DNA of 64,000 bases, taken from Pseudomonadota bacterium (GTDB lineage: Bacteria; Pseudomonadota; Alphaproteobacteria; Dongiales; Dongiaceae). Under the pieces are notes generated by a model. The model was not told where the DNA came from and searched no databases. It saw only the letters and a program-made list of their open reading frames with translations. The stretch's first letter is position 1; every line of letters begins with the position of its first letter. Below are positions 1 through 64,000 of this stretch, in pieces. The stretch is taken from NCBI GenBank assembly GCA_021792365.1, contig JAJYUT010000003.1, positions 682,001-746,000 on the forward strand, written 5' to 3'. The translations under genes were made by a program, and so were the position numbers.

Positions 1-3000
1 CAGCGGCCAGGTGCTGGGCCGCGGTGTTGGCAACCTCGTAGGTCCAGGTGACCGTGCCGTCGCCAATACCGGTCGCAGGGTCCGTCACCGAGGCGGTGAG
101 GATGCCGCCCAGCGAGTTGCCAGCGTCCGGCGTCACGGTGGTCGAATGCGTGTCGAGCAGATCGACGTCATCAAAGGTGATGGCGCCGGTCGCACTCAGG
201 GTCGGATCATCGGCGTCCTCCGTCACGGCTCCGGCGCCATCCGCCACAGAGATCGTCGGATCGTCATTGGTGCCGGTGACCGTAACCGTCACGACCTGGT
301 CGACGAAGCCGCCGCTGTTGTCGCTGATCCGGATGGTGAAGGTCTCGGTCGCGGTCTGGCCTTCTGCCAAGTGCTGTGTCGCGCTGTTGGCAACCTCGTA
401 GGTCCAGGTGACCGTGCCGTCGCCCGCGCCAGTGGCGGAATCGCTCACGTTTGCCGTCAGGATCCCGCCCAGCATGTTGCCAGCGGCCGGCGTCACGGTG
501 GTCGAATGCGTGTCCGTGAGGTCCACATCATCGAAGGTGATGGTCCCGCTGTCCGACAGGGTCGGATTGGCCGCGTCCTCCGTCACGGCACCGGCGGCAT
601 CCGCCACGGAGATCGTCGGCGCATCATTGATGCCGGTCACGGTGACCGTCACCACCTGGTCGACGAAGCCGCCGTTGTTGTCGCTGATCCGGATGGTGAA
701 CACCTCATCCACCGTCTGGCCTTCGGCCAGGTGCTGGGCCGCGCTGTTGGCGACCGCATAGGTCCAGGTGACCGTGCCGTCGCCCGCGCCAGTGGCGGAA
801 TCGCTCACGTTTGCCGTCAGGATCCCGCCCAGCGTGTTGCCAGCGGCGGGCGTCACGGTGGTCGAATGCGTGTCGAGCAGATCGACGTCATCAAAGGTGA
901 TGGTCCCGCTGTCCGACAGGGTCGGATTGGCCGCATCTTCCGTCACGGCCCCAGCGGCATCCGCCACAGAGATCGCCGGATCGTCATTGGTGCCGGTGAC
1001 GGCGACCGTCACCACCTGGTCGACGAAGCCGCCGTTGTTGTCGCTGATCCGGATGGTGAAGGTCTCGGTCGCGGTCTGGCCAGCAGCCAGGTACTGGGTC
1101 GCGCTGTTGGCGACCTGATAGGTCCAGGTGACCGTGCCATCGCCAACACCGGTCGCAGGGTCCGTCACCGAGGCGGTGAGGATGCCGCCCAGCGTGTTGG
1201 CGCCATCCGGGGTCACGCTCGTCGAGTGCGTGTCCGTGAGGTCCACATCATCGAAGGAGATGGTCCCGCTGTCCGACAGGGTCGGATTGGCCGCATCTTC
1301 CGTAACGGCCCCGGTGCCATCCGCCACAGAGATCGTCGGCGCATCATTGGTGCCGGTAACGGTGACCGTCACGACTTGGTCGACGAAACCGCCGCTGTTG
1401 TCGCTGATCCGGATGGTGAAGGTCTCGGTCGCGGTCTGGCCTTCGGCCAGGTGCTGGGCCGCGCTGTTGGCGACCTCGTAGGTCCAGGTGACCGTGCCGT
1501 CGCCCGCGCCAGTGGCGGGATCGGTCACGTTTGCCGTCAGGATGCCGCCCAGCGAGTTGCCAGCGTCCGGCGTCACGGTGGTCGAATGCGTGTCCGTGAG
1601 GTCCACATCATCGAAGGTGATGGTCCCGCTGTCCGACAGGGTCGGATTAGCCGCATCTTCCGTCACGGCCCCGGCGCCATCCGCCACAGAGATCGCCGGA
1701 TCGTCATTGGTGCCGGTCACGGTGACCGTCACCACCTGGTCGACGAAGCCGCCGTTGTTGTCGCTCATCCGGATGGTGAAGGTCTCGGTCGCGGTCTGGC
1801 CAGCAGCCAGGTGCTGGGTCGCGCTGTTGGCGACCGCATAGGTCCAGGTGACCGTGCCGTCGCCAATACCGGTCGCAGGGTCCGTCACCGAGGCCGTGAG
1901 GATGCCGCCCAGCGAGTTGCCAGCGTCCGGCGTCACGGTGGTCGAATGCGTGTCGAGCAGATCGACGTCATCAAAGGTGATGGCGCCGGTCGCACTCAGG
2001 GTCGGATCGTCGGCGTCCTCCGTCACCGCCCCGGTGTCGGCCGCCAACGAGATCGTCGGCGCATCATTGGTGCCGGTCACGGCAACCGTCACAACCTGGT
2101 CGACGAAGCCGCCGTGGTTGTCGCTGATCCGGATGGTGAAGGTCTCGGTCGCGGTCTGACCTTCGGCCAGGTGCTGGGCTGCGCTGTTGGCAACCTCGTA
2201 GGTCCAGGTGACCGTGCCGTCGCCAACACCGGTCGCAGGGTCCGTCACCGAGGCGGTGAGGATGCCACCCAGCGTGTTGCCGCCGTCCGGCGTCACGCTC
2301 GTCGAGTGCGTGTCCGTGAGGTCCACATCATCGAAGGTGATGGTCCCGCTGTCCGACAGGGTCGGGGCGGCCGCGTCCTCCGTCACCGCCCCAGCGGCAT
2401 CCGTCAACGAGATCGTCGGATCGTCATTGGTGCCGGTGACGGTGACCGTCACCACCTGGTCGACGAAGCCGCCGCTGTTGTCGCTGATTTTGATGGTGAA
2501 GGTTTCGGTCGCGGTCTGGCCAGCGGCCAGGTACTGGGCCGCGCTGTTGGCGACCTCGTAGGTCCAGGTGACCGTGCCGTCTCCCGCGCCAGTGGCGGAA
2601 TCGGTCACGTTTGCCGTCAGGATGCCGCCCAGCGTGTTGCCAGCGTCCGGCGTCACGGTGGTCGAATGCGTGTCGAGCAGATCGACGTCATCAAAGGTGA
2701 TGGTCCCGCTGTCCGACAGGGTCGGATTGGCCGCGTCCTCCGTCACGGCACCGGCGGCATCCGCCACGGAGATCGTCGGCGCATCATTGGTGCCGGTCAC
2801 GGTAACCGTCACAACCTGGTCGACGAAGCCGCCGTTGTTGTCGCTGATCCGGATGGTGAAGGTCTCGGTCGCGGTCTGGCCTTCGGCCAGGTGCTGGGTC
2901 GCGCTGTTGGCGACCGCATAGGTCCAGGTGACCGTGCCGTCGCCCGCGCCAGTGGCGGAATCGGTCACGTTTGCCGTCAGGATGCCGCCCAGCGTGTTGC

Positions 3001-5335
3001 CAGCGGCCGGCGTCACGGTGGTCGAATGCGTGTCCGTGAGGTCCACATCATCGAAGGTGATGGTCCCGCTGTCCGACAGGGTCGGATTAGCCGCATCTTC
3101 CGTCACGGCCCCGGCGCCATCCGCCACAGAGATCGCCGGATCGTCATTGGTGCCGGTAACGGTAACCGTCACGACCTGCTCGACGAAGCCGCCGTGGTTG
3201 TCGCTGATCCGGATGGTGAACACCTCATCCACCGTCTGGCCTTCTGCCAGGTGCTGGGTCGCGCTGTTGGCGACCTCGTAGGCCCAGGTGACCGTGCCGT
3301 CGCCCGCGCCAGTGGCGGAATCGCTCACGTTTGCCGTCAGGATCCCGCCCAGCGTGTTGCCAGCGGCCGGGGTCACGGTGGTCGAATGCGTGTCGAGCAG
3401 ATCGACGTCATCAAAGGTGATGGCGCCGGTCGCGCTCAGGGTCGGATCGTCGGCGTCCTCCGTCACGGCACCGGCGGCATCCGCCATGGAGATCGTCGGA
3501 TCGTCATTGGTGCCGGTGACGGTAACCGTCACAACCTGGTCGACGAAGCCGCCGTGGTTGTCGCTGATCCGGATGGTGAACACCTCATCCACCGTCTGGC
3601 CTTCGGCCAGGTGCTGGGTCGCGCTGTTGGCGACCTCGTAGGCCCAGGTGACCGTGCCGTCGCCCGCGCCAGTGGCGGGACTAGTCACGTTTGCCGTGAG
3701 GATGCCGCCCAGCGTGTTGCCGCCGTCCGGGGCCACCATCGTGGAATGCGTGTCGAGCAGATCGACGTCATCAAAGCTGATGGCGCCGGTCGCGCTCAGG
3801 GTCGGATAGTCGGCGTCCTCCGTCACCGCCCCAGCGGCATCCGCCAACGAGATCGTCGGATCGTCATTGGTGCCGGTGACGGTAACCGTCACAACCTGCT
3901 CGACGAAGCCGCCGTGGTTGTCGCTGATCCGGATGGTGAACACCTCATCCACCGTCTGGCCTTCTGCCAGGTGCTGGGTCGCGCTGTTGGCGACCTCGTA
4001 GGCCCAGGTGACCGTGCCGTCGCCCGCGCCAGTGGCGGAATCGCTCACGTTTGCCGTCAGGATCCCGCCCAGCGTGTTGCCAGCGGCCGGCGTCACGGTG
4101 GTCGAATGCGTGTCGAGCAGATCTACGTCATCAAAGGTGATGGCGCCGGTCGCACTCAGGGTCGGATCGTCGGCGTCCTCCGTCACCGCCCCGGTATCGG
4201 CCGCCAACGAGATCGTCGGCGCATCATTGGTGCCGGTGACCGTAACCGTCACAACCTGTTCGACGAAGCCGCCGTTGTTGTCGCTGATCCGGATGGTGAA
4301 GGTCTCGGTCGCGGTCTGGCCAGCGGCCAGGTACTGGGCCGCGCTGTTGGCGACCTCGTAGATCCAGGTGACCGTGCCGTCTCCAATACCGGTCGCAGGG
4401 TCCGTCACCAAGGCGGTGAGGATGCCGCCCAGCGTGTTGGCGCCATCCGGGGTCACGCTCGTCGAGTACGTGTCTGTGAGGTCCACATCATCGAAGGTGA
4501 TGGTCCCGCTGTCCGACAGGGTCGGATCGGCGGCGTCCTCCGTCACCGCCCCAGCGGCATCCGCCAACGAGATCGTCGGATCGTCATTGGTGCCGGTGAC
4601 GGTAACCGTCACAACCTGGTCGACGAAGCCGCCGCTGTTGTCGCTAATCCAGATGGTGAAGGTCTCGGTCGCGGTCTGACCTTCGGCTAGGTGCTGGGTC
4701 GCGCTGTTGGCGACCTCGTAGGCCCAGGTGACCGTGCCGTCGCCCGCGCCAGTGGCGGAGTCGCTCACGTTTGCCGTCAGGATCCCGCCCAACGTGTTGC
4801 CAGCGGCCGGCGTCACGGTGGTCGAATGCGTGTCCGTCAGGTCCACATCATCGAAGGTGATGGCGCCGGTCGCACTCAGGGTCGGATTGGCCGCATCTTC
4901 CGTGACGGCCCCGGCGCCATCCGCCACAGAGATCGCCGGATCGTCATTGGTGCCGGTGACGGTGACCGTCACAACCTGGTCGACAAAGCCGCCGTGGTTG
5001 TCGCTGATCCGGATGGTGAAGGTCTCGGTCGCGGTCTGACCTTCGGCCAGGTGCTGGGTCGCGCTGTTGGCCACCTGATAGGTCCAGGTGACCGTGCCAT
5101 CGCCAATACCGGTCGCAGGGTCCGTCACCGAGGCGGTGAGGATGCCGCCCAGCGTGTTGGCGCCATCCAGGGTCACGCTCGTCGAGTGCGTGTCCGTGAG
5201 GTCCACATCATCGAAGGTGATGGTCCCGCTGTCCGACAGGGTCGGATTGGCCGCATCTTCCGTAACGGCCCCGGTGCCATCCGCCAACGAGATCGTCGGC
5301 GCATCATTGGTGCCGGTCACCGTGACGGTGACGGT
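1..5335 (-). repeat. Tandem 360-bp coding repeats (VCBS domains)
   Basis: Fourteen complete units of exactly 360 bp plus part of a fifteenth lie head to tail; the TND(A/D)P motif recurs fifteen times, at about 251, 611, 971 and so on to 5291. There are no indels, so the reading frame is kept throughout. Units differ in blocks: SDSGT or SATGA, LTDTHST or LLDTHST, DPATGIGDG or DSATGAGDG, TATETFTI or TVDEVFTI, NDAP or NDDP, and these blocks combine differently from unit to unit. Confidence 0.95.
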
Positions 5336-5770
5336 ATCCCAGCTCAGTGCACCGTTGGCGAGGCGGATGGCGTAGCGAAATATGTCCGTGGCGGTTTCGC
5401 CGGCGGCCAGAAATTGGAAGATATCGCCCGGCTCGTACGCGATCTTAACCTTGCCGTCCGCGAGATCGGTCATGATCGATATCGTCGCGCCCAGCGTGCT
5501 CAACTCCTCGATGCCCACCAGGTCTTTCGTCAGCAACGAGCCGAGATCCGCCGTATCGATGTCGCCGTCGCCATCCGTATCGCTGCCAGCGGAAATCGAA
5601 AAGAGAGTCTTGGCCTTGCCGCCGAGATCGTTGGACATCACGTCCAGCCAGATGACGCCATCGAGATCAGCCTCTAGTTGCGCTTCGGTGTAGGCGTAGC
5701 TATCCGCGTTCGCCTGCGGCGTGTTGTCGAACGAATTGACAAGACCTGGTGTCGTGACCTGCTCGGCCAT
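1..5770 (-). CDS. VCBS-repeat giant adhesin/cell-surface protein (partial, C-terminus beyond left edge)
   Basis: The frame is open from an ATG at 5770 to base 1, giving at least 1923 residues; the stop lies outside the window. A GGAGAG ribosome site sits 6 bases before the ATG. The first ~145 residues are unique and include a calcium-loop-like DTDGDGDID stretch. After that come about 120-residue repeats, each ending in TVTVTGTND(A/D)PTI, the hallmark of VCBS/cadherin-like domains. No cleavable signal peptide is visible, which with the acidic, Asp/Thr/Gly-rich, cysteine-poor composition fits type I secretion; the expected C-terminal secretion signal cannot be seen here. The likely role is extracellular, in adhesion or biofilm formation. 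That role is inferred from the family; ligand unknown. Confidence 0.9.
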   Translation of the reverse strand, partial: MAEQVTTPGLVNSFDNTPQANADSYAYTEAQLEADLDGVIWLDVMSNDLGGKAKTLFSISAGSDTDGDGDIDTADLGSLLTKDLVGIEELSTLGATISIMTDLADGKVKIAYEPGDIFQFLAAGETATDIFRYAIRLANGALSWDTVTVTVTGTNDAPTISLADGTGAVTEDAANPTLSDSGTITFDDVDLTDTHSTSVTLDGANTLGGILTASVTDPATGIGDGTVTWTYQVANSATQHLAEGQTATETFTIRISDNHGGFVDQVVTVTVTGTNDDPAISVADGAGAVTEDAANPTLSATGAITFDDVDLTDTHSTTVTPAAGNTLGGILTANVSDSATGAGDGTVTWAYEVANSATQHLAEGQTATETFTIWISDNSGGFVDQVVTVTVTGTNDDPTISLADAAGAVTEDAADPTLSDSGTITFDDVDLTDTYSTSVTPDGANTLGGILTALVTDPATGIGDGTVTWIYEVANSAAQYLAAGQTATETFTIRISDNNGGFVEQVVTVTVTGTNDAPTISLAADTGAVTEDADDPTLSATGAITFDDVDLLDTHSTTVTPAAGNTLGGILTANVSDSATGAGDGTVTWAYEVANSATQHLAEGQTVDEVFTIRISDNHGGFVEQVVTVTVTGTNDDPTISLADAAGAVTEDADYPTLSATGAISFDDVDLLDTHSTMVAPDGGNTLGGILTANVTSPATGAGDGTVTWAYEVANSATQHLAEGQTVDEVFTIRISDNHGGFVDQVVTVTVTGTNDDPTISMADAAGAVTEDADDPTLSATGAITFDDVDLLDTHSTTVTPAAGNTLGGILTANVSDSATGAGDGTVTWAYEVANSATQHLAEGQTVDEVFTIRISDNHGGFVEQVVTVTVTGTNDDPAISVADGAGAVTEDAANPTLSDSGTITFDDVDLTDTHSTTVTPAAGNTLGGILTANVTDSATGAGDGTVTWTYAVANSATQHLAEGQTATETFTIRISDNNGGFVDQVVTVTVTGTNDAPTISVADAAGAVTEDAANPTLSDSGTITFDDVDLLDTHSTTVTPDAGNTLGGILTANVTDSATGAGDGTVTWTYEVANSAAQYLAAGQTATETFTIKISDNSGGFVDQVVTVTVTGTNDDPTISLTDAAGAVTEDAAAPTLSDSGTITFDDVDLTDTHSTSVTPDGGNTLGGILTASVTDPATGVGDGTVTWTYEVANSAAQHLAEGQTATETFTIRISDNHGGFVDQVVTVAVTGTNDAPTISLAADTGAVTEDADDPTLSATGAITFDDVDLLDTHSTTVTPDAGNSLGGILTASVTDPATGIGDGTVTWTYAVANSATQHLAAGQTATETFTIRMSDNNGGFVDQVVTVTVTGTNDDPAISVADGAGAVTEDAANPTLSDSGTITFDDVDLTDTHSTTVTPDAGNSLGGILTANVTDPATGAGDGTVTWTYEVANSAAQHLAEGQTATETFTIRISDNSGGFVDQVVTVTVTGTNDAPTISVADGTGAVTEDAANPTLSDSGTISFDDVDLTDTHSTSVTPDGANTLGGILTASVTDPATGVGDGTVTWTYQVANSATQYLAAGQTATETFTIRISDNNGGFVDQVVTVAVTGTNDDPAISVADAAGAVTEDAANPTLSDSGTITFDDVDLLDTHSTTVTPAAGNTLGGILTANVSDSATGAGDGTVTWTYAVANSAAQHLAEGQTVDEVFTIRISDNNGGFVDQVVTVTVTGINDAPTISVADAAGAVTEDAANPTLSDSGTITFDDVDLTDTHSTTVTPAAGNMLGGILTANVSDSATGAGDGTVTWTYEVANSATQHLAEGQTATETFTIRISDNSGGFVDQVVTVTVTGTNDDPTISVADGAGAVTEDADDPTLSATGAITFDDVDLLDTHSTTVTPDAGNSLGGILTASVTDPATGIGDGTVTWTYEVANTAAQHLAA

Positions 5771-6126
5771 TTGCCCTCTCCAGCTCGGCCCGATGAGTGA
5801 TCGGGGCGCATTGCGCGCGTTGATCCGTTGGCCGACTGATGCCGGCCATGTTCGAGCCGGTCGCTGGGCTTCGATCAGCCCCGCGCGCGCGGCTCCCCCG
5901 AGCTGGTTTTTTCGATGGAGATGGCCCCATCCGCCCGCCGCTGCGACGGCAGGCTGCGGACATGAAGCAGATCCCCAAGCCGATCAGTTGTGTTTTATTC
6001 TAATTTTCGGAAATTCTACGAGGAGCTGTGGCCCGCCAGCAAGGGGGCGGCATGGCTAGTCCGACCTATCGGGGTGTGCGATTCCCGTAAAGAATCGTGG
6101 ACATCCCTCCCAAGACTTTGAACCGG
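5771..6126. other. Intergenic region upstream of the VCBS gene
   Basis: No gene is supported in these 356 bases. An AT-rich island at about 5985-6018 is the likeliest promoter area for the VCBS gene read leftwards, but no convincing -35/-10 pair can be fixed. A weak inverted repeat (CGATTC/GAATCG, 6079-6097) lies downstream of argE, without a T tract. Confidence 0.4.
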
Positions 6127-7284
6127 TTACGGTTGTCGCGCCCAGTCGATCAGCTTCCGCAGGAACTGCTCTCCTGCCGCCATCTGCGACAGCTCGATGA
6201 ATTCGTCGGGCTGATGGGCCTGGAGGATGGAGCCGGGACCGCAGACGATGGCCGAGAGGCCGGCTTGCTGGAACTGGCCGGCCTCGGTTGCGAAGGCAAG
6301 ACCGATCGTCTGGTTGGCGCCGGTCAGGAACTTGACCAAGGTCTCCGCCGCGCCGGCCGGCTCATCGGCCAGCGGCGGCACATGGGCGCGCGGCCGCGTG
6401 ACGATGCTGGCTTCCGGCGCGACACGCTGCAAGCGCGGCAGGATCGTGCTCGCGATGGCGGCTTCCAGCCTCGGCAGGACGAGCGTGGGATCGGCGCCGG
6501 GCGTCGCGCGGAAGTCCCAATGCACACTGCAATGGCGCGCGATGATGTTGACGGCGGTGCCGCCATCGATGCGCCCGACATTGATCGTGGGATAAGACGG
6601 CTCAAAATTCGCATCGCTGAAGGGTGAACTCTTCAACTCCTCCGCGATGCGGTCGAGTTCGGCCACGATCGCCGCCGCAGCGACGATGGCATTTGCGCCC
6701 TTCTGCGTCTGGCTGGAATGGCCGTCCCGGCCCGTCACTTCGGTCTCGAAGGAATAGCAGCCCTTGTGGCGCGTGCCGAGCTTCAACTCCGTCGGCTCGC
6801 CGATGATGGCGAGCGCGGGTTTCGGAAGGCGCCGGCCGAGCTCCGCGATCATGTGCGGCGCGCCGAGACAGCCGACCTCCTCGTCATACGAGAAGGCGAA
6901 GTGGATCGGCACGCGCAGCGGCCGCGCCCGCATCTCCGGCACCAGGGCCAGGCACAGCGCGATGAAGCCCTTCATGTCCGAGGTGCCGCGCCCATAGAGG
7001 CGGCCCTCGCGCTGGGCCAGGGTGAAGGGGTCGCTGGCCCAGGGCTGGCCCTCCACCGGGACCACGTCGGTATGGCCGGAGAGGACGAGGCCGCCCGGCG
7101 CATCGGGCCCGATGCTGGCCCACAGGTTCGCCTTCGCTTGGCCGTCGGGCGCTGGCACCAGTTCGCTGCGGATGTCGTACTCCGCCAGATAGTCGCGAAT
7201 CCACCGGATGAGATCGAGGTTGCTGTGCGCCGAGACCGAGGCGAAGGACACCAGCCTTTCCAGGATGTCGATCGCGCTTTGCAT
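6127..7284 (-). CDS. argE: Acetylornithine deacetylase
   Basis: This 385-residue M20-family metallopeptidase removes the acetyl group from N-acetylornithine to give ornithine in arginine synthesis (cytoplasm). The two-zinc site is visible: GHTD (His71, Asp73), GRGTSD (Asp103), the DEEVG catalytic/bridging glutamates (135-136), GEPT (Glu163) and a late HQPDEF histidine. Length is normal for ArgE. It follows trkH, whose stop lies one base upstream of this ATG, so the pair may be co-transcribed. Other M20 amidohydrolases such as succinyl-diaminopimelate desuccinylase are alternatives, but the overall match is to the alphaproteobacterial ArgE type. Confidence 0.88.
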   Translation of the reverse strand: MQSAIDILERLVSFASVSAHSNLDLIRWIRDYLAEYDIRSELVPAPDGQAKANLWASIGPDAPGGLVLSGHTDVVPVEGQPWASDPFTLAQREGRLYGRGTSDMKGFIALCLALVPEMRARPLRVPIHFAFSYDEEVGCLGAPHMIAELGRRLPKPALAIIGEPTELKLGTRHKGCYSFETEVTGRDGHSSQTQKGANAIVAAAAIVAELDRIAEELKSSPFSDANFEPSYPTINVGRIDGGTAVNIIARHCSVHWDFRATPGADPTLVLPRLEAAIASTILPRLQRVAPEASIVTRPRAHVPPLADEPAGAAETLVKFLTGANQTIGLAFATEAGQFQQAGLSAIVCGPGSILQAHQPDEFIELSQMAAGEQFLRKLIDWARQP

Positions 7285-7285
7285 C

Positions 7286-8746
7286 TCAGCCTCGCCAGAA
7301 GGTGGGCGTGAAGACCACCATCACGGTCAGCAGCTCCAATCGGCCGATCATCATGCCGAACGCAAGCAGCCACTTCACGCCCTCCGGCAGGCTCGCGTAG
7401 TTGCCGGCGGGGCCGATGATCGGGCCGAGCCCGGGACCCACGTTACCCAGAGCCTGCGCCGCGGCGGAATAGGCGGTCAAGATGTCGATCTCGAAAGCGG
7501 CGATCGCGAGGCCCAGGATCACGAAGGTGAAGATGTACAGCACGACGAAGCCGATCACGGAGCGGATGATCTCCTCCGTCACCGGCGTGCGATTGTAGGT
7601 CGGCAGCAGGACGCGGTTGCGGTGCACCAGGGACCGGATCTGCCACTTCGCGAAGGAGCCGAGAATGCAGAAACGGAACATCTTCATGCCGCCCGCGGTG
7701 GAGCCGGTGCAGCCGCCCACGAACAAGAGGATCATGAACAACGTCAGCGGCAGCGTGCCCCAGCCGGAATAGTCCTCGGTCGCAAAGCCGGTCGTCGTGA
7801 GGATGGAAACGACATTGAAGGCCGAGGAGCGCAAGGCGCTCTCGAAATCGCGATCGTTCACGCCGAACTGCCAGAGCGTCACCAGGACGATCACGCTGCC
7901 CATGGTGATGGCGTACCAGTGAACCTGCTCGTCGCGCAGGAGCGAGCGCCAATCGCCATGCCAGACCAGCCGCGCGAGCAGCATGATCGCGAGGCCGCCG
8001 ATGAACATGAAGACCGTGACGATCCACTGGATCATCGGCTCCTGGTAATAGCCGATCGAGGCGTCCTTGGTGCTGAACCCGGCGGTCGCCACCGTCGTCA
8101 TGCCGTGGCAGACCGCGTCGAACAGGGGCATGCCGGCGAGCGTGAGCAGAACCGCGCAGATGACGGTCAGGACCGCGTAGATGCTGAAGATCTCCCAGGT
8201 CACGTCGACCGCGCGGGCCCGGATCTTGTCGACCTTCTCGGAAAATTCCGTGCGGAACAACTGCATGCCGCCGACCCCGAGGAATGGCAGCATCATGACG
8301 GCGAGCACGATGATGCCGATGCCGCCCATCCACTGCAGCATGGCGCGCCACAACAGGATGCCGTGCGACTGCGTATCGAGCCCGGTCATCACGGTCGAGC
8401 CGGTCGTGGTCAGGCCCGACATCGCCTCGAAGAACGCGTCGGTGTAGCTGAGCCCGGCATCCGACAGCGCGAAAGGGAGCGCGGCGAAGGCGCACATCAC
8501 GATCCAGGTCAGCGACGTCAGCAGGAACCCTTCACGGCGGCCGATGACCGGCTTCCGGTTGGTGCGGAAGGCGAGGATCATGGCGCCGCCGGCGCCGCCG
8601 CTGATCGCCGTGCCCGCGATGAATCCCGTCCAATTGCTGTGCCCGGCCGCGTAGTCCGCCAGCGCAGGCAGCAGCATCACCACGGCGATGCCGCTCAGGA
8701 ACGTCCCGAGCGCGTAGAAGACCGAACGATGATCCGGCCACGACAT
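7286..8746 (-). CDS. trkH: Trk-type potassium uptake protein TrkH
   Basis: This 486-residue polytopic inner-membrane protein forms the K+ pathway of the Trk system and normally works with TrkA. Four pore-loop motifs with their filter glycines are present: TTTGST, ATAGFST, TTTGFAT and GNVGPG. I chose the ATG at 8746, which gives the typical N-terminus MSWPDH and the usual family length; a GGGGGA ribosome site precedes it. The frame is open further upstream but there reads through a palindromic repeat. argE begins one base after its stop. No trkA lies next to it. Confidence 0.92.
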   Translation of the reverse strand: MSWPDHRSVFYALGTFLSGIAVVMLLPALADYAAGHSNWTGFIAGTAISGGAGGAMILAFRTNRKPVIGRREGFLLTSLTWIVMCAFAALPFALSDAGLSYTDAFFEAMSGLTTTGSTVMTGLDTQSHGILLWRAMLQWMGGIGIIVLAVMMLPFLGVGGMQLFRTEFSEKVDKIRARAVDVTWEIFSIYAVLTVICAVLLTLAGMPLFDAVCHGMTTVATAGFSTKDASIGYYQEPMIQWIVTVFMFIGGLAIMLLARLVWHGDWRSLLRDEQVHWYAITMGSVIVLVTLWQFGVNDRDFESALRSSAFNVVSILTTTGFATEDYSGWGTLPLTLFMILLFVGGCTGSTAGGMKMFRFCILGSFAKWQIRSLVHRNRVLLPTYNRTPVTEEIIRSVIGFVVLYIFTFVILGLAIAAFEIDILTAYSAAAQALGNVGPGLGPIIGPAGNYASLPEGVKWLLAFGMMIGRLELLTVMVVFTPTFWRG

Positions 8747-9174
8747 CGGCCAGCTATCCCCCTTCTCTATTCCCCTTCTCTCCCCTTGCGGGAGAGGGTT
8801 GCGGTAGCTTGGCGAGCACCGCGAACTTGTCCGAGCTGCCGAGCAGGCGGCGCCAAGCGAGCAGCGCGGAAGCGCCACAGCACCGCGGTGCCGATTGGCG
8901 CTCTTCCGAGCGCGCGCGGCTTGAGCCGTGCTACATCCCCACCTTCGTTCGACCAAGCTCGGCTACGCCGCGCCAAGCCTTCGTAGCCCTCCCGCACAAC
9001 ACAGGGCAATCGAATTGATCACGCAAGGAACCCCTTCGCGGCGGGAAGGGATGCGTAGCCTTGGCGAGTTCCCACACGGCGCGGGAGGGGCTATTTGCGG
9101 GTCCGCCATATGCGATTGCCCTGCCCCGCAAGGTGGGGAGCCCTTGCTTGCGGTTCATTGCATCACGCGCTGCC
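8747..9174. repeat. Gene-free spacer with degenerate palindromic repeats
   Basis: These 428 bases between trkH and folE carry no supportable gene. A hairpin CTCTCCC/GGGAGAG lies at 8778-8796 and another, CCCTTC/GAAGGG, at 9032-9050. Each is followed by a near-copy of the same tail (GCGGTAGCTTGGCGAG near 8801, GCGTAGCCTTGGCGAG near 9053). This looks like two copies of a dispersed intergenic repeat; related G/C-rich palindromes occur elsewhere in the window. Confidence 0.6.
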
Positions 9175-9840
9175 TCATGAACTCGACGCCACGGTCGAGG
9201 GCGGCAGGCCGATGATGGCGAGGAACTCGCGCCGGGTCGACGGGTCGGTGCGGAAGGCGCCCAGCATGCGGCTGGTGACCATCGAGGTGTTGGGCTTGTG
9301 CACGCCGCGCGTGGTCATGCATTGGTGGCTGGCGTCGATCACCACCGCGACGCCGCGCGGTTGCAGCACCTCCTGCAGCGTGTTGGCGATCTGCGCCGTC
9401 ATCTTCTCCTGGATCTGCAGGCGCTTGGCGTAGCAATCTAGCAGCCGCGCCAGCTTGCTGATGCCGACCACGCGATGATGCGGCAGATAGGCGATGTGCG
9501 CGCGCCCGATGATCGGCGCGATGTGATGCTCGCAATGGCTCTCGAAGCGCATGTCCTTGAGCACGATCATCTCGTCGTAGCCGTCGGTCTCCTCGAAGGT
9601 GCGCTTGAGGACCGCGTGCGGGTCCTGCTCGTAGCCGCGGAAGAACTCGCGATAGGCGCGCACCACGCGCTCCGGCGTCCCCGCGAGGCCTTCGCGGTCA
9701 GGATTGTCGCCGGCCCATCGGATCAGGGTGCGGACCGCCTCCTCCGCCTCATCCTGGCTGGGACGCTCCGGGCGCACGCGCGCGGCCGGGGATTTCGGGA
9801 CGCGCGATGAGGTGGCGCGGGGCTTGCGGGAGTTGGCCAA
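9175..9840 (-). CDS. folE: GTP cyclohydrolase I
   Basis: It converts GTP to 7,8-dihydroneopterin triphosphate, the first step toward folate (and queuosine). The 221-residue protein has the zinc site of family I: SHCEHH (Cys103, His105-106) and QCMTTRG (Cys174). The basic N-terminal 30 residues are poorly conserved in the family. The start is a TTG at 9840 preceded by AAAGG; no ATG is usable upstream of the conserved core. apaG ends 20 bases upstream of this start, so the two may share a transcript. Confidence 0.93.
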
Positions 9841-9860
9841 GGTGGTCCGACCTTTCCGGC

Positions 9861-10253
9861 TCAGTTGAGCTTGACCGGTTGATGGGGACTGTCGAGCGAG
9901 AAGGCGGGAACGCGCACGTCGAACTTCTCGCCATGCTCGTTTTCCATCTGATAGGTGCCGACCATGATGCCGGAGGGCGTCGGCAAAGGCGTGCCGCTGG
10001 TGTATTCGAAGGACTTGCCGGGCTTCAGGACCGGCTGCTCGCCCACCACGCCGGGGCCGCGCACCTCCTGCACCCGACCCATGGAATCAGTGATGCGCCA
10101 GTGGCGGGTGCGAAGCTGCACGGTATCCGCGCCGTTGTTCTCGATGCGGACGTGGTACTTCCAGACATAGTGCGATTCCTCGGGCGAGGACTGGTCGTCG
10201 AGGTAGGTCGGTACGACCGTGATGGTGATCGATCGCGTGGTCTCTTTGTACAT
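9861..10253 (-). CDS. apaG: Co2+/Mg2+ efflux protein ApaG
   Basis: This 130-residue single-domain protein has the FN3-like ApaG fold; the biochemical role is uncertain despite the name, with links to Co2+ resistance in enterics. Recognisable stretches are [11 protein letters not shown], the TRHWRITD strand and GVVGEQPVL, followed by GTPLPTPSG and a C-terminal [11 protein letters not shown]. The ATG at 10253 gives the standard length; the frame is open further upstream but with no homology. It lies just upstream of folE on the same strand. Confidence 0.92.
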
Positions 10254-10410
10254 CGTTGGACTTTGGTGCTCGTGGGGCGGCGGCCGGCGCCGCTGCGCCG
10301 CGTTCGGCCTGTGTTGACGGGGTGCTCGGCCGCAGCCGGTGAGGCGAATTTTATCGGCTATCGGGGCCAGCGCAACCCGCAAACACCGACCCGCCATAGG
10401 CCATCAGCCC

Positions 10411-10447
10411 TAAACAGAAGCGGCGCCGGATTGCTCCGGCGCCGCCA
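10411..10447 (-). terminator. Rho-independent terminator of the OmpA-family gene
   Basis: A perfect 10-bp GC stem (10421-10430 paired with 10435-10444, 4-base loop) is followed on the - strand by a short T-rich run (TTCTGTTT). It sits 21 bases past the stop of the OmpA-like gene and before apaG. Confidence 0.75.
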
Positions 10448-10467
10448 ATTTCAACCAACCTGGCCGA

Positions 10468-11295
10468 TTACTGGATGATGATCTCGGCGCGGCGGTTGGC
10501 CTGCTCTCTCACGCCGTCCTCGGTCGGAACCGCGTTCTCCGCCTCGCCTCTCCAGGCGGTCGTGATCGCTTCGGCCGGGATGCCGCCCGCGATCAGAGCC
10601 TCGCGGACTGCGTCGGCACGACGCTCGGACAGCCGCTCGTTGTAGGCCGCCGAACCGGCGCGGTCAGTGTGACCGGTGACCGAGATCGCCGTCGACTGGT
10701 TGGCGTTGTAGTCCGCGATCACCTGATTGATCACGGCCTGCGCCGCGTCGTTGATGTTGAAGCGGTCGAAGTCGAACAGCACCAGGTAAACCGCCGGTGC
10801 GACCGGCGGCGCAACGGGCGCAGCCTCCAGCTCAGCCAGCGCCGCGAGCAGCTCGTCGCGGCAAGCGGAGATGTGATCTTCCTGGAAGTTCTCTTCCTGC
10901 TGCTCGAGCCAGCAATCGAACCGGCTCTGTGCACGCGCGGCAATATCGGGCTTGCTGTCGCGGGCGCCGCCGTCGAGCGCTGCCAGCAGGCGGGTGCGGA
11001 CGTCACTGATCTCGGAAAGCGCCTCCTCCGGCAGATCACGGTTCACCGGATCTTCCGGCAACACCACTTCGCCAGCCGCGGACTGCAGGCCGCGGCGAGC
11101 ATAGTAACCGGCATCACGCCAGTCCCTCATCTCGTCGGCTTCGAAGACGGCGAGGTCACGATATTCCTTGGTCATCGCTTGAGTGAAGGGAGTGCCGCCG
11201 CTCGGTTCAGTCGTGCGGATGCGTTGAAGGTCGGAAGTGCAGGCGGCGAGAACGCCCAGCGCGCCGACAACCCCCAGGATCTTTAGTAGTTTCAT
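10468..11295 (-). CDS. OmpA-family outer-membrane lipoprotein
   Basis: The 275-residue protein begins with a lipoprotein signal ending in LAAC (Cys19). A helical, charged middle region follows, then from about residue 165 an OmpA-like peptidoglycan-binding domain. The domain shows FDFDRFNI, the TGHTDRAGS motif, NERLSERRADAV and a closing NRRAEI. It is probably anchored in the outer membrane and bound to murein. It differs from canonical Pal in its longer N-terminal half. The ATG at 11295 has a clear GGAGAC site. It has its own promoter and terminator, so it is monocistronic. Confidence 0.88.
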   Translation of the reverse strand: MKLLKILGVVGALGVLAACTSDLQRIRTTEPSGGTPFTQAMTKEYRDLAVFEADEMRDWRDAGYYARRGLQSAAGEVVLPEDPVNRDLPEEALSEISDVRTRLLAALDGGARDSKPDIAARAQSRFDCWLEQQEENFQEDHISACRDELLAALAELEAAPVAPPVAPAVYLVLFDFDRFNINDAAQAVINQVIADYNANQSTAISVTGHTDRAGSAAYNERLSERRADAVREALIAGGIPAEAITTAWRGEAENAVPTEDGVREQANRRAEIIIQ

Positions 11296-11442
11296 TTTGT
11301 CTCCTCGCTTGTCCCTTGTTGCCCAGCGACTGACGGAGAACCCGCCGCGGTCGTCTGGTGGTGACGATCAACGGAATGCCAAAAGATGACAGTTGGTGTT
11401 GCTCAGATGCCATCCCCAGTGACGTCGACTTTGCGCCGACAC

Positions 11443-11478
11443 CGGGTAAACTATAGGAAAGCGTTTGGTTCCTGTCAA
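11443..11478 (-). promoter_or_regulatory. Strong sigma-70-type promoter for the OmpA-family gene
   Basis: On the - strand a perfect -35 TTGACA (11478-11473) is separated by 17 bases from a -10 TATAGT (11455-11450). Transcription would start near 11443, giving an untranslated leader of about 148 bases before the ATG at 11295. Confidence 0.75.
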
Positions 11479-11499
11479 AAACAGATGGAATCAAATTAA

Positions 11500-12144
11500 C
11501 TAATTCGTGCAGGGGCCATGGTTCGGATGCAACGCCACCACATCGCCTCCGGCGGCGTGCGAATCCTGGGGGTCGTGGCTTACCAGCAACACAGGCAAAT
11601 GCGCCGCCGATTGGAAAACCAGCGACCGAAAACGGTCGCGAAGCGGCAAATCCAGCTTCGAAAACGGCTCGTCCAGCAAGAGCGCCCGCGGCTCGGCTAA
11701 TAGGACCCGCAGCAGGGCGACCCGCGCACGCTCTCCTCCTGAGAGGGTCAGCGGGTCACGGTGCGCAAACTCCGCCAGGCCAGCGCGCACCAGCGCCTCC
11801 TTCACGATGCGGTGGCGGGCAGCGCGATCGGGGCCTGCTGGCAAGCCAAAAGCAAGGTTCTCGCCCACATTCATGTGCGGAAACAGGAGGTCGTCCTGGA
11901 ACAGGATGCCGAGCCGGCGCCGGTGCGCCGGCAAGGCTAGGATGGAGCCGCCATCCAGCAGGACGTCGCCCTCGCCCGTCAGGCTGGGCGGCAGCACGCC
12001 GGTCAGCCAGGCGAGCAGGCTGGATTTGCCGGCGCCGGAGGGACCAATGATGGTCAGCGGCCGGCCCGGCTGTACACGGCAACTCACCGGCGCGAAGAGC
12101 CGCGATCCGTCCAGGCTGATGGCGACGTTGCGCAATTCAAGCAT
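11500..12144 (-). CDS. ynjD: ABC transporter ATP-binding protein, YnjD type
   Basis: This 214-residue ATPase has Walker A GPSGAGKSS, Q-loop LFQDDLLFPH, signature LSGGERARV, Walker B ALLLDEP and the H-loop SHD. It energises the adjacent permease and binding protein, together matching the YnjBCD uptake system, whose substrate is unsettled (thiamine-related proposals exist). It starts 8 bases after the permease stop (ATG at 12144), indicating one operon. The frame is open upstream, but that part is a shadow of the permease. Confidence 0.85.
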   Translation of the reverse strand: MLELRNVAISLDGSRLFAPVSCRVQPGRPLTIIGPSGAGKSSLLAWLTGVLPPSLTGEGDVLLDGGSILALPAHRRRLGILFQDDLLFPHMNVGENLAFGLPAGPDRAARHRIVKEALVRAGLAEFAHRDPLTLSGGERARVALLRVLLAEPRALLLDEPFSKLDLPLRDRFRSLVFQSAAHLPVLLVSHDPQDSHAAGGDVVALHPNHGPCTN

Positions 12145-12152
12145 GGCGCCCC

Positions 12153-13889
12153 TCAGGCCGAGGATGGCCGCGCGGCCCGGCGCGCGATCCCATAGGCGAT
12201 GAAAAAGCCGGCCCAGATCACCAAGGCCAGCGTCGTGCCATAGAGTCCTACGACGCGCCGGTCGCCGCCCGAGGACAGCGCGATCGCCTCGGTCGCGAGG
12301 GTGGCAACCCGGCCGCCGCCCATCAGCACGGTCGGCAAATAGAGCGAAAGGCTGACGGCGCAGCCGAGGGCGCCGGCGAAAGCGAGCGCCGGCAACAGCA
12401 GCGCCAGGCGCACCGCGAGCAGCACCCGCATCGGACCGGCGCCGAGGCACATAGCTGCCCGCTCATAGCGCGGGTCCAGCTTCGCCCACGGGTCCGCCAG
12501 CGCCAGCAGCACATAGGGAAACACGAAAAGCGTGTGGCTGAGCGCGGTGGGGAGCCAGCCGCCCCCGAGGCCCAACGCCAGCAGCAGGATCTGCACGCCC
12601 ATCAGGAACGCGACATCGGAGATGACGAGGGGCAGAGCGGCGATCGTGCGGCCGCTCCGTCGCGGGCGCTGGGCCAGATTGCGCTCCAGCGTCAGCCACG
12701 CGATTGCGCCGCCGAGGGCCAGCAGCGTCACGACCAGCGCGATCGAAACGCTGTTGCGCAACGGCAGCCACAGATCCGGCAGGGCGCGCCGCCAGGAGGC
12801 GAGCGTGCAGCAATCGGGAAGCGCATCCGGGAACCGCCACGCAGCCGCGAGCGACCACAGCGGCAAGGCGAGGATGGCGAGCGCGCCGAGCAGGATGCCG
12901 GCCAATGCCAACGCGCGGCCGAGCAACGCGGCCGAGCGCCAGAACGGCCCGAGCGCGCGCACGCCGTCCGCCAGCACCCCACGCAACACGTGGGAGATAA
13001 GCATTTCCAGCGCGCGCCAGAGGCCGAGCGCGCCCAGGGTCAGCAGCAGATGCGTCAAGGCCAAGGACGCGCCCGGAAAGCGCCGCGCGAGATCCGGATC
13101 ATGCGTGAACTCGACCGCAAGCACGGCGAGGGTCGGCGGGACCGCGGGGCCCAGCACCAGCGCCATGTCGACGGCGGACAGGGCATAGGCCAAAGCGGCA
13201 TAGACCGGCAAACGGATGAGTGTGTAGAGCCGCGGCGCGATCAGCTTGAGCCACGCGCTGCCGGGTTGATAGCCAAGGCCGGCGGCGACCGCCATCACGC
13301 GCGACGCATCGAGCTGGCTGAGCGCGGTGAGCCCCGCGAAAAACAGAAATGGCATCTCCTTCAGCACCAGGCCGACAGCGAGACTGAGGCCATAGGGATC
13401 GCGCGGAACCGGCAGGTCGGGCGGCGTATCGATCGGCAGCACGAGCGCCGCAAGCCGCACCAGCCAGCCCGAGGGCGCGATCAGGAACGCAAGGCCGAGT
13501 GCGAAGGCGGCATGCGGCGTCGCGAGCAGCCAGGAGAGGAGCTTCGCTGCCATGAGCGGCAGGCCGCCGCGCACCGCGCCATAGGGCGCGATCCAGGCGA
13601 GCGCCAGCAGCGCAAGGCCAAGCGCAATCGGCATCGCCACGAACGCCGAGATAAGGGTTGCGCGGGCCGCCGACGCCAAGCCCGGATAGGCCAGCAGATC
13701 GCGCCAGGGCTGCAGGGAGAATGCGGTTCCGCCGAGCGTGGGGAAATAGCCGAAGGCCGGCAGGATGACGAACACGAGCCCGGCGAAGATCGCGACGGCC
13801 GGCAATGCGGCCAACGCCAGCCAGGCGACCCGCACGCCAGCGCTGTCGAGGGAACGCGCAGCCGCCCGATGGGGACTCACATTTGGCAA
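12153..13889 (-). CDS. ynjC: ABC transporter permease, YnjC type (fused two-domain)
   Basis: This is an inner-membrane protein of about 578 residues made of two fused permease halves, each with roughly six hydrophobic segments. EAA-like coupling loops follow ALSQLDASRVMAVAAGLG in the first half and KLDPRYERAAMCLGAG in the second. This layout is shared with ThiP and FbpB-type permeases. The start is unsure: TTG at 13889 preceded by AAGGAC, or GTG at 13880; the frame is open further upstream into the end of the binding-protein gene. It lies between the binding protein and the ATPase in one operon. Confidence 0.82.
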   Translation of the reverse strand: MPNVSPHRAAARSLDSAGVRVAWLALAALPAVAIFAGLVFVILPAFGYFPTLGGTAFSLQPWRDLLAYPGLASAARATLISAFVAMPIALGLALLALAWIAPYGAVRGGLPLMAAKLLSWLLATPHAAFALGLAFLIAPSGWLVRLAALVLPIDTPPDLPVPRDPYGLSLAVGLVLKEMPFLFFAGLTALSQLDASRVMAVAAGLGYQPGSAWLKLIAPRLYTLIRLPVYAALAYALSAVDMALVLGPAVPPTLAVLAVEFTHDPDLARRFPGASLALTHLLLTLGALGLWRALEMLISHVLRGVLADGVRALGPFWRSAALLGRALALAGILLGALAILALPLWSLAAAWRFPDALPDCCTLASWRRALPDLWLPLRNSVSIALVVTLLALGGAIAWLTLERNLAQRPRRSGRTIAALPLVISDVAFLMGVQILLLALGLGGGWLPTALSHTLFVFPYVLLALADPWAKLDPRYERAAMCLGAGPMRVLLAVRLALLLPALAFAGALGCAVSLSLYLPTVLMGGGRVATLATEAIALSSGGDRRVVGLYGTTLALVIWAGFFIAYGIARRAARPSSA

Positions 13890-13996
13890 GCAAGCACCGA
13901 GAACGTCCTTTTTTGTGCAGGGCAATGGCTTGTGACCGGCATCGCGCGCCTGAAAGCTCGGAGTGAGCGACCAACGCGTCCCCCGGCTCCGCGCTC

Positions 13997-15229
13997 TCAC
14001 CCGCTGTAGCGCTTCAGCCATTCCGGTTCCAGGGCCGGTATCCAACTGGCGTGCGGCTCGGGAAGCGGCTTGCCCAGCTCCCCCGGCGCCGGGGTCGCGA
14101 TGCCGCGCGGCAGGTTCTCGAACAGCTTGCGTTCTTCCGCGCTGAGGCGCGCCATCGACAGCACCGTGGGATCGCCCCACAGCTCCGCATTCTCCTTGCG
14201 CGCCTGGGCTTCGGGCGAGAGCAGGAAATCGGCGAACACCATCGCGCCTTCATAGGCGCTGCTGTTGAACGGGATCGCCAGGAAATGGCTGTTGCCGATG
14301 CTGCCCGCGTTCGGCACGAAGGCGCGCATGGTGTCCGGCAGCAGGCCTTGCGCGATGGCCGATGAGGCATCGCCGGGATTGAAGGCGAAATAGATGTCCG
14401 TTTCGCCATCTGCCACCAGTTGGCGCATCTCGCTGCTGGTTTTCGGGAAGGACGCGCCCCTGCGCCAGAGGACGGGATGCAGGGAATCGAGAAAGGCCCA
14501 GAGCGGCGCGGTTGCCATCATCGCATCCGCGCCCGCCGGACGCAGCAGGCGCATCGGGTCGGCGGTGGTCTCGTAGAGTGCCTGCTTGAGGAACGTGGTG
14601 CCCAGGAAATCGGGCGGCGCCGGATAGGCGAAGCGGCCCGGATTCGCCTCCGCCCAACTCTTCAGCGCGGCCATGCTGCGCGGCGGCTCCTGCACCCGCG
14701 CGCTGTCATGGAAGAAGACGAGCTGCGCCATGCCCCAGGGCGCCTCGTAGCCGTCGGTCGGAATCGTGAAGTCCAGGATTGTGGTCGGCTTCTCCTCGGG
14801 ATCGACCTTCTGGAAATTCGGCATCAGATGAACGAAAGGCCCGAACAGCAGGTTCCGGGATTTCAGCGCGGCGAAATTCTCGCCGTTGACCCAGATTAGG
14901 TCGACGCTGCCGCCGGTCTTCCTGCCAGCCGCCATCTCCGCGACGATGCGCGAGACCGCTTCGGCGGTGTCCGCGAGCTTGACATGACGCACCTCGATTC
15001 CGGCGCGCGCCATGATCTCGCCGGCCGCCCAGGCGACGTAGTCGTTGATGCGCTGATCGCCGCCCCAGCCGTTGAAATGGACCACCTGGCCCCTGGCATT
15101 GGCCGCGATGCCCTGCCAGTTCAATTGCCGCGCCGAGGCGGGCATGGCGCGGGCGAGCAGCGGCAGGCTCGCGGCCGCGGCCCCGCCCGCCATCAGCGAG
15201 CGGCGCGACCAGTTCCTTGTGCCCGTCAT
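13997..15229 (-). CDS. ynjB: ABC transporter substrate-binding protein, YnjB type
   Basis: The 410-residue periplasmic binding protein starts with a twin-arginine-like signal (SRRSLMAGG, then a hydrophobic stretch and an Ala-rich cleavage area), which suggests folded export. The family start of the mature protein, VVHFNGWGGDQRIN, is clear, as are GSVDLIWVNGENF and the PWGMAQLVF region typical of YnjB. The ATG at 15229 has an AAGGGA site. It is the first gene of the ynjBCD-like operon. The ligand cannot be read from the sequence. Confidence 0.85.
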   Translation of the reverse strand: MTGTRNWSRRSLMAGGAAAASLPLLARAMPASARQLNWQGIAANARGQVVHFNGWGGDQRINDYVAWAAGEIMARAGIEVRHVKLADTAEAVSRIVAEMAAGRKTGGSVDLIWVNGENFAALKSRNLLFGPFVHLMPNFQKVDPEEKPTTILDFTIPTDGYEAPWGMAQLVFFHDSARVQEPPRSMAALKSWAEANPGRFAYPAPPDFLGTTFLKQALYETTADPMRLLRPAGADAMMATAPLWAFLDSLHPVLWRRGASFPKTSSEMRQLVADGETDIYFAFNPGDASSAIAQGLLPDTMRAFVPNAGSIGNSHFLAIPFNSSAYEGAMVFADFLLSPEAQARKENAELWGDPTVLSMARLSAEERKLFENLPRGIATPAPGELGKPLPEPHASWIPALEPEWLKRYSG

Positions 15230-15381
15230 GGGTCCCTTCAAGCTCAAGCCGTGATGCAGCGCGGGAAGCCTAGGCCGCGGCGCATGGATTGCCAAGCGAA
15301 GGGGGCCAGAATGCGCCGGCGATTCCCGCATCCGTGATGCGCGTCGGGGCCGCGGGCCAGCAGTCCGGCCTCGCCGGCGTC

Positions 15382-15411
15382 TTGCTTGACCCGGGGCCGC
15401 TCGCCTATAGT
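15382..15411 (+). promoter_or_regulatory. Candidate promoter of tRNA-Gly
   Basis: A -10 TATAGT lies at 15406-15411, 11 bases before the mature tRNA. The best -35 is TTGCTT (15382-15387, 18-base spacer); a better-looking TTGACC at 15386 is only 14 bases away. Confidence 0.5.
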
Positions 15412-15422
15412 TCCGGCGGAGC

Positions 15423-15497
15423 GCGGGTGTAGCTCAGCGGTAGAGCATCGGCTTCCCAAGCCGAGGGTCGCGGGTTCGAACCCCGTCGCCCGCTCCA
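15423..15497 (+). tRNA. tRNA-Gly (anticodon CCC)
   Basis: The acceptor arms GCGGGTG and CGCCCGC pair over 7 bp with one G-U. The D-arm AGCTCAGCGGTAGAGC and the T-loop GGTTCGAACC are intact. The anticodon stem TCGGC/GCCGA encloses TTCCCAA, so the anticodon is CCC and reads GGG. The 3' CCA is encoded (15495-15497). Confidence 0.96.
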
Positions 15498-15517
15498 CTC
15501 CTGACCGGCGTTCAATC

Positions 15518-15564
15518 TTATCCCCGTTATCCACATCATCCACAGCGCGGCGGCGACATCCACA
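15518..15564 (+). other. Cluster of DnaA-box-like 9-mers
   Basis: A perfect DnaA box TTATCCACA lies at 15527-15535. It is directly abutted on the left by a 7/9 match (15518-15526) and on the right by an 8/9 match (15536-15544); a further 7/9 match is at 15556-15564. All have the same orientation. The following 15605-15690 stretch is AT-rich for this region. Confidence 0.6.
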
Positions 15565-15748
15565 GGCGCCGCCACGCCCATTCCCCGCTGCGAACGACTC
15601 CAAGTGCTGAATATTCATCGTGTTTGCCGAATATTTTGGCGATCGATTCCGCCGCGACTCGATTCTTTTCGGTTGTCATCATCAGGTCCGGGCGGCATCA
15701 TCCGGCCACTCAAAAAAAGATTCGCGAACCAGCTACAGGGAGCGGCGC

Positions 15749-16258
15749 GTGCGTGAGGTTGCAAGCTTCGAGGAATTGTCTTCCTCGATCGGCGCGGAGT
15801 TCTATGCATATTGGGAGCGCAAGCGCGGGACGCGGCGCATGCCGTCGCGCGCGGACATCGACCCCGCCGAGATCAAGCGCATCCTGCCCAACATCACCCT
15901 CGCGAAGATCGAGCGCGACGGGCGCGTGCGATTCACCCTGGTCGGCACGCGCTGCGTGGCGCATGCGGGCATCGACTACACCAACCACTATCTCGAGGAC
16001 CTGGATCTCAGCCGTGATCTGGGGACCAACTGGCACGAGGTCTATCGCGCAGTGTGCCGGGAGCGGCGGCCCGTGTTCGGCATCGTGAAGGCCTTCCTCA
16101 AGGACAACCACCTATGTGAGATCCTGGAAGTGCTCCTGCCGCTGTCCGATGACGGCGAGACCGTCACGCATTGCATTGCGGTGGAGGACGCGCGCCTCGG
16201 CCGGTACGATGTCACGGACCTGGTGCCGACGCGCCTCGCGCTGAAGCAGATCGCTTAG
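15749..16258 (+). CDS. PAS domain protein (PAS_5 family)
   Basis: This 169-residue single-domain protein resembles the alphaproteobacterial PAS_5 family. A short helix with FYAYWERKRG is followed by RMPSRADIDPAEI, KRILPNITLAKIERDGR and the core FTLVGTRC. No output domain is attached, so it may act through a partner. I chose the GTG at 15749 because GGGAG lies just before it and the conserved part begins there; the frame is open back to a GTG at 15620. It stands alone, downstream of the DnaA-box-like cluster. Confidence 0.75.
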   Translation: MREVASFEELSSSIGAEFYAYWERKRGTRRMPSRADIDPAEIKRILPNITLAKIERDGRVRFTLVGTRCVAHAGIDYTNHYLEDLDLSRDLGTNWHEVYRAVCRERRPVFGIVKAFLKDNHLCEILEVLLPLSDDGETVTHCIAVEDARLGRYDVTDLVPTRLALKQIA

Positions 16259-16273
16259 CCGCAGCCATGGCTG

Positions 16274-16295
16274 TTTCCCCCTTATGGGGGAGGGT
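16274..16295. repeat. Short G/C palindrome between convergent genes
   Basis: CCCCC-TTAT-GGGGG (16277-16290) plus AGGG sits between the ends of the PAS gene and the DUF1737 gene. It belongs to the same type as the palindromes at 8778, 23488, 25432 and 35108. It could end transcription, although no T tract follows. Confidence 0.5.
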
Positions 16296-16320
16296 TCATC
16301 GCGTGAATGGAGAGAGAGCG

Positions 16321-16527
16321 CTATAGCTTGCCGAGATCGAGCTCGGGAGAATAGCGGGCGCCATCGACCTCCTTGATGATGGCCTGGCCGCAGACGAGCT
16401 GCTTTTTCTCGGGATCGTAGGTCAGGCTCGGCGAGCCGTAGAGCTGCCAGCCACGATTGAGCGCCTCGCTGATGCGGTGGCAGAAGGAGGCATCGTCCGG
16501 CCCGGTGAGATAGCGATAGAGGTTCAT
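16321..16527 (-). CDS. DUF1737 domain protein
   Basis: A complete 68-residue protein opens with MNLYRYLTGPDD and contains CHRISEALNRGW, LYGSP and CGQAIIKEV, the conserved landmarks of DUF1737. Function is unknown. It starts 45 bases after the stop of hutH on the same strand and may be co-transcribed with it. Confidence 0.85.
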   Translation of the reverse strand: MNLYRYLTGPDDASFCHRISEALNRGWQLYGSPSLTYDPEKKQLVCGQAIIKEVDGARYSPELDLGKL

Positions 16528-16572
16528 CGGAACAGTCCGCGCGTTTGAAGCGATGGGCGGATTATAGCAGGC

Positions 16573-18096
16573 TCACAGAGCGGATAGCGCGACGATCTCC
16601 CGCAGGGCCGGGTTGCGCGCGAGGCGCTTGCTGGCGGCGATGTCGGGCGCCATCAGGCGGTCCTGGTCCCAGAACTTCGCCTCCTGGCGAAGGAGGGCGA
16701 TCACCTGCTGCAGCTTCGGGCTGGTGGTGACGGGCCGGCGCAGCTCGATGCCCTGCGCGGCGGCCAGCAACTCGACGCCGAGGATGCCGGCGGTGTTGTC
16801 GGCCATGTCGTGCAGGCGGCGCGCGCCGTGGGTCGCCATGGAGACGTGATCCTCCTGGTTCGCGGAGGTGGGCAGCGAATCCACGCTGGCCGGGTGGGCG
16901 AGCAGCTTGTTCTCGCTGGCGAGGGCGGCCGCCGTCACATGGGCGATCATGAAGCCGGAATTGAGGCCGGGATCGGGCGCCAGGAAGGCCGGCAGGTTGC
17001 TCATCTTCGCATCGGTCAAAAGCGCGATGCGGCGTTCCGAGATCGCGCCGATCTCCGCGATGGCGAGCGCGATTGCATCGGCCGCGAACGCCACCGGCTC
17101 CGCATGGAAGTTGCCGCCGGAGACGATGTCGCCCTGGTCGGCGAAGACCAGGGGATTGTCGCTGACCGCGTTGCATTCGCGCTCGAGGATGTTCGCGGCG
17201 TGGCGCAACTGGTCGAGGGCGGCGCCCATCACCTGCGGTTGGCAACGCAGGGAATAGGGGTCCTGCACGCGGTCGCAATCGATGTGGCTGGCCCGCAGTG
17301 CGCTGCCTTCCATCAGCGCCTTGAGCGCGCGCGCGGCCTCGATCTGGCCCAACTGGCCGCGGACGGCATGGATGCGCGGATCGAAGGGCGCGTCGCTGCC
17401 CAGTGCCGCATCGGTGGACATGGCGCCGGCGATGAGGCCCGCGCGCAGCAGGTCATCGGCGGCGAACAAAGCGGTGGCGGCGAGCGCGGTGGAGACCTGC
17501 GTGCCGTTGAGCAATGCGAGCCCTTCCTTGGCGGCGAGGTCGATCGGCTTCAGCCCGGCGATCTCCAGGCCCTGGGTTGCGGGAAGCACCCTGCCCTGGT
17601 GGCTGACCTCGCCGATGCCGAGCAGCGCCGCGGAAAGGTGGGCGAGCGGCGCCAGGTCGCCGGAGGCGCCGACCGAACCCTTGGCCGGGATGCGCGGATA
17701 GACCTGCGCATTGGCCAGGGCGATCAGCGCCTCGATCACGCCGCGCCTTATGCCGGAGAAGCCGCGCGCCAGGCCGTTGACCTTCAGGATCAGGATGGCG
17801 CGCACGATGGAATCCGGCAGCGGATCGCCGGTGCCGGCGGCGTGGCTGAGGACAAGGCGGCGCTGCAATTCGGTCAGCTGGTCGTCCTTGATATGGGTGC
17901 GGGCGAGCGCGCCGAAGCCGGTATTGATGCCGTAGGCCGTCTCGCCCCGGTCGATCACCGCCTGGACCACCGCCGCGGAGCGGTCGATGGCGCGGTGACT
18001 GGCGGAATCCAGCGCGATCGGTTGCGGCGCTTCGATCAGCGCGCGGAGCTGCCGGAGCGTCAGGGTTCCAGGATCGAGAATGAAAGCGCCGCCCAT
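16573..18096 (-). CDS. hutH: Histidine ammonia-lyase
   Basis: The 507-residue enzyme deaminates L-histidine to trans-urocanate, the first step of histidine degradation (cytoplasm, homotetramer). The Ala-Ser-Gly triad that forms the MIO electrophile is at 144-146 in [11 protein letters not shown]. The catalytic Tyr55 lies in YGINTGFG. The ATG at 18096 has a GGGAGG site and gives the standard length; the open frame upstream is not conserved. The other hut genes are not in the window. A HutC-like operator overlaps its promoter, so induction by urocanate is likely. Confidence 0.95.
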
Positions 18097-18131
18097 CGGT
18101 CGCCTCCCTCTAGGCTGCCTGCCTGTATTAA

Positions 18132-18164
18132 CTTGTATATACAAGCCCGCTTTGCAGACTGCAA
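18132..18164 (-). promoter_or_regulatory. hutH promoter with overlapping HutC-like operator
   Basis: On the - strand TTGCAG (18164-18159) and TATATA (18141-18136) are 17 bases apart. The -10 lies inside a perfect 14-bp palindrome CTTGTATATACAAG (18132-18145), the type bound by HutC/GntR repressors. A second palindrome, TTGCAG-A-CTGCAA (18152-18164), covers the -35. Confidence 0.7.
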
Positions 18165-18288
18165 CCGAGCTGTCCTGTCCCAAACGCGACACGGGCCTGG
18201 ATGCGCAGTCTGCGGAAAAGTCATGCAAAACTGGCGATTTATCTCCATTAACGCGGCGTCGCTGCTAACCTATAACAGGTCGCAACAA

Positions 18289-18316
18289 AGGCGGCTTCGG
18301 CCGCCTGCCTTGTTTT
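18289..18316 (+). promoter_or_regulatory. Leader hairpin with T-rich tail upstream of the corrinoid gene
   Basis: AGGCGG (18289-18294) pairs with CCGCCT (18301-18306), followed by GCCTTGTTTT, ending 37 bases before the ATG at 18353. Since hutH diverges, no upstream gene on this strand needs a terminator, so it may act as an attenuator of the corrinoid gene. Confidence 0.4.
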
Positions 18317-18352
18317 ACATGGGCGCGACATCAAACCCCGAGGGTTAGCAAG

Positions 18353-19060
18353 ATGGCGAACGACGGCGAATTGGACCTGAACAGCCTCAATGACGACGAT
18401 CTCGTGCAGCAGATGCATGACGACCTCTATGACGGCTTGAAGGAAGAGATCGAGCAGTCCGTCCACATCCTGCTGAACCGCGGATGGGCACCCTACGACG
18501 TGCTCACCAAGGCGCTGGTCGAGGGTATGCGCATCGTCGGCATCGATTTCCGCGACGGCATCCTGTTCGTGCCGGAGGTGCTGCTGGCCGCCAACGCCAT
18601 GAAGGCGGGCATGTTCATCCTGCGCCCGCTGCTGGCCGAGACCGGCGCGCCCAAGGTCGGCAAGATGGTGATCGGCACCGTCAAGGGCGACATCCACGAC
18701 ATCGGCAAGAACCTGGTTTCCATGATGATGGAAGGCGCCGGCTTCGAGGTGGTGGATCTCGGTATCAACAACCCGGTCGAGAAATACATGGCCGCGATCG
18801 AGGAGCACGGCCCGGACATCCTCGGCATGTCGGCGCTGCTCACCACCACCATGCCCTATATGAAGGTGGTGATCGACGCGCTCATCGAGAAAGGCGTGCG
18901 CCAAGATTACGTGGTGCTGGTCGGCGGCGCCCCACTCAATGAGGCATTCGCCAACTCCATCGGCGCCGACAGCTACTGCCGCGACGCCGCGGTGGCGGTG
19001 GAGACCGCGAAGCAATACATGGCGAAGCGCCAGGGCTCGGCGATGGCGGCACGGGCGTAG
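18353..19060 (+). CDS. Methyltransferase cognate corrinoid protein (MtbC/MttC family)
   Basis: This 235-residue protein carries a corrinoid cofactor that shuttles methyl groups between a substrate methyltransferase and an acceptor methyltransferase. An N-terminal helical cap (to about residue 95) precedes the B12-binding Rossmann domain. The cobalt-ligating motif D-x-H-x-x-G is in GDIHDIGKN (Asp113, His115, Gly118). MSALLTTTM and VGGAPLN complete the B12 site. The start ATG follows GAGGG. It is the natural partner type for the MttB-like enzyme at 60071-61651. A leader hairpin and a 3' terminator bracket it. Confidence 0.9.
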   Translation: MANDGELDLNSLNDDDLVQQMHDDLYDGLKEEIEQSVHILLNRGWAPYDVLTKALVEGMRIVGIDFRDGILFVPEVLLAANAMKAGMFILRPLLAETGAPKVGKMVIGTVKGDIHDIGKNLVSMMMEGAGFEVVDLGINNPVEKYMAAIEEHGPDILGMSALLTTTMPYMKVVIDALIEKGVRQDYVVLVGGAPLNEAFANSIGADSYCRDAAVAVETAKQYMAKRQGSAMAARA

Positions 19061-19085
19061 ACCCAGACACCAGTTCAAAACAGCA

Positions 19086-19113
19086 AACGGCCCCTATCGG
19101 GGCCGTTGCCTTG
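19086..19113 (+). terminator. Terminator of the corrinoid protein gene
   Basis: ACGGCCCC (19087-19094) pairs perfectly with GGGGCCGT (19099-19106) across a 4-base loop, followed by TGCCTTG; it lies 26 bases after the stop. Confidence 0.65.
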
Positions 19114-19135
19114 TACGGGTAGTCCTGCCGGGCGC

Positions 19136-19295
19136 GATCGAGCGGCTCTGTCCGTCATTGTTGCCCCGTTCGACTACACCTATCTGATCTTCGCGACTGT
19201 ACTAGGCGTTGTGCTCTTCTCGGAAAAATCCAGTTGTCCAGACGCTCCTCGGTATCACCACGATCGCGGGAGCCGGTTTGATCATTGCGCGGTAG
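19136..19295 (+). pseudogene. Remnant of an EamA/DMT-family transporter (C-terminal end)
   Basis: One frame encodes VIVAPFDYTYLIFATVLGVV then LFSEK, and a shifted frame encodes TLLGITTIAGAGLIIAR ending in TAG at 19293-19295. Together these match the last two membrane helices of a drug/metabolite (EamA) exporter. The N-terminal eight helices are missing and a frameshift lies near 19225, so the gene is dead. Confidence 0.7.
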
Positions 19296-19463
19296 GGCCT
19301 GGCCGATGAGCGCAGGCCTCCTGCATCCCCGCCACCGGCGGTCCGCATAAATGACAAGCGGTGCCGGCGGTCACTCTCTCATTTCTGACTCACCGCCTCC
19401 CACCGACGGCAACGTAGGCCGGCGCGCCTCTGTTGACAGGCTATTATCTCAGCGGAGGCCCCC

Positions 19464-19919
19464 ATGGTTACCACTGTCGGTCTGCAAGACGAGCCCCTCG
19501 ACCTGCTGAATGCACTCATTACCCTCGACTACGATGCGGTGGAGGCGTATCGCGCCGCCATTGAGCGCCTGGAGCAGCCAAGCTACAGGGAAACCTTGAA
19601 CGAGTTCCTGGGAGACCACCTGCGGCATACGAAAGATCTGTCGGCCCTGGTGCGCTCGCAGGGTGGGACCCCGCCGGAAGGCCCGGGAATGAAATCGATG
19701 ATGACTGCAGGCAAGGTCGCGATGGCGGACCTGGCCGGCGATTCGGCCATCCTGCGGGCCATGCTGTCCAACGAAGGGGATACCAATACCGCCTACGAGC
19801 GGGCGGCCGAGCACAGGAACCTGCCGGACCATATGCGTGATCTGGTCGGACGCAATCTCAATGATGAACGGCGGCACAAGGCTTGGCTCGAGCAGACGCT
19901 TTCAACCCAAGCGGCATGA
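19464..19919 (+). CDS. DUF2383 ferritin-like four-helix protein
   Basis: The 151-residue all-helical protein matches the PA2169/DUF2383 family: LNALITLDYDAVEAYRAAIE near the start, DHLRHTKDLSALV in helix 2, NEGDTNTAYERA in helix 3 and NDERRHKAWLE in helix 4. The Glu/His pairs (DHxRH, ERRH) resemble a ferritin-like di-iron site. Function is unproven; relatives are linked to stress response. The ATG has a GGAGG site. The next small gene follows in the same direction. Confidence 0.82.
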   Translation: MVTTVGLQDEPLDLLNALITLDYDAVEAYRAAIERLEQPSYRETLNEFLGDHLRHTKDLSALVRSQGGTPPEGPGMKSMMTAGKVAMADLAGDSAILRAMLSNEGDTNTAYERAAEHRNLPDHMRDLVGRNLNDERRHKAWLEQTLSTQAA

Positions 19920-20001
19920 GCGCGCTGCCCAGAACATGGCAGCACGGCGCCCGAGCCCTGCAACTCTCGCCTCGAAGCTGACGCTTGGAATCGGAGACAG
20001 A

Positions 20002-20208
20002 ATGGTGAAGCGGAAGGAACGGAAAGAATCCGACCAGGCGCAAGCGGCGACATCCCGGCGCGCCGAGAACTCGCCGGAGGCCCTGGTAGTCGGGCGCCAG
20101 TCGGATTCCAAAGCGGACAAGAACAATCCCAAGATCAAGCTGAATCCAGGCACCGCATCCGAAGAAATCCTGGGGCCGAACAGCACGAAATCAAACAAAC
20201 CTCGCTAG
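20002..20208 (+). CDS. Small basic hypothetical protein
   Basis: A 68-residue, lysine-, serine- and asparagine-rich protein (starts MVKRKERKES) has no hydrophobic segment and looks disordered. The ATG at 20002 has a good GGAGAC site at proper distance. It lies 82 bases after the ferritin-like gene and may be co-transcribed with it. I do not recognise a family. Confidence 0.55.
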   Translation: MVKRKERKESDQAQAATSRRAENSPEALVVGRQSDSKADKNNPKIKLNPGTASEEILGPNSTKSNKPR

Positions 20209-20259
20209 CCGACAGCGGGCCGACGCTGCGGTCAGTCCTGCCGCGCCCTCGGACGAGGT

Positions 20260-20280
20260 GAGCCTCCATTCCGGAGGCTC
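20260..20280. terminator. Hairpin between convergent genes (weak terminator call)
   Basis: GAGCCTCC (20260-20267) pairs with GGAGGCTC (20273-20280), 5-base loop, between the small protein gene and the convergent HugZ-like gene. There is no T tract on either side. Confidence 0.35.
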
Positions 20281-20343
20281 CCGCGGCGGCGTTGCCCGTC
20301 TGCGGGATGGAACTCCCGAAGTTCTGTCGTGGACAGTCCGCGC

Positions 20344-20796
20344 TTATCTCAACTCCTCCGGCGTCAGGCGGAAGATGCGGCCGAAGCCGGCGACGAACAG
20401 GCCTTCCGCAATGCGGAACCGGTAGAACTTGAAGTCGCCAAAGCCGGCATACATCTCCGCCTCGGGATGCACGCTGAGATAATGCGCCTTGTCGCCCGCC
20501 TGATCGGGCGAGAGGTGGACCTCGCCGATCAAGGTGAGACGCGGGCCGGTCAGCGGCTCCTTCAGCGTCAGCGTGCCATCCATCAGCAGCGACGCGCGGG
20601 GGTCGCGTTGCAGGTTCTTGGCATGATCTGAAAGATCGGACAGCAGCAGGATCAACGCGCCATCCGGATCCTGTGCCGGCAGCACGAGCGAAACGAAGGG
20701 ATAGAGCTGCCCAGCGCGCTCTGCGAGGGTGCCAAGGCCGCCCCGTGGCTGGCTCAGGAGCGCACGAGCCTCTTCTCTGTAATCCGGCTTCGTCAT
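20344..20796 (-). CDS. Pyridoxamine 5'-phosphate oxidase-fold protein, HugZ-like
   Basis: This 150-residue split-barrel protein resembles the N-terminal flavin/heme domain of HugZ/HutZ heme-utilisation proteins. It shows YPFVSLVLPAQD, the ILLLSDLSDHAKNL strand-helix, ASLLMDG, RLTLIGEV and FYRFRIAEGLFVAGFGR. It lacks the C-terminal DUF2470 part of full-length HugZ. Heme degradation or flavin binding is a family-level guess. The ATG at 20796 begins a typical N-terminus (MTKPDYREEA). Confidence 0.75.
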   Translation of the reverse strand: MTKPDYREEARALLSQPRGGLGTLAERAGQLYPFVSLVLPAQDPDGALILLLSDLSDHAKNLQRDPRASLLMDGTLTLKEPLTGPRLTLIGEVHLSPDQAGDKAHYLSVHPEAEMYAGFGDFKFYRFRIAEGLFVAGFGRIFRLTPEELR

Positions 20797-20883
20797 GCCG
20801 GGGAATCCTTAACCATGCCGCTTCACCTCCCTCCGCTAAATCGCTGGAATTGCGCCGTAATTCCGCCTTTTTCCGGGCCATGC

Positions 20884-20910
20884 TTGGCAGGCCTGGGGTA
20901 ATTCTATAAA
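20884..20910 (+). promoter_or_regulatory. Candidate promoter for chvI-chvG
   Basis: TTGGCA (20884-20889) and TATAAA (20905-20910) are separated by a short 15-base spacer, 29 bases before the chvI start codon. Confidence 0.4.
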
Positions 20911-20939
20911 CCTTGCCTGCAAGAGAGGAGTCCCAACGC

Positions 20940-21635
20940 GTGCCGCAGACAATTGCGCTGGTTGACGACGACCGCAACATCCTCACGTCCGTCTCGATGA
21001 CGCTGGAGGCCGAGGGCTTCGCGGTCCGCATCTACACCGACGGGGCGGAAGCCTTGCGCGGGCTGATGCAGCAGCCGGTGGACCTTGCCGTGCTGGACAT
21101 CAAGATGCCGCGCATGGACGGCATGGAGCTGCTGGAGAAGCTGCGGAAATCGAGCGACCTGCCGGTCATCTTCCTCACGTCCAAGGACGACGAGGTGGAC
21201 GAGCTGATGGGCTTGCGCATGGGCGCGGACGACTACATCAAGAAGCCGTTCTCGCAGCGCCTGCTGATCGAGCGCATCCGCACGCTGCTGCGGCGCGAGG
21301 GCAATCGGGGCGGAACCGAGAAGGGCAGCGAGGCGTCGATCACGCGCGGCGAGCTGACGCTGGATCCCAACCGGCACCTCTGCACCTGGAAGAACGAGGC
21401 GGTGGAGCTCACGGTCACCGAGTTCCTGCTGCTGAAGGCGCTGGCACAGCGGCCGGGGCATGTGAAGAGCCGCGACCAGCTGATGGACTCCGCCTATGGC
21501 GAGAACATCTATGTCGACGACCGCACGATCGACAGCCATATCAAGCGGCTGCGCAAGAAGTTCAAGGCGATCGATGTCGAGTTCAACCAGATCGAGACGC
21601 TCTACGGGGTCGGCTACCGCTATCGCGATGGGTAA
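20940..21635 (+). CDS. chvI: Response regulator ChvI (OmpR/PhoB family)
   Basis: This 231-residue transcription factor has a receiver domain (acidic pair at 9-10, phospho-acceptor Asp53 in [21 protein letters not shown]) and a winged-helix output domain ending in YGVGYRYR. ChvI with ChvG controls envelope, acid and symbiosis/virulence genes in alphaproteobacteria. I use the GTG at 20940 because AGAGAGGAG precedes it by 9 bases and the next residues start the receiver fold. chvG follows 27 bases after the stop. Confidence 0.93.
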
Positions 21636-21662
21636 GTTCGGCGCAGTACGGTGGCTGCTGCG

Positions 21663-23450
21663 ATGAACGATATCGCGCGCGCCACGTCGGGACACGAGAT
21701 CGAGGGCACGATCAAAGGCGAGGCGCGGTCCGAGGGATCGCGCCTTTCGCCATTGGAACGGGCCGCGCCGGTCCTGCAGCCCGAGCCGGAAATGCGGGTC
21801 GCACATTCCAGGCGCGACCGCGCGCGCGCGACCATCGAGCGCCCGGGGCGCCCCCGCCGGCGCCCACTCTGGCAATCGCCGCTGACCCGCCGCATCCTCG
21901 CCGTCAACGTCATCGCGCTGCTCATTCCGATCGTCGGGCTGCTCTATCTCGACAACTATCGGCAGAGCCTGATCCAGTCGGAGCTGGAGCTGCTGAAGAC
22001 CGAGGCCAAGCTGCTGTCGGGCGCGCTGGCGGCGAGCGGCGTCGTGACCGGGCCGCTGGGCGAGGAGCGCCTGCTGCCCGAGATGACGCGGCAGACGGTG
22101 CGGCGCCTGGTCGACGTCTCCCAAACGCGGGCAAGGCTGTTCTCGCCCGACGGCTCGATGATCGCGGACAGCTTCCTGTTGTCGGGGCCGGGCGGGGTCG
22201 TGGAGATGCAGCCGCTACCACCGCTGAACGCGGACGATTCCTTCCTGTGGCGCACCATCCTCGGCGCTTACGACTGGATCGCGGGCCTGCTGCCCAGCGG
22301 CGCGCCGCTGCCGCCTTATGCCGAATCGGCGGTGCAATCGGCGCAGGATTACGCCGAGGCGCAGAAAGCCCTGGCCGGCGAGACCGCAACGGCGGTGCGC
22401 GATGCGGGCAGCGGGCGCATCATCCTCAGCGTCGCCGTGCCGGTGCAGCGCTACCGGCAGGTGCTGGGCGCCCTCTTCCTCACCAAGCCGGGCGATTCCG
22501 TCGAGGCCACGTTGCGCGATACCCGCCTCACCATCCTCGGCGTGTTCGCCGTCGCGTTGTCGGTGACGGTGCTGCTCTCGCTCTATCTCGCCAGCACCAT
22601 CGCCTGGCCGATCCACCGGCTGGCGGACGCCGCCGACCGCGTGCGGCGCGCCAAGGGGCGGCAGGTGAAGATCCCCGACCTGTCGCACCGCAAGGACGAG
22701 ATCGGTGAGCTGTCCGGCTCGCTGCGCGACATGACGGAAGCGGTCTGGAAGCGCATGGACGCGATCGAGGCCTTCGCCGCCGACGTGTCACACGAGATCA
22801 AGAACCCCCTCACCTCGCTGCGCAGCGCGGTCGAGACGGTGGCGCGCATCGACGATCCCGCGCAGCAGCGGCGGCTGATGACCATCATCCTGGACGACGT
22901 CCAGCGGCTGAACCGGCTGATCACCGATATCTCTGATGCCTCTCGCGTCGACGCGGAGATGTCGCGCGCCGATGCCGAGCCGGTCTCCATGCGCGAGCTG
23001 CTGACCGCGATCGCGGATATCTACGGCGCAACCGCGGACCCCGAGGCGCCGCGCATAGAGGTGATCGCGCGCGAGGGCGATTCGCTCATGGTGCTCGGCA
23101 TGGAAGGCAGGCTGGGCCAGGTGCTGCGGAACCTGGTCAGCAACGCCGTCTCCTTCAGCCCGCCGGGCGGAATCATCACGCTCACCGGCTGGCGCGAGCG
23201 CGGCCACGTCGTGGTAACGGTGGAGGATAACGGCCCTGGCATCCCGCCGGACAAGCTGACAGCGATCTTCGAGCGTTTCTACTCGGAGCGGCCGGAGGGC
23301 GAGAAGTTCGGCACGCATTCGGGGCTCGGCCTCTCCATCTCGCGCCAGATCGTGGAGGCGCATGGCGGCACGCTGACGGCGGAGAACATGATCGGCCCCG
23401 ACGGCCAGGTGCGCGGGGCATGCTTCACTATCGATGTGCCGGCGTATTAG
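21663..23450 (+). CDS. chvG: Sensor histidine kinase ChvG
   Basis: The protein of about 595 residues has a basic cytoplasmic N-tail, TM1 (ILAVNVIALLIPIVGLLYL), a periplasmic domain, TM2 near 290-312, a HAMP segment, the H-box DVSHEIKNPLTSL (His377), and an ATPase domain with NLVSNAVSFSPP, DNGPGIP and GLGLSI. It phosphorylates ChvI. The ATG at 21663 is used; a GTG at 21651 would add four residues and neither has a strong ribosome site. The long Arg/Pro-rich N-tail is typical of ChvG. Confidence 0.92.
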   Translation: MNDIARATSGHEIEGTIKGEARSEGSRLSPLERAAPVLQPEPEMRVAHSRRDRARATIERPGRPRRRPLWQSPLTRRILAVNVIALLIPIVGLLYLDNYRQSLIQSELELLKTEAKLLSGALAASGVVTGPLGEERLLPEMTRQTVRRLVDVSQTRARLFSPDGSMIADSFLLSGPGGVVEMQPLPPLNADDSFLWRTILGAYDWIAGLLPSGAPLPPYAESAVQSAQDYAEAQKALAGETATAVRDAGSGRIILSVAVPVQRYRQVLGALFLTKPGDSVEATLRDTRLTILGVFAVALSVTVLLSLYLASTIAWPIHRLADAADRVRRAKGRQVKIPDLSHRKDEIGELSGSLRDMTEAVWKRMDAIEAFAADVSHEIKNPLTSLRSAVETVARIDDPAQQRRLMTIILDDVQRLNRLITDISDASRVDAEMSRADAEPVSMRELLTAIADIYGATADPEAPRIEVIAREGDSLMVLGMEGRLGQVLRNLVSNAVSFSPPGGIITLTGWRERGHVVVTVEDNGPGIPPDKLTAIFERFYSERPEGEKFGTHSGLGLSISRQIVEAHGGTLTAENMIGPDGQVRGACFTIDVPAY

Positions 23451-23487
23451 CCGTCATGCGCTCGCCTCTCTCAATTCACCAGGGTAA

Positions 23488-23514
23488 CCCCCTTCCCCAT
23501 ATCGGGGGAGGGAG
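23488..23514 (+). repeat. G/C palindrome that supplies the hprK ribosome site
   Basis: A pyrimidine arm (CCCCCTTCCCC) and a purine arm (GGGGGAGGG) enclose ATATC. The purine arm ends 10 bases before the hprK ATG at 23525 and is the only Shine-Dalgarno candidate. Confidence 0.55.
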
Positions 23515-23524
23515 GCGCTGAGCC

Positions 23525-23977
23525 ATGCGACGCTTGGTCAACGCAACGGCGGTGGCGTGGCGGGGTCAGGGGATCCTGATCCTCGGGCCCAGCGGGTCCG
23601 GCAAGTCCGACCTCGCCCTTCGCCTGATCGATTCGGGTGCGACGTTGATCGCCGATGACGTGGTCGAGATGACGCGCGCGGACAGGCAGTTGCTGCTCTC
23701 CTTCCCGGCGGAAGGGCCGGCGGACCTCAAGGGCCGGATGGAGGCGAGGGGACTCGGCATTATGAGCGTGCCGGCGGCGCCGCAGGAGGTGCCGCTGTCG
23801 CTGGTGGTCCGCTCGACCCCGCACGAGGCGGTGCCGCGGATACCGGAAAGCCTGGAATCTGAATGGCTTGACCTGACAGTTGCGACTATCGGCATAGACC
23901 TTCTGGAGGCCTCCGCCCCTGCCAAAGTCCGGCTTGCTCTCGTGAAGCTGGCGCGCTCTATAATCCCGCCCTCATGA
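23525..23977 (+). CDS. hprK: HPr kinase/phosphorylase, short alphaproteobacterial form
   Basis: At 150 residues it contains only the kinase domain and lacks the N-terminal domain of Firmicute HprK, as is usual in alphaproteobacteria. Walker A is GPSGSGKSD (21-29). LIADDVVEM carries the acidic pair after the P-loop and [13 protein letters not shown] the signature loop that contacts HPr. It phosphorylates and dephosphorylates the regulatory serine of HPr. Its stop overlaps the rapZ start (ATGA), so the two are translationally coupled. Confidence 0.92.
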
Positions 23978-24927
23978 CCACCGTGACCACAGCGGGCCGG
24001 GATCAAGCGTCCCAGAGTTCTGCGCCCGCCACGCAGGATCGTAGGCGCGTGCTGCTCATCTCCGGCCTGGCCGGCGCGGGGCGGACCACGGCGTTGCGCG
24101 CCCTCGAGGACCTCGGTTACGAGGCGGTCGACAATCTGCCGCTGGAATTGCTGCCGCATCTGGTGAGCGGCCTTGCCATCGGCGACTCGCATGGCGGGCC
24201 GATCGTCATCGGAATCGACAGCCGCTCCCGCGGTTTCGGCAGCGGCGCCTTCCTCGAGCGGGTCGAGTCCCTGCGCGCCGATTCGAGATTCGAGCTCATT
24301 CTCGTCTTCCTCGATTGCGCGGACGAGGTGCTGATCCGCCGCTTCACCGAGACCCGACGGCGCCACCCGCTCGCCCCCGACCGCAACCCGGCGGACGGGA
24401 TCGCGCAGGAGCGGACGCTGATGCTCCCGATCCGCTCCGTGGCGGACCTGGTGGTCGATACGTCCAACCGCTCGATGGCCGACCTCAAACGGCTCATGAC
24501 GGAGCGCTTCGCGCTTGACCGGCGGCCCGGTCTCGCCATGACGGTGATGTCGTTCTCCTACCGCATGGGCGTGCCGCGCGAGGCCGACCTGGTATTCGAC
24601 GTGCGCTTCCTCGGCAACCCCCATTACGTCGCGGCGCTGCAGCCGCTGGACGGCGAAACGGCCGAGGTTGCGCGTTTCATCGAGCGCGATCCGTCGCTCG
24701 CCGGCTTCATGAACGCACTGGACACGCTAGTGACGCCGCTGCTGCCGCGCTATGAGCAGGAGGGCAAGAGCTATCTCACCATCGCCGTCGGCTGCACCGG
24801 CGGCAGACACCGATCGGTCTATGTCGCGAAACGGCTGGCGGAGTCCCTCAGGGCAAGCGGGCGGCCGGTCGTGCTGATCCACCGCGACCTGACGCGCGAC
24901 CTTTCGGGCCGCTCGGAACAGACATAA
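23974..24927 (+). CDS. rapZ: RNase adapter protein RapZ / YvcJ-family nucleotide-binding protein
   Basis: The 317-residue protein has the N-terminal P-loop domain and the C-terminal domain with [11 protein letters not shown] near residue 270. In enterics RapZ guides RNase E to the sRNA GlmZ; in alphaproteobacteria the role is unclear but the gene accompanies hprK and PTS genes. [14 protein letters not shown] after the P-loop is diagnostic. The P-loop reads GLAGAGRTT (31-39), so the usual lysine is Arg37. It overlaps hprK by four bases. Confidence 0.92.
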
Positions 24928-24970
24928 GAAGCGAGCACGAAAAGCGGACCAAAGAAACAGGGATGCGTCG

Positions 24971-25375
24971 ATGATTGGCATGGTTCTGGTGACCCACGGC
25001 AAGCTGGCCGCCGAGTTCCTGGCGGCGCTTGAGCACGTGGTCGGGAAACAGCAGAAGGTCGCGACCGTCTGCATCGGGGCGGAAGACGACATGGAGCAGC
25101 GCCGCAAGGAGATCCTGGACCGCGTCCAGGAGGTGGAGAGCGGCGACGGCGTGGTGCTGCTGACCGACATGTTCGGCGGGACGCCCTCCAACCTCGCCAT
25201 CTCCGTGCTCGACCGCGCCAATGTCGAGGTCATCGCCGGCATCAACCTGCCGATGCTCATCAAGCTCGCCGGCATGCGCGAGGGCCATACGCTGCAGGCC
25301 GCCGTCACCGCCGCGCAGGAGGCCGGGCGCAAATACATCAATGTTGCCTCGCAATTGCTGGCCGCGCGCGGGTAG
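24971..25375 (+). CDS. PTS system EIIA component, mannose family
   Basis: This is a 134-residue stand-alone EIIA of the mannose type. The phospho-accepting His9 is in MVLVTHG; LLTDMFGGTPSN and the LPMLIKL stretch are conserved. With no EIIB or EIIC genes nearby it probably acts in regulation rather than sugar transport, taking phosphate from HPr. It lies 43 bases after rapZ and 93 bases before ptsH in one gene string. Confidence 0.9.
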   Translation: MIGMVLVTHGKLAAEFLAALEHVVGKQQKVATVCIGAEDDMEQRRKEILDRVQEVESGDGVVLLTDMFGGTPSNLAISVLDRANVEVIAGINLPMLIKLAGMREGHTLQAAVTAAQEAGRKYINVASQLLAARG

Positions 25376-25431
25376 AAGCTCGATGGCTGGCTGGCGGCTG
25401 TTGGAGATAGCGAAGAACGTGGCGAATCGCA

Positions 25432-25460
25432 CTCCCCTCCCCCTGACCGGAGGAGGGGAA
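25432..25460 (+). repeat. G/C palindrome that supplies the ptsH ribosome site
   Basis: CTCCCCTCCCC and GGAGGAGGGG arms flank CTGACC. The purine arm ends 8 bases before the ptsH ATG at 25469 and is its only Shine-Dalgarno-like sequence. Confidence 0.55.
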
Positions 25461-25468
25461 GCGGCAGC

Positions 25469-25750
25469 ATGACGGCCGACGGCGGGATCACGCGGGTGGC
25501 CAATATCCGCAACACGCGCGGGCTGCATGCCCGTGCGGCGGCGAAATTCGTGAAGGTGGCAGGCGGGTTTGATGCGCAGATCCGCGTCATCAAAGGGGAC
25601 ATGGACGTCTCCGGCACGTCGATCATGGGGCTCATGATGCTGGCTGCCGGGATCGGCACCGATATCGAGCTGCGCGCCAGCGGCGCCCAGGCGGAGGAGG
25701 CGATGCAGGCGCTCATGGACCTGATCGAGCGGAAATTCGATGAAGAGTGA
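25469..25750 (+). CDS. ptsH: Phosphocarrier protein HPr
   Basis: The 93-residue HPr has the catalytic His20 in TRGLHARAA, phosphorylated by EI, and the regulatory Ser51 in GTSIMGLMML, the target of HprK. It passes phosphate to the EIIA encoded just upstream. The C-terminal end overlaps the ptsI start by 11 bases, so translation is coupled. Confidence 0.94.
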   Translation: MTADGGITRVANIRNTRGLHARAAAKFVKVAGGFDAQIRVIKGDMDVSGTSIMGLMMLAAGIGTDIELRASGAQAEEAMQALMDLIERKFDEE

Positions 25751-27542
25751 CGACAAGAAGACGCGCCGCCTGCGCCGGCCGCGCGAGCGCGACGTCGAGC
25801 GCGCGTTCGACGGTCTGGGCGTCTCCCCCGGCATCGGGATCGGGCGCGTGCACGTGGTGGAGACCGGCGCGATCACCGTCTCCGAATACGAGATCGCCGA
25901 GGACAAGGTGCAGGCAGAGCTCGAGCGCTTCCACGGCGCGGTGCAGAAATCGGAGCGCCAGCTGCGCAAGCTCTCCAGCAAGGCGGAGGAGCTGCACGGC
26001 GCGGCCGCGGAAGAACTCGGCTTCCTGCTCGAAGCGCACAAGCAGATGCTGACCGGCTCGCGCGTGACGCGCGGGGTGGAGACGCGCATCCGCGAGCATC
26101 GCGTGAATGCCGAGGCCGCGGTGCAGTTCGTGATCAACAAGGTCGAGCAGGACTTCGCCGCGCTCGACGATCCGTATCTATCGGCGCGCGCCGACGATGT
26201 GCGCGAGGTCGGCAACCGCATCCTGCGCAACCTGACGCAGACGGCGTACGAGGCGTTCAAGAACCTGCCCGCCGGCTCCATCGTGGTGGCGGAGGAGCTG
26301 ACGCCGGCGGATACCGCGTTGCTGGACCCCAAGACCATCGAAGGATTCGCGACGGTGCTGGGCGGCAAGGAAGGGCACACCGCCATCATGGCGCGCTCGC
26401 TCGGCCTGCCCGCGGTGCTCGGCATTCCCGACCTGCTGCGCTTCGCGCGCACCGGGCAGGACATCATTGTCGACGGCGGTGCGGGGCGTGTCATTCTCAA
26501 TCCCGGCCCTGCCACCATCGCGGATTATCAGCGGCGGATGCAGGTCATCGAGCGGGACGAGCGGCAGCTCAGCCGGCTGCGCAAGCTGCCTTCCGTCACG
26601 CGCGACGGGCAGCGCATCGGGCTGCTCGCCAATGTGGAGCTGCCGCGCGAGGCGGAGATGGCGATGCATGCCGGTGCGGAAGGCATCGGGCTGCTGCGCA
26701 CCGAGTTCATGTTCATGAACCGCGACGACCTGCCGGACGAGGACGAGCAGTACCAGGCGCTGCGCCAGATCGTCGAGACCATGGAGGGCCAGCCGGTCAC
26801 CATCCGCACCCTGGACGTGGGCGGGGAGAAGCTGGCTCCATCCTTGCGCGATCACCTGGGCGAATCGGCCAACCCGGCGCTCGGCCTGCGCGCGATCCGC
26901 CTCAGCCTCAAAAGGCGCGAGCTGCTGGATGCTCAGCTGGCAGCGATCCTGCGCGCGGGGGTGCATGGGCCGGTGCGCATCCTGTTGCCCATGATCTCCT
27001 CGACCTCGGAGGTGAAGCAGGTGCGCGAAGCGCTGCTGCAGGTCGCGCGACGGCTGAAGCGGCGCGGCCAGAAGCTGCCCGATCCCCTGCCGCCGGTCGG
27101 CGTCATGATCGAGGTGCCAGGCGCGGCGCTCTCCGCCGACGCGCTGACCCAGGTCTCAGATTTCTTCGCCATCGGCTCCAACGACCTCACCATGTACACG
27201 CTGGCGATCGATCGCGGCGAGGAGCAGGTCGCGCATCTCTACAACCCGCTACACCCCGCGGTGCTGCGATTGGTTCAATTCGCAACCGAAGCCGCCCTGC
27301 GCGCGCGCATTCCCGTGAGCGTCTGCGGCGAGATCGCCGGCGACCCCAAATTCGCGCCGCTGCTGCTGGGCCTCGGCATCCAGGATCTCAGCATGGCGGC
27401 CAATTCCCTGCCCCGCGTGAAGCAGCGCATCCGCAATCTCGACTATCTCGCCTCCGCCCGCTTCGCGCGCCAGGTGATGGACCAGTGGGATTCGGGGCGC
27501 ATCGCGATGCTGCTCGACGATTTCAACGCGCTGGCGACGTGA
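25740..27542 (+). CDS. ptsI: PTS enzyme I (phosphoenolpyruvate-protein phosphotransferase)
   Basis: The 600-residue enzyme takes phosphate from PEP and gives it to HPr. The active His213 is in GGKEGHTAIMARS; the PEP-binding barrel shows LLRTEFMFMNR, IGSNDLTMY and the catalytic cysteine in SVCGEIAGDP. A Lys/Arg-rich N-tail of ~20 residues is unusual but short. There is no N-terminal GAF domain, so it is the classical EI rather than PtsP. The TGA stop shares a base with the next ATG (TGATG). A second diverged copy of the last 19 codons lies at 28099-28155. Confidence 0.94.
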   Translation: MKSDDKKTRRLRRPRERDVERAFDGLGVSPGIGIGRVHVVETGAITVSEYEIAEDKVQAELERFHGAVQKSERQLRKLSSKAEELHGAAAEELGFLLEAHKQMLTGSRVTRGVETRIREHRVNAEAAVQFVINKVEQDFAALDDPYLSARADDVREVGNRILRNLTQTAYEAFKNLPAGSIVVAEELTPADTALLDPKTIEGFATVLGGKEGHTAIMARSLGLPAVLGIPDLLRFARTGQDIIVDGGAGRVILNPGPATIADYQRRMQVIERDERQLSRLRKLPSVTRDGQRIGLLANVELPREAEMAMHAGAEGIGLLRTEFMFMNRDDLPDEDEQYQALRQIVETMEGQPVTIRTLDVGGEKLAPSLRDHLGESANPALGLRAIRLSLKRRELLDAQLAAILRAGVHGPVRILLPMISSTSEVKQVREALLQVARRLKRRGQKLPDPLPPVGVMIEVPGAALSADALTQVSDFFAIGSNDLTMYTLAIDRGEEQVAHLYNPLHPAVLRLVQFATEAALRARIPVSVCGEIAGDPKFAPLLLGLGIQDLSMAANSLPRVKQRIRNLDYLASARFARQVMDQWDSGRIAMLLDDFNALAT

Positions 27543-28036
27543 TGCGCAAATCCTTCCGCAGCCTGGTCAATGCAGCAAAACGCGGCAACGTCGAAGCACA
27601 ATGCCAGCTTGCGCAGGTGTTGGCGACCGGTGATGGGGTCGAGAAAAATCTGCCGGCCGCCGCGCAGTGGTATGCCAAGGCTGCCGCCAAGAACGACCCG
27701 TGGGCACTCTACAGTCTCGGCATAATGTACATCCTTGGCGAAACCGGCAGACCAGCGGTCAAGAAGGGTATGTCAATGATCAAGCGTGCCGCCGAACTCG
27801 ATTTGTGGGAGGCGCATTGGTATCTGGCACACGTCTTCATGGATGGCCTGCACGGTCAGCCGAGGGATCTGGACAAGGCCGCCTATTATTCTGTCCTTGC
27901 CCTTGGACCGTTCTATAGGACGAACGCCACTGCCGCCCTCGCGCACAGGATGCAGCAGCAGGAGGGCATCACGGCGCCAATTCTCGCTCGCGCACTGCTC
28001 AAGATCGCAGCGGAGGCGCGGAAGAGTAAGGCGTAG
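27542..28036 (+). CDS. Sel1-repeat (TPR-like) protein
   Basis: The 164-residue protein has three or so Sel1 helical repeats: AAKRGNVEAQCQLAQVLATG, AAKNDPWALYSLGIMYIL and AELDLWEAHWYLAHVFMDG. There is no signal peptide, so it is probably a cytoplasmic scaffold. Its ATG overlaps the ptsI stop (TGATG). The gene uses more A/T and rarer codons than ptsI. It is flanked on both sides by copies of the ptsI 3' end, suggesting it arrived as an insertion at that site. Confidence 0.8.
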   Translation: MRKSFRSLVNAAKRGNVEAQCQLAQVLATGDGVEKNLPAAAQWYAKAAAKNDPWALYSLGIMYILGETGRPAVKKGMSMIKRAAELDLWEAHWYLAHVFMDGLHGQPRDLDKAAYYSVLALGPFYRTNATAALAHRMQQQEGITAPILARALLKIAAEARKSKA

Positions 28037-28098
28037 CCGCCTCTTCCCGTTGACCCATCTGAACCGAGTTCGTATCTGCCGCGTTGTCGAGCGGCGGC

Positions 28099-28155
28099 CA
28101 GTGGACCCGGGCGATCGCGATTCTGCTGGACGACTTCAACGCACTAGCGACCTAG
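28099..28155 (+). pseudogene. Detached second copy of the ptsI 3' end
   Basis: In frame it reads QWTRAIAILLDDFNALAT and a TAG stop, against QWDSGRIAMLLDDFNALAT and TGA at the real ptsI end (27483-27542). Over the last 42 bases, 34 are identical, and the sense-codon changes are all but one synonymous. It has no start of its own and is separated from ptsI by the sel1 gene. Confidence 0.75.
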
Positions 28156-28218
28156 CGGATCCTTGTCGGATCAGCCCCCGCTCGCCAGCTGAGCGATAGT
28201 CCGCGTTCCGACAATCGC

Positions 28219-29157
28219 CTACGATGCTGCGCGCCGCTCGGGAAATTCGCTCGCCTTCGCCAGCCACTGGGCGCAGTCGGGTCCAAGGTGCCGGAGCGCG
28301 AGGCGCTCGTATTTGGCGCTTTCCTCTGCGGTCAGCACGTCACGCCAACGGCCGTTCGTGCCCTTATGGATGAAGGTTTCGGCACCGCCGTCCCAGAAGA
28401 CCCCGCCGAGCGGCGCGGCCTGCCTGGCGTGACTCTTCATCCACGCGAAGCTGCAATGCTTGAGGATCGCCGGCCAACGCGCCTCGTCGATCGGGATCGC
28501 GAGAAAGTCGGCGATGCGCCGGATCTGCCCGGGCAGGTCGGACTTGAGATCAGCGAAGTGCACCAGCAGCACGTTCGGCAGATGCCGCACCTCCCACCAG
28601 GACCGGATGTTCTCCCAGAACGGCCAGAACGGGTGGCCGTCGCGGTCGAGCCAGGCGTGGTAGTACTCCCGGATCGAGTCCGGCGGCGGCGCGATGGGTT
28701 CCCCGACGAGGCCCGGGGTGTCGTTCAGGGCCGCGTACCAGGCGGCGTTGGCGCGGGCATGGTGGTTAAACATGCTCCAGACCACGTCCCGGCCGTCCCG
28801 GCCGATATAGATGTATTTGGCCTGCGGCGAGAACACGAGCGCGTCGACCGGCAGGTGCGTCTTCATGAACCGCCGATGGGTCTGCGCCTCGATCGCGGCG
28901 AGTTTGACCTCCTTCGCCGGCACCCGCAGATCCAGCCAGGGCGAGATCGTCGGCACCTCGATGTCCTGCGCACCGGCGAAGATCAGTTGGCCGACAATCT
29001 GCTGCGTCCAGGTCGTGCCTGACTTGGCGTAGGTGCCGATGACGATGTCGTCGGGCCGGAAGCGGAAGCCGTTCCAGATCGTCGAATCGAAATGGTGGTT
29101 GTGCAGCTCGCGCGTCTTGCAAGGCCAGCGGATGCCTAGGTCGGTCGTGTTGGTCAT
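28219..29157 (-). CDS. Sulfotransferase domain protein
   Basis: This 312-residue enzyme resembles cytosolic PAPS-dependent sulfotransferases. The 5'-phosphosulfate loop is TYAKSGTTW (43-50) and the 3'-phosphate motif is GRDGRDVVWS (118-127). MKTHLP carries the catalytic-type histidine near residue 100, and KGTNGRWRDVLT the C-terminal PAPS contact. It would move sulfate from PAPS to an unknown hydroxyl or amine acceptor. It runs opposite to its neighbours and interrupts the conserved ptsI-ahcY interval. Confidence 0.87.
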   Translation of the reverse strand: MTNTTDLGIRWPCKTRELHNHHFDSTIWNGFRFRPDDIVIGTYAKSGTTWTQQIVGQLIFAGAQDIEVPTISPWLDLRVPAKEVKLAAIEAQTHRRFMKTHLPVDALVFSPQAKYIYIGRDGRDVVWSMFNHHARANAAWYAALNDTPGLVGEPIAPPPDSIREYYHAWLDRDGHPFWPFWENIRSWWEVRHLPNVLLVHFADLKSDLPGQIRRIADFLAIPIDEARWPAILKHCSFAWMKSHARQAAPLGGVFWDGGAETFIHKGTNGRWRDVLTAEESAKYERLALRHLGPDCAQWLAKASEFPERRAAS

Positions 29158-29591
29158 GCACTTTCCTCCAGCTCGGCCAGGGGCGCGCTCATTACAGCGG
29201 ATCCCGCCCTGGCCGAAGTGACGCCGATCACAACGAGCATCCGCTCGAGCGGAAAACGGTTAACAGCGGGCGGCCGCATAGGCCGTGCCTACACTGCTTT
29301 CCGGCGGCGGGACACTGGAAAGTCACCTGCTGCCCGATTTCAGCGCGATCCCGGTTTGGCGCCACGCCCGCTATCCAGCTGGGCGCACGATGGTCGTTGG
29401 CGAAGTGCTTGGCTGTCGATTCTTCGCGAGGACCGCGGCTCCCAAGCAGGTTGAGTCACTCTCAGTGGCCTGCGACCAAGTCGACCTGTTCCTGGCGAGC
29501 GCGTTTACTCACGCCTTGCGCAAGGCACAGTCTGAACCGAAAGCGGGCCTCCTGTGTTATCGAGCGGCGGCTGCTCGGTAGACCCTCGTCC
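29158..29591. other. Gene-free interval
   Basis: These 434 bases separate the divergent sulfotransferase and ZIP genes and presumably hold both promoters. Open frames across it show no family resemblance and no ribosome site; I see no repeat or RNA structure. Confidence 0.4.
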
Positions 29592-30374
29592 ATGTCTCCG
29601 TATCTCATCCTCGGTATCGCCGTCGCGGCGGCGCTTGCCTCGCCCCTGGGTGGCTTGATCTCCCTTTGGCTTGCGCCGACGACGCTTTTCATGTCGCTGG
29701 CCCTCGGCTTTGCCAGCGGGGTGCTGCTCGCCACCATCAGCTTCGAAATGCTGCCGCAGGCGCTCGAGGCCGGTTCGCTCTTGGTTGCTGTGGGTGGCTT
29801 TGCCGGCGGTTTTCTCGCCGTCTACGGGCTCGATCTCTTCATCAACCGTGGCAGGATCGCAGGCGAGAAGGCAGAGCAAAAAGACTTCGTGCGGCGCTTC
29901 CATCGGCGGCATCGGCCACGGGGAGATCAGGTCACGGTTCTTGCCGGCGGAACCAGCGTCGAGGAATTGATCGAGGGCCTCAGCATCGGCGTCGGCGCCG
30001 CCATCGAGCCGCATCTTGGCCTCATGGTAGGTGCGGCCGTCGTCGTCGACAACGTCGCGGAAGCGCTCAGCATCGGCGAATTGATCCGGGACGAAAGCCG
30101 CAAGGACGGCGGCCGGCCGGTCCGGCGGGTGCTCAAGTGGACCGGGTTGATCGGCGCCTCGCTCCTCGGTTCCGCCCTCATCGGCTGGTTCGCCCTGCGC
30201 GGACTACCTGATCCCTTGCTGGGTTTCCTATTCGCACTGGGCGGAGGCGGCATGTTCTATCTCACCGTCACGGACCTCGTGCCGGAATCCGAGAAGCGGC
30301 AGTACCAGCAATCGGCCGCCCTCGCGATCGGGGCAGGCTTCGTGATGATGCTGGCGCTCGGGCACGTCCGCTAG
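29592..30374 (+). CDS. ZIP-family metal transporter-like membrane protein
   Basis: The 260-residue inner-membrane protein has about eight hydrophobic segments with a His/Arg-rich cytoplasmic loop (RRFHRRHRPRGD, 101-112), the ZIP layout. The metal-site helices read SVEELIEGLSIG (122-133) and VVDNVAEALSIG (151-162). These align with the ZIP motifs HNxPEG, but both leading histidines are replaced by acidic residues. A Zn2+/Mn2+/Fe2+ role is therefore uncertain. The ATG at 29592 begins the first helix; no strong ribosome site is seen. Confidence 0.75.
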   Translation: MSPYLILGIAVAAALASPLGGLISLWLAPTTLFMSLALGFASGVLLATISFEMLPQALEAGSLLVAVGGFAGGFLAVYGLDLFINRGRIAGEKAEQKDFVRRFHRRHRPRGDQVTVLAGGTSVEELIEGLSIGVGAAIEPHLGLMVGAAVVVDNVAEALSIGELIRDESRKDGGRPVRRVLKWTGLIGASLLGSALIGWFALRGLPDPLLGFLFALGGGGMFYLTVTDLVPESEKRQYQQSAALAIGAGFVMMLALGHVR

Positions 30375-30422
30375 GGGTTTCTTCGCCTCAAATTGGGCAC
30401 AATGCTCTATGATCCCTGCGCC

Positions 30423-31094
30423 ATGCGGGTCTTGTTTCGCGCGCTCCTGACTCTCCTCTGCCTCCCCCTCGCCGCCCTTGCGACCTACACGGTCGCGGCG
30501 TTCGGGGCGTTGCTGTTCGTGCCGAGTGCGACCGAGCCCGACGAGGGCATCGTCGTCTATGCCTGCGACAACGGCGTGCACAGCGATCTAGTCGTGCCGG
30601 TCATCGCCGGGCATACCGACTGGCGCGCGACCTTCACGCCGGATGCGTTCACCGGGCCGGTCGCGCTCTTCGACCATATCGGCATGGGGTGGGGCAGCCG
30701 CGACTTCTATATCAACACGCCACACTGGGCGGATGTGGAGATCGCTCGGGCCGTCAAGTCGGTGCTGTGGGACGAGACGGTGCTCCATGTCGAGTACCGG
30801 CCGCGGCCGGGCGCGGCAGAGAAGTGCCGGCAATGGCGGATGGATGCTGCCGCCTATGGCCTGGTCGTAGGCTTCGTCCTGGACAGCCTCCGCCTCTCGC
30901 AGGGGCGGCCGGTCCAGGCGGCGCCGGGCTATGGCGGGCGCGACACGTTCTATGTGGCCAACGGCCGCTACACCATCATCGAGACCTGCAATCAGTGGAC
31001 GGCACGGGCGCTCCGCCTGGGCGGCGCGCCGGTGGCGCCCTGGGCCCCCTATTCCTTCCTGGTCTTGTGGAAACTGCCAATGATTCCAGGCTAG
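30423..31094 (+). CDS. DUF2459 / TIGR02117 family protein
   Basis: The protein of about 223 residues has one N-terminal membrane segment ([20 protein letters not shown]) followed by a periplasmic domain. Landmarks are [11 protein letters not shown], a [10 protein letters not shown] stretch, NTPHW and [12 protein letters not shown]. These place it in DUF2459, whose conserved His, Asp and Cys hint at a hydrolase or peptidase-like site; function is unknown. The start is either this ATG or one at 30402. It lies 98 bases before ahcY. Confidence 0.78.
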
Positions 31095-31102
31095 GCGCAT
31101 GC

Positions 31103-31145
31103 GCCGCCCCCCGCCTCCCGGTGCCTTGCCGGGAGGGGGCGCGGC
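31103..31145. repeat. Strong G/C hairpin upstream of ahcY
   Basis: CCTCCCGG (31114-31121) pairs with CCGGGAGG (31129-31136), with partly complementary C- and G-rich flanks. It follows the DUF2459 stop and precedes ahcY by about 50 bases. No T tract follows. It may be another dispersed palindrome or a factor-dependent terminator. Confidence 0.5.
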
Positions 31146-31192
31146 TGCTAGAAGGCGCGGACTTTCGCGACAAAGCCTTAACGGAGACCGGA

Positions 31193-32488
31193 ATGGCCGC
31201 CTTCACCGATTACAAAGTCAAGGACATGAGCCTCGCCGAGTGGGGGCGCAAGGAGATCGACATCGCCGAAACCGAGATGCCGGGCCTGATGGCCCTGCGC
31301 CGGGAGTTCGGCGCATCCAAGCCGCTCAAGGGCGCGCGCATCGCCGGGTGCCTGCACATGACGATCCAGACGGCGGTGCTGATCGAAACCTTGATGGCTC
31401 TTGGCGCCGAGGTGCGCTGGTCGTCGTGCAACATCTTCTCGACCCAGGACCAGGCGGCCGCGGCGATCGCCGCCGCCGGCATCCCCGTCTTCGCCTGGAA
31501 GGGCATGAGCGAGGACGAGTTCTGGTGGTGCATCGAGCAGACCATCGCCGGCCCGAACGGCTGGCATCCCAACATGATCCTGGATGACGGCGGCGATCTC
31601 ACCCAGATCATGCACGACAAGTATCCGCAGCTGATGGAGCAGGTGAAGGGCATCAGCGAGGAGACCACGACCGGCGTCGCGCGGCTCTATGAGATGGCGC
31701 GCAAGGAGACGCTGATGGTTCCCGCGATCAACGTCAACAACTCCGTCACCAAGTCGAAGTTCGACAACCTCTATGGCTGCCGCGAGAGCCTGGTGGACGG
31801 CATCAAGCGCGCGACCGACGTGATGATGGCCGGCAAGGTCGCGGTGGTTGCCGGCTTCGGCGACGTGGGCAAGGGTTCCGCCGCCTCGCTGCGCAGCCAG
31901 GGCGCGCGCGTGATGGTGACGGAGGTCGACCCGATCTGCGCGCTGCAGGCGGCGATGGAAGGCTACCAGGTGACGACCATGGAGGAAGCGGCGCCGCTCG
32001 GCGACATCTTCGTCACCGCCACCGGAAATGTCGACGTCATCACCCTCGACCACATGCGGCAGATGAAGCACCGCGCCATCGTGTGCAACATCGGCCATTT
32101 CGACAGCGAGATCCAGATTGCGTCGTTAAGGAACTACAAGTGGCACAACGTGAAGCCGCAGGTGGACGAGGTGGAGTTCCCGGACGGCAAGCGCCTCATC
32201 GTGCTCGCGGAGGGTCGCCTGGTGAACCTGGGCTGCGCGACGGGGCATCCGAGCTTCGTCATGTCGGCTTCTTTCACCAACCAGGTACTGGCGCAGATCG
32301 AGCTGTGGCAGAACCACAAGAAGTACGCCAAGCAGGTCTATGTCCTGCCGAAGCATTTGGACGAGAAGGTGGCGGCCCTGCATCTCGAGAAGATCGGCGT
32401 CAAGCTGACCAAGCTGACGCAGAAGCAGGCCGAATACATCGGCGTCGCGCAGGCCGGGCCCTTCAAGCCGGAGCATTATCGGTACTAG
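31193..32488 (+). CDS. ahcY: Adenosylhomocysteinase
   Basis: The 431-residue NAD-dependent enzyme splits S-adenosylhomocysteine into adenosine and homocysteine, clearing the by-product of SAM methylation. It shows [15 protein letters not shown], the catalytic-site stretches [10 protein letters not shown] and [13 protein letters not shown], the NAD motif GFGDVGKG, and C-terminal [15 protein letters not shown] with the terminal PEHYRY. The ATG at 31193 has a GGAG site. It lacks the ~40-residue insert found in some bacterial forms. A terminator follows. Confidence 0.96.
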
Positions 32489-32511
32489 GCCGATCGCAAT
32501 AGCCCGACAGG

Positions 32512-32546
32512 GCGGCGCGGCTCATCGGGCCGCGCCGCTTTGCTTT
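32512..32546 (+). terminator. Rho-independent terminator of ahcY
   Basis: GCGGCGCGG (32512-32520) pairs with CCGCGCCGC (32530-32538), followed by TTTGCTTT, 23 bases after the stop. Confidence 0.78.
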
Positions 32547-32602
32547 GGCGAGTCGCGCATGGAATGGTTGTCGCGACCGCCCTCAGCGACTACAGTCCCG
32601 CC

Positions 32603-35080
32603 ATGTTTCGGGGGCCAGGATTGTCGAGTGCGAGGGCCATTGACCGGCTGATCAAGGCGGTTGCGGCGGGTCTGGTGCCGGCGGCGTGCTATGGGCTGAT
32701 CGCGCCCGCCGCCGCACAGGCGCCGGTCGATCCCCTGATCCAGGACTTTACCGGCGAGGTGGCCGCGAGCGTCAACTTGGTGTGGATCGGCGTCATCACC
32801 GGCATCGCCGTCATCTTCCTGGTGGCACAGCATATCATCCATCGGCTTACCCTGCGGCGCGAGATCGATGCCCGGACCGATCTGTCGCGCAAGCTGATCG
32901 CGGCGCGCGAGCGTCTGGCCACCAGCCCCTTCGCGCTGATCGAGTGGAGCGGGGCCGGCTCGATCGAGCTGGAGCCGCGCGCGGCCGAGATGCTCAGCCT
33001 CAACCGGCCGCAAACCAGCCTCGAGGAGCTGCGCTCGATCCTGCGCATCGACGGGTCGAACGCGGAGGACAACTGGGCCGCCCTCACCTCCGGCAAGGGT
33101 GCGGCGCAAGCCATCATGCGGCACGTCCACACCAGCCGCTGGCTGCGGCTGCAGCGACTGGATCAAGGCGGCGCGCGGCGCCTGTGGATTGACGATGTGA
33201 CCGAGACCATGGCGCAGGTCGAGGAAGCCAGGTCCGCGGTCCGCGGCTTCATGGAGCTGCTCGATCGGCTGCCCATGCCGATCTGGTGCCGCGATTCCTC
33301 GCTCGCCATCACCTATGGCAACCAGGCGTTCCATCGCCTGGTCGACCTGCCGCCCGGCGAAGCGCCGCGGGTTGGGCGCGACATCAACAGCGCGGCGCGC
33401 ACCCTGGCGGCGCGGGCGCAGAAGCTGGGCATGGTGCAGTCCGAGAGCCAGCAGCAGGTGGTGGGCGGCAAGCGGCGGCTGTTCGACTTCAACGAGACGC
33501 CGCTGCCGAACGGCGCGCTGATCGGCTATGCGGTGGACCAGACCGCGCTGGAGGAGACGCATGCCGAGCTGGCGCGCCACATCGCCGCGCATGACGACGT
33601 GCTGCAGAGCCTCGGGACCGGCATCGTGATCTTCGGTCCGGACAAGCGGGTCAAGTTCTTCAACGCGGCCTATCGCGACCTGTTCGAGATGGAAGCGCAG
33701 TTCCTGCAATCCGAGCCGACCATCGACGAGGTGCTGGACGCGCTGCGCGAGCGCCGACAGATCACCGAGCAGGCGGATTTCCGCAACTACAAGCAGGAGT
33801 TCGCCCGCCACGTCATGTCCATCATCAGCCCGTTCGAGGAGTTGATGCACACGCCGAGGGGCCGCACCTTCCGCACGGTGGCGACCCCCCACCCGATGGG
33901 CGGCGTGACCATGACCTACGAGGATGTGACCGACCGCCTCGCCCTCGAGGCCAGCTACAACACGCTGATCGAAGTGCAGCGCGAGACCATCGACCACCTC
34001 TATGAAGGCATCGCGGTCTATGGCAGCGACGGCAGGCTGAAGCTGCACAACCCGGCCTTCACGCGCATGTGGTCTCTGACCGAGGAGGACCTCGCCAACC
34101 AGCCGCACGTCTCCAGGGTGGTGGACATGGTTGCGGCGTTCTTCTCCAACCGCAAGGATTGGCCGGGGCTGCGCGAGCGCATCGTGAGCGAGGTGGCGGA
34201 CCGCGAACTGCGCAACGTCCGGATCGAGCGCAGCGACCGCAAGTTGATCGACGTCGCGGCCATCCCGCTGCCCGATGGCGGACGACTCTACAAATACACG
34301 GACGTGACCGACAGCATCAACATGGAGCGGGCCCTGCGCGAGCGCAACGAGGCGCTGATGGCGGCGGACCGGCTGAAGTCGGAATTCATCGCGAATGTGA
34401 GCTACGAGTTCCGCACGCCGCTGAACGCCATCATCGGCTATGCGGAGCTGCTGTCGCGACAGTATTTCGGCCCCCTGAACGAGAAGCAGCAGGAATACGG
34501 CCACGGCATCCTCGATGCGGCGCAGGCGCTGCTGCTGCTGATCTCCGACGTCATCGACGTCGCGGCGATCGAGGCCGGCTACATCAAGCTCGACCTGAAG
34601 CCGATCGATGTGAATGAGCTGTTGGAGGCGAGCGAGCGGCTGTTCCAGCAGCGGGCGCGCATGCGCTCGGTCACGCTGAACCTCGATTCCGCCGGCGCGC
34701 TGGGCGAAATCGTCGGCGACCAGCAGCGCCTGAAGCAGGCGCTCTCCAACCTGCTGTCCAACGCCCTGTCGGCCGCGCCGTATGGCGGCATCGTCACGCT
34801 GCGCGCCAAGCGCCAGCCCCAGCAGCTTGCGCTGGCCGTCGAGGTGAGCAGCAGCCCGATCGGCGACAGCATGGCCGAAGGCAGCATGTTGCCCACCGAG
34901 ATCGGCGGTTCGGCAGGCTCCGGGCGTGATGTCACCAGCGGCCTCGGTATCGCCCTGGTCCGCACGCTGGTGGAACTCCATGGCGGCCGGGTCGAAACCG
35001 AAATTGGCCTTGGCTATCGCCGCGTCGTGTGCACCCTGCCGCTGGATTCCTCAGACCGCGCCGCGGCGGCGGCGAGCTAG
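32603..35080 (+). CDS. divL: DivL-like tyrosine pseudo-histidine kinase
   Basis: The 825-residue protein has an N-terminal hydrophobic region, a TM helix near 52-74 (VWIGVITGIAVIFLVAQ), several PAS modules between about 220 and 560, then a kinase core. The phospho-accepting position is Tyr601 in NVSYEFRTPLNAIIGY, the hallmark of DivL, which in Caulobacter controls CckA and the CtrA phosphorelay. The ATPase end is weak: NLLSNAL is present but a clear DxGxG box is not, then GLGIALV. Position beside tsaE supports the call. The ATG at 32603 is a plausible start without a strong ribosome site. Confidence 0.85.
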   Translation: MFRGPGLSSARAIDRLIKAVAAGLVPAACYGLIAPAAAQAPVDPLIQDFTGEVAASVNLVWIGVITGIAVIFLVAQHIIHRLTLRREIDARTDLSRKLIAARERLATSPFALIEWSGAGSIELEPRAAEMLSLNRPQTSLEELRSILRIDGSNAEDNWAALTSGKGAAQAIMRHVHTSRWLRLQRLDQGGARRLWIDDVTETMAQVEEARSAVRGFMELLDRLPMPIWCRDSSLAITYGNQAFHRLVDLPPGEAPRVGRDINSAARTLAARAQKLGMVQSESQQQVVGGKRRLFDFNETPLPNGALIGYAVDQTALEETHAELARHIAAHDDVLQSLGTGIVIFGPDKRVKFFNAAYRDLFEMEAQFLQSEPTIDEVLDALRERRQITEQADFRNYKQEFARHVMSIISPFEELMHTPRGRTFRTVATPHPMGGVTMTYEDVTDRLALEASYNTLIEVQRETIDHLYEGIAVYGSDGRLKLHNPAFTRMWSLTEEDLANQPHVSRVVDMVAAFFSNRKDWPGLRERIVSEVADRELRNVRIERSDRKLIDVAAIPLPDGGRLYKYTDVTDSINMERALRERNEALMAADRLKSEFIANVSYEFRTPLNAIIGYAELLSRQYFGPLNEKQQEYGHGILDAAQALLLLISDVIDVAAIEAGYIKLDLKPIDVNELLEASERLFQQRARMRSVTLNLDSAGALGEIVGDQQRLKQALSNLLSNALSAAPYGGIVTLRAKRQPQQLALAVEVSSSPIGDSMAEGSMLPTEIGGSAGSGRDVTSGLGIALVRTLVELHGGRVETEIGLGYRRVVCTLPLDSSDRAAAAAS

Positions 35081-35107
35081 ACCGCGACCTGCTCCGCACA
35101 TGAAGAA

Positions 35108-35134
35108 CCCTTCTCCCTCGAGCAGAAGGGGAGA
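35108..35134. repeat. G/C palindrome downstream of divL
   Basis: CCCTTCT (35108-35114) pairs with AGAAGGG (35124-35130) around CTCGAG. It lies between the convergent divL and DUF1993 genes and is of the dispersed palindrome type. Confidence 0.45.
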
Positions 35135-35160
35135 CTTATTGGGATGAAGCGAGGGAGTAT

Positions 35161-35670
35161 CTACGCCGGCTTCCCCAGGTAATCCATCTTGCCGAGTTCG
35201 ACGCCGTTGTGGCGCAGGATGGCGTAGGTGGTGGTGACGTGGAAAAAGAAGTTCGGCAACGCGAGCTTCAGCAGGTAGTCCTGGCCGCGGAAGGTCAGAT
35301 CGCCACTGCGCATCTTGAGCGTCACTGTGCGCTCCTCGCTGCCGTCGATCTGCGCGGGGGTGAAGCCCTTCGCGAAGGCGGCGGTCTTGGCGATGCGCTC
35401 CTGCAGTTCAAGGAAAGTCGCTTCGGTGTCGGGATAGCTCGGCACCTCGACACCCGCGAGGCGCGCGACGCAGCCCTTCGCCGCGTCGCTCGCGACCTGG
35501 ACCTGACGCGAGAGCGGGAACATGTCGGGGGCGAGGCGCGCATTGATGAAGACGCCCGGCTCGATCGCCTTCGTCTCGGCATGGGCCGCGGCCTTCGCCA
35601 GGATTGCGGAGAGGCCTTCCAACCCGCGGACAAAGACTGGAACACTGGCCTGGTACATCGAAAGCGGCAT
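35161..35670 (-). CDS. DUF1993 domain protein
   Basis: The 169-residue protein starts MPLSMYQASVPVFVRGLEGLS and shows RLAPDMFPLSRQVQ, an LxELQERIAKT helix, FRGQDYLLKLALPNFFFHVTTTYA and a closing YLG. These match DUF1993, a DinB-like four-helix fold; the FFHxTTxYAILR histidine may bind metal. Function is unknown. The ATG at 35670 has a GGGAGAA site. It is an accessory gene between divL and tsaE. Confidence 0.85.
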   Translation of the reverse strand: MPLSMYQASVPVFVRGLEGLSAILAKAAAHAETKAIEPGVFINARLAPDMFPLSRQVQVASDAAKGCVARLAGVEVPSYPDTEATFLELQERIAKTAAFAKGFTPAQIDGSEERTVTLKMRSGDLTFRGQDYLLKLALPNFFFHVTTTYAILRHNGVELGKMDYLGKPA

Positions 35671-35764
35671 GAAGTTCTCCCGGCAAGGACTGCAATCGCG
35701 CGAGACTATGGCAAGCGCCGGCCGGCATTCCACCGCGCTCTCGACGTGGTATTTCCGGTGTAAC

Positions 35765-36784
35765 CTAGGCCGTGCCCGGCACGCCCTTGGTCGTCGAGTA
35801 TTCGAAATGCAGCGCCTCGCCGGGATGGACCAGCGGATAGATGCCGTGGGCGGCCATCGCGGCCTCCGAGAAGCCGCAGAGGATGAGCTTCAGCTTGCCG
35901 GGATAGGTGGCGATGTCGCCGATCGCGAAGATGCCCGGCGCGCTCGAAGCGCAATTCTGCGGAGAGACCGTGATGTGGTTGTGGTCGAGGTTGAGTCCCC
36001 AATGGGCGATCGGTCCCAGGTTCATGGCGAGGCCGAAGAAGGGCAGCAGCACATCCGCCTCGAGGCGGCGCACCTGGCCCTCCAGGGTTGCGACGTTGAC
36101 GGCACTCAACTGGCCGTTCGCGCCCTCCAGGGAGTGGAGCTGATAAGGCACCACCAGCTCGATCTGGCCGTGCCTCGCCAGTTCCTCCATGCGCGCGACC
36201 GATTCCGGCGCGCCGCGGAATTTCGGACGGCGATGGATGACGTAGATGTGCTCGGCGATGCCGGCCAGGGCGAGTGTCCAGTCGAGCGCGGAATCGCCGC
36301 CGCCGGCGATGACCACGCGCTTGCCGCGCAGGTCCTCGCGGCGCTTCACGAGGTAGAAGACGCTCCTGCCCTCGTATTCGGTCAGGCGCTCGAGCGGCGG
36401 GCGGTTCGGGCCGAAGGCGCCGACCCCGGCCGCGATGATGACGGCGCGAGCATCGATCCGGGTGCCGGTGGAGGTCTCGAGCAGCCAGCGATCGCCGACC
36501 GGCGTCAGCTTGTCCACCTGCTGGCCCAGATGGTACACCGGCGCGAACGGCGTGGCCTGCTGCTCCAGCTTCTGGATCAAGGCGGCAGCATCGATCGCGG
36601 GATAGCCTGGGATGTCGTAGATCGGCTTCTCGGGATAGAGCGCGGCGCATTGCCCGCCGGTCGTCTCCAGCGCGTCGATGACGTGGCACTTCATTTTCAG
36701 CATGCCGCATTCGAACACGGCGAACAGGCCGACCGGGCCGGCGCCGATGATTGCCACGTCCGTCACATGCGCCGATTGGGCCAT
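35765..36784 (-). CDS. Ferredoxin/flavodoxin-NADP+ reductase, thioredoxin-reductase-like type
   Basis: This 339-residue flavoprotein has the FAD motif IIGAGPVGLFA (13-23), the GGQCAALYPEKPIYDIPG stretch and an NADPH motif VIAGGGDSALDW near 161. It ends with GIFAIGDIATYPGKLKL and a C-terminal HFEYSTTKG that stacks on FAD. The redox CxxC of thioredoxin reductase is absent, which marks the ferredoxin reductase branch. It would move electrons between NADPH and a ferredoxin. A GGAGA site precedes the ATG. Confidence 0.88.
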   Translation of the reverse strand: MAQSAHVTDVAIIGAGPVGLFAVFECGMLKMKCHVIDALETTGGQCAALYPEKPIYDIPGYPAIDAAALIQKLEQQATPFAPVYHLGQQVDKLTPVGDRWLLETSTGTRIDARAVIIAAGVGAFGPNRPPLERLTEYEGRSVFYLVKRREDLRGKRVVIAGGGDSALDWTLALAGIAEHIYVIHRRPKFRGAPESVARMEELARHGQIELVVPYQLHSLEGANGQLSAVNVATLEGQVRRLEADVLLPFFGLAMNLGPIAHWGLNLDHNHITVSPQNCASSAPGIFAIGDIATYPGKLKLILCGFSEAAMAAHGIYPLVHPGEALHFEYSTTKGVPGTA

Positions 36785-37016
36785 GATCTCTCCATATTCC
36801 TATTCAACTGGCCCCGCCTGACCATGGCGAGGGCAAATCGCGCCGCATCCTGCCGCCCGCTGTACCCCAAATCCATCGTGGGGGCGACATGGCCAGCGCA
36901 GTTCCGGCATCCATCAGGCCGGCTGTTCCGCCCCGATCCCGTTCCGTTCCGCAATAACCCGGCAAGTGCCTGGGTGAATTGATCTTGCGAGAAGGGATCG
37001 TTAAAAGCTTGGCGCG

Positions 37017-37523
37017 ATGATGCCCATGATCAAGAGCCCGTCAGTGCCCGCGCTCAACCTGCCCGATCTGGCCGCCACCGAGGCTTTCGGACGCCACTTG
37101 GCGAAGGCGCTGCAGCGGCGCGACGTGGTGGCGCTGAAAGGCGGCCTGGGGGTGGGAAAGACGACCTTGGCCCGCGCCATCGTCGCCGGCCTTACGCCCG
37201 GTACGGAGGACGTGCCGAGCCCGACGTTCACCCTGGTCCAGACCTATCCGGTCACGCTCGGCGAGGGGCCGGCGGAGCTCTGGCACTTCGACCTCTACCG
37301 GCTGGACCGGCCGGACCAGGTCTATGAGCTGGGGATCGAGGACGCGCTGGCCGAGGGCGTGTCGCTGATCGAATGGCCGGAACTGGCGGCGGGATTGCTG
37401 CCGAAGGAGCGCTTGTTGACGGTCGAACTGCAGATCACCAAAAGCGAGGCGCGGCATGCCTCGATCGAAGGCGGCGCGGCCTGGGGCGACCGGCTCGCGG
37501 GACTGCTGGCGGGGCGGCCGTGA
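37017..37523 (+). CDS. tsaE: tRNA threonylcarbamoyladenosine biosynthesis ATPase TsaE
   Basis: The 168-residue P-loop ATPase has Walker A KGGLGVGKTT (41-50), PSPTFTLVQTY, HFDLYRL and the GLIEW-like motif VSLIEWPE. It works with TsaB and TsaD in making t6A37 of ANN-reading tRNAs. The start ATG (MMP) is followed by a second ATG (MIK) four codons in; either could serve. Its stop overlaps the amgK start (GTGA). Confidence 0.93.
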   Translation: MMPMIKSPSVPALNLPDLAATEAFGRHLAKALQRRDVVALKGGLGVGKTTLARAIVAGLTPGTEDVPSPTFTLVQTYPVTLGEGPAELWHFDLYRLDRPDQVYELGIEDALAEGVSLIEWPELAAGLLPKERLLTVELQITKSEARHASIEGGAAWGDRLAGLLAGRP

Positions 37524-38542
37524 GCGCCCGGATCGACCGCGCCGAGCGCGAGACACACATCGCGGCGTTCCTGGCGGAGGCAGGCTGGGGCGCCGCGGAG
37601 CGCGGGCTGCTCGCAGGCGATGCATCCTTCCGCCGCTATGACCGGCTCACTCTCGGCGGCAAGACCGCGGTGCTGATGGACGCACCGCCGCCCATGGAGA
37701 ATGTCGCCCCTTTCATCAACGTGGCGAGCCTGCTGGGCGGGCTCGGTTTCAGCACGCCGCGCATCCTGGCGCAGGACCAGGGGCGCGGGCTGCTGCTGCT
37801 CGAGGACCTGGGCGACGACACCTATACGCGGCTGCTGCAGCAGGGGCGCGACGAGCGCGCGCTCTATGAGCTTGCCATCGATGCGCTGATCGAGCTGCGC
37901 CGCCGCGTACCGCAGAGCGCGCTGGAGGCCTTGCCGGCCTTCGACGAGGCGCGCTGCCTGCGCGAGGTCTCGCTGCTGCTGGACTGGTACTGGCCGGCGA
38001 TCAAGGGCGCGGCGGCACCGGACAACGTGCGCGTGGAGTTCGAAGCGGCGTGGCGCGCAGTGCTGCCAAGTCTGTGGAAGGCCGGCAGGACCATCACCCT
38101 GTTCGATTTCCATGTCGATAATCTGCTTGTGCTGCCTGACCGCGACGGTTTCCAGGCCTGCGGGCTGCTGGACTTCCAGGATGCGGTGGCGGGGCCGGCG
38201 CCCTTCGACCTCGCCTCGCTGCTCGAGGATGTGCGCCGGCACGTGCCGCAGGCCTTGGCGGAGGCGATGATCGAGCGCTATCTGAGGGGCAACGCCGATC
38301 TCGCGAAAGCCGATTTCCTTGCGGCCTATGCGGTCTCGGCGGCGCAGCGCAACACGCGCATCGCCGGCACCTTCACGCGACTGCTGAAGCGCGACAGCAA
38401 GCCCAACTATCAGCGCTTCATGCCGCGGGTGTGGGAATTGCTGGAGCAGGACATCGCCCATCCGGCCCTGGCGCCGGTCAGGGCCTGGTTCGATCAGCAC
38501 CTCAAGCCGGCGGAGCGACGGCCGGTGATCGACGTCAGATGA
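37520..38542 (+). CDS. amgK: N-acetylmuramate/N-acetylglucosamine kinase (aminoglycoside phosphotransferase fold)
   Basis: The 340-residue kinase matches AmgK, which phosphorylates the anomeric carbon of MurNAc or GlcNAc from cell-wall turnover. It shows GDASFRRYDRL near 34, LLLLEDLGD, the catalytic loop FDFHVDNLLV near 197-206 and LDFQDAVAGP. The GTG start at 37520 overlaps the tsaE stop. The next gene encodes a MurU-like nucleotidyltransferase, the next enzyme of the AmgK-MurU recycling route, which supports the substrate. Confidence 0.85.
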   Translation: MSARIDRAERETHIAAFLAEAGWGAAERGLLAGDASFRRYDRLTLGGKTAVLMDAPPPMENVAPFINVASLLGGLGFSTPRILAQDQGRGLLLLEDLGDDTYTRLLQQGRDERALYELAIDALIELRRRVPQSALEALPAFDEARCLREVSLLLDWYWPAIKGAAAPDNVRVEFEAAWRAVLPSLWKAGRTITLFDFHVDNLLVLPDRDGFQACGLLDFQDAVAGPAPFDLASLLEDVRRHVPQALAEAMIERYLRGNADLAKADFLAAYAVSAAQRNTRIAGTFTRLLKRDSKPNYQRFMPRVWELLEQDIAHPALAPVRAWFDQHLKPAERRPVIDVR

Positions 38543-38564
38543 GTCACTTTCAGGGACCGCCTTC

Positions 38565-39305
38565 GTGAGCAAGACCACCGGAATCAAGATGCCGAAAAGT
38601 GCCATGGTCCTGGCTGCCGGATTCGGCAAGCGCCTGCGCCCCTATACGGACACGATCCCCAAGCCGCTGACCAAGGTGCTGGGCGTGCCGATGATCGACG
38701 TGGTGCTGGACCGACTGGAAGCGGCGGGCGTGCAACGCGCCGTCGTCAACCTGCATCACCTCGGCGACCGGATCCGCGCGCATCTGAAGGGCCGCAAGAA
38801 GCCGGAGATCGTGTTCTCCGAGGAGGAGGAGATCCTGGAGACCGGCGGCGGCATCGTGAAGGCACTGCCGCTGCTGGGCGACGAGCCGTTCTTTACGGTG
38901 AATGCCAAGATCATCTGGCTCAACGGCAAGACCGATTGCCTCGTGCGCATGGCGCAGGCCTTCGATCCCGACAGGATGGACGCGCTGCTGCTTTTGCATT
39001 CCACGGCGCAGGCGGTCGGCTATGACGGGATGGGCGATTTCGCGATGGATCCGCTCGGCCGGCTGAAGCGGCGGCCGGAGCGACAGGTGGCGCCGTTCCT
39101 CTATGCCGGCATACAGCTCTGCCACCCGCGCCTGTTTCGCGACGCGCCCAAGGGCGCCTTCTCGGCCAACATCCTGTGGGACCGTGCGATCGAGGAAGAG
39201 CGGCTCTATGGAATCCGTCACGACGGCGAGTGGTACCATGTCTCGACTCCCCAGCATCTGGAGGAAGTCGAGCGCAACCTGACCTTCCACGGCTGGCGGT
39301 TCTGA
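38565..39305 (+). CDS. murU: N-acetylmuramate 1-phosphate uridylyltransferase-like protein
   Basis: This 246-residue nucleotidyltransferase has LAAGFGKRLRPYT (16-28), IPKPLTKVLGVPM, LETGGGIVKALP and HSTAQAVGYDG. MurU makes UDP-MurNAc from MurNAc-1-P, bypassing de novo synthesis. The metal-binding stretch after FFTVN reads AK (Lys115) where relatives usually carry an aspartate, so activity needs checking. A GTG start with an AGGGA site is used; an ATG at 38589 is the alternative. It lies 22 bases after amgK. Confidence 0.82.
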   Translation: MSKTTGIKMPKSAMVLAAGFGKRLRPYTDTIPKPLTKVLGVPMIDVVLDRLEAAGVQRAVVNLHHLGDRIRAHLKGRKKPEIVFSEEEEILETGGGIVKALPLLGDEPFFTVNAKIIWLNGKTDCLVRMAQAFDPDRMDALLLLHSTAQAVGYDGMGDFAMDPLGRLKRRPERQVAPFLYAGIQLCHPRLFRDAPKGAFSANILWDRAIEEERLYGIRHDGEWYHVSTPQHLEEVERNLTFHGWRF

Positions 39306-39319
39306 GACAGATTAGGGGG

Positions 39320-42300
39320 ATGGCGAATCCCCTGCTGCGCGACCGGCCCCGAGTCTTCTCGATCCCCAGCGGCGTCTCCTTCGCGGAGACCCTGGCGGCG
39401 GAACTGCTGCGCCAAGTCGGAGGCGACCCGCTGAAGCTCAGCACGATGACCGTGCTGCTGCCGAACCGGCGCGCCTGCCGGACCCTGCAGGAGGCATTCC
39501 TGCACCAGGCCGTCCGGCCGGATCGGAGCAGCGCAAGCCTGCTGCCACGCTTGATGCCGATCGGCGATCTCGATTCGGACGACCTCAGCGTGCTGGGTGG
39601 CGCCCTGTTCGGCGCGGCGGCCGACATCCCGCCGGCGATCGGGGAGCTCAAGCGCCGCATGCTGCTGGCGCGGCTCATCATGGCGGCGCCGGCACGCAGC
39701 GGCCCGCGCACCGCCGCGATCCGGCTGGACCAGGCGACGCAATTGGCTGCGGAGCTGGCGCGGCTGCTTGACCAGGTGGAGACGGAGCGCAAGGACCTCT
39801 CAGCGCTGGAAGGATTGGTGCCGGAAAGCCTGGCCGCGCATTGGCAGCTCACCATCAATTTCCTCGACATATTGCGGCACGCCTGGCCCGACATCCTGGC
39901 CGACGAAGGCGCGATTGATCCGGCCGAAAGGCGCAACCGCCTGCTCGACCTGCAGCGCGCGGTGTGGGAAGCGGCACCGCCATCGACGCCGGTCATCGCC
40001 GCGGGCTCCACCGGCTCGATCCCCGCAGCGGCCGACCTGATGCACACCATCGCGCGCCTGCCGCATGGTGCGGTCTACCTGCCGGGGCTCGACCGCGCGC
40101 CAAGCCAGGAGGATTGGGAGGCGATCACGGCAGATCCCAGCCACCCGCAATACGGCTTGGCGCAACTGCTGATGCGGTTCGAGATCGCGCGCGATGACGT
40201 GGCGGATGTTGTGAGTCCTCCTCCCCCAAGCTGGGAAAGTGCCGGGGTGGGGAAAGCGAGCGATGACGCTCCCCCGCCGAGGCGCGGCTTCACCGTCCCT
40301 CCCGCCGTCGGTGCACGGGATTCAGGAGCGGGCGCCTTGCGCGCGCAGATCGTGTCCGCGGCCTTGCTGCCGGCGGAGCGCACCCATGGCTGGAAAGAGC
40401 GTGCGGATTCGCTGATGCCGGCCGGTGCGGCGATGGCGGACGTGCAGCGGATCGATTGCCAGAGCGAGCGCGAGGAGGCGCAGGTGATCGCCCTCGCCTT
40501 GCGCGGCTTCCTCGCGGAGAACGAGGAAGGTATCGCCGCCCTGGTGACCCCGGACCGCAAGCTGGCGCGACGCGTGGCGGCGGAACTCAAGCGCTGGCGC
40601 ATCGAGATCGACGATTCCGCCGGCCAGCCCTTGGCGCAGACCGCGCCCGGCGCCTATCTGCTCGCGCTGTGCGAAGCGGCAGCGAGCGAGTGGGCGCCGA
40701 TCCCGCTGCTCGCCCTCGTCAAGCATCCGCTTGCCGCCGGCAAGCGGGCGCTTGGCAACCTACGCGGGTCGGCGCGGCGGCTGGATCGCGCGGTGCTGCG
40801 CGGACCGCGGCCGGCGCCGGGCCTGGACGGGCTGCGCCGCGCGATCGAAGCGTGCCGGCAGGACGAGCGGGCCCCGTTGTCGGAGGTCGAGGCCGAGAAG
40901 CTGGGAAAGATGGTGGGCGCGCTGGAGCGCGCGACCGCACCGATCGCGGAGTGGACGAAGCCCTCGCCGCCGGTCGAGCGGCTGCGCGCCCTGGTCGCTT
41001 CGGCGGAAGCGCTCGCCGCCACCCAGGAAGAACGGGGTGTCGAGCGGCTGTGGCGCGACGAGGCTGGCGAAGCCTTGTCCGATTTCGTGCACGATGCGCT
41101 GCAGGCTTTTGCCGGACTGCCGCCGGTGGCGCCGGAGGACTTTACGGCCCTGATGCTGGAGCTGCTGTCCGGGATCGCGGTGCGGCCGCGCTTCGGACGG
41201 CATCCCCGGCTGTTCATCTGGGGCCCATTGGAAGCGCGCTTGCAGCAGGCCGACCTGCTGGCGCTGGGCAGCCTCAATGAAGGCACCTGGCCGGCGGAAA
41301 GCGCGATCGATCCGTGGCTCAACCGCCCGATGCGCCAAGGCTTCGGCCTGCCCGCGCCGGAGCGCAAGATCGGCCTCTCTGCGCACGATTTCCAGCAGGC
41401 GATGGGCGCGAAACGCGTGCTGCTGACGCGCGCCGAGCGGGTCGACGGCGCGCCGACCGTGCCCTCGCGCTGGCTGCTGCGGCTCGATGCGTTCCTGACC
41501 TGCGCAGGCGAGGGCTTGCGCGCGGATGCGCATGCGATCGAGCGGCGGCTGGCGCATGCGATCGACCGGCCACTGAAGGTCGAGGCAAGCCGGCGACCCA
41601 TGCCGCGTCCCGGCGCCGCGCACCGGCCGAACAAGGTTTCGGTCACGTGGATCGAGGTGTGGCGGCGCAACCCCTATGCGATCTATGCGCGCTACATCCT
41701 GCGCCTGAAAGCGCTGGAGCCGCTGGACCAGGATCCGGGCGCCGCCGATCTCGGCAGCGCAGTGCACGATGCGCTGCACGCATTTACCGAGCGGTTCCCG
41801 CATGCGCTGCCGAGCGACGCCCTGACGCTGCTCTGCGCAGAGGGCGAAGCGGCGTTCCGTGACTGGCTGGACCGCCCGAATGTCTGGGCCTTTTGGCAGC
41901 CGCGCTTCCAGCGCATCGCGGCGTGGTGGCTCGCCCAGGAACGCGAGCGCCGGCGGCTCTTGAAATCCATCGCGACGGAATGGGATGGAAAACTCGCGCT
42001 GACGAATGTCACGCCGCCCTTCACGCTGACCGCACGCGCGGACCGGATCGACACGCTGCGCGACGGTGCGCTCGCGATCATCGACTACAAGACCGGGCAG
42101 CCGCCGATGCAGCGCGATATCGAGTTCGGCTTCGCACCGCAATTGCCGTTGGAAGCGGCGATGGCGCTTGAAGGGGGCTTTGACGGGATAGATGCATCGG
42201 TCGTCGCAGAGCTGTCGCACTGGCAGTTGAACGGTGGGCGCAATGGCGGCGCGGAGAAGCCGGTCGGCGAGGATCCCATGAATCTCGCCGCGCAGGCCCA

Positions 42301-42451
42301 TGCCGGACTGATCGCGCTGGTCAGGCAGTTCAGCGCCGAGGACGCGGCCTATGTCGCGACACCCGATCCGCAATACGCGCCGAAATACGACGACTACGCC
42401 CACCTCGCGCGCAACATCGAGTGGCTGAGCGAGCGGGAGCCTTGGCCATGA
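39320..42451 (+). CDS. addB: Double-strand break repair protein AddB
   Basis: The 1043-residue subunit of the AddAB helicase-nuclease processes DNA ends for RecA. The N-terminus (RVFSIPSGVSFAETLA) is the inactivated helicase-like half. The C-terminal RecB-type nuclease shows AIIDYKTGQPP near residue 920 and QLPLEAAM. Residues ~299-334 are Pro/Ser-rich (SPPPPSWESAG, DDAPPPRRGF) and encoded by DNA that looks like an intergenic repeat. The ATG at 39320 has GGGG directly before it. The end overlaps addA (ATGA). Confidence 0.92.
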   Translation: MANPLLRDRPRVFSIPSGVSFAETLAAELLRQVGGDPLKLSTMTVLLPNRRACRTLQEAFLHQAVRPDRSSASLLPRLMPIGDLDSDDLSVLGGALFGAAADIPPAIGELKRRMLLARLIMAAPARSGPRTAAIRLDQATQLAAELARLLDQVETERKDLSALEGLVPESLAAHWQLTINFLDILRHAWPDILADEGAIDPAERRNRLLDLQRAVWEAAPPSTPVIAAGSTGSIPAAADLMHTIARLPHGAVYLPGLDRAPSQEDWEAITADPSHPQYGLAQLLMRFEIARDDVADVVSPPPPSWESAGVGKASDDAPPPRRGFTVPPAVGARDSGAGALRAQIVSAALLPAERTHGWKERADSLMPAGAAMADVQRIDCQSEREEAQVIALALRGFLAENEEGIAALVTPDRKLARRVAAELKRWRIEIDDSAGQPLAQTAPGAYLLALCEAAASEWAPIPLLALVKHPLAAGKRALGNLRGSARRLDRAVLRGPRPAPGLDGLRRAIEACRQDERAPLSEVEAEKLGKMVGALERATAPIAEWTKPSPPVERLRALVASAEALAATQEERGVERLWRDEAGEALSDFVHDALQAFAGLPPVAPEDFTALMLELLSGIAVRPRFGRHPRLFIWGPLEARLQQADLLALGSLNEGTWPAESAIDPWLNRPMRQGFGLPAPERKIGLSAHDFQQAMGAKRVLLTRAERVDGAPTVPSRWLLRLDAFLTCAGEGLRADAHAIERRLAHAIDRPLKVEASRRPMPRPGAAHRPNKVSVTWIEVWRRNPYAIYARYILRLKALEPLDQDPGAADLGSAVHDALHAFTERFPHALPSDALTLLCAEGEAAFRDWLDRPNVWAFWQPRFQRIAAWWLAQERERRRLLKSIATEWDGKLALTNVTPPFTLTARADRIDTLRDGALAIIDYKTGQPPMQRDIEFGFAPQLPLEAAMALEGGFDGIDASVVAELSHWQLNGGRNGGAEKPVGEDPMNLAAQAHAGLIALVRQFSAEDAAYVATPDPQYAPKYDDYAHLARNIEWLSEREPWP
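40213..40320 (+). repeat. Intergenic-type repeat read in frame inside addB
   Basis: CCTCCTCCCCCAAGCTGGG, a G-rich GGGGTGGGG, GCTCCCCCGCCGAGG and CCGTCCCTCCCGCC follow each other, matching the C-run/G-run style of the intergenic palindromes here and not that of the surrounding addB codons. Length is a multiple of three with no stop. Confidence 0.5.
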
Positions 42452-45400
42452 GCGCGCTCAACCTCGAGATCCTGCAGCAGGCGAGCGCGGCGCAGCGCAG
42501 GGGATCGGATCCCGGCTATTCCGCCTGGGTCTCGGCCTCGGCGGGATCGGGCAAGACCAAGGTGCTGGGCGATCGCGTGCTGCGCCTGCTGCTGAGCAAC
42601 GTGCCGCCCGGCAAGATCCTGTGCCTCACCTTCACCAAGGCGGCGGCGGCGGAGATGTCCAATCGCGTGGCGGAGCGCCTCTCGGTCTGGGCGGCTGCGT
42701 CCGACGACACGCTGCGCGCGGAGTTGCGCGCCTTGACCGGCGGTGGCGACACCGCAACCTTGATGCCGGTCGCGCGGCGGCTGTTCGCACGAGTGCTGGA
42801 CACGCCGGGCGGCATGAAGATCATGACCATCCATGCGTTCTGCCAGTCGCTGCTGCGGCGCTTTCCATTGGAAGCCGAGGTTGCGCCGCATTTCAGCCTG
42901 ATCGAGGAGCGCGATGCCGCCGCGCTGCTGGGCGAGGCGCGCGACGAGATGCTGAGCGCGGCACGCAACGCGCCCGACACGCCGCTGCGCAAGGCGCTGG
43001 ATGTCGTCGTCACGCGCATGCTGGAGGGAAGGCTCAATGACCTGATGCGCGAGCTGTTCGGCCGGCGCGCGCGGTTCGAGCGGCTGGTGGAGAGCGCGGA
43101 CAGCGCGGCAATCCGCGCGGCCCTGCGGCGCACATTAAGCGTCGGGCCGGAGGAGACGCGCGAAACGATCCTGGCTGACGCGGTGGCGGATTCGGCGTGC
43201 AATCCGAAGACCCTGCATCGCGCGGCGGATGCGCTGGCGCAGGGCAGCGACAAGGACCGGGAACGGGCCGACACGTTGCGCCGGTGGCTCAAGGCGGATA
43301 TCGCCGAGCGCGCGATCCTGTTCGAGGACTACTGCGCCGTGTTCTTCACCCAGAACGGGGCGGTGCTGAAGAGACTGGCGACCAAGGGCGCGGTGTCGGT
43401 GTGGGCGGATGTCGCGACCTGCCTTGCCGCGGAGGCGGACCGCCTCGCCATCGTGCGCGAACGGCTGCGCGCGGTGGAGGTCGCGGTCGCGACCGAGGCG
43501 CTGGTCACGGTGAGCGCGGACGTGCTGCGGCGCTATGCGCGACGCAAGGCGGCCGCGGCGCAGCTCGATTACGAAGACCTGATCCTGAAAAGCGTCGACC
43601 TGCTGCAGCAAAGGGGCATCGCGCCCTGGGTGCTGTACAAGCTCGACGGGGGCATCGACCACGTTCTGATCGACGAGGCGCAGGACACCAACCCGGAGCA
43701 GTGGCGCGTGATCGCGGCCCTGACGGAGGAGTTCTTCGCCGGCCAGGGCGCTTCGGAGAACCCCCGCTCCATCTTCGCGGTGGGCGACCGCAAGCAATCG
43801 ATCTTCTCCTTCCAGGGCGCGGCGCCGGACGAGTTCCTGCGCTACGAGCGGCACTTCACCGCGCGGGCGGAGCGCTTTCAGTCGGTACCGCTGAACATCT
43901 CCTTCCGCTCCACCCAGGCGGTGCTGGAGCTGGTCGATACGGTTTTCGGCGGCGCGGCGCGTGCCGGCGTGGCGGTCGAGGACGAGACGATCGAGCATCG
44001 CGTCAGCCGCATCGGCGAGTATGGCGAGATCGTGGTCTGGCCGATCGCGCGGCCGATCGAGGCGGACGCGCCCGCGCCTTGGTCGCCGCCCACGGTGCGC
44101 GAACTGGCGGCGGCGCCCGAGGCACGCCTGGCGGAAGCGATCGCAGCGGAGATCGCGCATCTATTGAAGACCGGCGCGACCCGGCGCCGCGGCAAGGCCC
44201 CCTCCCGTATCACGGCGGGCGACATCATGATCCTGGTGCGCAACCGCACGCGTTTCGTCGATCTGATGGTGCGGGCGCTGAAGCGGCGGGGCATCCCGGT
44301 GGCGGGCGTCGACCGCATGACGCTGCTGGACCAGATCGCGGTCATGGACCTGATCGCCTTCTGCCGCTTCCTGCTGCTGCCGGACGATGAACTCAACCTT
44401 GCGGCCCTGCTGAAATCGCCGTTGATCGGCGTGACTGAGGAGGAGCTGTTCCAGCTCTGCGTCGATCGCGCCCCCAAGCGGCTGTGGACGCGCGTGCAGG
44501 AGATGGAAGCCAGCATGCCGGCGGCGGCGCACGCCTGCACCCTGTTGCGGCCGTTCCTGGAGCGCGTGGGTTTCGCGACGCCATACGAGCAGCTGTCGGA
44601 GCTGCTGGAGGCGCAAGGCGGACGGCGGCGGCTCTATGCACGCCTAGGTGATGAAAGCGGCGAGGCGATCGACGAGTTCCTGAACCTCGCGCTCGCCTAC
44701 GAATCCCGCCATGCGCCCAACCTGCAGGACATGCTCGCCTGGATGGAGCAGGGCGAATTGCAGGTGAAGCGCGACCTCGACGAAGGCGCGGAACGCGTGC
44801 GCATCATGACGGTGCATGGTGCGAAGGGGCTGGAAGCGCCGGTCGTGTTCCTGGCGGACCAGCGGCGCCGGCCGCAGCCGATGAGCGGTCTGTTCTGGAT
44901 CCAGGTCGGGGATGCGCAGCTACCGATCTGGTCGCCCAACATGGCGAGCGACGATCCACTGGCCGCGAACGCCCGCGCCGCCGCGCTGCAGCGCCAGCAG
45001 GAGGAAGAGAATCGCCTGCTCTATGTCGCGCTGACCCGGGCGGAGGAGCGGCTCTATGTCTGCGGCTGGTGCGGCGTGCAGCCGATGAAGCAGGCCAGCT
45101 GGCATGATCTCGTGCGCGAGGCCGCCCTTTCGACCAAGCGCGCGGTCGAAGAGAAGCGGTCGGACTCGCTCGGCGGCCCCGAGGAAGGGTGGGCGGGCCC
45201 ATGCCTGCGCCTTGCCGCCGGCGCGACGATGGAGGCCGCCGACGCGCCCGCCGCCCCCGCAGCGGAGATCGCCCTGCCCGCCTGGCTCAACGAGCCGATA
45301 CCGGACCTGCCCGACCCGCCGCGTCCCTTGACGCCATCGAGGCCATCGGAGCCGGAGCCGGCGACCCTGTCGCCGCTCGGCGAGGACCAGGGCTGGCGCT

Positions 45401-45900
45401 ACCAGCGCGGGCGGGTGATCCATCACCTGCTGGAGATGCTGCCGCAACTGCCGGCAGACGCCCGCCTGGCGGCGGCCGAGGCCTATGTCGCACGCCGCTC
45501 GAGCGCTGTTCCGCCGGCGGAGCGCGCGCCGCTCGCCCAGGGCGTGACGGCCCTTTTGGACGCGCCGGATTTTGCAGCGATCTTCGGCTCCAATAGCATG
45601 GCCGAGGTGCCGGTGGTCGCGACGCGGCGGAGCGCTGATGGAAAGACCGAGGTGGTGAGCGGGCAGATCGACCGCCTGGTGGTGCTGGAGGACGAGGTCT
45701 GGGTGGTCGATTTCAAGAGCAATCGCCCCCCTCCCATGCAGGCGGCACATGTTTCACAGCAATATGTGCGGCAACTGAGCGCATATCGCTCAGCGCTTTC
45801 AAGCCTCTATGAACAAAGGACAATACGCTGCTTCCTGCTGTGGACGGAAGGGCCGCGCCTGATGGAAATCCCAGCCGATATGTTGAATGTGCATGGCTGA
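42448..45900 (+). CDS. addA: Double-strand break repair helicase AddA
   Basis: The 1150-residue UvrD-family helicase-nuclease partners AddB. Walker A is SASAGSGKTKVL (29-40), followed by LCLTFTKAAAAEM. HVLIDEAQDTNPEQW is near 405, VGDRKQSIFSFQGA near 449, MTVHGAKGLEAPVVFL in motif V and LYVALTRAEERLYV in motif VI. The C-terminal nuclease shows VWVVDFKSNRPP near 1086. The ATG overlaps the addB stop by four bases, so the subunits are made together. Confidence 0.95.
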   Translation: MSALNLEILQQASAAQRRGSDPGYSAWVSASAGSGKTKVLGDRVLRLLLSNVPPGKILCLTFTKAAAAEMSNRVAERLSVWAAASDDTLRAELRALTGGGDTATLMPVARRLFARVLDTPGGMKIMTIHAFCQSLLRRFPLEAEVAPHFSLIEERDAAALLGEARDEMLSAARNAPDTPLRKALDVVVTRMLEGRLNDLMRELFGRRARFERLVESADSAAIRAALRRTLSVGPEETRETILADAVADSACNPKTLHRAADALAQGSDKDRERADTLRRWLKADIAERAILFEDYCAVFFTQNGAVLKRLATKGAVSVWADVATCLAAEADRLAIVRERLRAVEVAVATEALVTVSADVLRRYARRKAAAAQLDYEDLILKSVDLLQQRGIAPWVLYKLDGGIDHVLIDEAQDTNPEQWRVIAALTEEFFAGQGASENPRSIFAVGDRKQSIFSFQGAAPDEFLRYERHFTARAERFQSVPLNISFRSTQAVLELVDTVFGGAARAGVAVEDETIEHRVSRIGEYGEIVVWPIARPIEADAPAPWSPPTVRELAAAPEARLAEAIAAEIAHLLKTGATRRRGKAPSRITAGDIMILVRNRTRFVDLMVRALKRRGIPVAGVDRMTLLDQIAVMDLIAFCRFLLLPDDELNLAALLKSPLIGVTEEELFQLCVDRAPKRLWTRVQEMEASMPAAAHACTLLRPFLERVGFATPYEQLSELLEAQGGRRRLYARLGDESGEAIDEFLNLALAYESRHAPNLQDMLAWMEQGELQVKRDLDEGAERVRIMTVHGAKGLEAPVVFLADQRRRPQPMSGLFWIQVGDAQLPIWSPNMASDDPLAANARAAALQRQQEEENRLLYVALTRAEERLYVCGWCGVQPMKQASWHDLVREAALSTKRAVEEKRSDSLGGPEEGWAGPCLRLAAGATMEAADAPAAPAAEIALPAWLNEPIPDLPDPPRPLTPSRPSEPEPATLSPLGEDQGWRYQRGRVIHHLLEMLPQLPADARLAAAEAYVARRSSAVPPAERAPLAQGVTALLDAPDFAAIFGSNSMAEVPVVATRRSADGKTEVVSGQIDRLVVLEDEVWVVDFKSNRPPPMQAAHVSQQYVRQLSAYRSALSSLYEQRTIRCFLLWTEGPRLMEIPADMLNVHG

Positions 45901-45909
45901 AACCGCGCC

Positions 45910-45939
45910 TTGACGCCGGTGGAGGCGGCTCCCTAGATT
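45910..45939 (+). promoter_or_regulatory. Candidate promoter of trxA
   Basis: TTGACG (45910-45915) and TAGATT (45934-45939) are 18 bases apart, just after the addA stop. Transcription would start about 115 bases before the trxA ATG. Confidence 0.45.
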
Positions 45940-46060
45940 CCAGCCGAGGGTTCGCCCCTTCACGTTCCGCTTTGTCCCGACGCCAGAGCGGAATGCGGCA
46001 ACCGAACGGGACGCAGGCGGTTCACTTCTCCGGACCGGCGTCCATACAAGGAACACTGGG

Positions 46061-46411
46061 ATGACAGCTGCAACGGCTACCACGACCCACTCTCACACCA
46101 TTCATGTCAGCGACGCCTCGTTCGAGAACGACGTGCTGAAGGCGCCTGGACCTGTCCTGGTCGATTTCTGGGCGGAATGGTGCGGCCCCTGCAAGATGAT
46201 CGCGCCCGCGCTCGACGAGATCGCGCGCGATCTCGACGGCAAGCTGACGGTCGCCAAGGTCAACATTGACCACAACCAGCAGACGCCGAAGCGCTATGGG
46301 GTGCGCGGCATTCCGACCCTGATGATCTTCAAGGACGGCCAGGTGGCTGCGACCAAGATCGGCAACATGCCGAAGCGCCAGCTCGCCGACTGGATCGAAT
46401 CGGTCATCTGA
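46061..46411 (+). CDS. trxA: Thioredoxin
   Basis: The 116-residue thioredoxin has the redox centre WCGPC (Cys41, Cys44), the buried Asp in VLVDFWAEW, cis-Pro in GIPTLMIF and the KxGxMPKxxL tail. It reduces cytoplasmic disulfides. A Thr/His-rich N-tail of about 12 residues precedes the fold. The ATG at 46061 has an AAGGA site. It has its own promoter candidate and a clear terminator. Confidence 0.96.
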
Positions 46412-46438
46412 TCCGAAGAAAATCCGCTACGACGACAG

Positions 46439-46465
46439 CCCCGCGCTTTGCGCGGGGTTTTGTTT
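46439..46465 (+). terminator. Rho-independent terminator of trxA
   Basis: CCCCGCGC (46439-46446) pairs perfectly with GCGCGGGG (46450-46457) over a 3-base loop, followed by TTTTGTTT. Confidence 0.88.
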
Positions 46466-46534
46466 GGGGGCGTTGCCCTGCCGGTCCAGGGCGCATACGC
46501 TCGCTCCCGGCCATCAGCGTCGGAGCGATCTCGC

Positions 46535-49500
46535 GTGCGCTGCACCCAATGCCAGGCGGAGAATCGTGGGGAGCGCAAGTTTTGCGCCGCGTGCGGCGCA
46601 GCGCTGGAGCGCATCTGCGCGCATTGCGGGTTCAAGAATGCGGCATCGGACCGGTTTTGCGGCGGCTGCGGACGGCCTTTAGCGGATTCGCCGCCGCCCG
46701 CCGGCCAGCCGACGCAGCCCACGGCCGAACGCCGGCCAGTCGCGGTGCTGATTGCCGATCTCGCGAACTTCACGCAGCTGTCCTCGGGGCGCGATCCCGA
46801 ACAGACGCAGCGGCTGCTGGCGCGCTATTTCGAAGCGGTCGATCCGATCGTGCTGCAGCACGGCGGCACGATCGACAAGCACATGGGCGATGCGGTCATG
46901 GCGCTGTTCGGCGCGCCCACCGCGCATGGCGACGACGCGCTGCGCGCCGCCCGCGCGGCGGTCGCGATCCATCGCCGGCTCGCGGAGCTGTCGCGCGAAA
47001 CCGGCGAGAGCCTCAGCGCGCATATCGGCATCGCGCTGGGCGAGGTGCTGGCCGGCCATTTCGGCAGCGCCGGGTATGCGGCCTATACTGTCACCGGTGA
47101 TGCGCCGACATTGGCCGCACGCCTGATGGAAGCGGCACCCGCCGGCGAGACCTGGGTGGACGAGGAGATCGCGGGTGCGCTTGCCGGGCTGGTGCCGTGC
47201 CGCGCCCTGCCCGCTTTGCCGCTGAAGGGGCTCGGGACGCTGGCCCCCCACGCCGTCGTCGATGATGCGACCAGTGCGGAACCGGCCCCACGCCAAATGG
47301 TCGGCCGGCGCGGGGAGCTGGCGCAACTCAGCGCGCTGATGATTGCAGCGGGCGAAGGCAATGGCGGGGCGGGGCTCGTGCGCGGCGATCCCGGGATCGG
47401 CAAGTCGACCCTGTTGCAGGAAGCTGCCTACGAAGCCGCCAGCCGCAAGTTCGCGACCGTCACCACGCGCGTGCTGGATTTCGGGGCGACCCGTGAGACC
47501 GAGGTGGCCGCCAGTCTATGCGCACATCTGCTACGGGAATGCGCGGGCGACTCCGGAGAGGCGGGCCTCAAACGCGCACTCGAGACCGGCGACCTGCCGC
47601 GGGACCTCGCACTGTTCGCCGCCGACCTGTTGTCGCTGCCGCGCTCAGCAAGCGATATGGCGCTCTATCGCGCGATGGACGAGGCCATGCGCGCGTCCGG
47701 AAGGGCCAGGGCCCTGGAATGCCTGCTGGCGGCAGCAGCGCGGCGACGGGCGCAGCTTGTGATCGTAGAGGATCTGCATTGGGCGGATGCGGAACTGCTG
47801 GAGGCTTTGGCGCAGCTCGCGGCCGCCATGAGCGAGCATGCGGGGCTGCTGCTCCTCTCCACACGGATCGATGGCGATCCGATCGACGTCGCCTGGCGCG
47901 CGCGGGCGCGCGACGCGCTGCTCGCGACCATCGAGCTCAGGCCTTTATCTGGCTCCGACGCGACCAAGCTGGCGCAGCAGCTCTCGGTCGAATCGGAAGA
48001 GTATATGCGCCGCTGCGTCGAGCGGGCGGAAGGCAACCCGCTGTTCCTGGAACAGCTGTTGCGCAGCCGGGCGACGGACCAGAAGGACCATCTGCCGCCT
48101 TCGCTGCACGGCGTCGTGCTGGCGCGGCTCGACAGGCTCGGGCCGAACGATCGGCGCGCGATCGAAGCCGCCGCCATCCTGGGCCAGCGATTCCGCCTGG
48201 CCGATCTGCGCAGGTTGATCGCCGAGGAGAGTTTCGATCCGGCGGAGCTTGCGCGGCGGCATCTTGTGAGGCCCGAAAGCGTGGAGGTTGCGTTCGCCCA
48301 TGCGCTGATCCGCGACGGCGTGTATGCATCGCTGACCTACGAACGGCGCGCGCAGCTGCATCGCGCGGCCGCCGCCTTGTTGGCGCATGACCCTCCTGTC
48401 AGCGCGGAACATCTGGAACGCGCGGGCGATCCCGAGGCACCGGCGGCTTATCTGCGCGCAGCCAAGGCGCAAGCCGGTCTGCTGCATCTCGCCCGTGCCC
48501 TGGCGTTGGCGGAGCGTGGTCTGGCGATCGCCTCCAGGCCAGCGGACATCTTTGGGCTCGCGATGCAGGCAGGCGCATTGCAGCGTGATCTGGGCCAGGG
48601 GGAACCAGCGCTGGCGAGCTATCGGAAGGCGCAGGACCATGCAGCTGACGAGGGACAGCAGATTGCGGCGATCATCGGCATGGCCTCGGCCAATCGATTG
48701 CTGGGCCGCGTTGCCGCCGGTCTGCAGCAAACGGACGGTCTCGCCGCCAAGCTGCGCGATCGCGCAGATGACCTGACGGCGGCGGAGCTCCATACATTGC
48801 GCGGGAATCTGGCTTTCGCCGCCGCCAATTTGAGCCTGTGCCAAGCCTCGCATCGGGCGGCTTTGGAAGCCGCCGAACGCGCCGGATCGGTGGAATGGCG
48901 TATCCGCGCCCTCGGCGGGCTCGGCGATGCCTCTTATGCCGAGGGTAATCTTGCAACCGCTCGCCGCTGCTTTTCCGAGTGCGTCGATCTGGCTGATACC
49001 CACGGATTCGTCCGCATCGCCTCGCCCAATCGCGGCATGCGGGCCATTTGCGAAACATACTTCCTGCGCATCGACGAGGCGGAACGCCAGTGCGAGCAGG
49101 CGCTGGCCGGCGCCCGCAAGATCGGCGACGGCTATCTCGAGATGTTCGCAAAGGAATGTCTTGCCTTTGCAATGTGGTTTGCGGAACGTCAGCAGCAGCT
49201 GGTGAAGGCGGCGCAAGAGGCGCTGGAACTTTCAAGGCAACTCAAAGCCGACCGGTATACGTCCGTGCTCCTGGCCTGCCTCGCCAGCGGTCTGCGCCAC
49301 CACAGGCCGCAGTCCGAACTCCTGGACTTGTGCAAAGAAGCGACGGAGCTGGCGGAGCGCACCTCCCTCACCTTCGCGGGACCGATGATCTACAGTGTAC
49401 GGGCCTTGATCGAGCTGGCGCCGGCCCGGCAAGCCGAGCTGCTTGAGCAGGGCGAAGCCTTGCTGCAAACCACGGCCCTCGCGCATAACTGGACCTATTT

Positions 49501-49756
49501 CCATCGCTTTGCGATCGAGTGGGCGCTGGAACATGGGCACTGGAGCGAGGTCGAGCGCTTCGCCGACAAGCTTTCAGGATATTTCGCGGCGCGCGAGCGG
49601 CTGCCCTATATCGACCTGCTGGTCGACCGCGCGCGGACGCTCGCTGCGCTCGGCCGGGATCCCGCCGACTCCCAAGCTCTCGCGCGCGCGACCGCGTTGC
49701 GCGAGATCGCGCGATCGCACGGCCTCGCGATGCCGTTCCCGCCTCTGAATGATTAG
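46535..49756 (+). CDS. Double zinc ribbon - class III nucleotide cyclase - AAA/STAND ATPase - TPR protein
   Basis: This 1073-residue multidomain protein begins with two CxxC...CxxC zinc ribbons (Cys3/6/17/20 and Cys28/31/42/45). A class III cyclase domain follows, with the two metal aspartates Asp75 (VLIADLANFT) and Asp119 (KHMGDAVMALFGAP). An ATPase of the AAA_16/STAND type comes next (GDPGIGKST near 285; LVIVEDLHWAD near 408), then a long TPR-like helical region. It probably makes cAMP under control of the ATPase/TPR sensor. The GTG at 46535 has GGAG upstream and starts directly on the first ribbon. Its stop overlaps the convergent lipoprotein gene by three bases. Confidence 0.85.
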   Translation: MRCTQCQAENRGERKFCAACGAALERICAHCGFKNAASDRFCGGCGRPLADSPPPAGQPTQPTAERRPVAVLIADLANFTQLSSGRDPEQTQRLLARYFEAVDPIVLQHGGTIDKHMGDAVMALFGAPTAHGDDALRAARAAVAIHRRLAELSRETGESLSAHIGIALGEVLAGHFGSAGYAAYTVTGDAPTLAARLMEAAPAGETWVDEEIAGALAGLVPCRALPALPLKGLGTLAPHAVVDDATSAEPAPRQMVGRRGELAQLSALMIAAGEGNGGAGLVRGDPGIGKSTLLQEAAYEAASRKFATVTTRVLDFGATRETEVAASLCAHLLRECAGDSGEAGLKRALETGDLPRDLALFAADLLSLPRSASDMALYRAMDEAMRASGRARALECLLAAAARRRAQLVIVEDLHWADAELLEALAQLAAAMSEHAGLLLLSTRIDGDPIDVAWRARARDALLATIELRPLSGSDATKLAQQLSVESEEYMRRCVERAEGNPLFLEQLLRSRATDQKDHLPPSLHGVVLARLDRLGPNDRRAIEAAAILGQRFRLADLRRLIAEESFDPAELARRHLVRPESVEVAFAHALIRDGVYASLTYERRAQLHRAAAALLAHDPPVSAEHLERAGDPEAPAAYLRAAKAQAGLLHLARALALAERGLAIASRPADIFGLAMQAGALQRDLGQGEPALASYRKAQDHAADEGQQIAAIIGMASANRLLGRVAAGLQQTDGLAAKLRDRADDLTAAELHTLRGNLAFAAANLSLCQASHRAALEAAERAGSVEWRIRALGGLGDASYAEGNLATARRCFSECVDLADTHGFVRIASPNRGMRAICETYFLRIDEAERQCEQALAGARKIGDGYLEMFAKECLAFAMWFAERQQQLVKAAQEALELSRQLKADRYTSVLLACLASGLRHHRPQSELLDLCKEATELAERTSLTFAGPMIYSVRALIELAPARQAELLEQGEALLQTTALAHNWTYFHRFAIEWALEHGHWSEVERFADKLSGYFAARERLPYIDLLVDRARTLAALGRDPADSQALARATALREIARSHGLAMPFPPLND

Positions 49757-50136
49757 AGCAGGCCCAGCTCTTCGGCCTTCTGATAGGTCATGTAGCGTTG
49801 GCGCACACTCCGGCCAACAGCCAGGAGGACGCAAGGCGCATGGGCGCGCGCCTCGCAGCCCTGCAAGGCGGTGCGGGTGAAGCTGACCTCGTCGCGGCAC
49901 TGTACGGCCCTGCAATAGGCGTAGAAGCCGACATGCCCCTTCTGGGACACGGCGAAGGCACCGCTGCGCCCGCCCCCGATGGTCTGGTAGTACTTGTTCA
50001 GGTGCTGCTCGACCTGGAGCGTGATGAAGACCGGCTTGCCCGGCGGCTGCTCGGGCGGGACCAGGGGCTTCGAATAGGTGGTGCAAGCGGACAGGAAGGC
50101 TCCGCAGGCCGCGATGACCAGGGCGACTCGGCGCAT
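49753..50136 (-). CDS. Small lipoprotein, hypothetical
   Basis: The 127-residue protein has a clear lipoprotein signal (MRRVALVIAACGAFLSAC, Cys18). The mature part is short, with four cysteines (for example YAYCRAVQC) that could form two disulfides. No family is recognised. It is probably anchored to the outer or inner membrane on the periplasmic side. The ATG at 50136 begins the signal; the open frame upstream is not conserved-looking. It follows folC by 109 bases on the same strand. Confidence 0.7.
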   Translation of the reverse strand: MRRVALVIAACGAFLSACTTYSKPLVPPEQPPGKPVFITLQVEQHLNKYYQTIGGGRSGAFAVSQKGHVGFYAYCRAVQCRDEVSFTRTALQGCEARAHAPCVLLAVGRSVRQRYMTYQKAEELGLL

Positions 50137-50245
50137 GAGGACTCTCAGTGACGTGGCCGGCTCAAGGTAACCAGCGCGATTCCGACCGGCAAGCCGGAAT
50201 GGCGAGAAAACCCGGCGCTGTTCGCCAGGTTCCGGGGGGCCTTCG

Positions 50246-51544
50246 TCATCCGTTCTCCGCCAGGACGGTGCCGGCGAGATAGAGCGAACCGCAGATGAGG
50301 ACGCGGCGCGACGCGATCCCGTGATGCGCGATGATCGCGGCGAGGGCCGCGCCGGTGGACTCATAGGCGTCGGCCGGCAGGCCGGCTTGGCGCGCCGCGG
50401 CGACAGCATCGGCCGCGGAGAGCGAGGCGTGGTCGCCGGGAATCGCCACGGCGGAGAGATCCTCCGCAACCGGCGCAAGGTGGCGCAGGAACGCGAGCGG
50501 ATCCTTGCTGGTCAGCATGCCGAAGATGAGGCTGACAGGCTTGCGCGACTGGCCCTGCCATTCGTCGATCATGTCCGCGATGATCTGCCCCGCATCCTCG
50601 TTGTGGCCGCCATCCAGCCACAGCTCCCAACCAGGCGGCAGCACATCCACCAAGGAACCGCGCGTCAGGCGTTGCATGCGCGCTGGCCACACGGCTTGCG
50701 CGAGGCCCGCCGCGATGTGTCGCTCCGACAACCCGAAATTCTTCAGCCAGCGCGTGGCGGCAACCGCGGTCGCGGCATTGCCGAACTGGTGCCGGCCGGG
50801 CAGCGCCGGCTTGGGCAGCGCGAGCGCGCCGTGGGAGTCCTGATAGGTAAACCCGCCGCTGCCGATCTCGAAGTTCCACTCGGCACCGCAACGCCAGAGC
50901 GGCGCCCCCAGTGCGGCCGCGCGCGCCTCGATCACGGCGGCGGCCTCGGGCGGCTGCTGCGCGATGATCGCGGGGCGATCGCGTTTGAGGATGCCGGCCT
51001 TGGCGTGCGCGATCTTGGCGAGGGTGTCGCCCAGGAACTGCATATGGTCGAAGGAGATCGGTGTGATGATGCTGGCGAGCGGCGCATCGATCACGTTGGT
51101 CGCGTCGAATTCGCCGCCAAGGCCGGTCTCCAGCAGCAGGATGTCCGCCGGGACGCGCGAGAAGGCGAGGAAGGCGGCGACTGTCGTGATCTCGAAGAAG
51201 GTGATGGGCTCGCCGCCATTGGCCTGCTCGCATTCCTCGATCAGCTTGACCAGCGCCCGCTCCTCGATCAGGTCGCCGGCGAGGCGGATGCGCTCGTGGA
51301 AGCGCACCAGATGGGGCGAGGTGTAGACATGGACCTGCTTGCCGGCGGCTTCCAGGATGGCGCGCAGATAGGCGATGACCGAGCCTTTGCCGTTGGTGCC
51401 GGCGACGTGCACGACCGGCGGCAGGCTACGCTCGGGGCTGCCAACCAGCCGCAGCAGCCGCTCGACGCGCGAGAGCTCGAGATCGATGATCTTCGGATGG
51501 AGCCGCATGACGCGCTCCAGCGCGATGTCGCTGGTTTTGGTCAT
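50246..51544 (-). CDS. folC: Dihydrofolate/folylpolyglutamate synthase
   Basis: The 432-residue ligase adds glutate units to dihydropteroate and folates. It has the P-loop HVAGTNGKGSV, TSPHLVRFHERIR, FEITTVAAFL, ETGLGGEFDATN and WLDGGHNEDA. The C-terminal domain ends in LICGSLYLAG. The ATG at 51544 is used; a TTG five codons upstream is possible. It is the last gene of the accD/trp run; the accD-folC pair is a common alphaproteobacterial arrangement. Confidence 0.94.
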   Translation of the reverse strand: MTKTSDIALERVMRLHPKIIDLELSRVERLLRLVGSPERSLPPVVHVAGTNGKGSVIAYLRAILEAAGKQVHVYTSPHLVRFHERIRLAGDLIEERALVKLIEECEQANGGEPITFFEITTVAAFLAFSRVPADILLLETGLGGEFDATNVIDAPLASIITPISFDHMQFLGDTLAKIAHAKAGILKRDRPAIIAQQPPEAAAVIEARAAALGAPLWRCGAEWNFEIGSGGFTYQDSHGALALPKPALPGRHQFGNAATAVAATRWLKNFGLSERHIAAGLAQAVWPARMQRLTRGSLVDVLPPGWELWLDGGHNEDAGQIIADMIDEWQGQSRKPVSLIFGMLTSKDPLAFLRHLAPVAEDLSAVAIPGDHASLSAADAVAAARQAGLPADAYESTGAALAAIIAHHGIASRRVLICGSLYLAGTVLAENG

Positions 51545-51644
51545 GTTGCTTGGCCCCAAGTAGCGTCATGGCCTGCCGATGAATGTCGGCCTTCGTCAGC
51601 GGCCCATGACGAAAAGGGGAGCGGATACATCGTGCTCGACTGGA

Positions 51645-52511
51645 TCAGGCCGCCTGCTGCTTCGGCTGCTTCGTCAGGAGGCCGATGATCTTCGCAAGCT
51701 CCTTCGGCAAATCCTTGCGGGCGACGACGAGGTCGATGATGCCGTGGTCCAGCAGGTATTCGGCGCGCTGAAAGCCTTCGGGCAGCTTCTCGCGAATGGT
51801 TTCCTCGATCACGCGCGCGCCGGCGAAGCCGATCTGCGCGCCCGGCTCGGAAACGTGGATATCGCCCAGCATGGCAAAGGAGGCGCTGACGCCGCCGGTG
51901 GTCGGGTCGGTCAAGAGCACGATGAAGGGCAGGCCCGCTTCCTTCACACGATCGACAGCGATGACAGTGCGCGGCATCTGCATCAGCGAGAGAATGCCTT
52001 CCTGCATGCGCGCCCCGCCGGAAGCAGGGATCGCGATCAGGGCTGCGCGCTCCTTCACCGCGAGGTCGGAGGCGGTCACCAGCCCCTCGCCCACCGCGGC
52101 GCCCATCGAGCCGCCCATGAAATCGAAGTTGAACGCGGCAACGACGGCCTTAAGCCCGCCGATCAGGCCATGCGCGACGATGATCGCGTCCTGCTCCTCG
52201 GTCTTGCTCTGCGCTTCCTTGAGGCGCTCGGAATAGCGCTTGCGGTCGCGGAACTTGAGCGGGTCGAACTCGACCTTCGGCAGCTCCGCGCGTTCGTAGG
52301 CGCCGCCGTCGAACAGAAGCTCCAGCCGCCTCTTCACGGCGATGCGCATGTGAGCGCCGCATTGCGGGCAGACCTTGAGATTGGCCTCGAGATCGCGGTG
52401 GAAGATCATTTGGCCGCAGCCGCCGCACTTGTCCCACAGATTCTCCGGCACGTCGGTTTTGCGCACCAGGGCGCGGATCTTGGGTCGGACGAAATTGGTC
52501 AGCCAGCTCAT
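51645..52511 (-). CDS. accD: Acetyl-CoA carboxylase, carboxyltransferase subunit beta
   Basis: The 288-residue subunit has the N-terminal zinc ribbon (Cys29, Cys32, Cys48, Cys51) and the crotonase-like core with FDFMGGSMGAAVGEG, ASGGARMQEG, LTDPTTGGVSASFA and GFAGARVIEET. With AccA it moves the carboxyl group from biotin to acetyl-CoA, giving malonyl-CoA. It starts 23 bases after trpA and precedes folC. Confidence 0.96.
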   Translation of the reverse strand: MSWLTNFVRPKIRALVRKTDVPENLWDKCGGCGQMIFHRDLEANLKVCPQCGAHMRIAVKRRLELLFDGGAYERAELPKVEFDPLKFRDRKRYSERLKEAQSKTEEQDAIIVAHGLIGGLKAVVAAFNFDFMGGSMGAAVGEGLVTASDLAVKERAALIAIPASGGARMQEGILSLMQMPRTVIAVDRVKEAGLPFIVLLTDPTTGGVSASFAMLGDIHVSEPGAQIGFAGARVIEETIREKLPEGFQRAEYLLDHGIIDLVVARKDLPKELAKIIGLLTKQPKQQAA

Positions 52512-52534
52512 GGGTGAGGCTCCCTTTCCAATCC

Positions 52535-53365
52535 CTACTGCCGGGCGCGGCGCACGCCGGCGGACAACTCGCGCACCAGGGCCAACGTGTCCTCGACCGC
52601 CTTGGACGATGCGCTGCCATCCTCGCTTACATGGGCGGCGATGCGGCTGACCAAGGCGGAACCGACGACGGCGGCGTCGGCAACCCGGGCGATCGCGGCG
52701 GCCTGGTCGGCTGTCTTGACGCCGAAGCCCACTGCGACCGGCAGGTCGGTGTGGCGCTTGAGGCGCGCGACCGCGGCGGACACGTCCCCGCTGGCAGCCG
52801 AGCGCGTGCCGGTGATGCCCGCGATCGAGACATAATAGACGAAGCCCGAGGTGTTGCGCAGCACGGTGGGCAGGCGCTTGTCGTCGGTGGTCGGCGTGGC
52901 GAGGCGAATGAAGTTGAGACCCGACTTGAGCGCCGGGATACAGAGTTCCTCATCCTCTTCAGGCGGCAGATCGACCACGATCAGACCATCGACGCCGGCC
53001 ACTTTTGCGTCCTTCAGGAACGCAGGCACGCCGTACGAATAGATCGGATTGTAATAGCCCATGAGGATGATGGGCGTATTGTCGTCGTCCTTGCGGAACT
53101 CCGTCACCAGCTGCAATGTCTTGCGGAGACTCATGCCGCTGCGCAGCGCGCGGAGCGAGGACGCCTGGATGGCTGGACCATCCGCCATCGGGTCGGTGAA
53201 GGGCATGCCAAGCTCGATCACGTCGGCGCCGGCGGCTGGCAGCTGCCGCAGCAGGTCGAGCGAGAGCGCGTAATCGGGATCGCCGGCGGTGATGAAGGTG
53301 ACGAGGCCGCCCCGGTTGGCGGCTCTCAGCGCTGCAAAACGGCGCTCGATCCGGGTCGTTGTCAT
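52535..53365 (-). CDS. trpA: Tryptophan synthase alpha chain
   Basis: The 276-residue barrel releases indole from indole-3-glycerol phosphate and passes it to TrpB. The catalytic acids are Glu51 and Asp58 in [49 protein letters not shown] and VGFGVKT are conserved. The ATG at 53365 gives the usual N-terminus; a GTG at 53383 overlapping the trpB stop (GTGA) would add six residues. Confidence 0.95.
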
Positions 53366-53379
53366 CTGCCCATCCGCGC

Positions 53380-54606
53380 TCACAGCTTCACCCCGAGATG
53401 CTCGGCGACCGCAAAAATATCCTTGTCCCCGCGGCCGCACAGATTCATCACGAGCAGATGATCCTTGGGCAGCTTGGGCGCGATCTTCGAGACATAAGCG
53501 AGTGCATGCGAGGGTTCGAGCGCGGGGATGATGCCTTCGAGCTTCGAGAGCAGTTGGAAGGCCTCCAGCGCCTCCTTGTCGGTGGCGGAGACGTAGTTCA
53601 CGCGTTTCATGTCATGCAGCCAGGCATGCTCCGGGCCGATGCCGGGATAATCGAGGCCCGCCGAGATGGAATGCGCATCAGTGATCTGGCCGTCCTCATT
53701 CTGCAGCAGGTAGGTGCGGTTGCCGTGCAGCACGCCAGGCCGTCCGCCGGTGAGCGAGGCCGCGTGACGGCCGGTCTCCACGCCGTCGCCGCCGGCCTCG
53801 ACGCCGTAGATCTGCACGCTGGCATCGTCGAGGAAGGGATGGAACAGGCCCATGGCGTTGGAGCCGCCGCCGATGCAGGCGACGAGCGAGTCCGGCAGCC
53901 GCCCTTCCGCCTCCGCCATTTGCCAGCGCACCTCCTCGCCGATGATGGATTGGAAGTCGCGCACCAGGGTCGGATAGGGATGCGGCCCCGCGACGGTGCC
54001 GATGATGTAGAACGTGCTCTCGACATTCGCGACCCAATCGCGCAATGCCTCGTTCATCGCGTCCTTGAGCGTGCGGGTGCCGGACTTCACGGGGACCACT
54101 TCGGCGCCCAGCAGCTTCATGCGGAACACGTTCGGCTGCTGCCGCGCGATGTCGGTCTCGCCCATATAGACGGTGCAGGGCAGATTGAAGAGCGCGCAGG
54201 CCGTTGCGGTCGCGACGCCGTGCTGGCCGGCGCCGGTCTCCGCGATGATGCGCTTCTTGCCCATGCGCTTGGCGAGCAGAATCTGCCCCATGCAATTGTT
54301 GATCTTGTGCGAGCCGGTGTGGTTGAGCTCGTCCCGCTTCAGATAGATCTTGGCGCCGCCGAAATGCTCCGTCAGGCGCGGCGCGAAATAGAGCGGGCTG
54401 GGCCGGCCGATATAGTGCTTGCGGTAGTATTCCATCTCCTCCGCAAACTTCGGATCAGCCTTGGCGGCGCTGTACGCCTTCTCCACCTCCAGGATCAGCG
54501 GCATCAGGGTCTCGGCGACGAAGCGGCCGCCGAACATGCCGAAGCGCCCGAACTCATCCGGGCCGTTGCGGTAGGTGTTGCGTGACGCGGGGGCGGAAGC
54601 GGTCAA
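53380..54606 (-). CDS. trpB: Tryptophan synthase beta chain
   Basis: The PLP enzyme of about 408 residues joins indole with serine to give tryptophan. The PLP lysine is in HTGSHKINN (about residue 101), the catalytic Glu in AETGAGQHG, and the phosphate cup in GGGSNAMG. There is no ATG before the conserved [13 protein letters not shown] use a TTG at 54606 with CAGGAC upstream; a TTG at 54642 would add twelve residues. trpA follows directly. Confidence 0.94.
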
Positions 54607-54682
54607 AGCAGGTCGGTCCTGACTGGTGTTGGCGGGCCGCAATCAACCATAGCCGGGCCCAAAGGTCAAAGGCGGCCGTGGC

Positions 54683-55330
54683 CTAGAGGCGCTTGCTGGC
54701 GGCCAGGAAGGCCTTGATTTTACTGGCGTTCTTTTCGCCCGGCCGGTCCTCCACCCCGGAGGAGACATCAACCATCGGCGCAGCCGTGATGCGCACCGCC
54801 TCGATGAGATTGTCGGGCGTCAATCCGCCTGCCAGCAACCAGGGCCGCCCGAAGCGCCGGCCCGCGAGCAGCCCCCAGTCGAAGCTGAGCGCATTGCCGC
54901 CCGGCAAGGCGCTGGTCATCGCCTTGGGCGGCTTGGCGTCGAACATGAGGTAGTCGGCGGCTTCCTCATAGGCGGCGGCGCGGTCGAGATCGGCCGCCTC
55001 GCTGACCGGGATGGCCTTGATCACCTTCCGGCCGAAGCGCGCCCGGATTTCCGCCACCCGCGCGGGCGTCTCAGCCCCATGAAGCTGGAGCAGGTCCAGA
55101 TCGCAGGCGTCGAGAATTTCCGCGATGCGCGCATCGCTCTCGTCGACGATGAGGCCGACCCTCTGCACCGAAGACGGCACCTGCGCGGCCAGCGTCTTGG
55201 CCAGGGCGGGATCGACGCAGCGTGGCGAGCGGCCATAGAACACGAAGCCGATGAACGACGCGCCGCCATCGACAGCGGCGGCGACCGCCTCCGGCGTCTT
55301 CAACCCGCAGATCTTGGCGCTGATCGTCAT
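54683..55330 (-). CDS. trpF: Phosphoribosylanthranilate isomerase
   Basis: The 215-residue barrel catalyses the Amadori step of tryptophan synthesis. Cys8 in KICGLKTPEAV is the catalytic cysteine; FYGRSPR, QVPSSVQRVGLIVDE, LLQLHGAET, MFDAKPP, FDWGLL and LAGGLTPDN are conserved. It begins 4 bases after the stop of the membrane-protein gene and leads into trpB and trpA. The operon lacks trpC and trpD. Confidence 0.95.
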   Translation of the reverse strand: MTISAKICGLKTPEAVAAAVDGGASFIGFVFYGRSPRCVDPALAKTLAAQVPSSVQRVGLIVDESDARIAEILDACDLDLLQLHGAETPARVAEIRARFGRKVIKAIPVSEAADLDRAAAYEEAADYLMFDAKPPKAMTSALPGGNALSFDWGLLAGRRFGRPWLLAGGLTPDNLIEAVRITAAPMVDVSSGVEDRPGEKNASKIKAFLAASKRL

Positions 55331-55334
55331 GGCG

Positions 55335-56120
55335 TCATGCCCGGATTCCGACCATCTGCCGGAACGCCGCGGCCAGGATGCTGGCCTGCAGGATGGAGAT
55401 GGCGATCTCGAACAACGACGTGATGAACAGCATTGCCAGCGGCGCGACCGCGGCGAAGCCGACCAGGTACAGGATCTGGTTCAGCAGGGAGACGGCGATC
55501 CAGATCGGCAATTGCACCACGATCAGGGCAGTGGTCAGCGGCACGCCGTTGCCGCGCGAGGCGCGCCATGCCTCCTGCAGCGACATCGGCTGCGCGATCA
55601 CCTGCCCGATTACGAAGGGCGAGAGCCGGACGGTCACCACCGTCACCGCGATGAGGACGACGATGATGCCGATATGGCCCATGACCCCCGGCAGCAGCAG
55701 GGCGGGCATGCTGAGCACCGCGAACGCAATCGACGCGCCGAACACCAGAAGCACGGTCGAGATCAGGAAACTCACATGCGGCCGTCCGATGGCGAGGCCC
55801 AGGCCGACGGCGCCCATCGGACCCAGCAGCATGAAGCGCAACCAGTTGCCGATCGCCAGAGCGATCGCCAACAGGACGATCATCAAGGTCGCGAAGACCG
55901 GCAGCGCCACGCCGTCCGGCGGCGGGCTGGTCATGCCCGCCCGCCAATGCTGCAGCACCACTGTCAGCGCCCCCCGGCCGTAGAGAAGGCCGCCGAAGCA
56001 GACCAGGGTCGGAATGAAGCCGAGGCGCAGCGCATCGTCCCGCTGCTGCCAAAGAATCTGGTAGGCGCTCTTCACCAGCAGGAGAACGGGGATCGAGGGT
56101 TGCGGACGCAAGGCTGGCAT
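55335..56120 (-). CDS. Polytopic membrane protein in the pyrF-trp operon, unknown
   Basis: The 261-residue protein has six or so hydrophobic helices, for example VFATLMIVLLAIALAIGNWL, FLISTVLLVFGASIAF and MGHIGIIVVLIAVTVVTVRL, with a short polar N-tail. The repeated QPMSLQEAWRASRGNG loop resembles the cytoplasmic loop of YciC/glycerophosphoryl-type membrane proteins (PF10110-like), but I cannot assign a function. Its ATG overlaps the pyrF stop (TGATG) and trpF starts 4 bases after its stop, so it is firmly in the operon. Confidence 0.72.
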   Translation of the reverse strand: MPALRPQPSIPVLLLVKSAYQILWQQRDDALRLGFIPTLVCFGGLLYGRGALTVVLQHWRAGMTSPPPDGVALPVFATLMIVLLAIALAIGNWLRFMLLGPMGAVGLGLAIGRPHVSFLISTVLLVFGASIAFAVLSMPALLLPGVMGHIGIIVVLIAVTVVTVRLSPFVIGQVIAQPMSLQEAWRASRGNGVPLTTALIVVQLPIWIAVSLLNQILYLVGFAAVAPLAMLFITSLFEIAISILQASILAAAFRQMVGIRA

Positions 56121-56839
56121 CAGGCGGGAACTCCGGTGATCTCGGCCGCGATCCGGCGCGCGGCCTCGGCAGGGTCGGCCGCGCCGGTGATCGGCCGGCC
56201 GATCACGAGATAGTCGGCACCCGCTTCCACCGCCTGCCGCGGCTCCATCACGCGCTTCTGATCGCCGGCCGCCGACCATGCCGGGCGCACGCCCGGCGTG
56301 ACGAGCAGGAAGTCCGGCCCGAGGTCGCGGCGCAGCACCACGATCTCATGCGGCGAGCAGACCACGCCATCGAGGCGGCAGGCCTGGGTGAGCGCCGCCA
56401 GGCGGCGCACCTGGTCCGAGGCGCCGTCGGGCTGGCCGACCTCCGCCAGATCCGCGTCGCCGAGGCTGGTCAGGACGGTCACGCCGATCAGCTTCGGCGG
56501 GGCGGCGCCAAGCCTGGCCGCCGAGTCGCGTGCGGCGTCCCGGGCGGCCCGCATCATCGCCGCGCCGCCGGAGGCATGGAGATTGAGGATCATCGGCTTG
56601 AGCGGCGCCACCGCGCGAACCGCGCCCGCGACCGTATTCGGAATGTCATGGAACTTGAAATCGAGGAAGACGGGCGCGCCGAGAGATGCGATCTCCGCCA
56701 CGCCCGTCGGCCCGTTGGCATTGAAGAATTCGAGCCCGAGCTTGAGCCCTGCCACCGAATCGCGGGTTGCGCGTGCCCAGCCCTTGGCCACCGCCACGTC
56801 AGTCGTGTCGAGTGCAACCAGAATGCCGCCGCACGCCAT
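56120..56839 (-). CDS. pyrF: Orotidine 5'-phosphate decarboxylase
   Basis: The 239-residue barrel makes UMP from OMP. The catalytic Asp/Lys array is FLDFKFHDIPNTV; LVALDTTD, GLKLGLEFF, LHASGG, VLTSL, VCSPHE, TPGVRP and YLVIGRPITGA are conserved. A strong GAGGAGGA site precedes the ATG. It is the first gene of the pyrF-trpF-trpBA-accD-folC run. Confidence 0.95.
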   Translation of the reverse strand: MACGGILVALDTTDVAVAKGWARATRDSVAGLKLGLEFFNANGPTGVAEIASLGAPVFLDFKFHDIPNTVAGAVRAVAPLKPMILNLHASGGAAMMRAARDAARDSAARLGAAPPKLIGVTVLTSLGDADLAEVGQPDGASDQVRRLAALTQACRLDGVVCSPHEIVVLRRDLGPDFLLVTPGVRPAWSAAGDQKRVMEPRQAVEAGADYLVIGRPITGAADPAEAARRIAAEITGVPA

Positions 56840-56980
56840 GAGCCCGATCCTCCTCTTCCTGACCTTGCACCTTTGAAATGTTGCGCCTGTCTAGCTGGCT
56901 TTGCCTGTCCTGTCGATTGCGGCCGCTTGACAGGCGGCGGTCTGAACCGGCCCACTATCGGCCGGGGAGGTCAACGCCAA

Positions 56981-57775
56981 GTGCCAATACTCAAGTCCAG
57001 ATCGGGCTGTCCGATCCCTGCTGCCGCCGTTCTCGCCGGGCTTGTCGTTCTCGCCGTCGTGACGGGCTGCGAGACGCCGGCCAAGCCGCCGCCGGAGCCG
57101 AGCGGCCCGGTACCCTGGACGGCGGCCATCGGCCGGCTGGACGCGGATGGCGAATCCACCTCCTGCACCGCGACACTGGTCGAGCGTGACATGATCGTGA
57201 CCGCGGCCCACTGCCTGTTCCCGAACGGGCGCAAGCTGTCGCCGGCGGAGCTCACCTTCACGCCCAATGTGGGTGCGCAGCGCCTGCCGACGGTGCGGGT
57301 ACGGGAGATCGTGGGGCTCGGCGCCGAGAAGATGGACCCGGACAACCCCGAATCCTCGCCTACCGAGATCGATTGGGCGGTCCTGCGCCTGGTCGAGCCG
57401 GTCGCCAACGTGGCGCCGATCCCAGTCGAGGCGGTTGGCCTGGCGGAAATCGAGCGCCGGCTTCAAGCCGGGGACGTGTTGTCCAATCTCGGCTACGGCA
57501 GCTATGGCATCACCATCAGCCGGCGGCTGCACCGCAGCGAGGGCTGCACGCTCATACCGGGCTGGCGCGAACTGACGGAGGGGACCGATGACCGCTTGGT
57601 CATCACCACCTGCCCGGTCATCAAGGGTGACAGCGGCGGGCCCATCCTGCTGACCGACAAGGCACAGAGACGGCGGCTGATCGCCGTGGTCTCCGGCTTC
57701 TGGCGCTGGCCGGAATCCTTGGGATCGGTGAGCCTGGCAGTCGGCGCCAGGGCCTTTGCCCACAAGCTGCAGTGA
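56981..57775 (+). CDS. Trypsin-like serine protease, lipoprotein
   Basis: The 264-residue secreted protease has a lipoprotein signal ending in VTGC (Cys30), a Pro-rich linker, and the S1 triad His77 (TAAHC), Asp131 (IDWAVL) and Ser218 (GDSGGP). It is probably tethered in the periplasm or outer membrane. The GTG at 56981 has a GGGGAGG site. A paralogue lies 0.5 kb downstream. The substrate is unknown. Confidence 0.85.
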   Translation: MPILKSRSGCPIPAAAVLAGLVVLAVVTGCETPAKPPPEPSGPVPWTAAIGRLDADGESTSCTATLVERDMIVTAAHCLFPNGRKLSPAELTFTPNVGAQRLPTVRVREIVGLGAEKMDPDNPESSPTEIDWAVLRLVEPVANVAPIPVEAVGLAEIERRLQAGDVLSNLGYGSYGITISRRLHRSEGCTLIPGWRELTEGTDDRLVITTCPVIKGDSGGPILLTDKAQRRRLIAVVSGFWRWPESLGSVSLAVGARAFAHKLQ

Positions 57776-57807
57776 GTACGGCGGCCGGCCGGCCGGCGCG
57801 TCGCGGC

Positions 57808-58287
57808 TCAGTCCGCCGGCGCGAGATCCGCGATCCCCTGCACGGCGACGTCGACCGCAACCTCGCCCGCCTTCTCGAAGCGCAGGGTGGCGGCGAAGGT
57901 GGTGCCCTCCTTCAGCGGCGCCATGAGGCCCATCAGCATGACATGGGCGCCCTTGGGCGCGAAGCTGACGGTGTCGCCGGCCGGGATTTCCAGGCTGTCC
58001 ACCATGCGCATGGTCATCATGTCGCCGGTCGCTTCCGAGACGTGAAGCTCACATTTGGCGGCGACTTCCGAGGAAACACCGAGCAGACGGTCCGCTTCCT
58101 CGCCGCTGTTGGTAATCGTAAGATACAGCGCGCCAACCTTGGCGGCGCCCGCGGTGGCGCGCGCCCAGGGATGGCCGATCGTGAGGGCGCCCGCCGTTGC
58201 GTCATGGGCTGACGCGATCGGCGGGAACGAGCAAGCGGCGAGCGAGAGGCCCGCGCACAGGGCTGAACGTCGCGTGATGGGGGACAC
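57808..58287 (-). CDS. Copper chaperone PCu(A)C family protein
   Basis: The 159-residue periplasmic protein has a signal with RRSALCAGLSLAAC (possible lipobox) and the PCuAC domain: HPWAR, the copper ligands in CELHVSEATGDMMTMRM and in GAHVMLMGL. It would carry Cu(I) to cytochrome oxidase. The GTG start at 58287 is two bases from the start of the divergent second protease. It lies between two trypsin-like genes and runs opposite to them. Confidence 0.87.
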   Translation of the reverse strand: MSPITRRSALCAGLSLAACSFPPIASAHDATAGALTIGHPWARATAGAAKVGALYLTITNSGEEADRLLGVSSEVAAKCELHVSEATGDMMTMRMVDSLEIPAGDTVSFAPKGAHVMLMGLMAPLKEGTTFAATLRFEKAGEVAVDVAVQGIADLAPAD

Positions 58288-58289
58288 GG

Positions 58290-59144
58290 ATGTCGAACTC
58301 CAAAGGACCTGATGCGTCGAGCTTAGCCGCGATCGCGAAGCTTCGGCCATCACATCGCGTTCAGCTGCGACTTTTAGTCCTTGCCCTCGGCTGTGCGGCG
58401 CTCGGCGCCTGCGCCGCCCGGGCGCCCGCACCGCCGCCAACTGCCGCCCCATTGGGCTGGGAGGCGGCGATCGGCAGCCTGGACGTGACCGGCGCGCCGG
58501 AGATCTGCACCGCCGTGCTGGTGCGCCCGGACACCATCGCGACCACCGCCCATTGCCTGCGCCCGAAAGGCCGATTCGCCGCTGCCAGCCAGCTCGTCTT
58601 TACGTCCAGCGCGTCGCCGGCCATGCGCGCGCGGGGCACCGCGATCGTGGCCGAGGGCGCCAGCATCGCGCCAGGCAGCATCAAACCGGACCAGGCCCAG
58701 ACGGACTGGGCGCTGGTGCGGATCACGCCCGCCATGAGCAACATCCGGCCGGTGCCCTTGGCGCCGCTGTCGCCGGCCATGGTGCGCGCGGAGATCGCCC
58801 GCGGCGCGCATTTCTATTCGGCGGGCTACGGCCAGGGCGCGAAGGATGCGCTGCGCGCCCATCGTCGCTGCGGCCCGCTGCCGCCCGACCCCCACGGCGT
58901 CACGGAAGGAAACTTGTTCTTCGCCACGAACTGCGTGATCCAACTCGGCGATAGCGGCGGGCCGGTGATCCTGATCGCTGACGGCCAGCCGAAGCTGGTC
59001 GGCCTCATCGTCGGGTTCGCCGATGCACCGAAACGGGACGGCACGATCGGCATCGTGGTCTCCGCCCGGGCCTTCGCGCCTTATCTCGGGGTGGATCTCA
59101 TCAGCTTGCTCCTTCCTCTTTCTTCGCTCGGCAAAGCCCCGTGA
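58290..59144 (+). CDS. Trypsin-like serine protease, lipoprotein (paralogue)
   Basis: The 284-residue protein resembles the protease at 56981-57775: lipobox LGAC (Cys41), Pro-rich linker, LGWEAAIGSLD, triad His88 (TTAHC), Asp139 (TDWALV) and Ser222 (GDSGGP). The extra N-terminal stretch before the signal (about 25 residues) suggests that the true start may be further in. It diverges from the copper chaperone gene with no spacer beyond two bases. Confidence 0.84.
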   Translation: MSNSKGPDASSLAAIAKLRPSHRVQLRLLVLALGCAALGACAARAPAPPPTAAPLGWEAAIGSLDVTGAPEICTAVLVRPDTIATTAHCLRPKGRFAAASQLVFTSSASPAMRARGTAIVAEGASIAPGSIKPDQAQTDWALVRITPAMSNIRPVPLAPLSPAMVRAEIARGAHFYSAGYGQGAKDALRAHRRCGPLPPDPHGVTEGNLFFATNCVIQLGDSGGPVILIADGQPKLVGLIVGFADAPKRDGTIGIVVSARAFAPYLGVDLISLLLPLSSLGKAP

Positions 59145-59145
59145 A

Positions 59146-59802
59146 ATGCCGGCCGAGATCATTGCGCTTGTCGAAAAGCCTCACCTGCTGATCGCTGTTC
59201 TCCTGGTCGGTGCGTTTGTTGGCATAATCATCGAGCAGTTCCTGTCGAAGACCCGGCGACAGGCATGGCGCGAAAGGAACCGCTGGCGCTGGGAGAAAAA
59301 CCGCAGCGCGGGCAAGATTGCTAGCGGACCCTGGCTGTCGATGCCTGATCCGGCTGTGACGAAGCAACCTGACGCCGCTGATCAGTTGCGGATTGTCATG
59401 GGTGCGCATTTCATGGCTCGATCGCTCCTCAACAAGAGCGAAGCGCGAGTCTTCAAGGAACTGGACCGTATCGTAATCGGCTGCAACCCCGGCTGGCAGG
59501 TGATGGCGCAGGTGTCTCTAGGCGAAATCTTAAGTAGTAAGGATGCGGACGCCTACAGCTGCATCAACTCGAAACGAGTCGATTTGCTTCTCGTAGACGA
59601 GGACTGCCAACCTAGGCACGCTATCGAATATCAGGGCGGAGCGCATCACCAAGGGACCGCCGCGGCGCGCGATGCGGTCAAGAAAGAGGCACTACGACGC
59701 GCGGGCATTGGGTATCACGAGGTCCTGGCCGGCCATACCACTCCGTCCGACCTCAGGCGACTGGTTGAGAAACTGGTGGACAAGCCGAAGGCGGGCCAAT
59801 AG
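59146..59802 (+). CDS. DUF2726 protein (restriction-endonuclease-like fold), membrane-anchored
   Basis: The 218-residue protein has one N-terminal membrane helix (LLIAVLLVGAFVGIIIEQFL), a basic linker, then DUF2726. The domain shows LNKSEARVFKELD, VDLLLVDED (Asp) and AIEYQGGAHHQ (Glu-x-Gln), the PD-(D/E)XK-like core, then KKEALRRAGIGYHEV. It may bind or cut nucleic acid, though many relatives are of unknown role. It starts one base after the second protease stop, so the two are probably one transcript. Confidence 0.78.
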   Translation: MPAEIIALVEKPHLLIAVLLVGAFVGIIIEQFLSKTRRQAWRERNRWRWEKNRSAGKIASGPWLSMPDPAVTKQPDAADQLRIVMGAHFMARSLLNKSEARVFKELDRIVIGCNPGWQVMAQVSLGEILSSKDADAYSCINSKRVDLLLVDEDCQPRHAIEYQGGAHHQGTAAARDAVKKEALRRAGIGYHEVLAGHTTPSDLRRLVEKLVDKPKAGQ

Positions 59803-59995
59803 CGACACGCTTTGCGCCGTCCACACGTGTGGAAAGTTCGGACCCGCGGACGATCGCCCTTCGTGGGCTTTAAGACCGCTGCAATCCCATCGCTCCGCCA
59901 CTCTCCGTTTCACGACCACAGTGGGTCAACCCACGGCTGCCGCTTACTGCGCTAAGAAGTTAGGGGACTTGTATATTTTGCCAACAGCGGCGAAA

Positions 59996-60027
59996 TTGAC
60001 AGGCGCGCAGAAGCTGTATACAGCTTC
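59996..60027 (+). promoter_or_regulatory. Promoter/operator upstream of the MttB-like gene
   Basis: A perfect -35 TTGACA (59996-60001) precedes an 18-bp perfect palindrome GAAGCTGTATACAGCTTC (60010-60027) whose centre TATACA (60017-60022) can serve as -10 with a 15-base spacer. It lies 44 bases before the ATG at 60071. Confidence 0.65.
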
Positions 60028-60070
60028 ATGAGCCCGATGAGGGGCAAAGTCCTGCTCAAGGAGGCGCGTC

Positions 60071-61651
60071 ATGGCCGATACCGCCCCCACCACCAGTCCT
60101 GCCACCAGCCCCGCCGCGCCCCGCCGCCGGGAACGCCGTGCGCCCCAGGCCGCCGTGCGCCAATTGCCGTTCGCGCGCACCGTCAACGGCTACCGCCCGA
60201 TCGAGGTGCTGAGCGCGGACCAGATCGAGACCATCCACCGCACCGCCCTCAAGCTGCTGCGCGACACCGGCATCGAGGTGATGCAGGACCCGGCGCGCGC
60301 CATCCTTAAGGCGGCGGGCGCCGAGGTGGACGAGGCAACGCAGCGCGTCCGCTTCGATTCCGCCCTGGTGGAGGAGAGCGTTGCCAAGGCGCCGCGCAGC
60401 TTCCGCATGCAGGCGCGCAACCGCGCCTATGACATCGGCTGCGGCGATGGCGAGATCATCTTCGCCGCGACCGGCGGGCCGGCCTTTGCCCATGATTGCG
60501 ACCGCGGCAAGCGGCCCGGCAATTTCGCCGACATGTGCGATTACCTGAAGCTGGTGCAGCAGCTGAACGTGATCCACCAGGAAGGCGGCTGCCCGATCGA
60601 GCCCACGGATCTGCCGGCTGACAACCGGCATCTTGATTTCTACCAGGCGGCTTTGACGCTGACCGACAAGACCTGGCAATGCTGGGCGCTCGGCGAATAT
60701 CGTGTCGAGGATGCGATCAACATGGCTGGCATCGCTTATGGCCTGACGCGGGAGGCGATGAAGGCGATTCCCGTCACCCTCACCATCATCAATTCCAATT
60801 CGCCGCTCCGGCTCGACATCCCGATGTGCGAAGCGCTGCTGGCGATGGGGCGCGCAGGCCAGCCGGTGGCGATGACGCCGTTCACGCTGTCCGGCGCGAT
60901 GAGCCCGGTAACGCTCGCGGGCGCGCTGGTGCAGCAGCATGCCGAGGCATTGGCGATGCTGGCCTTGTCGCAGATCGCATCCCCCGGCGCGCCGGTGCTC
61001 TATGGCGGCTTCACCTCCAATGTCGACATGCGATCGGGCGCGCCGGCCTTCGGCACGCCGGAATACACCAAGGCGGCGCTGGCGGGCGGGCAGCTCGCGC
61101 GGCGCCTCGGTGTGCCGTACCGCTCCAGCAACGTGACGGCCTCGAACTGCGTCGACATCCAGGCGAGCTACGAATCCATGATGTCGCTGTGGGGCGCGGT
61201 GATGGGCGGCGTGCACCTCATCGAGCATGCGGCGGGCTGGATGGAAGGCGGGCTCACCGCCTCGTTCGAGAAGCTGATCCTGGATGCGGAGCTGCTGCAG
61301 AACATGCGCGAGTTCCTGAAGCCGATCGCGGTCAACGAGGCGGAGATGGGCATGGACGCGATTGCCGAGGTCGGGCCGGGCGGCCATTTCTTCGGCGTCG
61401 GCCACACGCTCGAGAGGTTCCAGACCGCGTTCTACGAGCCGATGCTGTCCGACTGGCGCAACTACCAGACCTGGGAGAATGCCGGCGCGCGCAACGGCAC
61501 CGAGCGCGCCAACGCGATCTGGAAAGAGCTGCTCAAGAGCTACGAGGCGCCGCCGATGGACGTGGGCCGCAAGGAAGCGCTCGCCGCCTATGTGGCGAAG
61601 CGCAAGGAAGAGATCGCCAAGGGCAAGATGATGCCGGCGCCCAGCGCCTAG
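60071..61651 (+). CDS. MttB-family (trimethylamine methyltransferase-like) corrinoid methyltransferase, non-pyrrolysine
   Basis: The 526-residue protein has a Pro/Ala/Arg-rich N-tail of ~30 residues and then the MttB barrel: LLRDTGIEVMQDP, ATGGPAFAHD, PLRLDIPMCEALL, TPFTLSGAMSPVTLAGAL, EHAAGWMEGGLTASFEKL and FGVGHTLERF. No in-frame TAG interrupts it, so it is of the non-pyrrolysine type, members of which demethylate quaternary amines such as glycine betaine. It needs a corrinoid protein, of the kind encoded at 18353-19060. A strong AAGGAGG site and a palindromic operator precede it. The exact substrate cannot be read. Confidence 0.9.
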   Translation: MADTAPTTSPATSPAAPRRRERRAPQAAVRQLPFARTVNGYRPIEVLSADQIETIHRTALKLLRDTGIEVMQDPARAILKAAGAEVDEATQRVRFDSALVEESVAKAPRSFRMQARNRAYDIGCGDGEIIFAATGGPAFAHDCDRGKRPGNFADMCDYLKLVQQLNVIHQEGGCPIEPTDLPADNRHLDFYQAALTLTDKTWQCWALGEYRVEDAINMAGIAYGLTREAMKAIPVTLTIINSNSPLRLDIPMCEALLAMGRAGQPVAMTPFTLSGAMSPVTLAGALVQQHAEALAMLALSQIASPGAPVLYGGFTSNVDMRSGAPAFGTPEYTKAALAGGQLARRLGVPYRSSNVTASNCVDIQASYESMMSLWGAVMGGVHLIEHAAGWMEGGLTASFEKLILDAELLQNMREFLKPIAVNEAEMGMDAIAEVGPGGHFFGVGHTLERFQTAFYEPMLSDWRNYQTWENAGARNGTERANAIWKELLKSYEAPPMDVGRKEALAAYVAKRKEEIAKGKMMPAPSA

Positions 61652-61667
61652 GTTGCGCCTGGAAGAG

Positions 61668-64000
61668 CTAGTAATCCCACTCCAGATTGACGCCGGCCTT
61701 GCTGGCGGCGTTGGCGCCGATCTCGCTCTCGACCTTGATATTGGGCGTCACCTCGATCTCGACTGTCGCGGTACTGCTGCCGGAGGTCGAACCCTGCTTC
61801 ACGCCGACATAGACGCCATCCGCCACATAGCGGCCGGCGCTGAGGCTTGGGCCGGCCGCGCCTTCGTCCTGCTCCAGCGACAGCCGGTCGAGCCCGGTGT
61901 TGCGCCGGATGTTCTCGAGCACGCCGGGGCCGCTGCTGATGCCGGCGAGGTTGGCCGTCGCCTGCGCCAGTTGCAACAGCTCGAAGGCGCTGAGCGCGCC
62001 GGCGGACTTGTTGAACAGCAGCCGTGCCAGGATCTCGTCCTCCGGCATGGTGGGCACGGATGACAGCGTGATGCGCGGAGCGCGTGCCGGCCCTTCCACC
62101 TTGGCGGTCACTTCCAGGTTCTGCGCGCGCGTGACCGCGGTGAGATCGAGCAGCGGGTCGATCTGTGCGCCGCTGTCGAAGGTCAGCTGGCCTTCCGTGA
62201 AGTCCAGGCGCCGGCCGACGATGTCGAGCGAGCCGCGGCGCAGCGCGAGCCCGCCATCGATCGCCGGCGTGTCGGTCGTCCCACCGATCCCGAGCTTGCC
62301 GCCCAGCTCCACATCCAAGCCCCGGCCGCGCACCCAAACCTGCTGCGGCGCGTCGACGGTCAGGTCGAGGTCTATGATCGCGGTCTGCTGCGGCGACGGT
62401 TCGCGCGCGGCGATGCGCGCGGCGACCCGCGGCGGCGCGTTCACCTCGACCACCTCGATCTCCTGCACGCTCGGCGGAAGATGATCGGGGACGCGGATGT
62501 CGGCCCGCACGATCGTGATGCTGCCGCCCAGTTTAAGGCGTGACGCCAGATTGCCGGTCACCGCCAGATCACTGTCGATGGATGCGGTCGCCAGCTCGGT
62601 GTCCACCAGCGTCGCGTTGCGCGCCTGGATCCTGAGCGATGTTTCCACGCCGCGCGCCAGATCCACTTCTCCCGTGCCGCTGATCTGGCCGCCGCCGGGT
62701 GTGGTCGCCGACAGGCTGGCGATCCGGATGAGCGGGCCGTCGGCGCGCACATCCGCCTCGATGCGCCGCAGCTTGATGCCATAGCGCAGATTCTCATAGC
62801 CGGCATCGACCAGCCCCAACCGGCCCCGCAACTCCGGCGCGCTCAGCCGGCCGGAGGCGGACAGATCGAGCTCGGCCTTGCCGCGGACGCGGTCGGCGCC
62901 GCCGGCGAGAAACGCGTCGAGCAGCAGCAGATCGAACGTGCCCTTGGCATCGGCCTGCACGCGCGCCTCGGGTCCGAGGCTCGGCAGCGCGGCAGTAAAG
63001 GTGAGCGCGCCGCCGCTTTTCGGCTTCAGCTCGCCTTGGACGTCCAGCCGGCCCTGCTGGAGCGTGCCGGTAACCTGAAGGTCCGCCTGTTGCTGCGGCA
63101 CGTCTGTTGCGCCGATATTCGTGCCCGCGATGGTGAAACGCCCGCTCGGCGCAGTGGTGGTGCCGCCCACCTGGACTTCGCCGTCGAGACGTCCGGTCAC
63201 CGGCAGGTCGGGGGCGAAGGCGCGAGCCAGGGACAGCGGCAAGGACTCGATCGTGGCGGCCAGTCGCATGTCGTCGGGCGCCACCGACCCGTCGAGGCGC
63301 AGCGTGCCGTCCTCAATGGCCAGAACGACACCGTCGATGCGCGTGGTGCCACCGCTCAGCTCGATGATCGCCGGATCCTTGCTCCGCACCTGGATGTCCG
63401 TCACGTCCGCGGTGAGCGACCGCAGGCCGATGCGATAGCCGTCCGCAATCTGCGCGATCTCCGCTTCGGCCGCGGCGGTCAGATCGGTTCCGGCCAGCGC
63501 CACATTGGCCTGCAGTGCCGTAAGCGGACCTTTGGCCTCCACCGAAACCCGGGTGAAGGCCCGATCCGCGATCGTCGGCTGCGCAAGATCGAGATCGGCC
63601 GCGAGGACCAGCGCGCCGAACAGGTCGTCGGCCGTGGCGTTCAGCTTGACGCCGGGTGCCGCCAAGGCGTCCGCGGCCGAGATGTCTTGGCCCGTAGCCG
63701 AGAGGCGCGCGCGCTGCCGGCCATTCGGACCGTCAAGTTGCAGCGTCGCGGTGAGCGCTCCGCCCATGGCGGTGCCCGCCAGCTGGCCGATTTCGCGCAG
63801 ATCGGGCGCGTCGAGGGTAGCCTTGCCGGTCACCAGCCCGCCCGCCATCACCGCGTCGCCCGTCATCCTGCTCTTGCCGAGCGCAAGCATCACGCTTGGC
63901 GCAACGATCCGTTCGCCGTCGATCGCGATTTTGGTTGCCAATCGTACCGGCAGGCGATCCAGCGTGGCGCTCCCCTGCAGCTCGATCTTCGGGCCGGCGA
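61668..64000 (-). CDS. tamB: Translocation and assembly module protein TamB (partial, N-terminus beyond right edge)
   Basis: The last ~776 residues of a DUF490/TamB protein are present; the frame stays open to base 64000. The region is made of repeated amphipathic strands (for example LDGSVAPDDMRLAATIES, GGTTDTPAIDGGLALRRGSLDI) and ends in the conserved TamB C-terminus: FDSGAQIDPLLDLTAVTRA, MPEDEILARLLFNKSAGALSAFELLQLA, and VNLEWDY. TamB with TamA helps insert or shuttle outer-membrane proteins and lipids from the inner membrane. tamA would be expected beyond the right edge. Confidence 0.92.
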   Translation of the reverse strand, partial: AGPKIELQGSATLDRLPVRLATKIAIDGERIVAPSVMLALGKSRMTGDAVMAGGLVTGKATLDAPDLREIGQLAGTAMGGALTATLQLDGPNGRQRARLSATGQDISAADALAAPGVKLNATADDLFGALVLAADLDLAQPTIADRAFTRVSVEAKGPLTALQANVALAGTDLTAAAEAEIAQIADGYRIGLRSLTADVTDIQVRSKDPAIIELSGGTTRIDGVVLAIEDGTLRLDGSVAPDDMRLAATIESLPLSLARAFAPDLPVTGRLDGEVQVGGTTTAPSGRFTIAGTNIGATDVPQQQADLQVTGTLQQGRLDVQGELKPKSGGALTFTAALPSLGPEARVQADAKGTFDLLLLDAFLAGGADRVRGKAELDLSASGRLSAPELRGRLGLVDAGYENLRYGIKLRRIEADVRADGPLIRIASLSATTPGGGQISGTGEVDLARGVETSLRIQARNATLVDTELATASIDSDLAVTGNLASRLKLGGSITIVRADIRVPDHLPPSVQEIEVVEVNAPPRVAARIAAREPSPQQTAIIDLDLTVDAPQQVWVRGRGLDVELGGKLGIGGTTDTPAIDGGLALRRGSLDIVGRRLDFTEGQLTFDSGAQIDPLLDLTAVTRAQNLEVTAKVEGPARAPRITLSSVPTMPEDEILARLLFNKSAGALSAFELLQLAQATANLAGISSGPGVLENIRRNTGLDRLSLEQDEGAAGPSLSAGRYVADGVYVGVKQGSTSGSSTATVEIEVTPNIKVESEIGANAASKAGVNLEWDY

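Follow-up and report, generated by a model that had tools for sequence, protein, structure and literature searches.

In Escherichia coli, the e14 prophage at icd is accompanied by a 163-bp duplicated gene end, and DLP12 at argU by one of 47 bp (PMC6379469). Conjugation in the same species yielded 14 sequenced clones with duplications of the lacZ end, 109-950 bp long, which that study ascribes to single crossovers (PMC3240628). In Vibrio, modules shift back the 3′ ends of genes, and homology-facilitated illegitimate recombination has been proposed as the process (PMC5361080).

The locus described here, the 3′ end of ptsI, a gene that controls sugar transport, in a soil bacterium, has points in common with each of these. 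As with e14 and DLP12, a gene end is duplicated around inserted DNA; however, the scanned genes of the ptsI interval include no integrase or prophage gene, and the cargo measures 0.5-1.4 kb (PMC6379469). As in the lacZ system, where no recombinase is necessary, foreign DNA adjoins a partial direct duplication of a 3′ end; the ptsI case differs in being reconstructed from sequence alone and in having a second copy that is diverged, not identical (PMC3240628). As at the 3′ ends of Vibrio cholerae T6SS effectors, a module enters at the end of a gene and the old end is moved back, but ptsI is a housekeeping gene, the window confers no visible immunity or toxin advantage, and it is the downstream copy that is more likely to be foreign (PMC5361080).

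Our preferred reading, to which we give a probability of about one half, is that the second ptsI end is the scar of a horizontal replacement, homologous on one side and illegitimate on the other, and that it is a stub of the donor's ptsI. Such a stub would be a compact fossil of the entry of accessory genes amid conserved ones, marking one edge of the exchanged DNA. Events of this kind are already known from E. coli and Vibrio, and this case alone changes no known mechanism; judged by their titles, none of the papers that a literature search on these subjects turned up deals with it.

Gene Order and Comparison Set

The window (the whole 64-kb stretch of DNA analysed) comes from a genome, G000, in the genus group of Dongia deserti SYSU D60009 (G002), and its organism is therefore called Dongia here. 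The same-genus comparison set consists of D. deserti and two other genomes (G001 and G003), all of them congeners from outside the window's own species. The core order is hprK, rapZ, EIIA-man, HPr, ptsI, a variable interval, DUF2459, and ahcY (Table 1). The window's ptsI shares 95, 91, and 87% identity with the three same-genus genes, and homology to D. deserti resumes at 30384, before DUF2459.

Table 1. Features of the ptsI-ahcY region (positions in the window)
Feature	Position	Strand	Basis
ptsI (PTS enzyme I), complete	25740-27542	+	Pfam PEP-utilizers N/mobile/C
Tail 1, present ptsI 3′ end, most likely native	27483-27542	+	Comparison with D. deserti, G003, G001
sel1-repeat gene, 164 aa	27542-28036	+	Pfam Sel1, 6.8e-14
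Direct repeat R1, abutting tail 2	28058-28098	+	31/41 nt identical to R2
Tail 2, displaced ptsI 3′ end, 18 codons + stop	28099-28155	+	Alignment, shuffles, profile
Sulfotransferase, accessory, closest relatives extrageneric	28219-29157	-	Pfam Sulfotransfer_1, 3.6e-48
Direct repeat R2, just 5′ of ZIP start codon	29531-29571	+	Alignment to R1
ZIP-family metal transporter, accessory	29592-30374	+	Pfam Zip; NCBIfam ZupT, 2.2e-21, under its cut-off
DUF2459 gene	30423-31094	+	Pfam PF09601
ahcY, conserved right flank	31190-32488	+	Pfam AdoHcyase

A Second ptsI End

The ptsI gene ends in ...QWDSGRIAMLLDDFNALAT followed by TGA, and about 560 bases 3′ of this genuine end tail 2 reads, in frame, QWTRAIAILLDDFNALAT followed by TAG. 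An earlier note on this DNA had reported such a second end with its own stop; frame, alignment, and shuffles agree that it is real. The note's count of 34 matching bases out of 42 was reproduced (28114-28155 against 27501-27542), and the sel1 start is fused to the ptsI stop as it had described (TGATG, 27540-27544). Its statement that nearly all sense changes are synonymous is also borne out for 28114-28152, where five are synonymous and one replaces M by I. All six fall at third codon positions (hypergeometric P = 0.0005), as do seven of the eight differences once the stop codon is included (P = 0.0008).

Positions 28099-28113 are less conserved, with a 3-nt net deletion and DSGR against TRA, and over the whole 57 nt the third-position bias weakens to P of about 0.02 (hand count). 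The proposal that the two tails diverged under protein-level selection, and not after a local duplication, is accordingly only partly upheld: 28114-28152 looks coding-like, and 28099-28113 weakens the case. An attempt at dating from the absence of position-1 and position-2 changes in 13 codons (P = 0.009) was dropped because it excluded this less conserved 5′ part.

The stretch is short and GC-rich, and coincidence, or an unrelated protein that happens to end in LLDDFNALAT, might be suspected, but several results refute this. Local alignment of the ptsI end with 28037-28218 scores 55; none of 200 shuffles scored above 24. Tail 2 has a profile score of 21.2, and the reverse-strand control, over 463,636 bases, rose no higher than 0.7. 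As a query against 385 genomes of the class (E 0.001), 28040-28218 matched 13, the window's own among them, and tail 2 found genuine ptsI ends of other genera in G013, G032, G012, G008, and G017. Seven of the 13 genomes (G258, G274, G319, G240, G146, G137, and G049) were matched elsewhere than at their listed ptsI genes; the matches in the last four of these lie inside unrelated frames and were judged GC-rich chance. Nor is tail 2 a general repeat, a possibility the earlier note had raised against itself: the LLDDFNA codon pattern, with at most one mismatch, occurs twice in G000, both times at this locus, and no other match to 28037-28218 in that genome is better than E 0.07.

Which End Is Native

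The last 42 nt of tail 1 are identical in D. deserti. Tail 1 is 95.1% identical to the ptsI end of G003 over 61 nt and 90.5% to that of G001 over 63 nt, both genomes without sel1; the corresponding values for tail 2 are 83.3% over 48 nt and 82.6% over 46 nt. In the ptsI-ahcY intervals of the three congeners, nothing above shuffle level resembles tail 2, R1, or R2. The earlier note took the downstream copy for the native one and allowed that sel1-less relatives with the present tail, and nothing like 28099 before ahcY, would speak against it; G003 and G001 have exactly this arrangement. Tail 1 most likely is native and Dongia-like, to judge from these alignments.

No donor tract was found in ptsI, its identity to the three congeners being even along the gene (third-position identity in the last 100 codons is 77/70/67%, against 78/74/67% overall). 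The best match of tail 2 to other ptsI ends is 35/42, in a motif-filtered set of 33 entries including the window's own. The best tree places tail 2 beside the window and D. deserti with support 20/79, but it is built on 33 columns and is powerless; the tail alone is too short to tell which copy is foreign. The two tails differ at 8/42 positions, about 0.2 per site, and the neutral branch to D. deserti is 0.18.

The sel1 gene has a clear Sel1 repeat (52.2 bits, Pfam cut-off 30.7). Its only close relative among 17 family genomes (E 1e-14) is in D. deserti, at the same ptsI junction; a 385-genome draw from the class (E 1e-16), which did not return D. deserti, gave none beyond the window's own, and with looser limits Sel1 repeats are common (20/21 genomes). 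At 4-fold sites the two sel1 sequences are identical at 20/30, against 71% for nine pooled neighbouring genes, so the distance of sel1 from its D. deserti counterpart is close to that of its neighbours. In D. deserti, by our reading of the sequence, 12 bp separate the stop of the sel1 remnant from DUF4166, with no tail between.

Sel1 probably stood behind ptsI before the lineages of the window and D. deserti split. Because the ptsI-sel1 junction is common to both, the sel1-less congeners have tail 1, and ptsI has no donor tract, sel1 was probably there first and tail 2 came later. The earlier note had a foreign tail and sel1 enter together, restore the gene, and push the native tail downstream, which is not supported by the tail-less junction of D. 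deserti, the tail 1 of the sel1-less congeners, the even identity of ptsI, or the ordinary divergence of sel1; what survives of that history is an exchange of DNA at the ptsI 3′ end, and sel1 as the displacing cargo is unlikely.

The Accessory Genes

Tail 2, R1 and R2, the sulfotransferase, and the ZIP transporter are absent from the corresponding intervals of all three congeners. DUF4166 is present in all three of these intervals, and the 64-kb window has none. Among these congeners an empty or parental arrangement is represented by ptsI-sel1-DUF4166 in D. deserti and by ptsI-DUF4166 in G001; in G003 two genes, one rhodanese-like and one small, precede DUF4166.

The sulfotransferase is 63% identical to its relative in G014, a member of the family, 46% to a copy on another contig of D. 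deserti, and 63-73% to relatives in 14 further members of the class (E 1e-100); by this distribution it looks mobile. Relatives of the ZIP transporter were found only in D. deserti, on another contig and at 61%, among 61 genomes including the window's (E 1e-15), and in two other genomes of 385 in the class (E 1e-60). Neither this sulfotransferase nor ZIP comes after ptsI at any of 100 other loci (E 1e-5), a set in which several entries are short or duplicated.

R1 and R2 form a diverged 41-bp direct repeat (76%) flanking tail 2 and the sulfotransferase, a feature absent from the earlier note; 0/1000 shuffles reach its score. Within G000, exact copies of their 16-nt core are confined to R1 and R2; three more matches with one mismatch equal the number in a reversed control. 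The end of R1 and the start of ptsI homology are directly adjoining (28098/28099). On the right, 4-fold identity to D. deserti is 76% in DUF2459 and 75% in ahcY, and no donor tract is resolved.

A Similar Arrangement in Another Lineage

We surveyed 101 ptsI loci including the window, of which 99 had enough downstream DNA; at least two loci appear twice (L034/L067 and L015/L042). The downstream DNA amounted to 463,636 bases for the search with a 14-residue profile, built from 86 ptsI ends, and 390,573 for the alignment search. A high score with a stop three codons on was found at only two of the 99 loci, the window (profile 21.2; alignment 55) and L131 (10.4; 44). The third profile match (L116, 10.1) is without a ptsI-like stop, and the next alignment score is 35. 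In a codon-pattern search at least 54 of the 68 genomes listed were matched, and two matches within 1 kb occurred only in G000 and G446, the genome of L131.

In L131 (7758-8583), from a Baikal MAG, genes for ParD and ParE lie between ptsI and a second, degraded copy of its end; the contig ends about 146 bases past the stub. It appears to be an independent, distant case of the same layout. Six of the ten changes in its stub are at codon positions 1 and 2, a pattern that would be expected of a dead copy. The earlier note had suggested looking for the sel1-plus-tail cassette elsewhere: the layout does recur in L131 with ParDE as cargo, and with sel1 it was not found in the survey. A likeness of the peptide before the L131 tail to a methyltransferase start found no support on checking.

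Two independent cases in 99 loci invite the broader suggestion that DNA lands repeatedly at the end of ptsI in these alphaproteobacteria: small accessory cassettes (sel1, ParDE), lacking an integrase of their own, would enter at this point, bring or duplicate some 50 bp of the ptsI end, and leave a stub. We consider this generalization quite unlikely. With such a stub recurring in a second lineage, larger genome sets could be used to test how often exchanges of this kind happen and in which direction.

Origin of the Displaced End

Under the replacement reading, tail 2 would be the severed 3′ end of another bacterium's ptsI. The donor segment would have had this end at its left edge, followed by the sulfotransferase, R2, and ZIP, and would have replaced what lay between the resident sel1 and DUF2459. 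The right join would be ordinary homologous recombination in ZIP/DUF2459/ahcY and the left join illegitimate, directly after resident sel1 and R1, so that the donor ptsI end remained as a dead stub. We infer the identity of the donor, the single event, and the homologous side. One replacement by donor DNA appears the most economical history, since a single event accounts for the arrival of tail 2 and of the new genes as well as the disappearance of DUF4166. The third-position bias of tail 2 fits time spent within a working ptsI, and the 76% identity of R1 and R2 would suit a leader present in two copies, one from the resident and one from the donor. Against this, in none of the sampled genomes does this sulfotransferase or ZIP come after ptsI, tail 2 reaches only 35/42 with other ptsI ends and is placed by the tree beside the window and D. 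deserti, DUF2459 and ahcY resolve no donor tract, and R1/R2 lack a direct explanation. In addition, PMC3240628 attributes its duplications to single crossovers and gives a value of only 3x10^-10 for homology-facilitated illegitimate recombination proper, and the layout of L131 is just as compatible with an insertion that pushed the native tail away from the ptsI end.

Such a displacement, in which a ptsI 3′ end and sel1 entered before the split from D. deserti and D. deserti later lost the displaced tail, is doubtful, though it keeps some weight. The order of ptsI, cargo, and displaced end is seen again in L131, e14 at icd (PMC6379469) and the Vibrio 3′ ends (PMC5361080) offer precedents, and the divergence of tail 2 is near the neutral D. 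deserti branch. However, same-genus genomes without sel1 have tail 1, D. deserti is without tail 2, and ptsI shows no donor tract; two extra events would be needed, loss of the tail in one lineage and replacement of DUF4166 in the other. Local duplication, with the ptsI end copied as DNA entered (for example from a circle by a single crossover) and the stub drifting unselected, seems unlikely. Duplications of the lacZ end were the usual result in the E. coli study, 56/60 clones giving a duplication PCR product (PMC3240628), and the deletion and amino-acid changes in the 5′ part of tail 2, like the position-1 and -2 differences in L131 (hand count), are in keeping with drift; the restriction of all six sense differences in 28114-28152 to third positions is not.

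Site-specific integration, in which the ptsI 3′ end would serve as attachment site and integrase elements would have left sel1 and the L131 ParDE genes as remnants, is improbable. The displaced ends in the two lineages are about 47-57 nt long and finish at the stop codon, L131 carries a toxin-antitoxin pair, and DLP12 leaves 47 bp at argU (PMC6379469). Yet the left borders of the two stubs differ (57 against about 47 nt), and there is no integrase among the scanned genes (sel1, sulfotransferase, ZIP, DUF2459, and ahcY); between the ptsI end and DUF2459 the scan, which covered the larger ORFs, gave only the first three. None of 25 viral stretches with the exact codon pattern reads as a ptsI end, phage records gave no match to the ptsI end, and the seven matches in plasmid records are all from Azospirillum (three annotated as the enzyme, four unannotated). 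An identical att core is absent from the two tails, the longest shared run in the alignment being 8 nt; it is possible that an old core has decayed.

Other Features of the Interval

At tail 2 the RNA fold is not unusually stable (z -0.91), and no terminator-like site was found there. In the gap between tail 2 and the sulfotransferase (28163-28214) an 8-bp perfect inverted repeat, TTGTCGGA / TCCGACAA, was spotted by eye; its fold is not unusually stable either. A third ptsI-like stretch (29327-29347) was discarded, 7/200 shuffles being as good, as was the idea that R1 is upstream ptsI sequence (446/500 shuffles as good).

The interval between ptsI and DUF2459 (27543-30422 in the window) has a different content in each of the four same-genus genomes seen and forms a small variable spot amid core genes. 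In D. deserti it holds the sel1 remnant, DUF4166, and a DsbD-like gene. The D. deserti sel1 (L031, 9470-9810, G002:C6) is a pseudogene that, by our reading, has lost about 185 bp net internally and shifted frame; a GTGA-type overlap still links it to ptsI. In G003 the gap between DUF2459 and ahcY carries an FkbM-type methyltransferase with DUF4214 (L032, 4212-5303).
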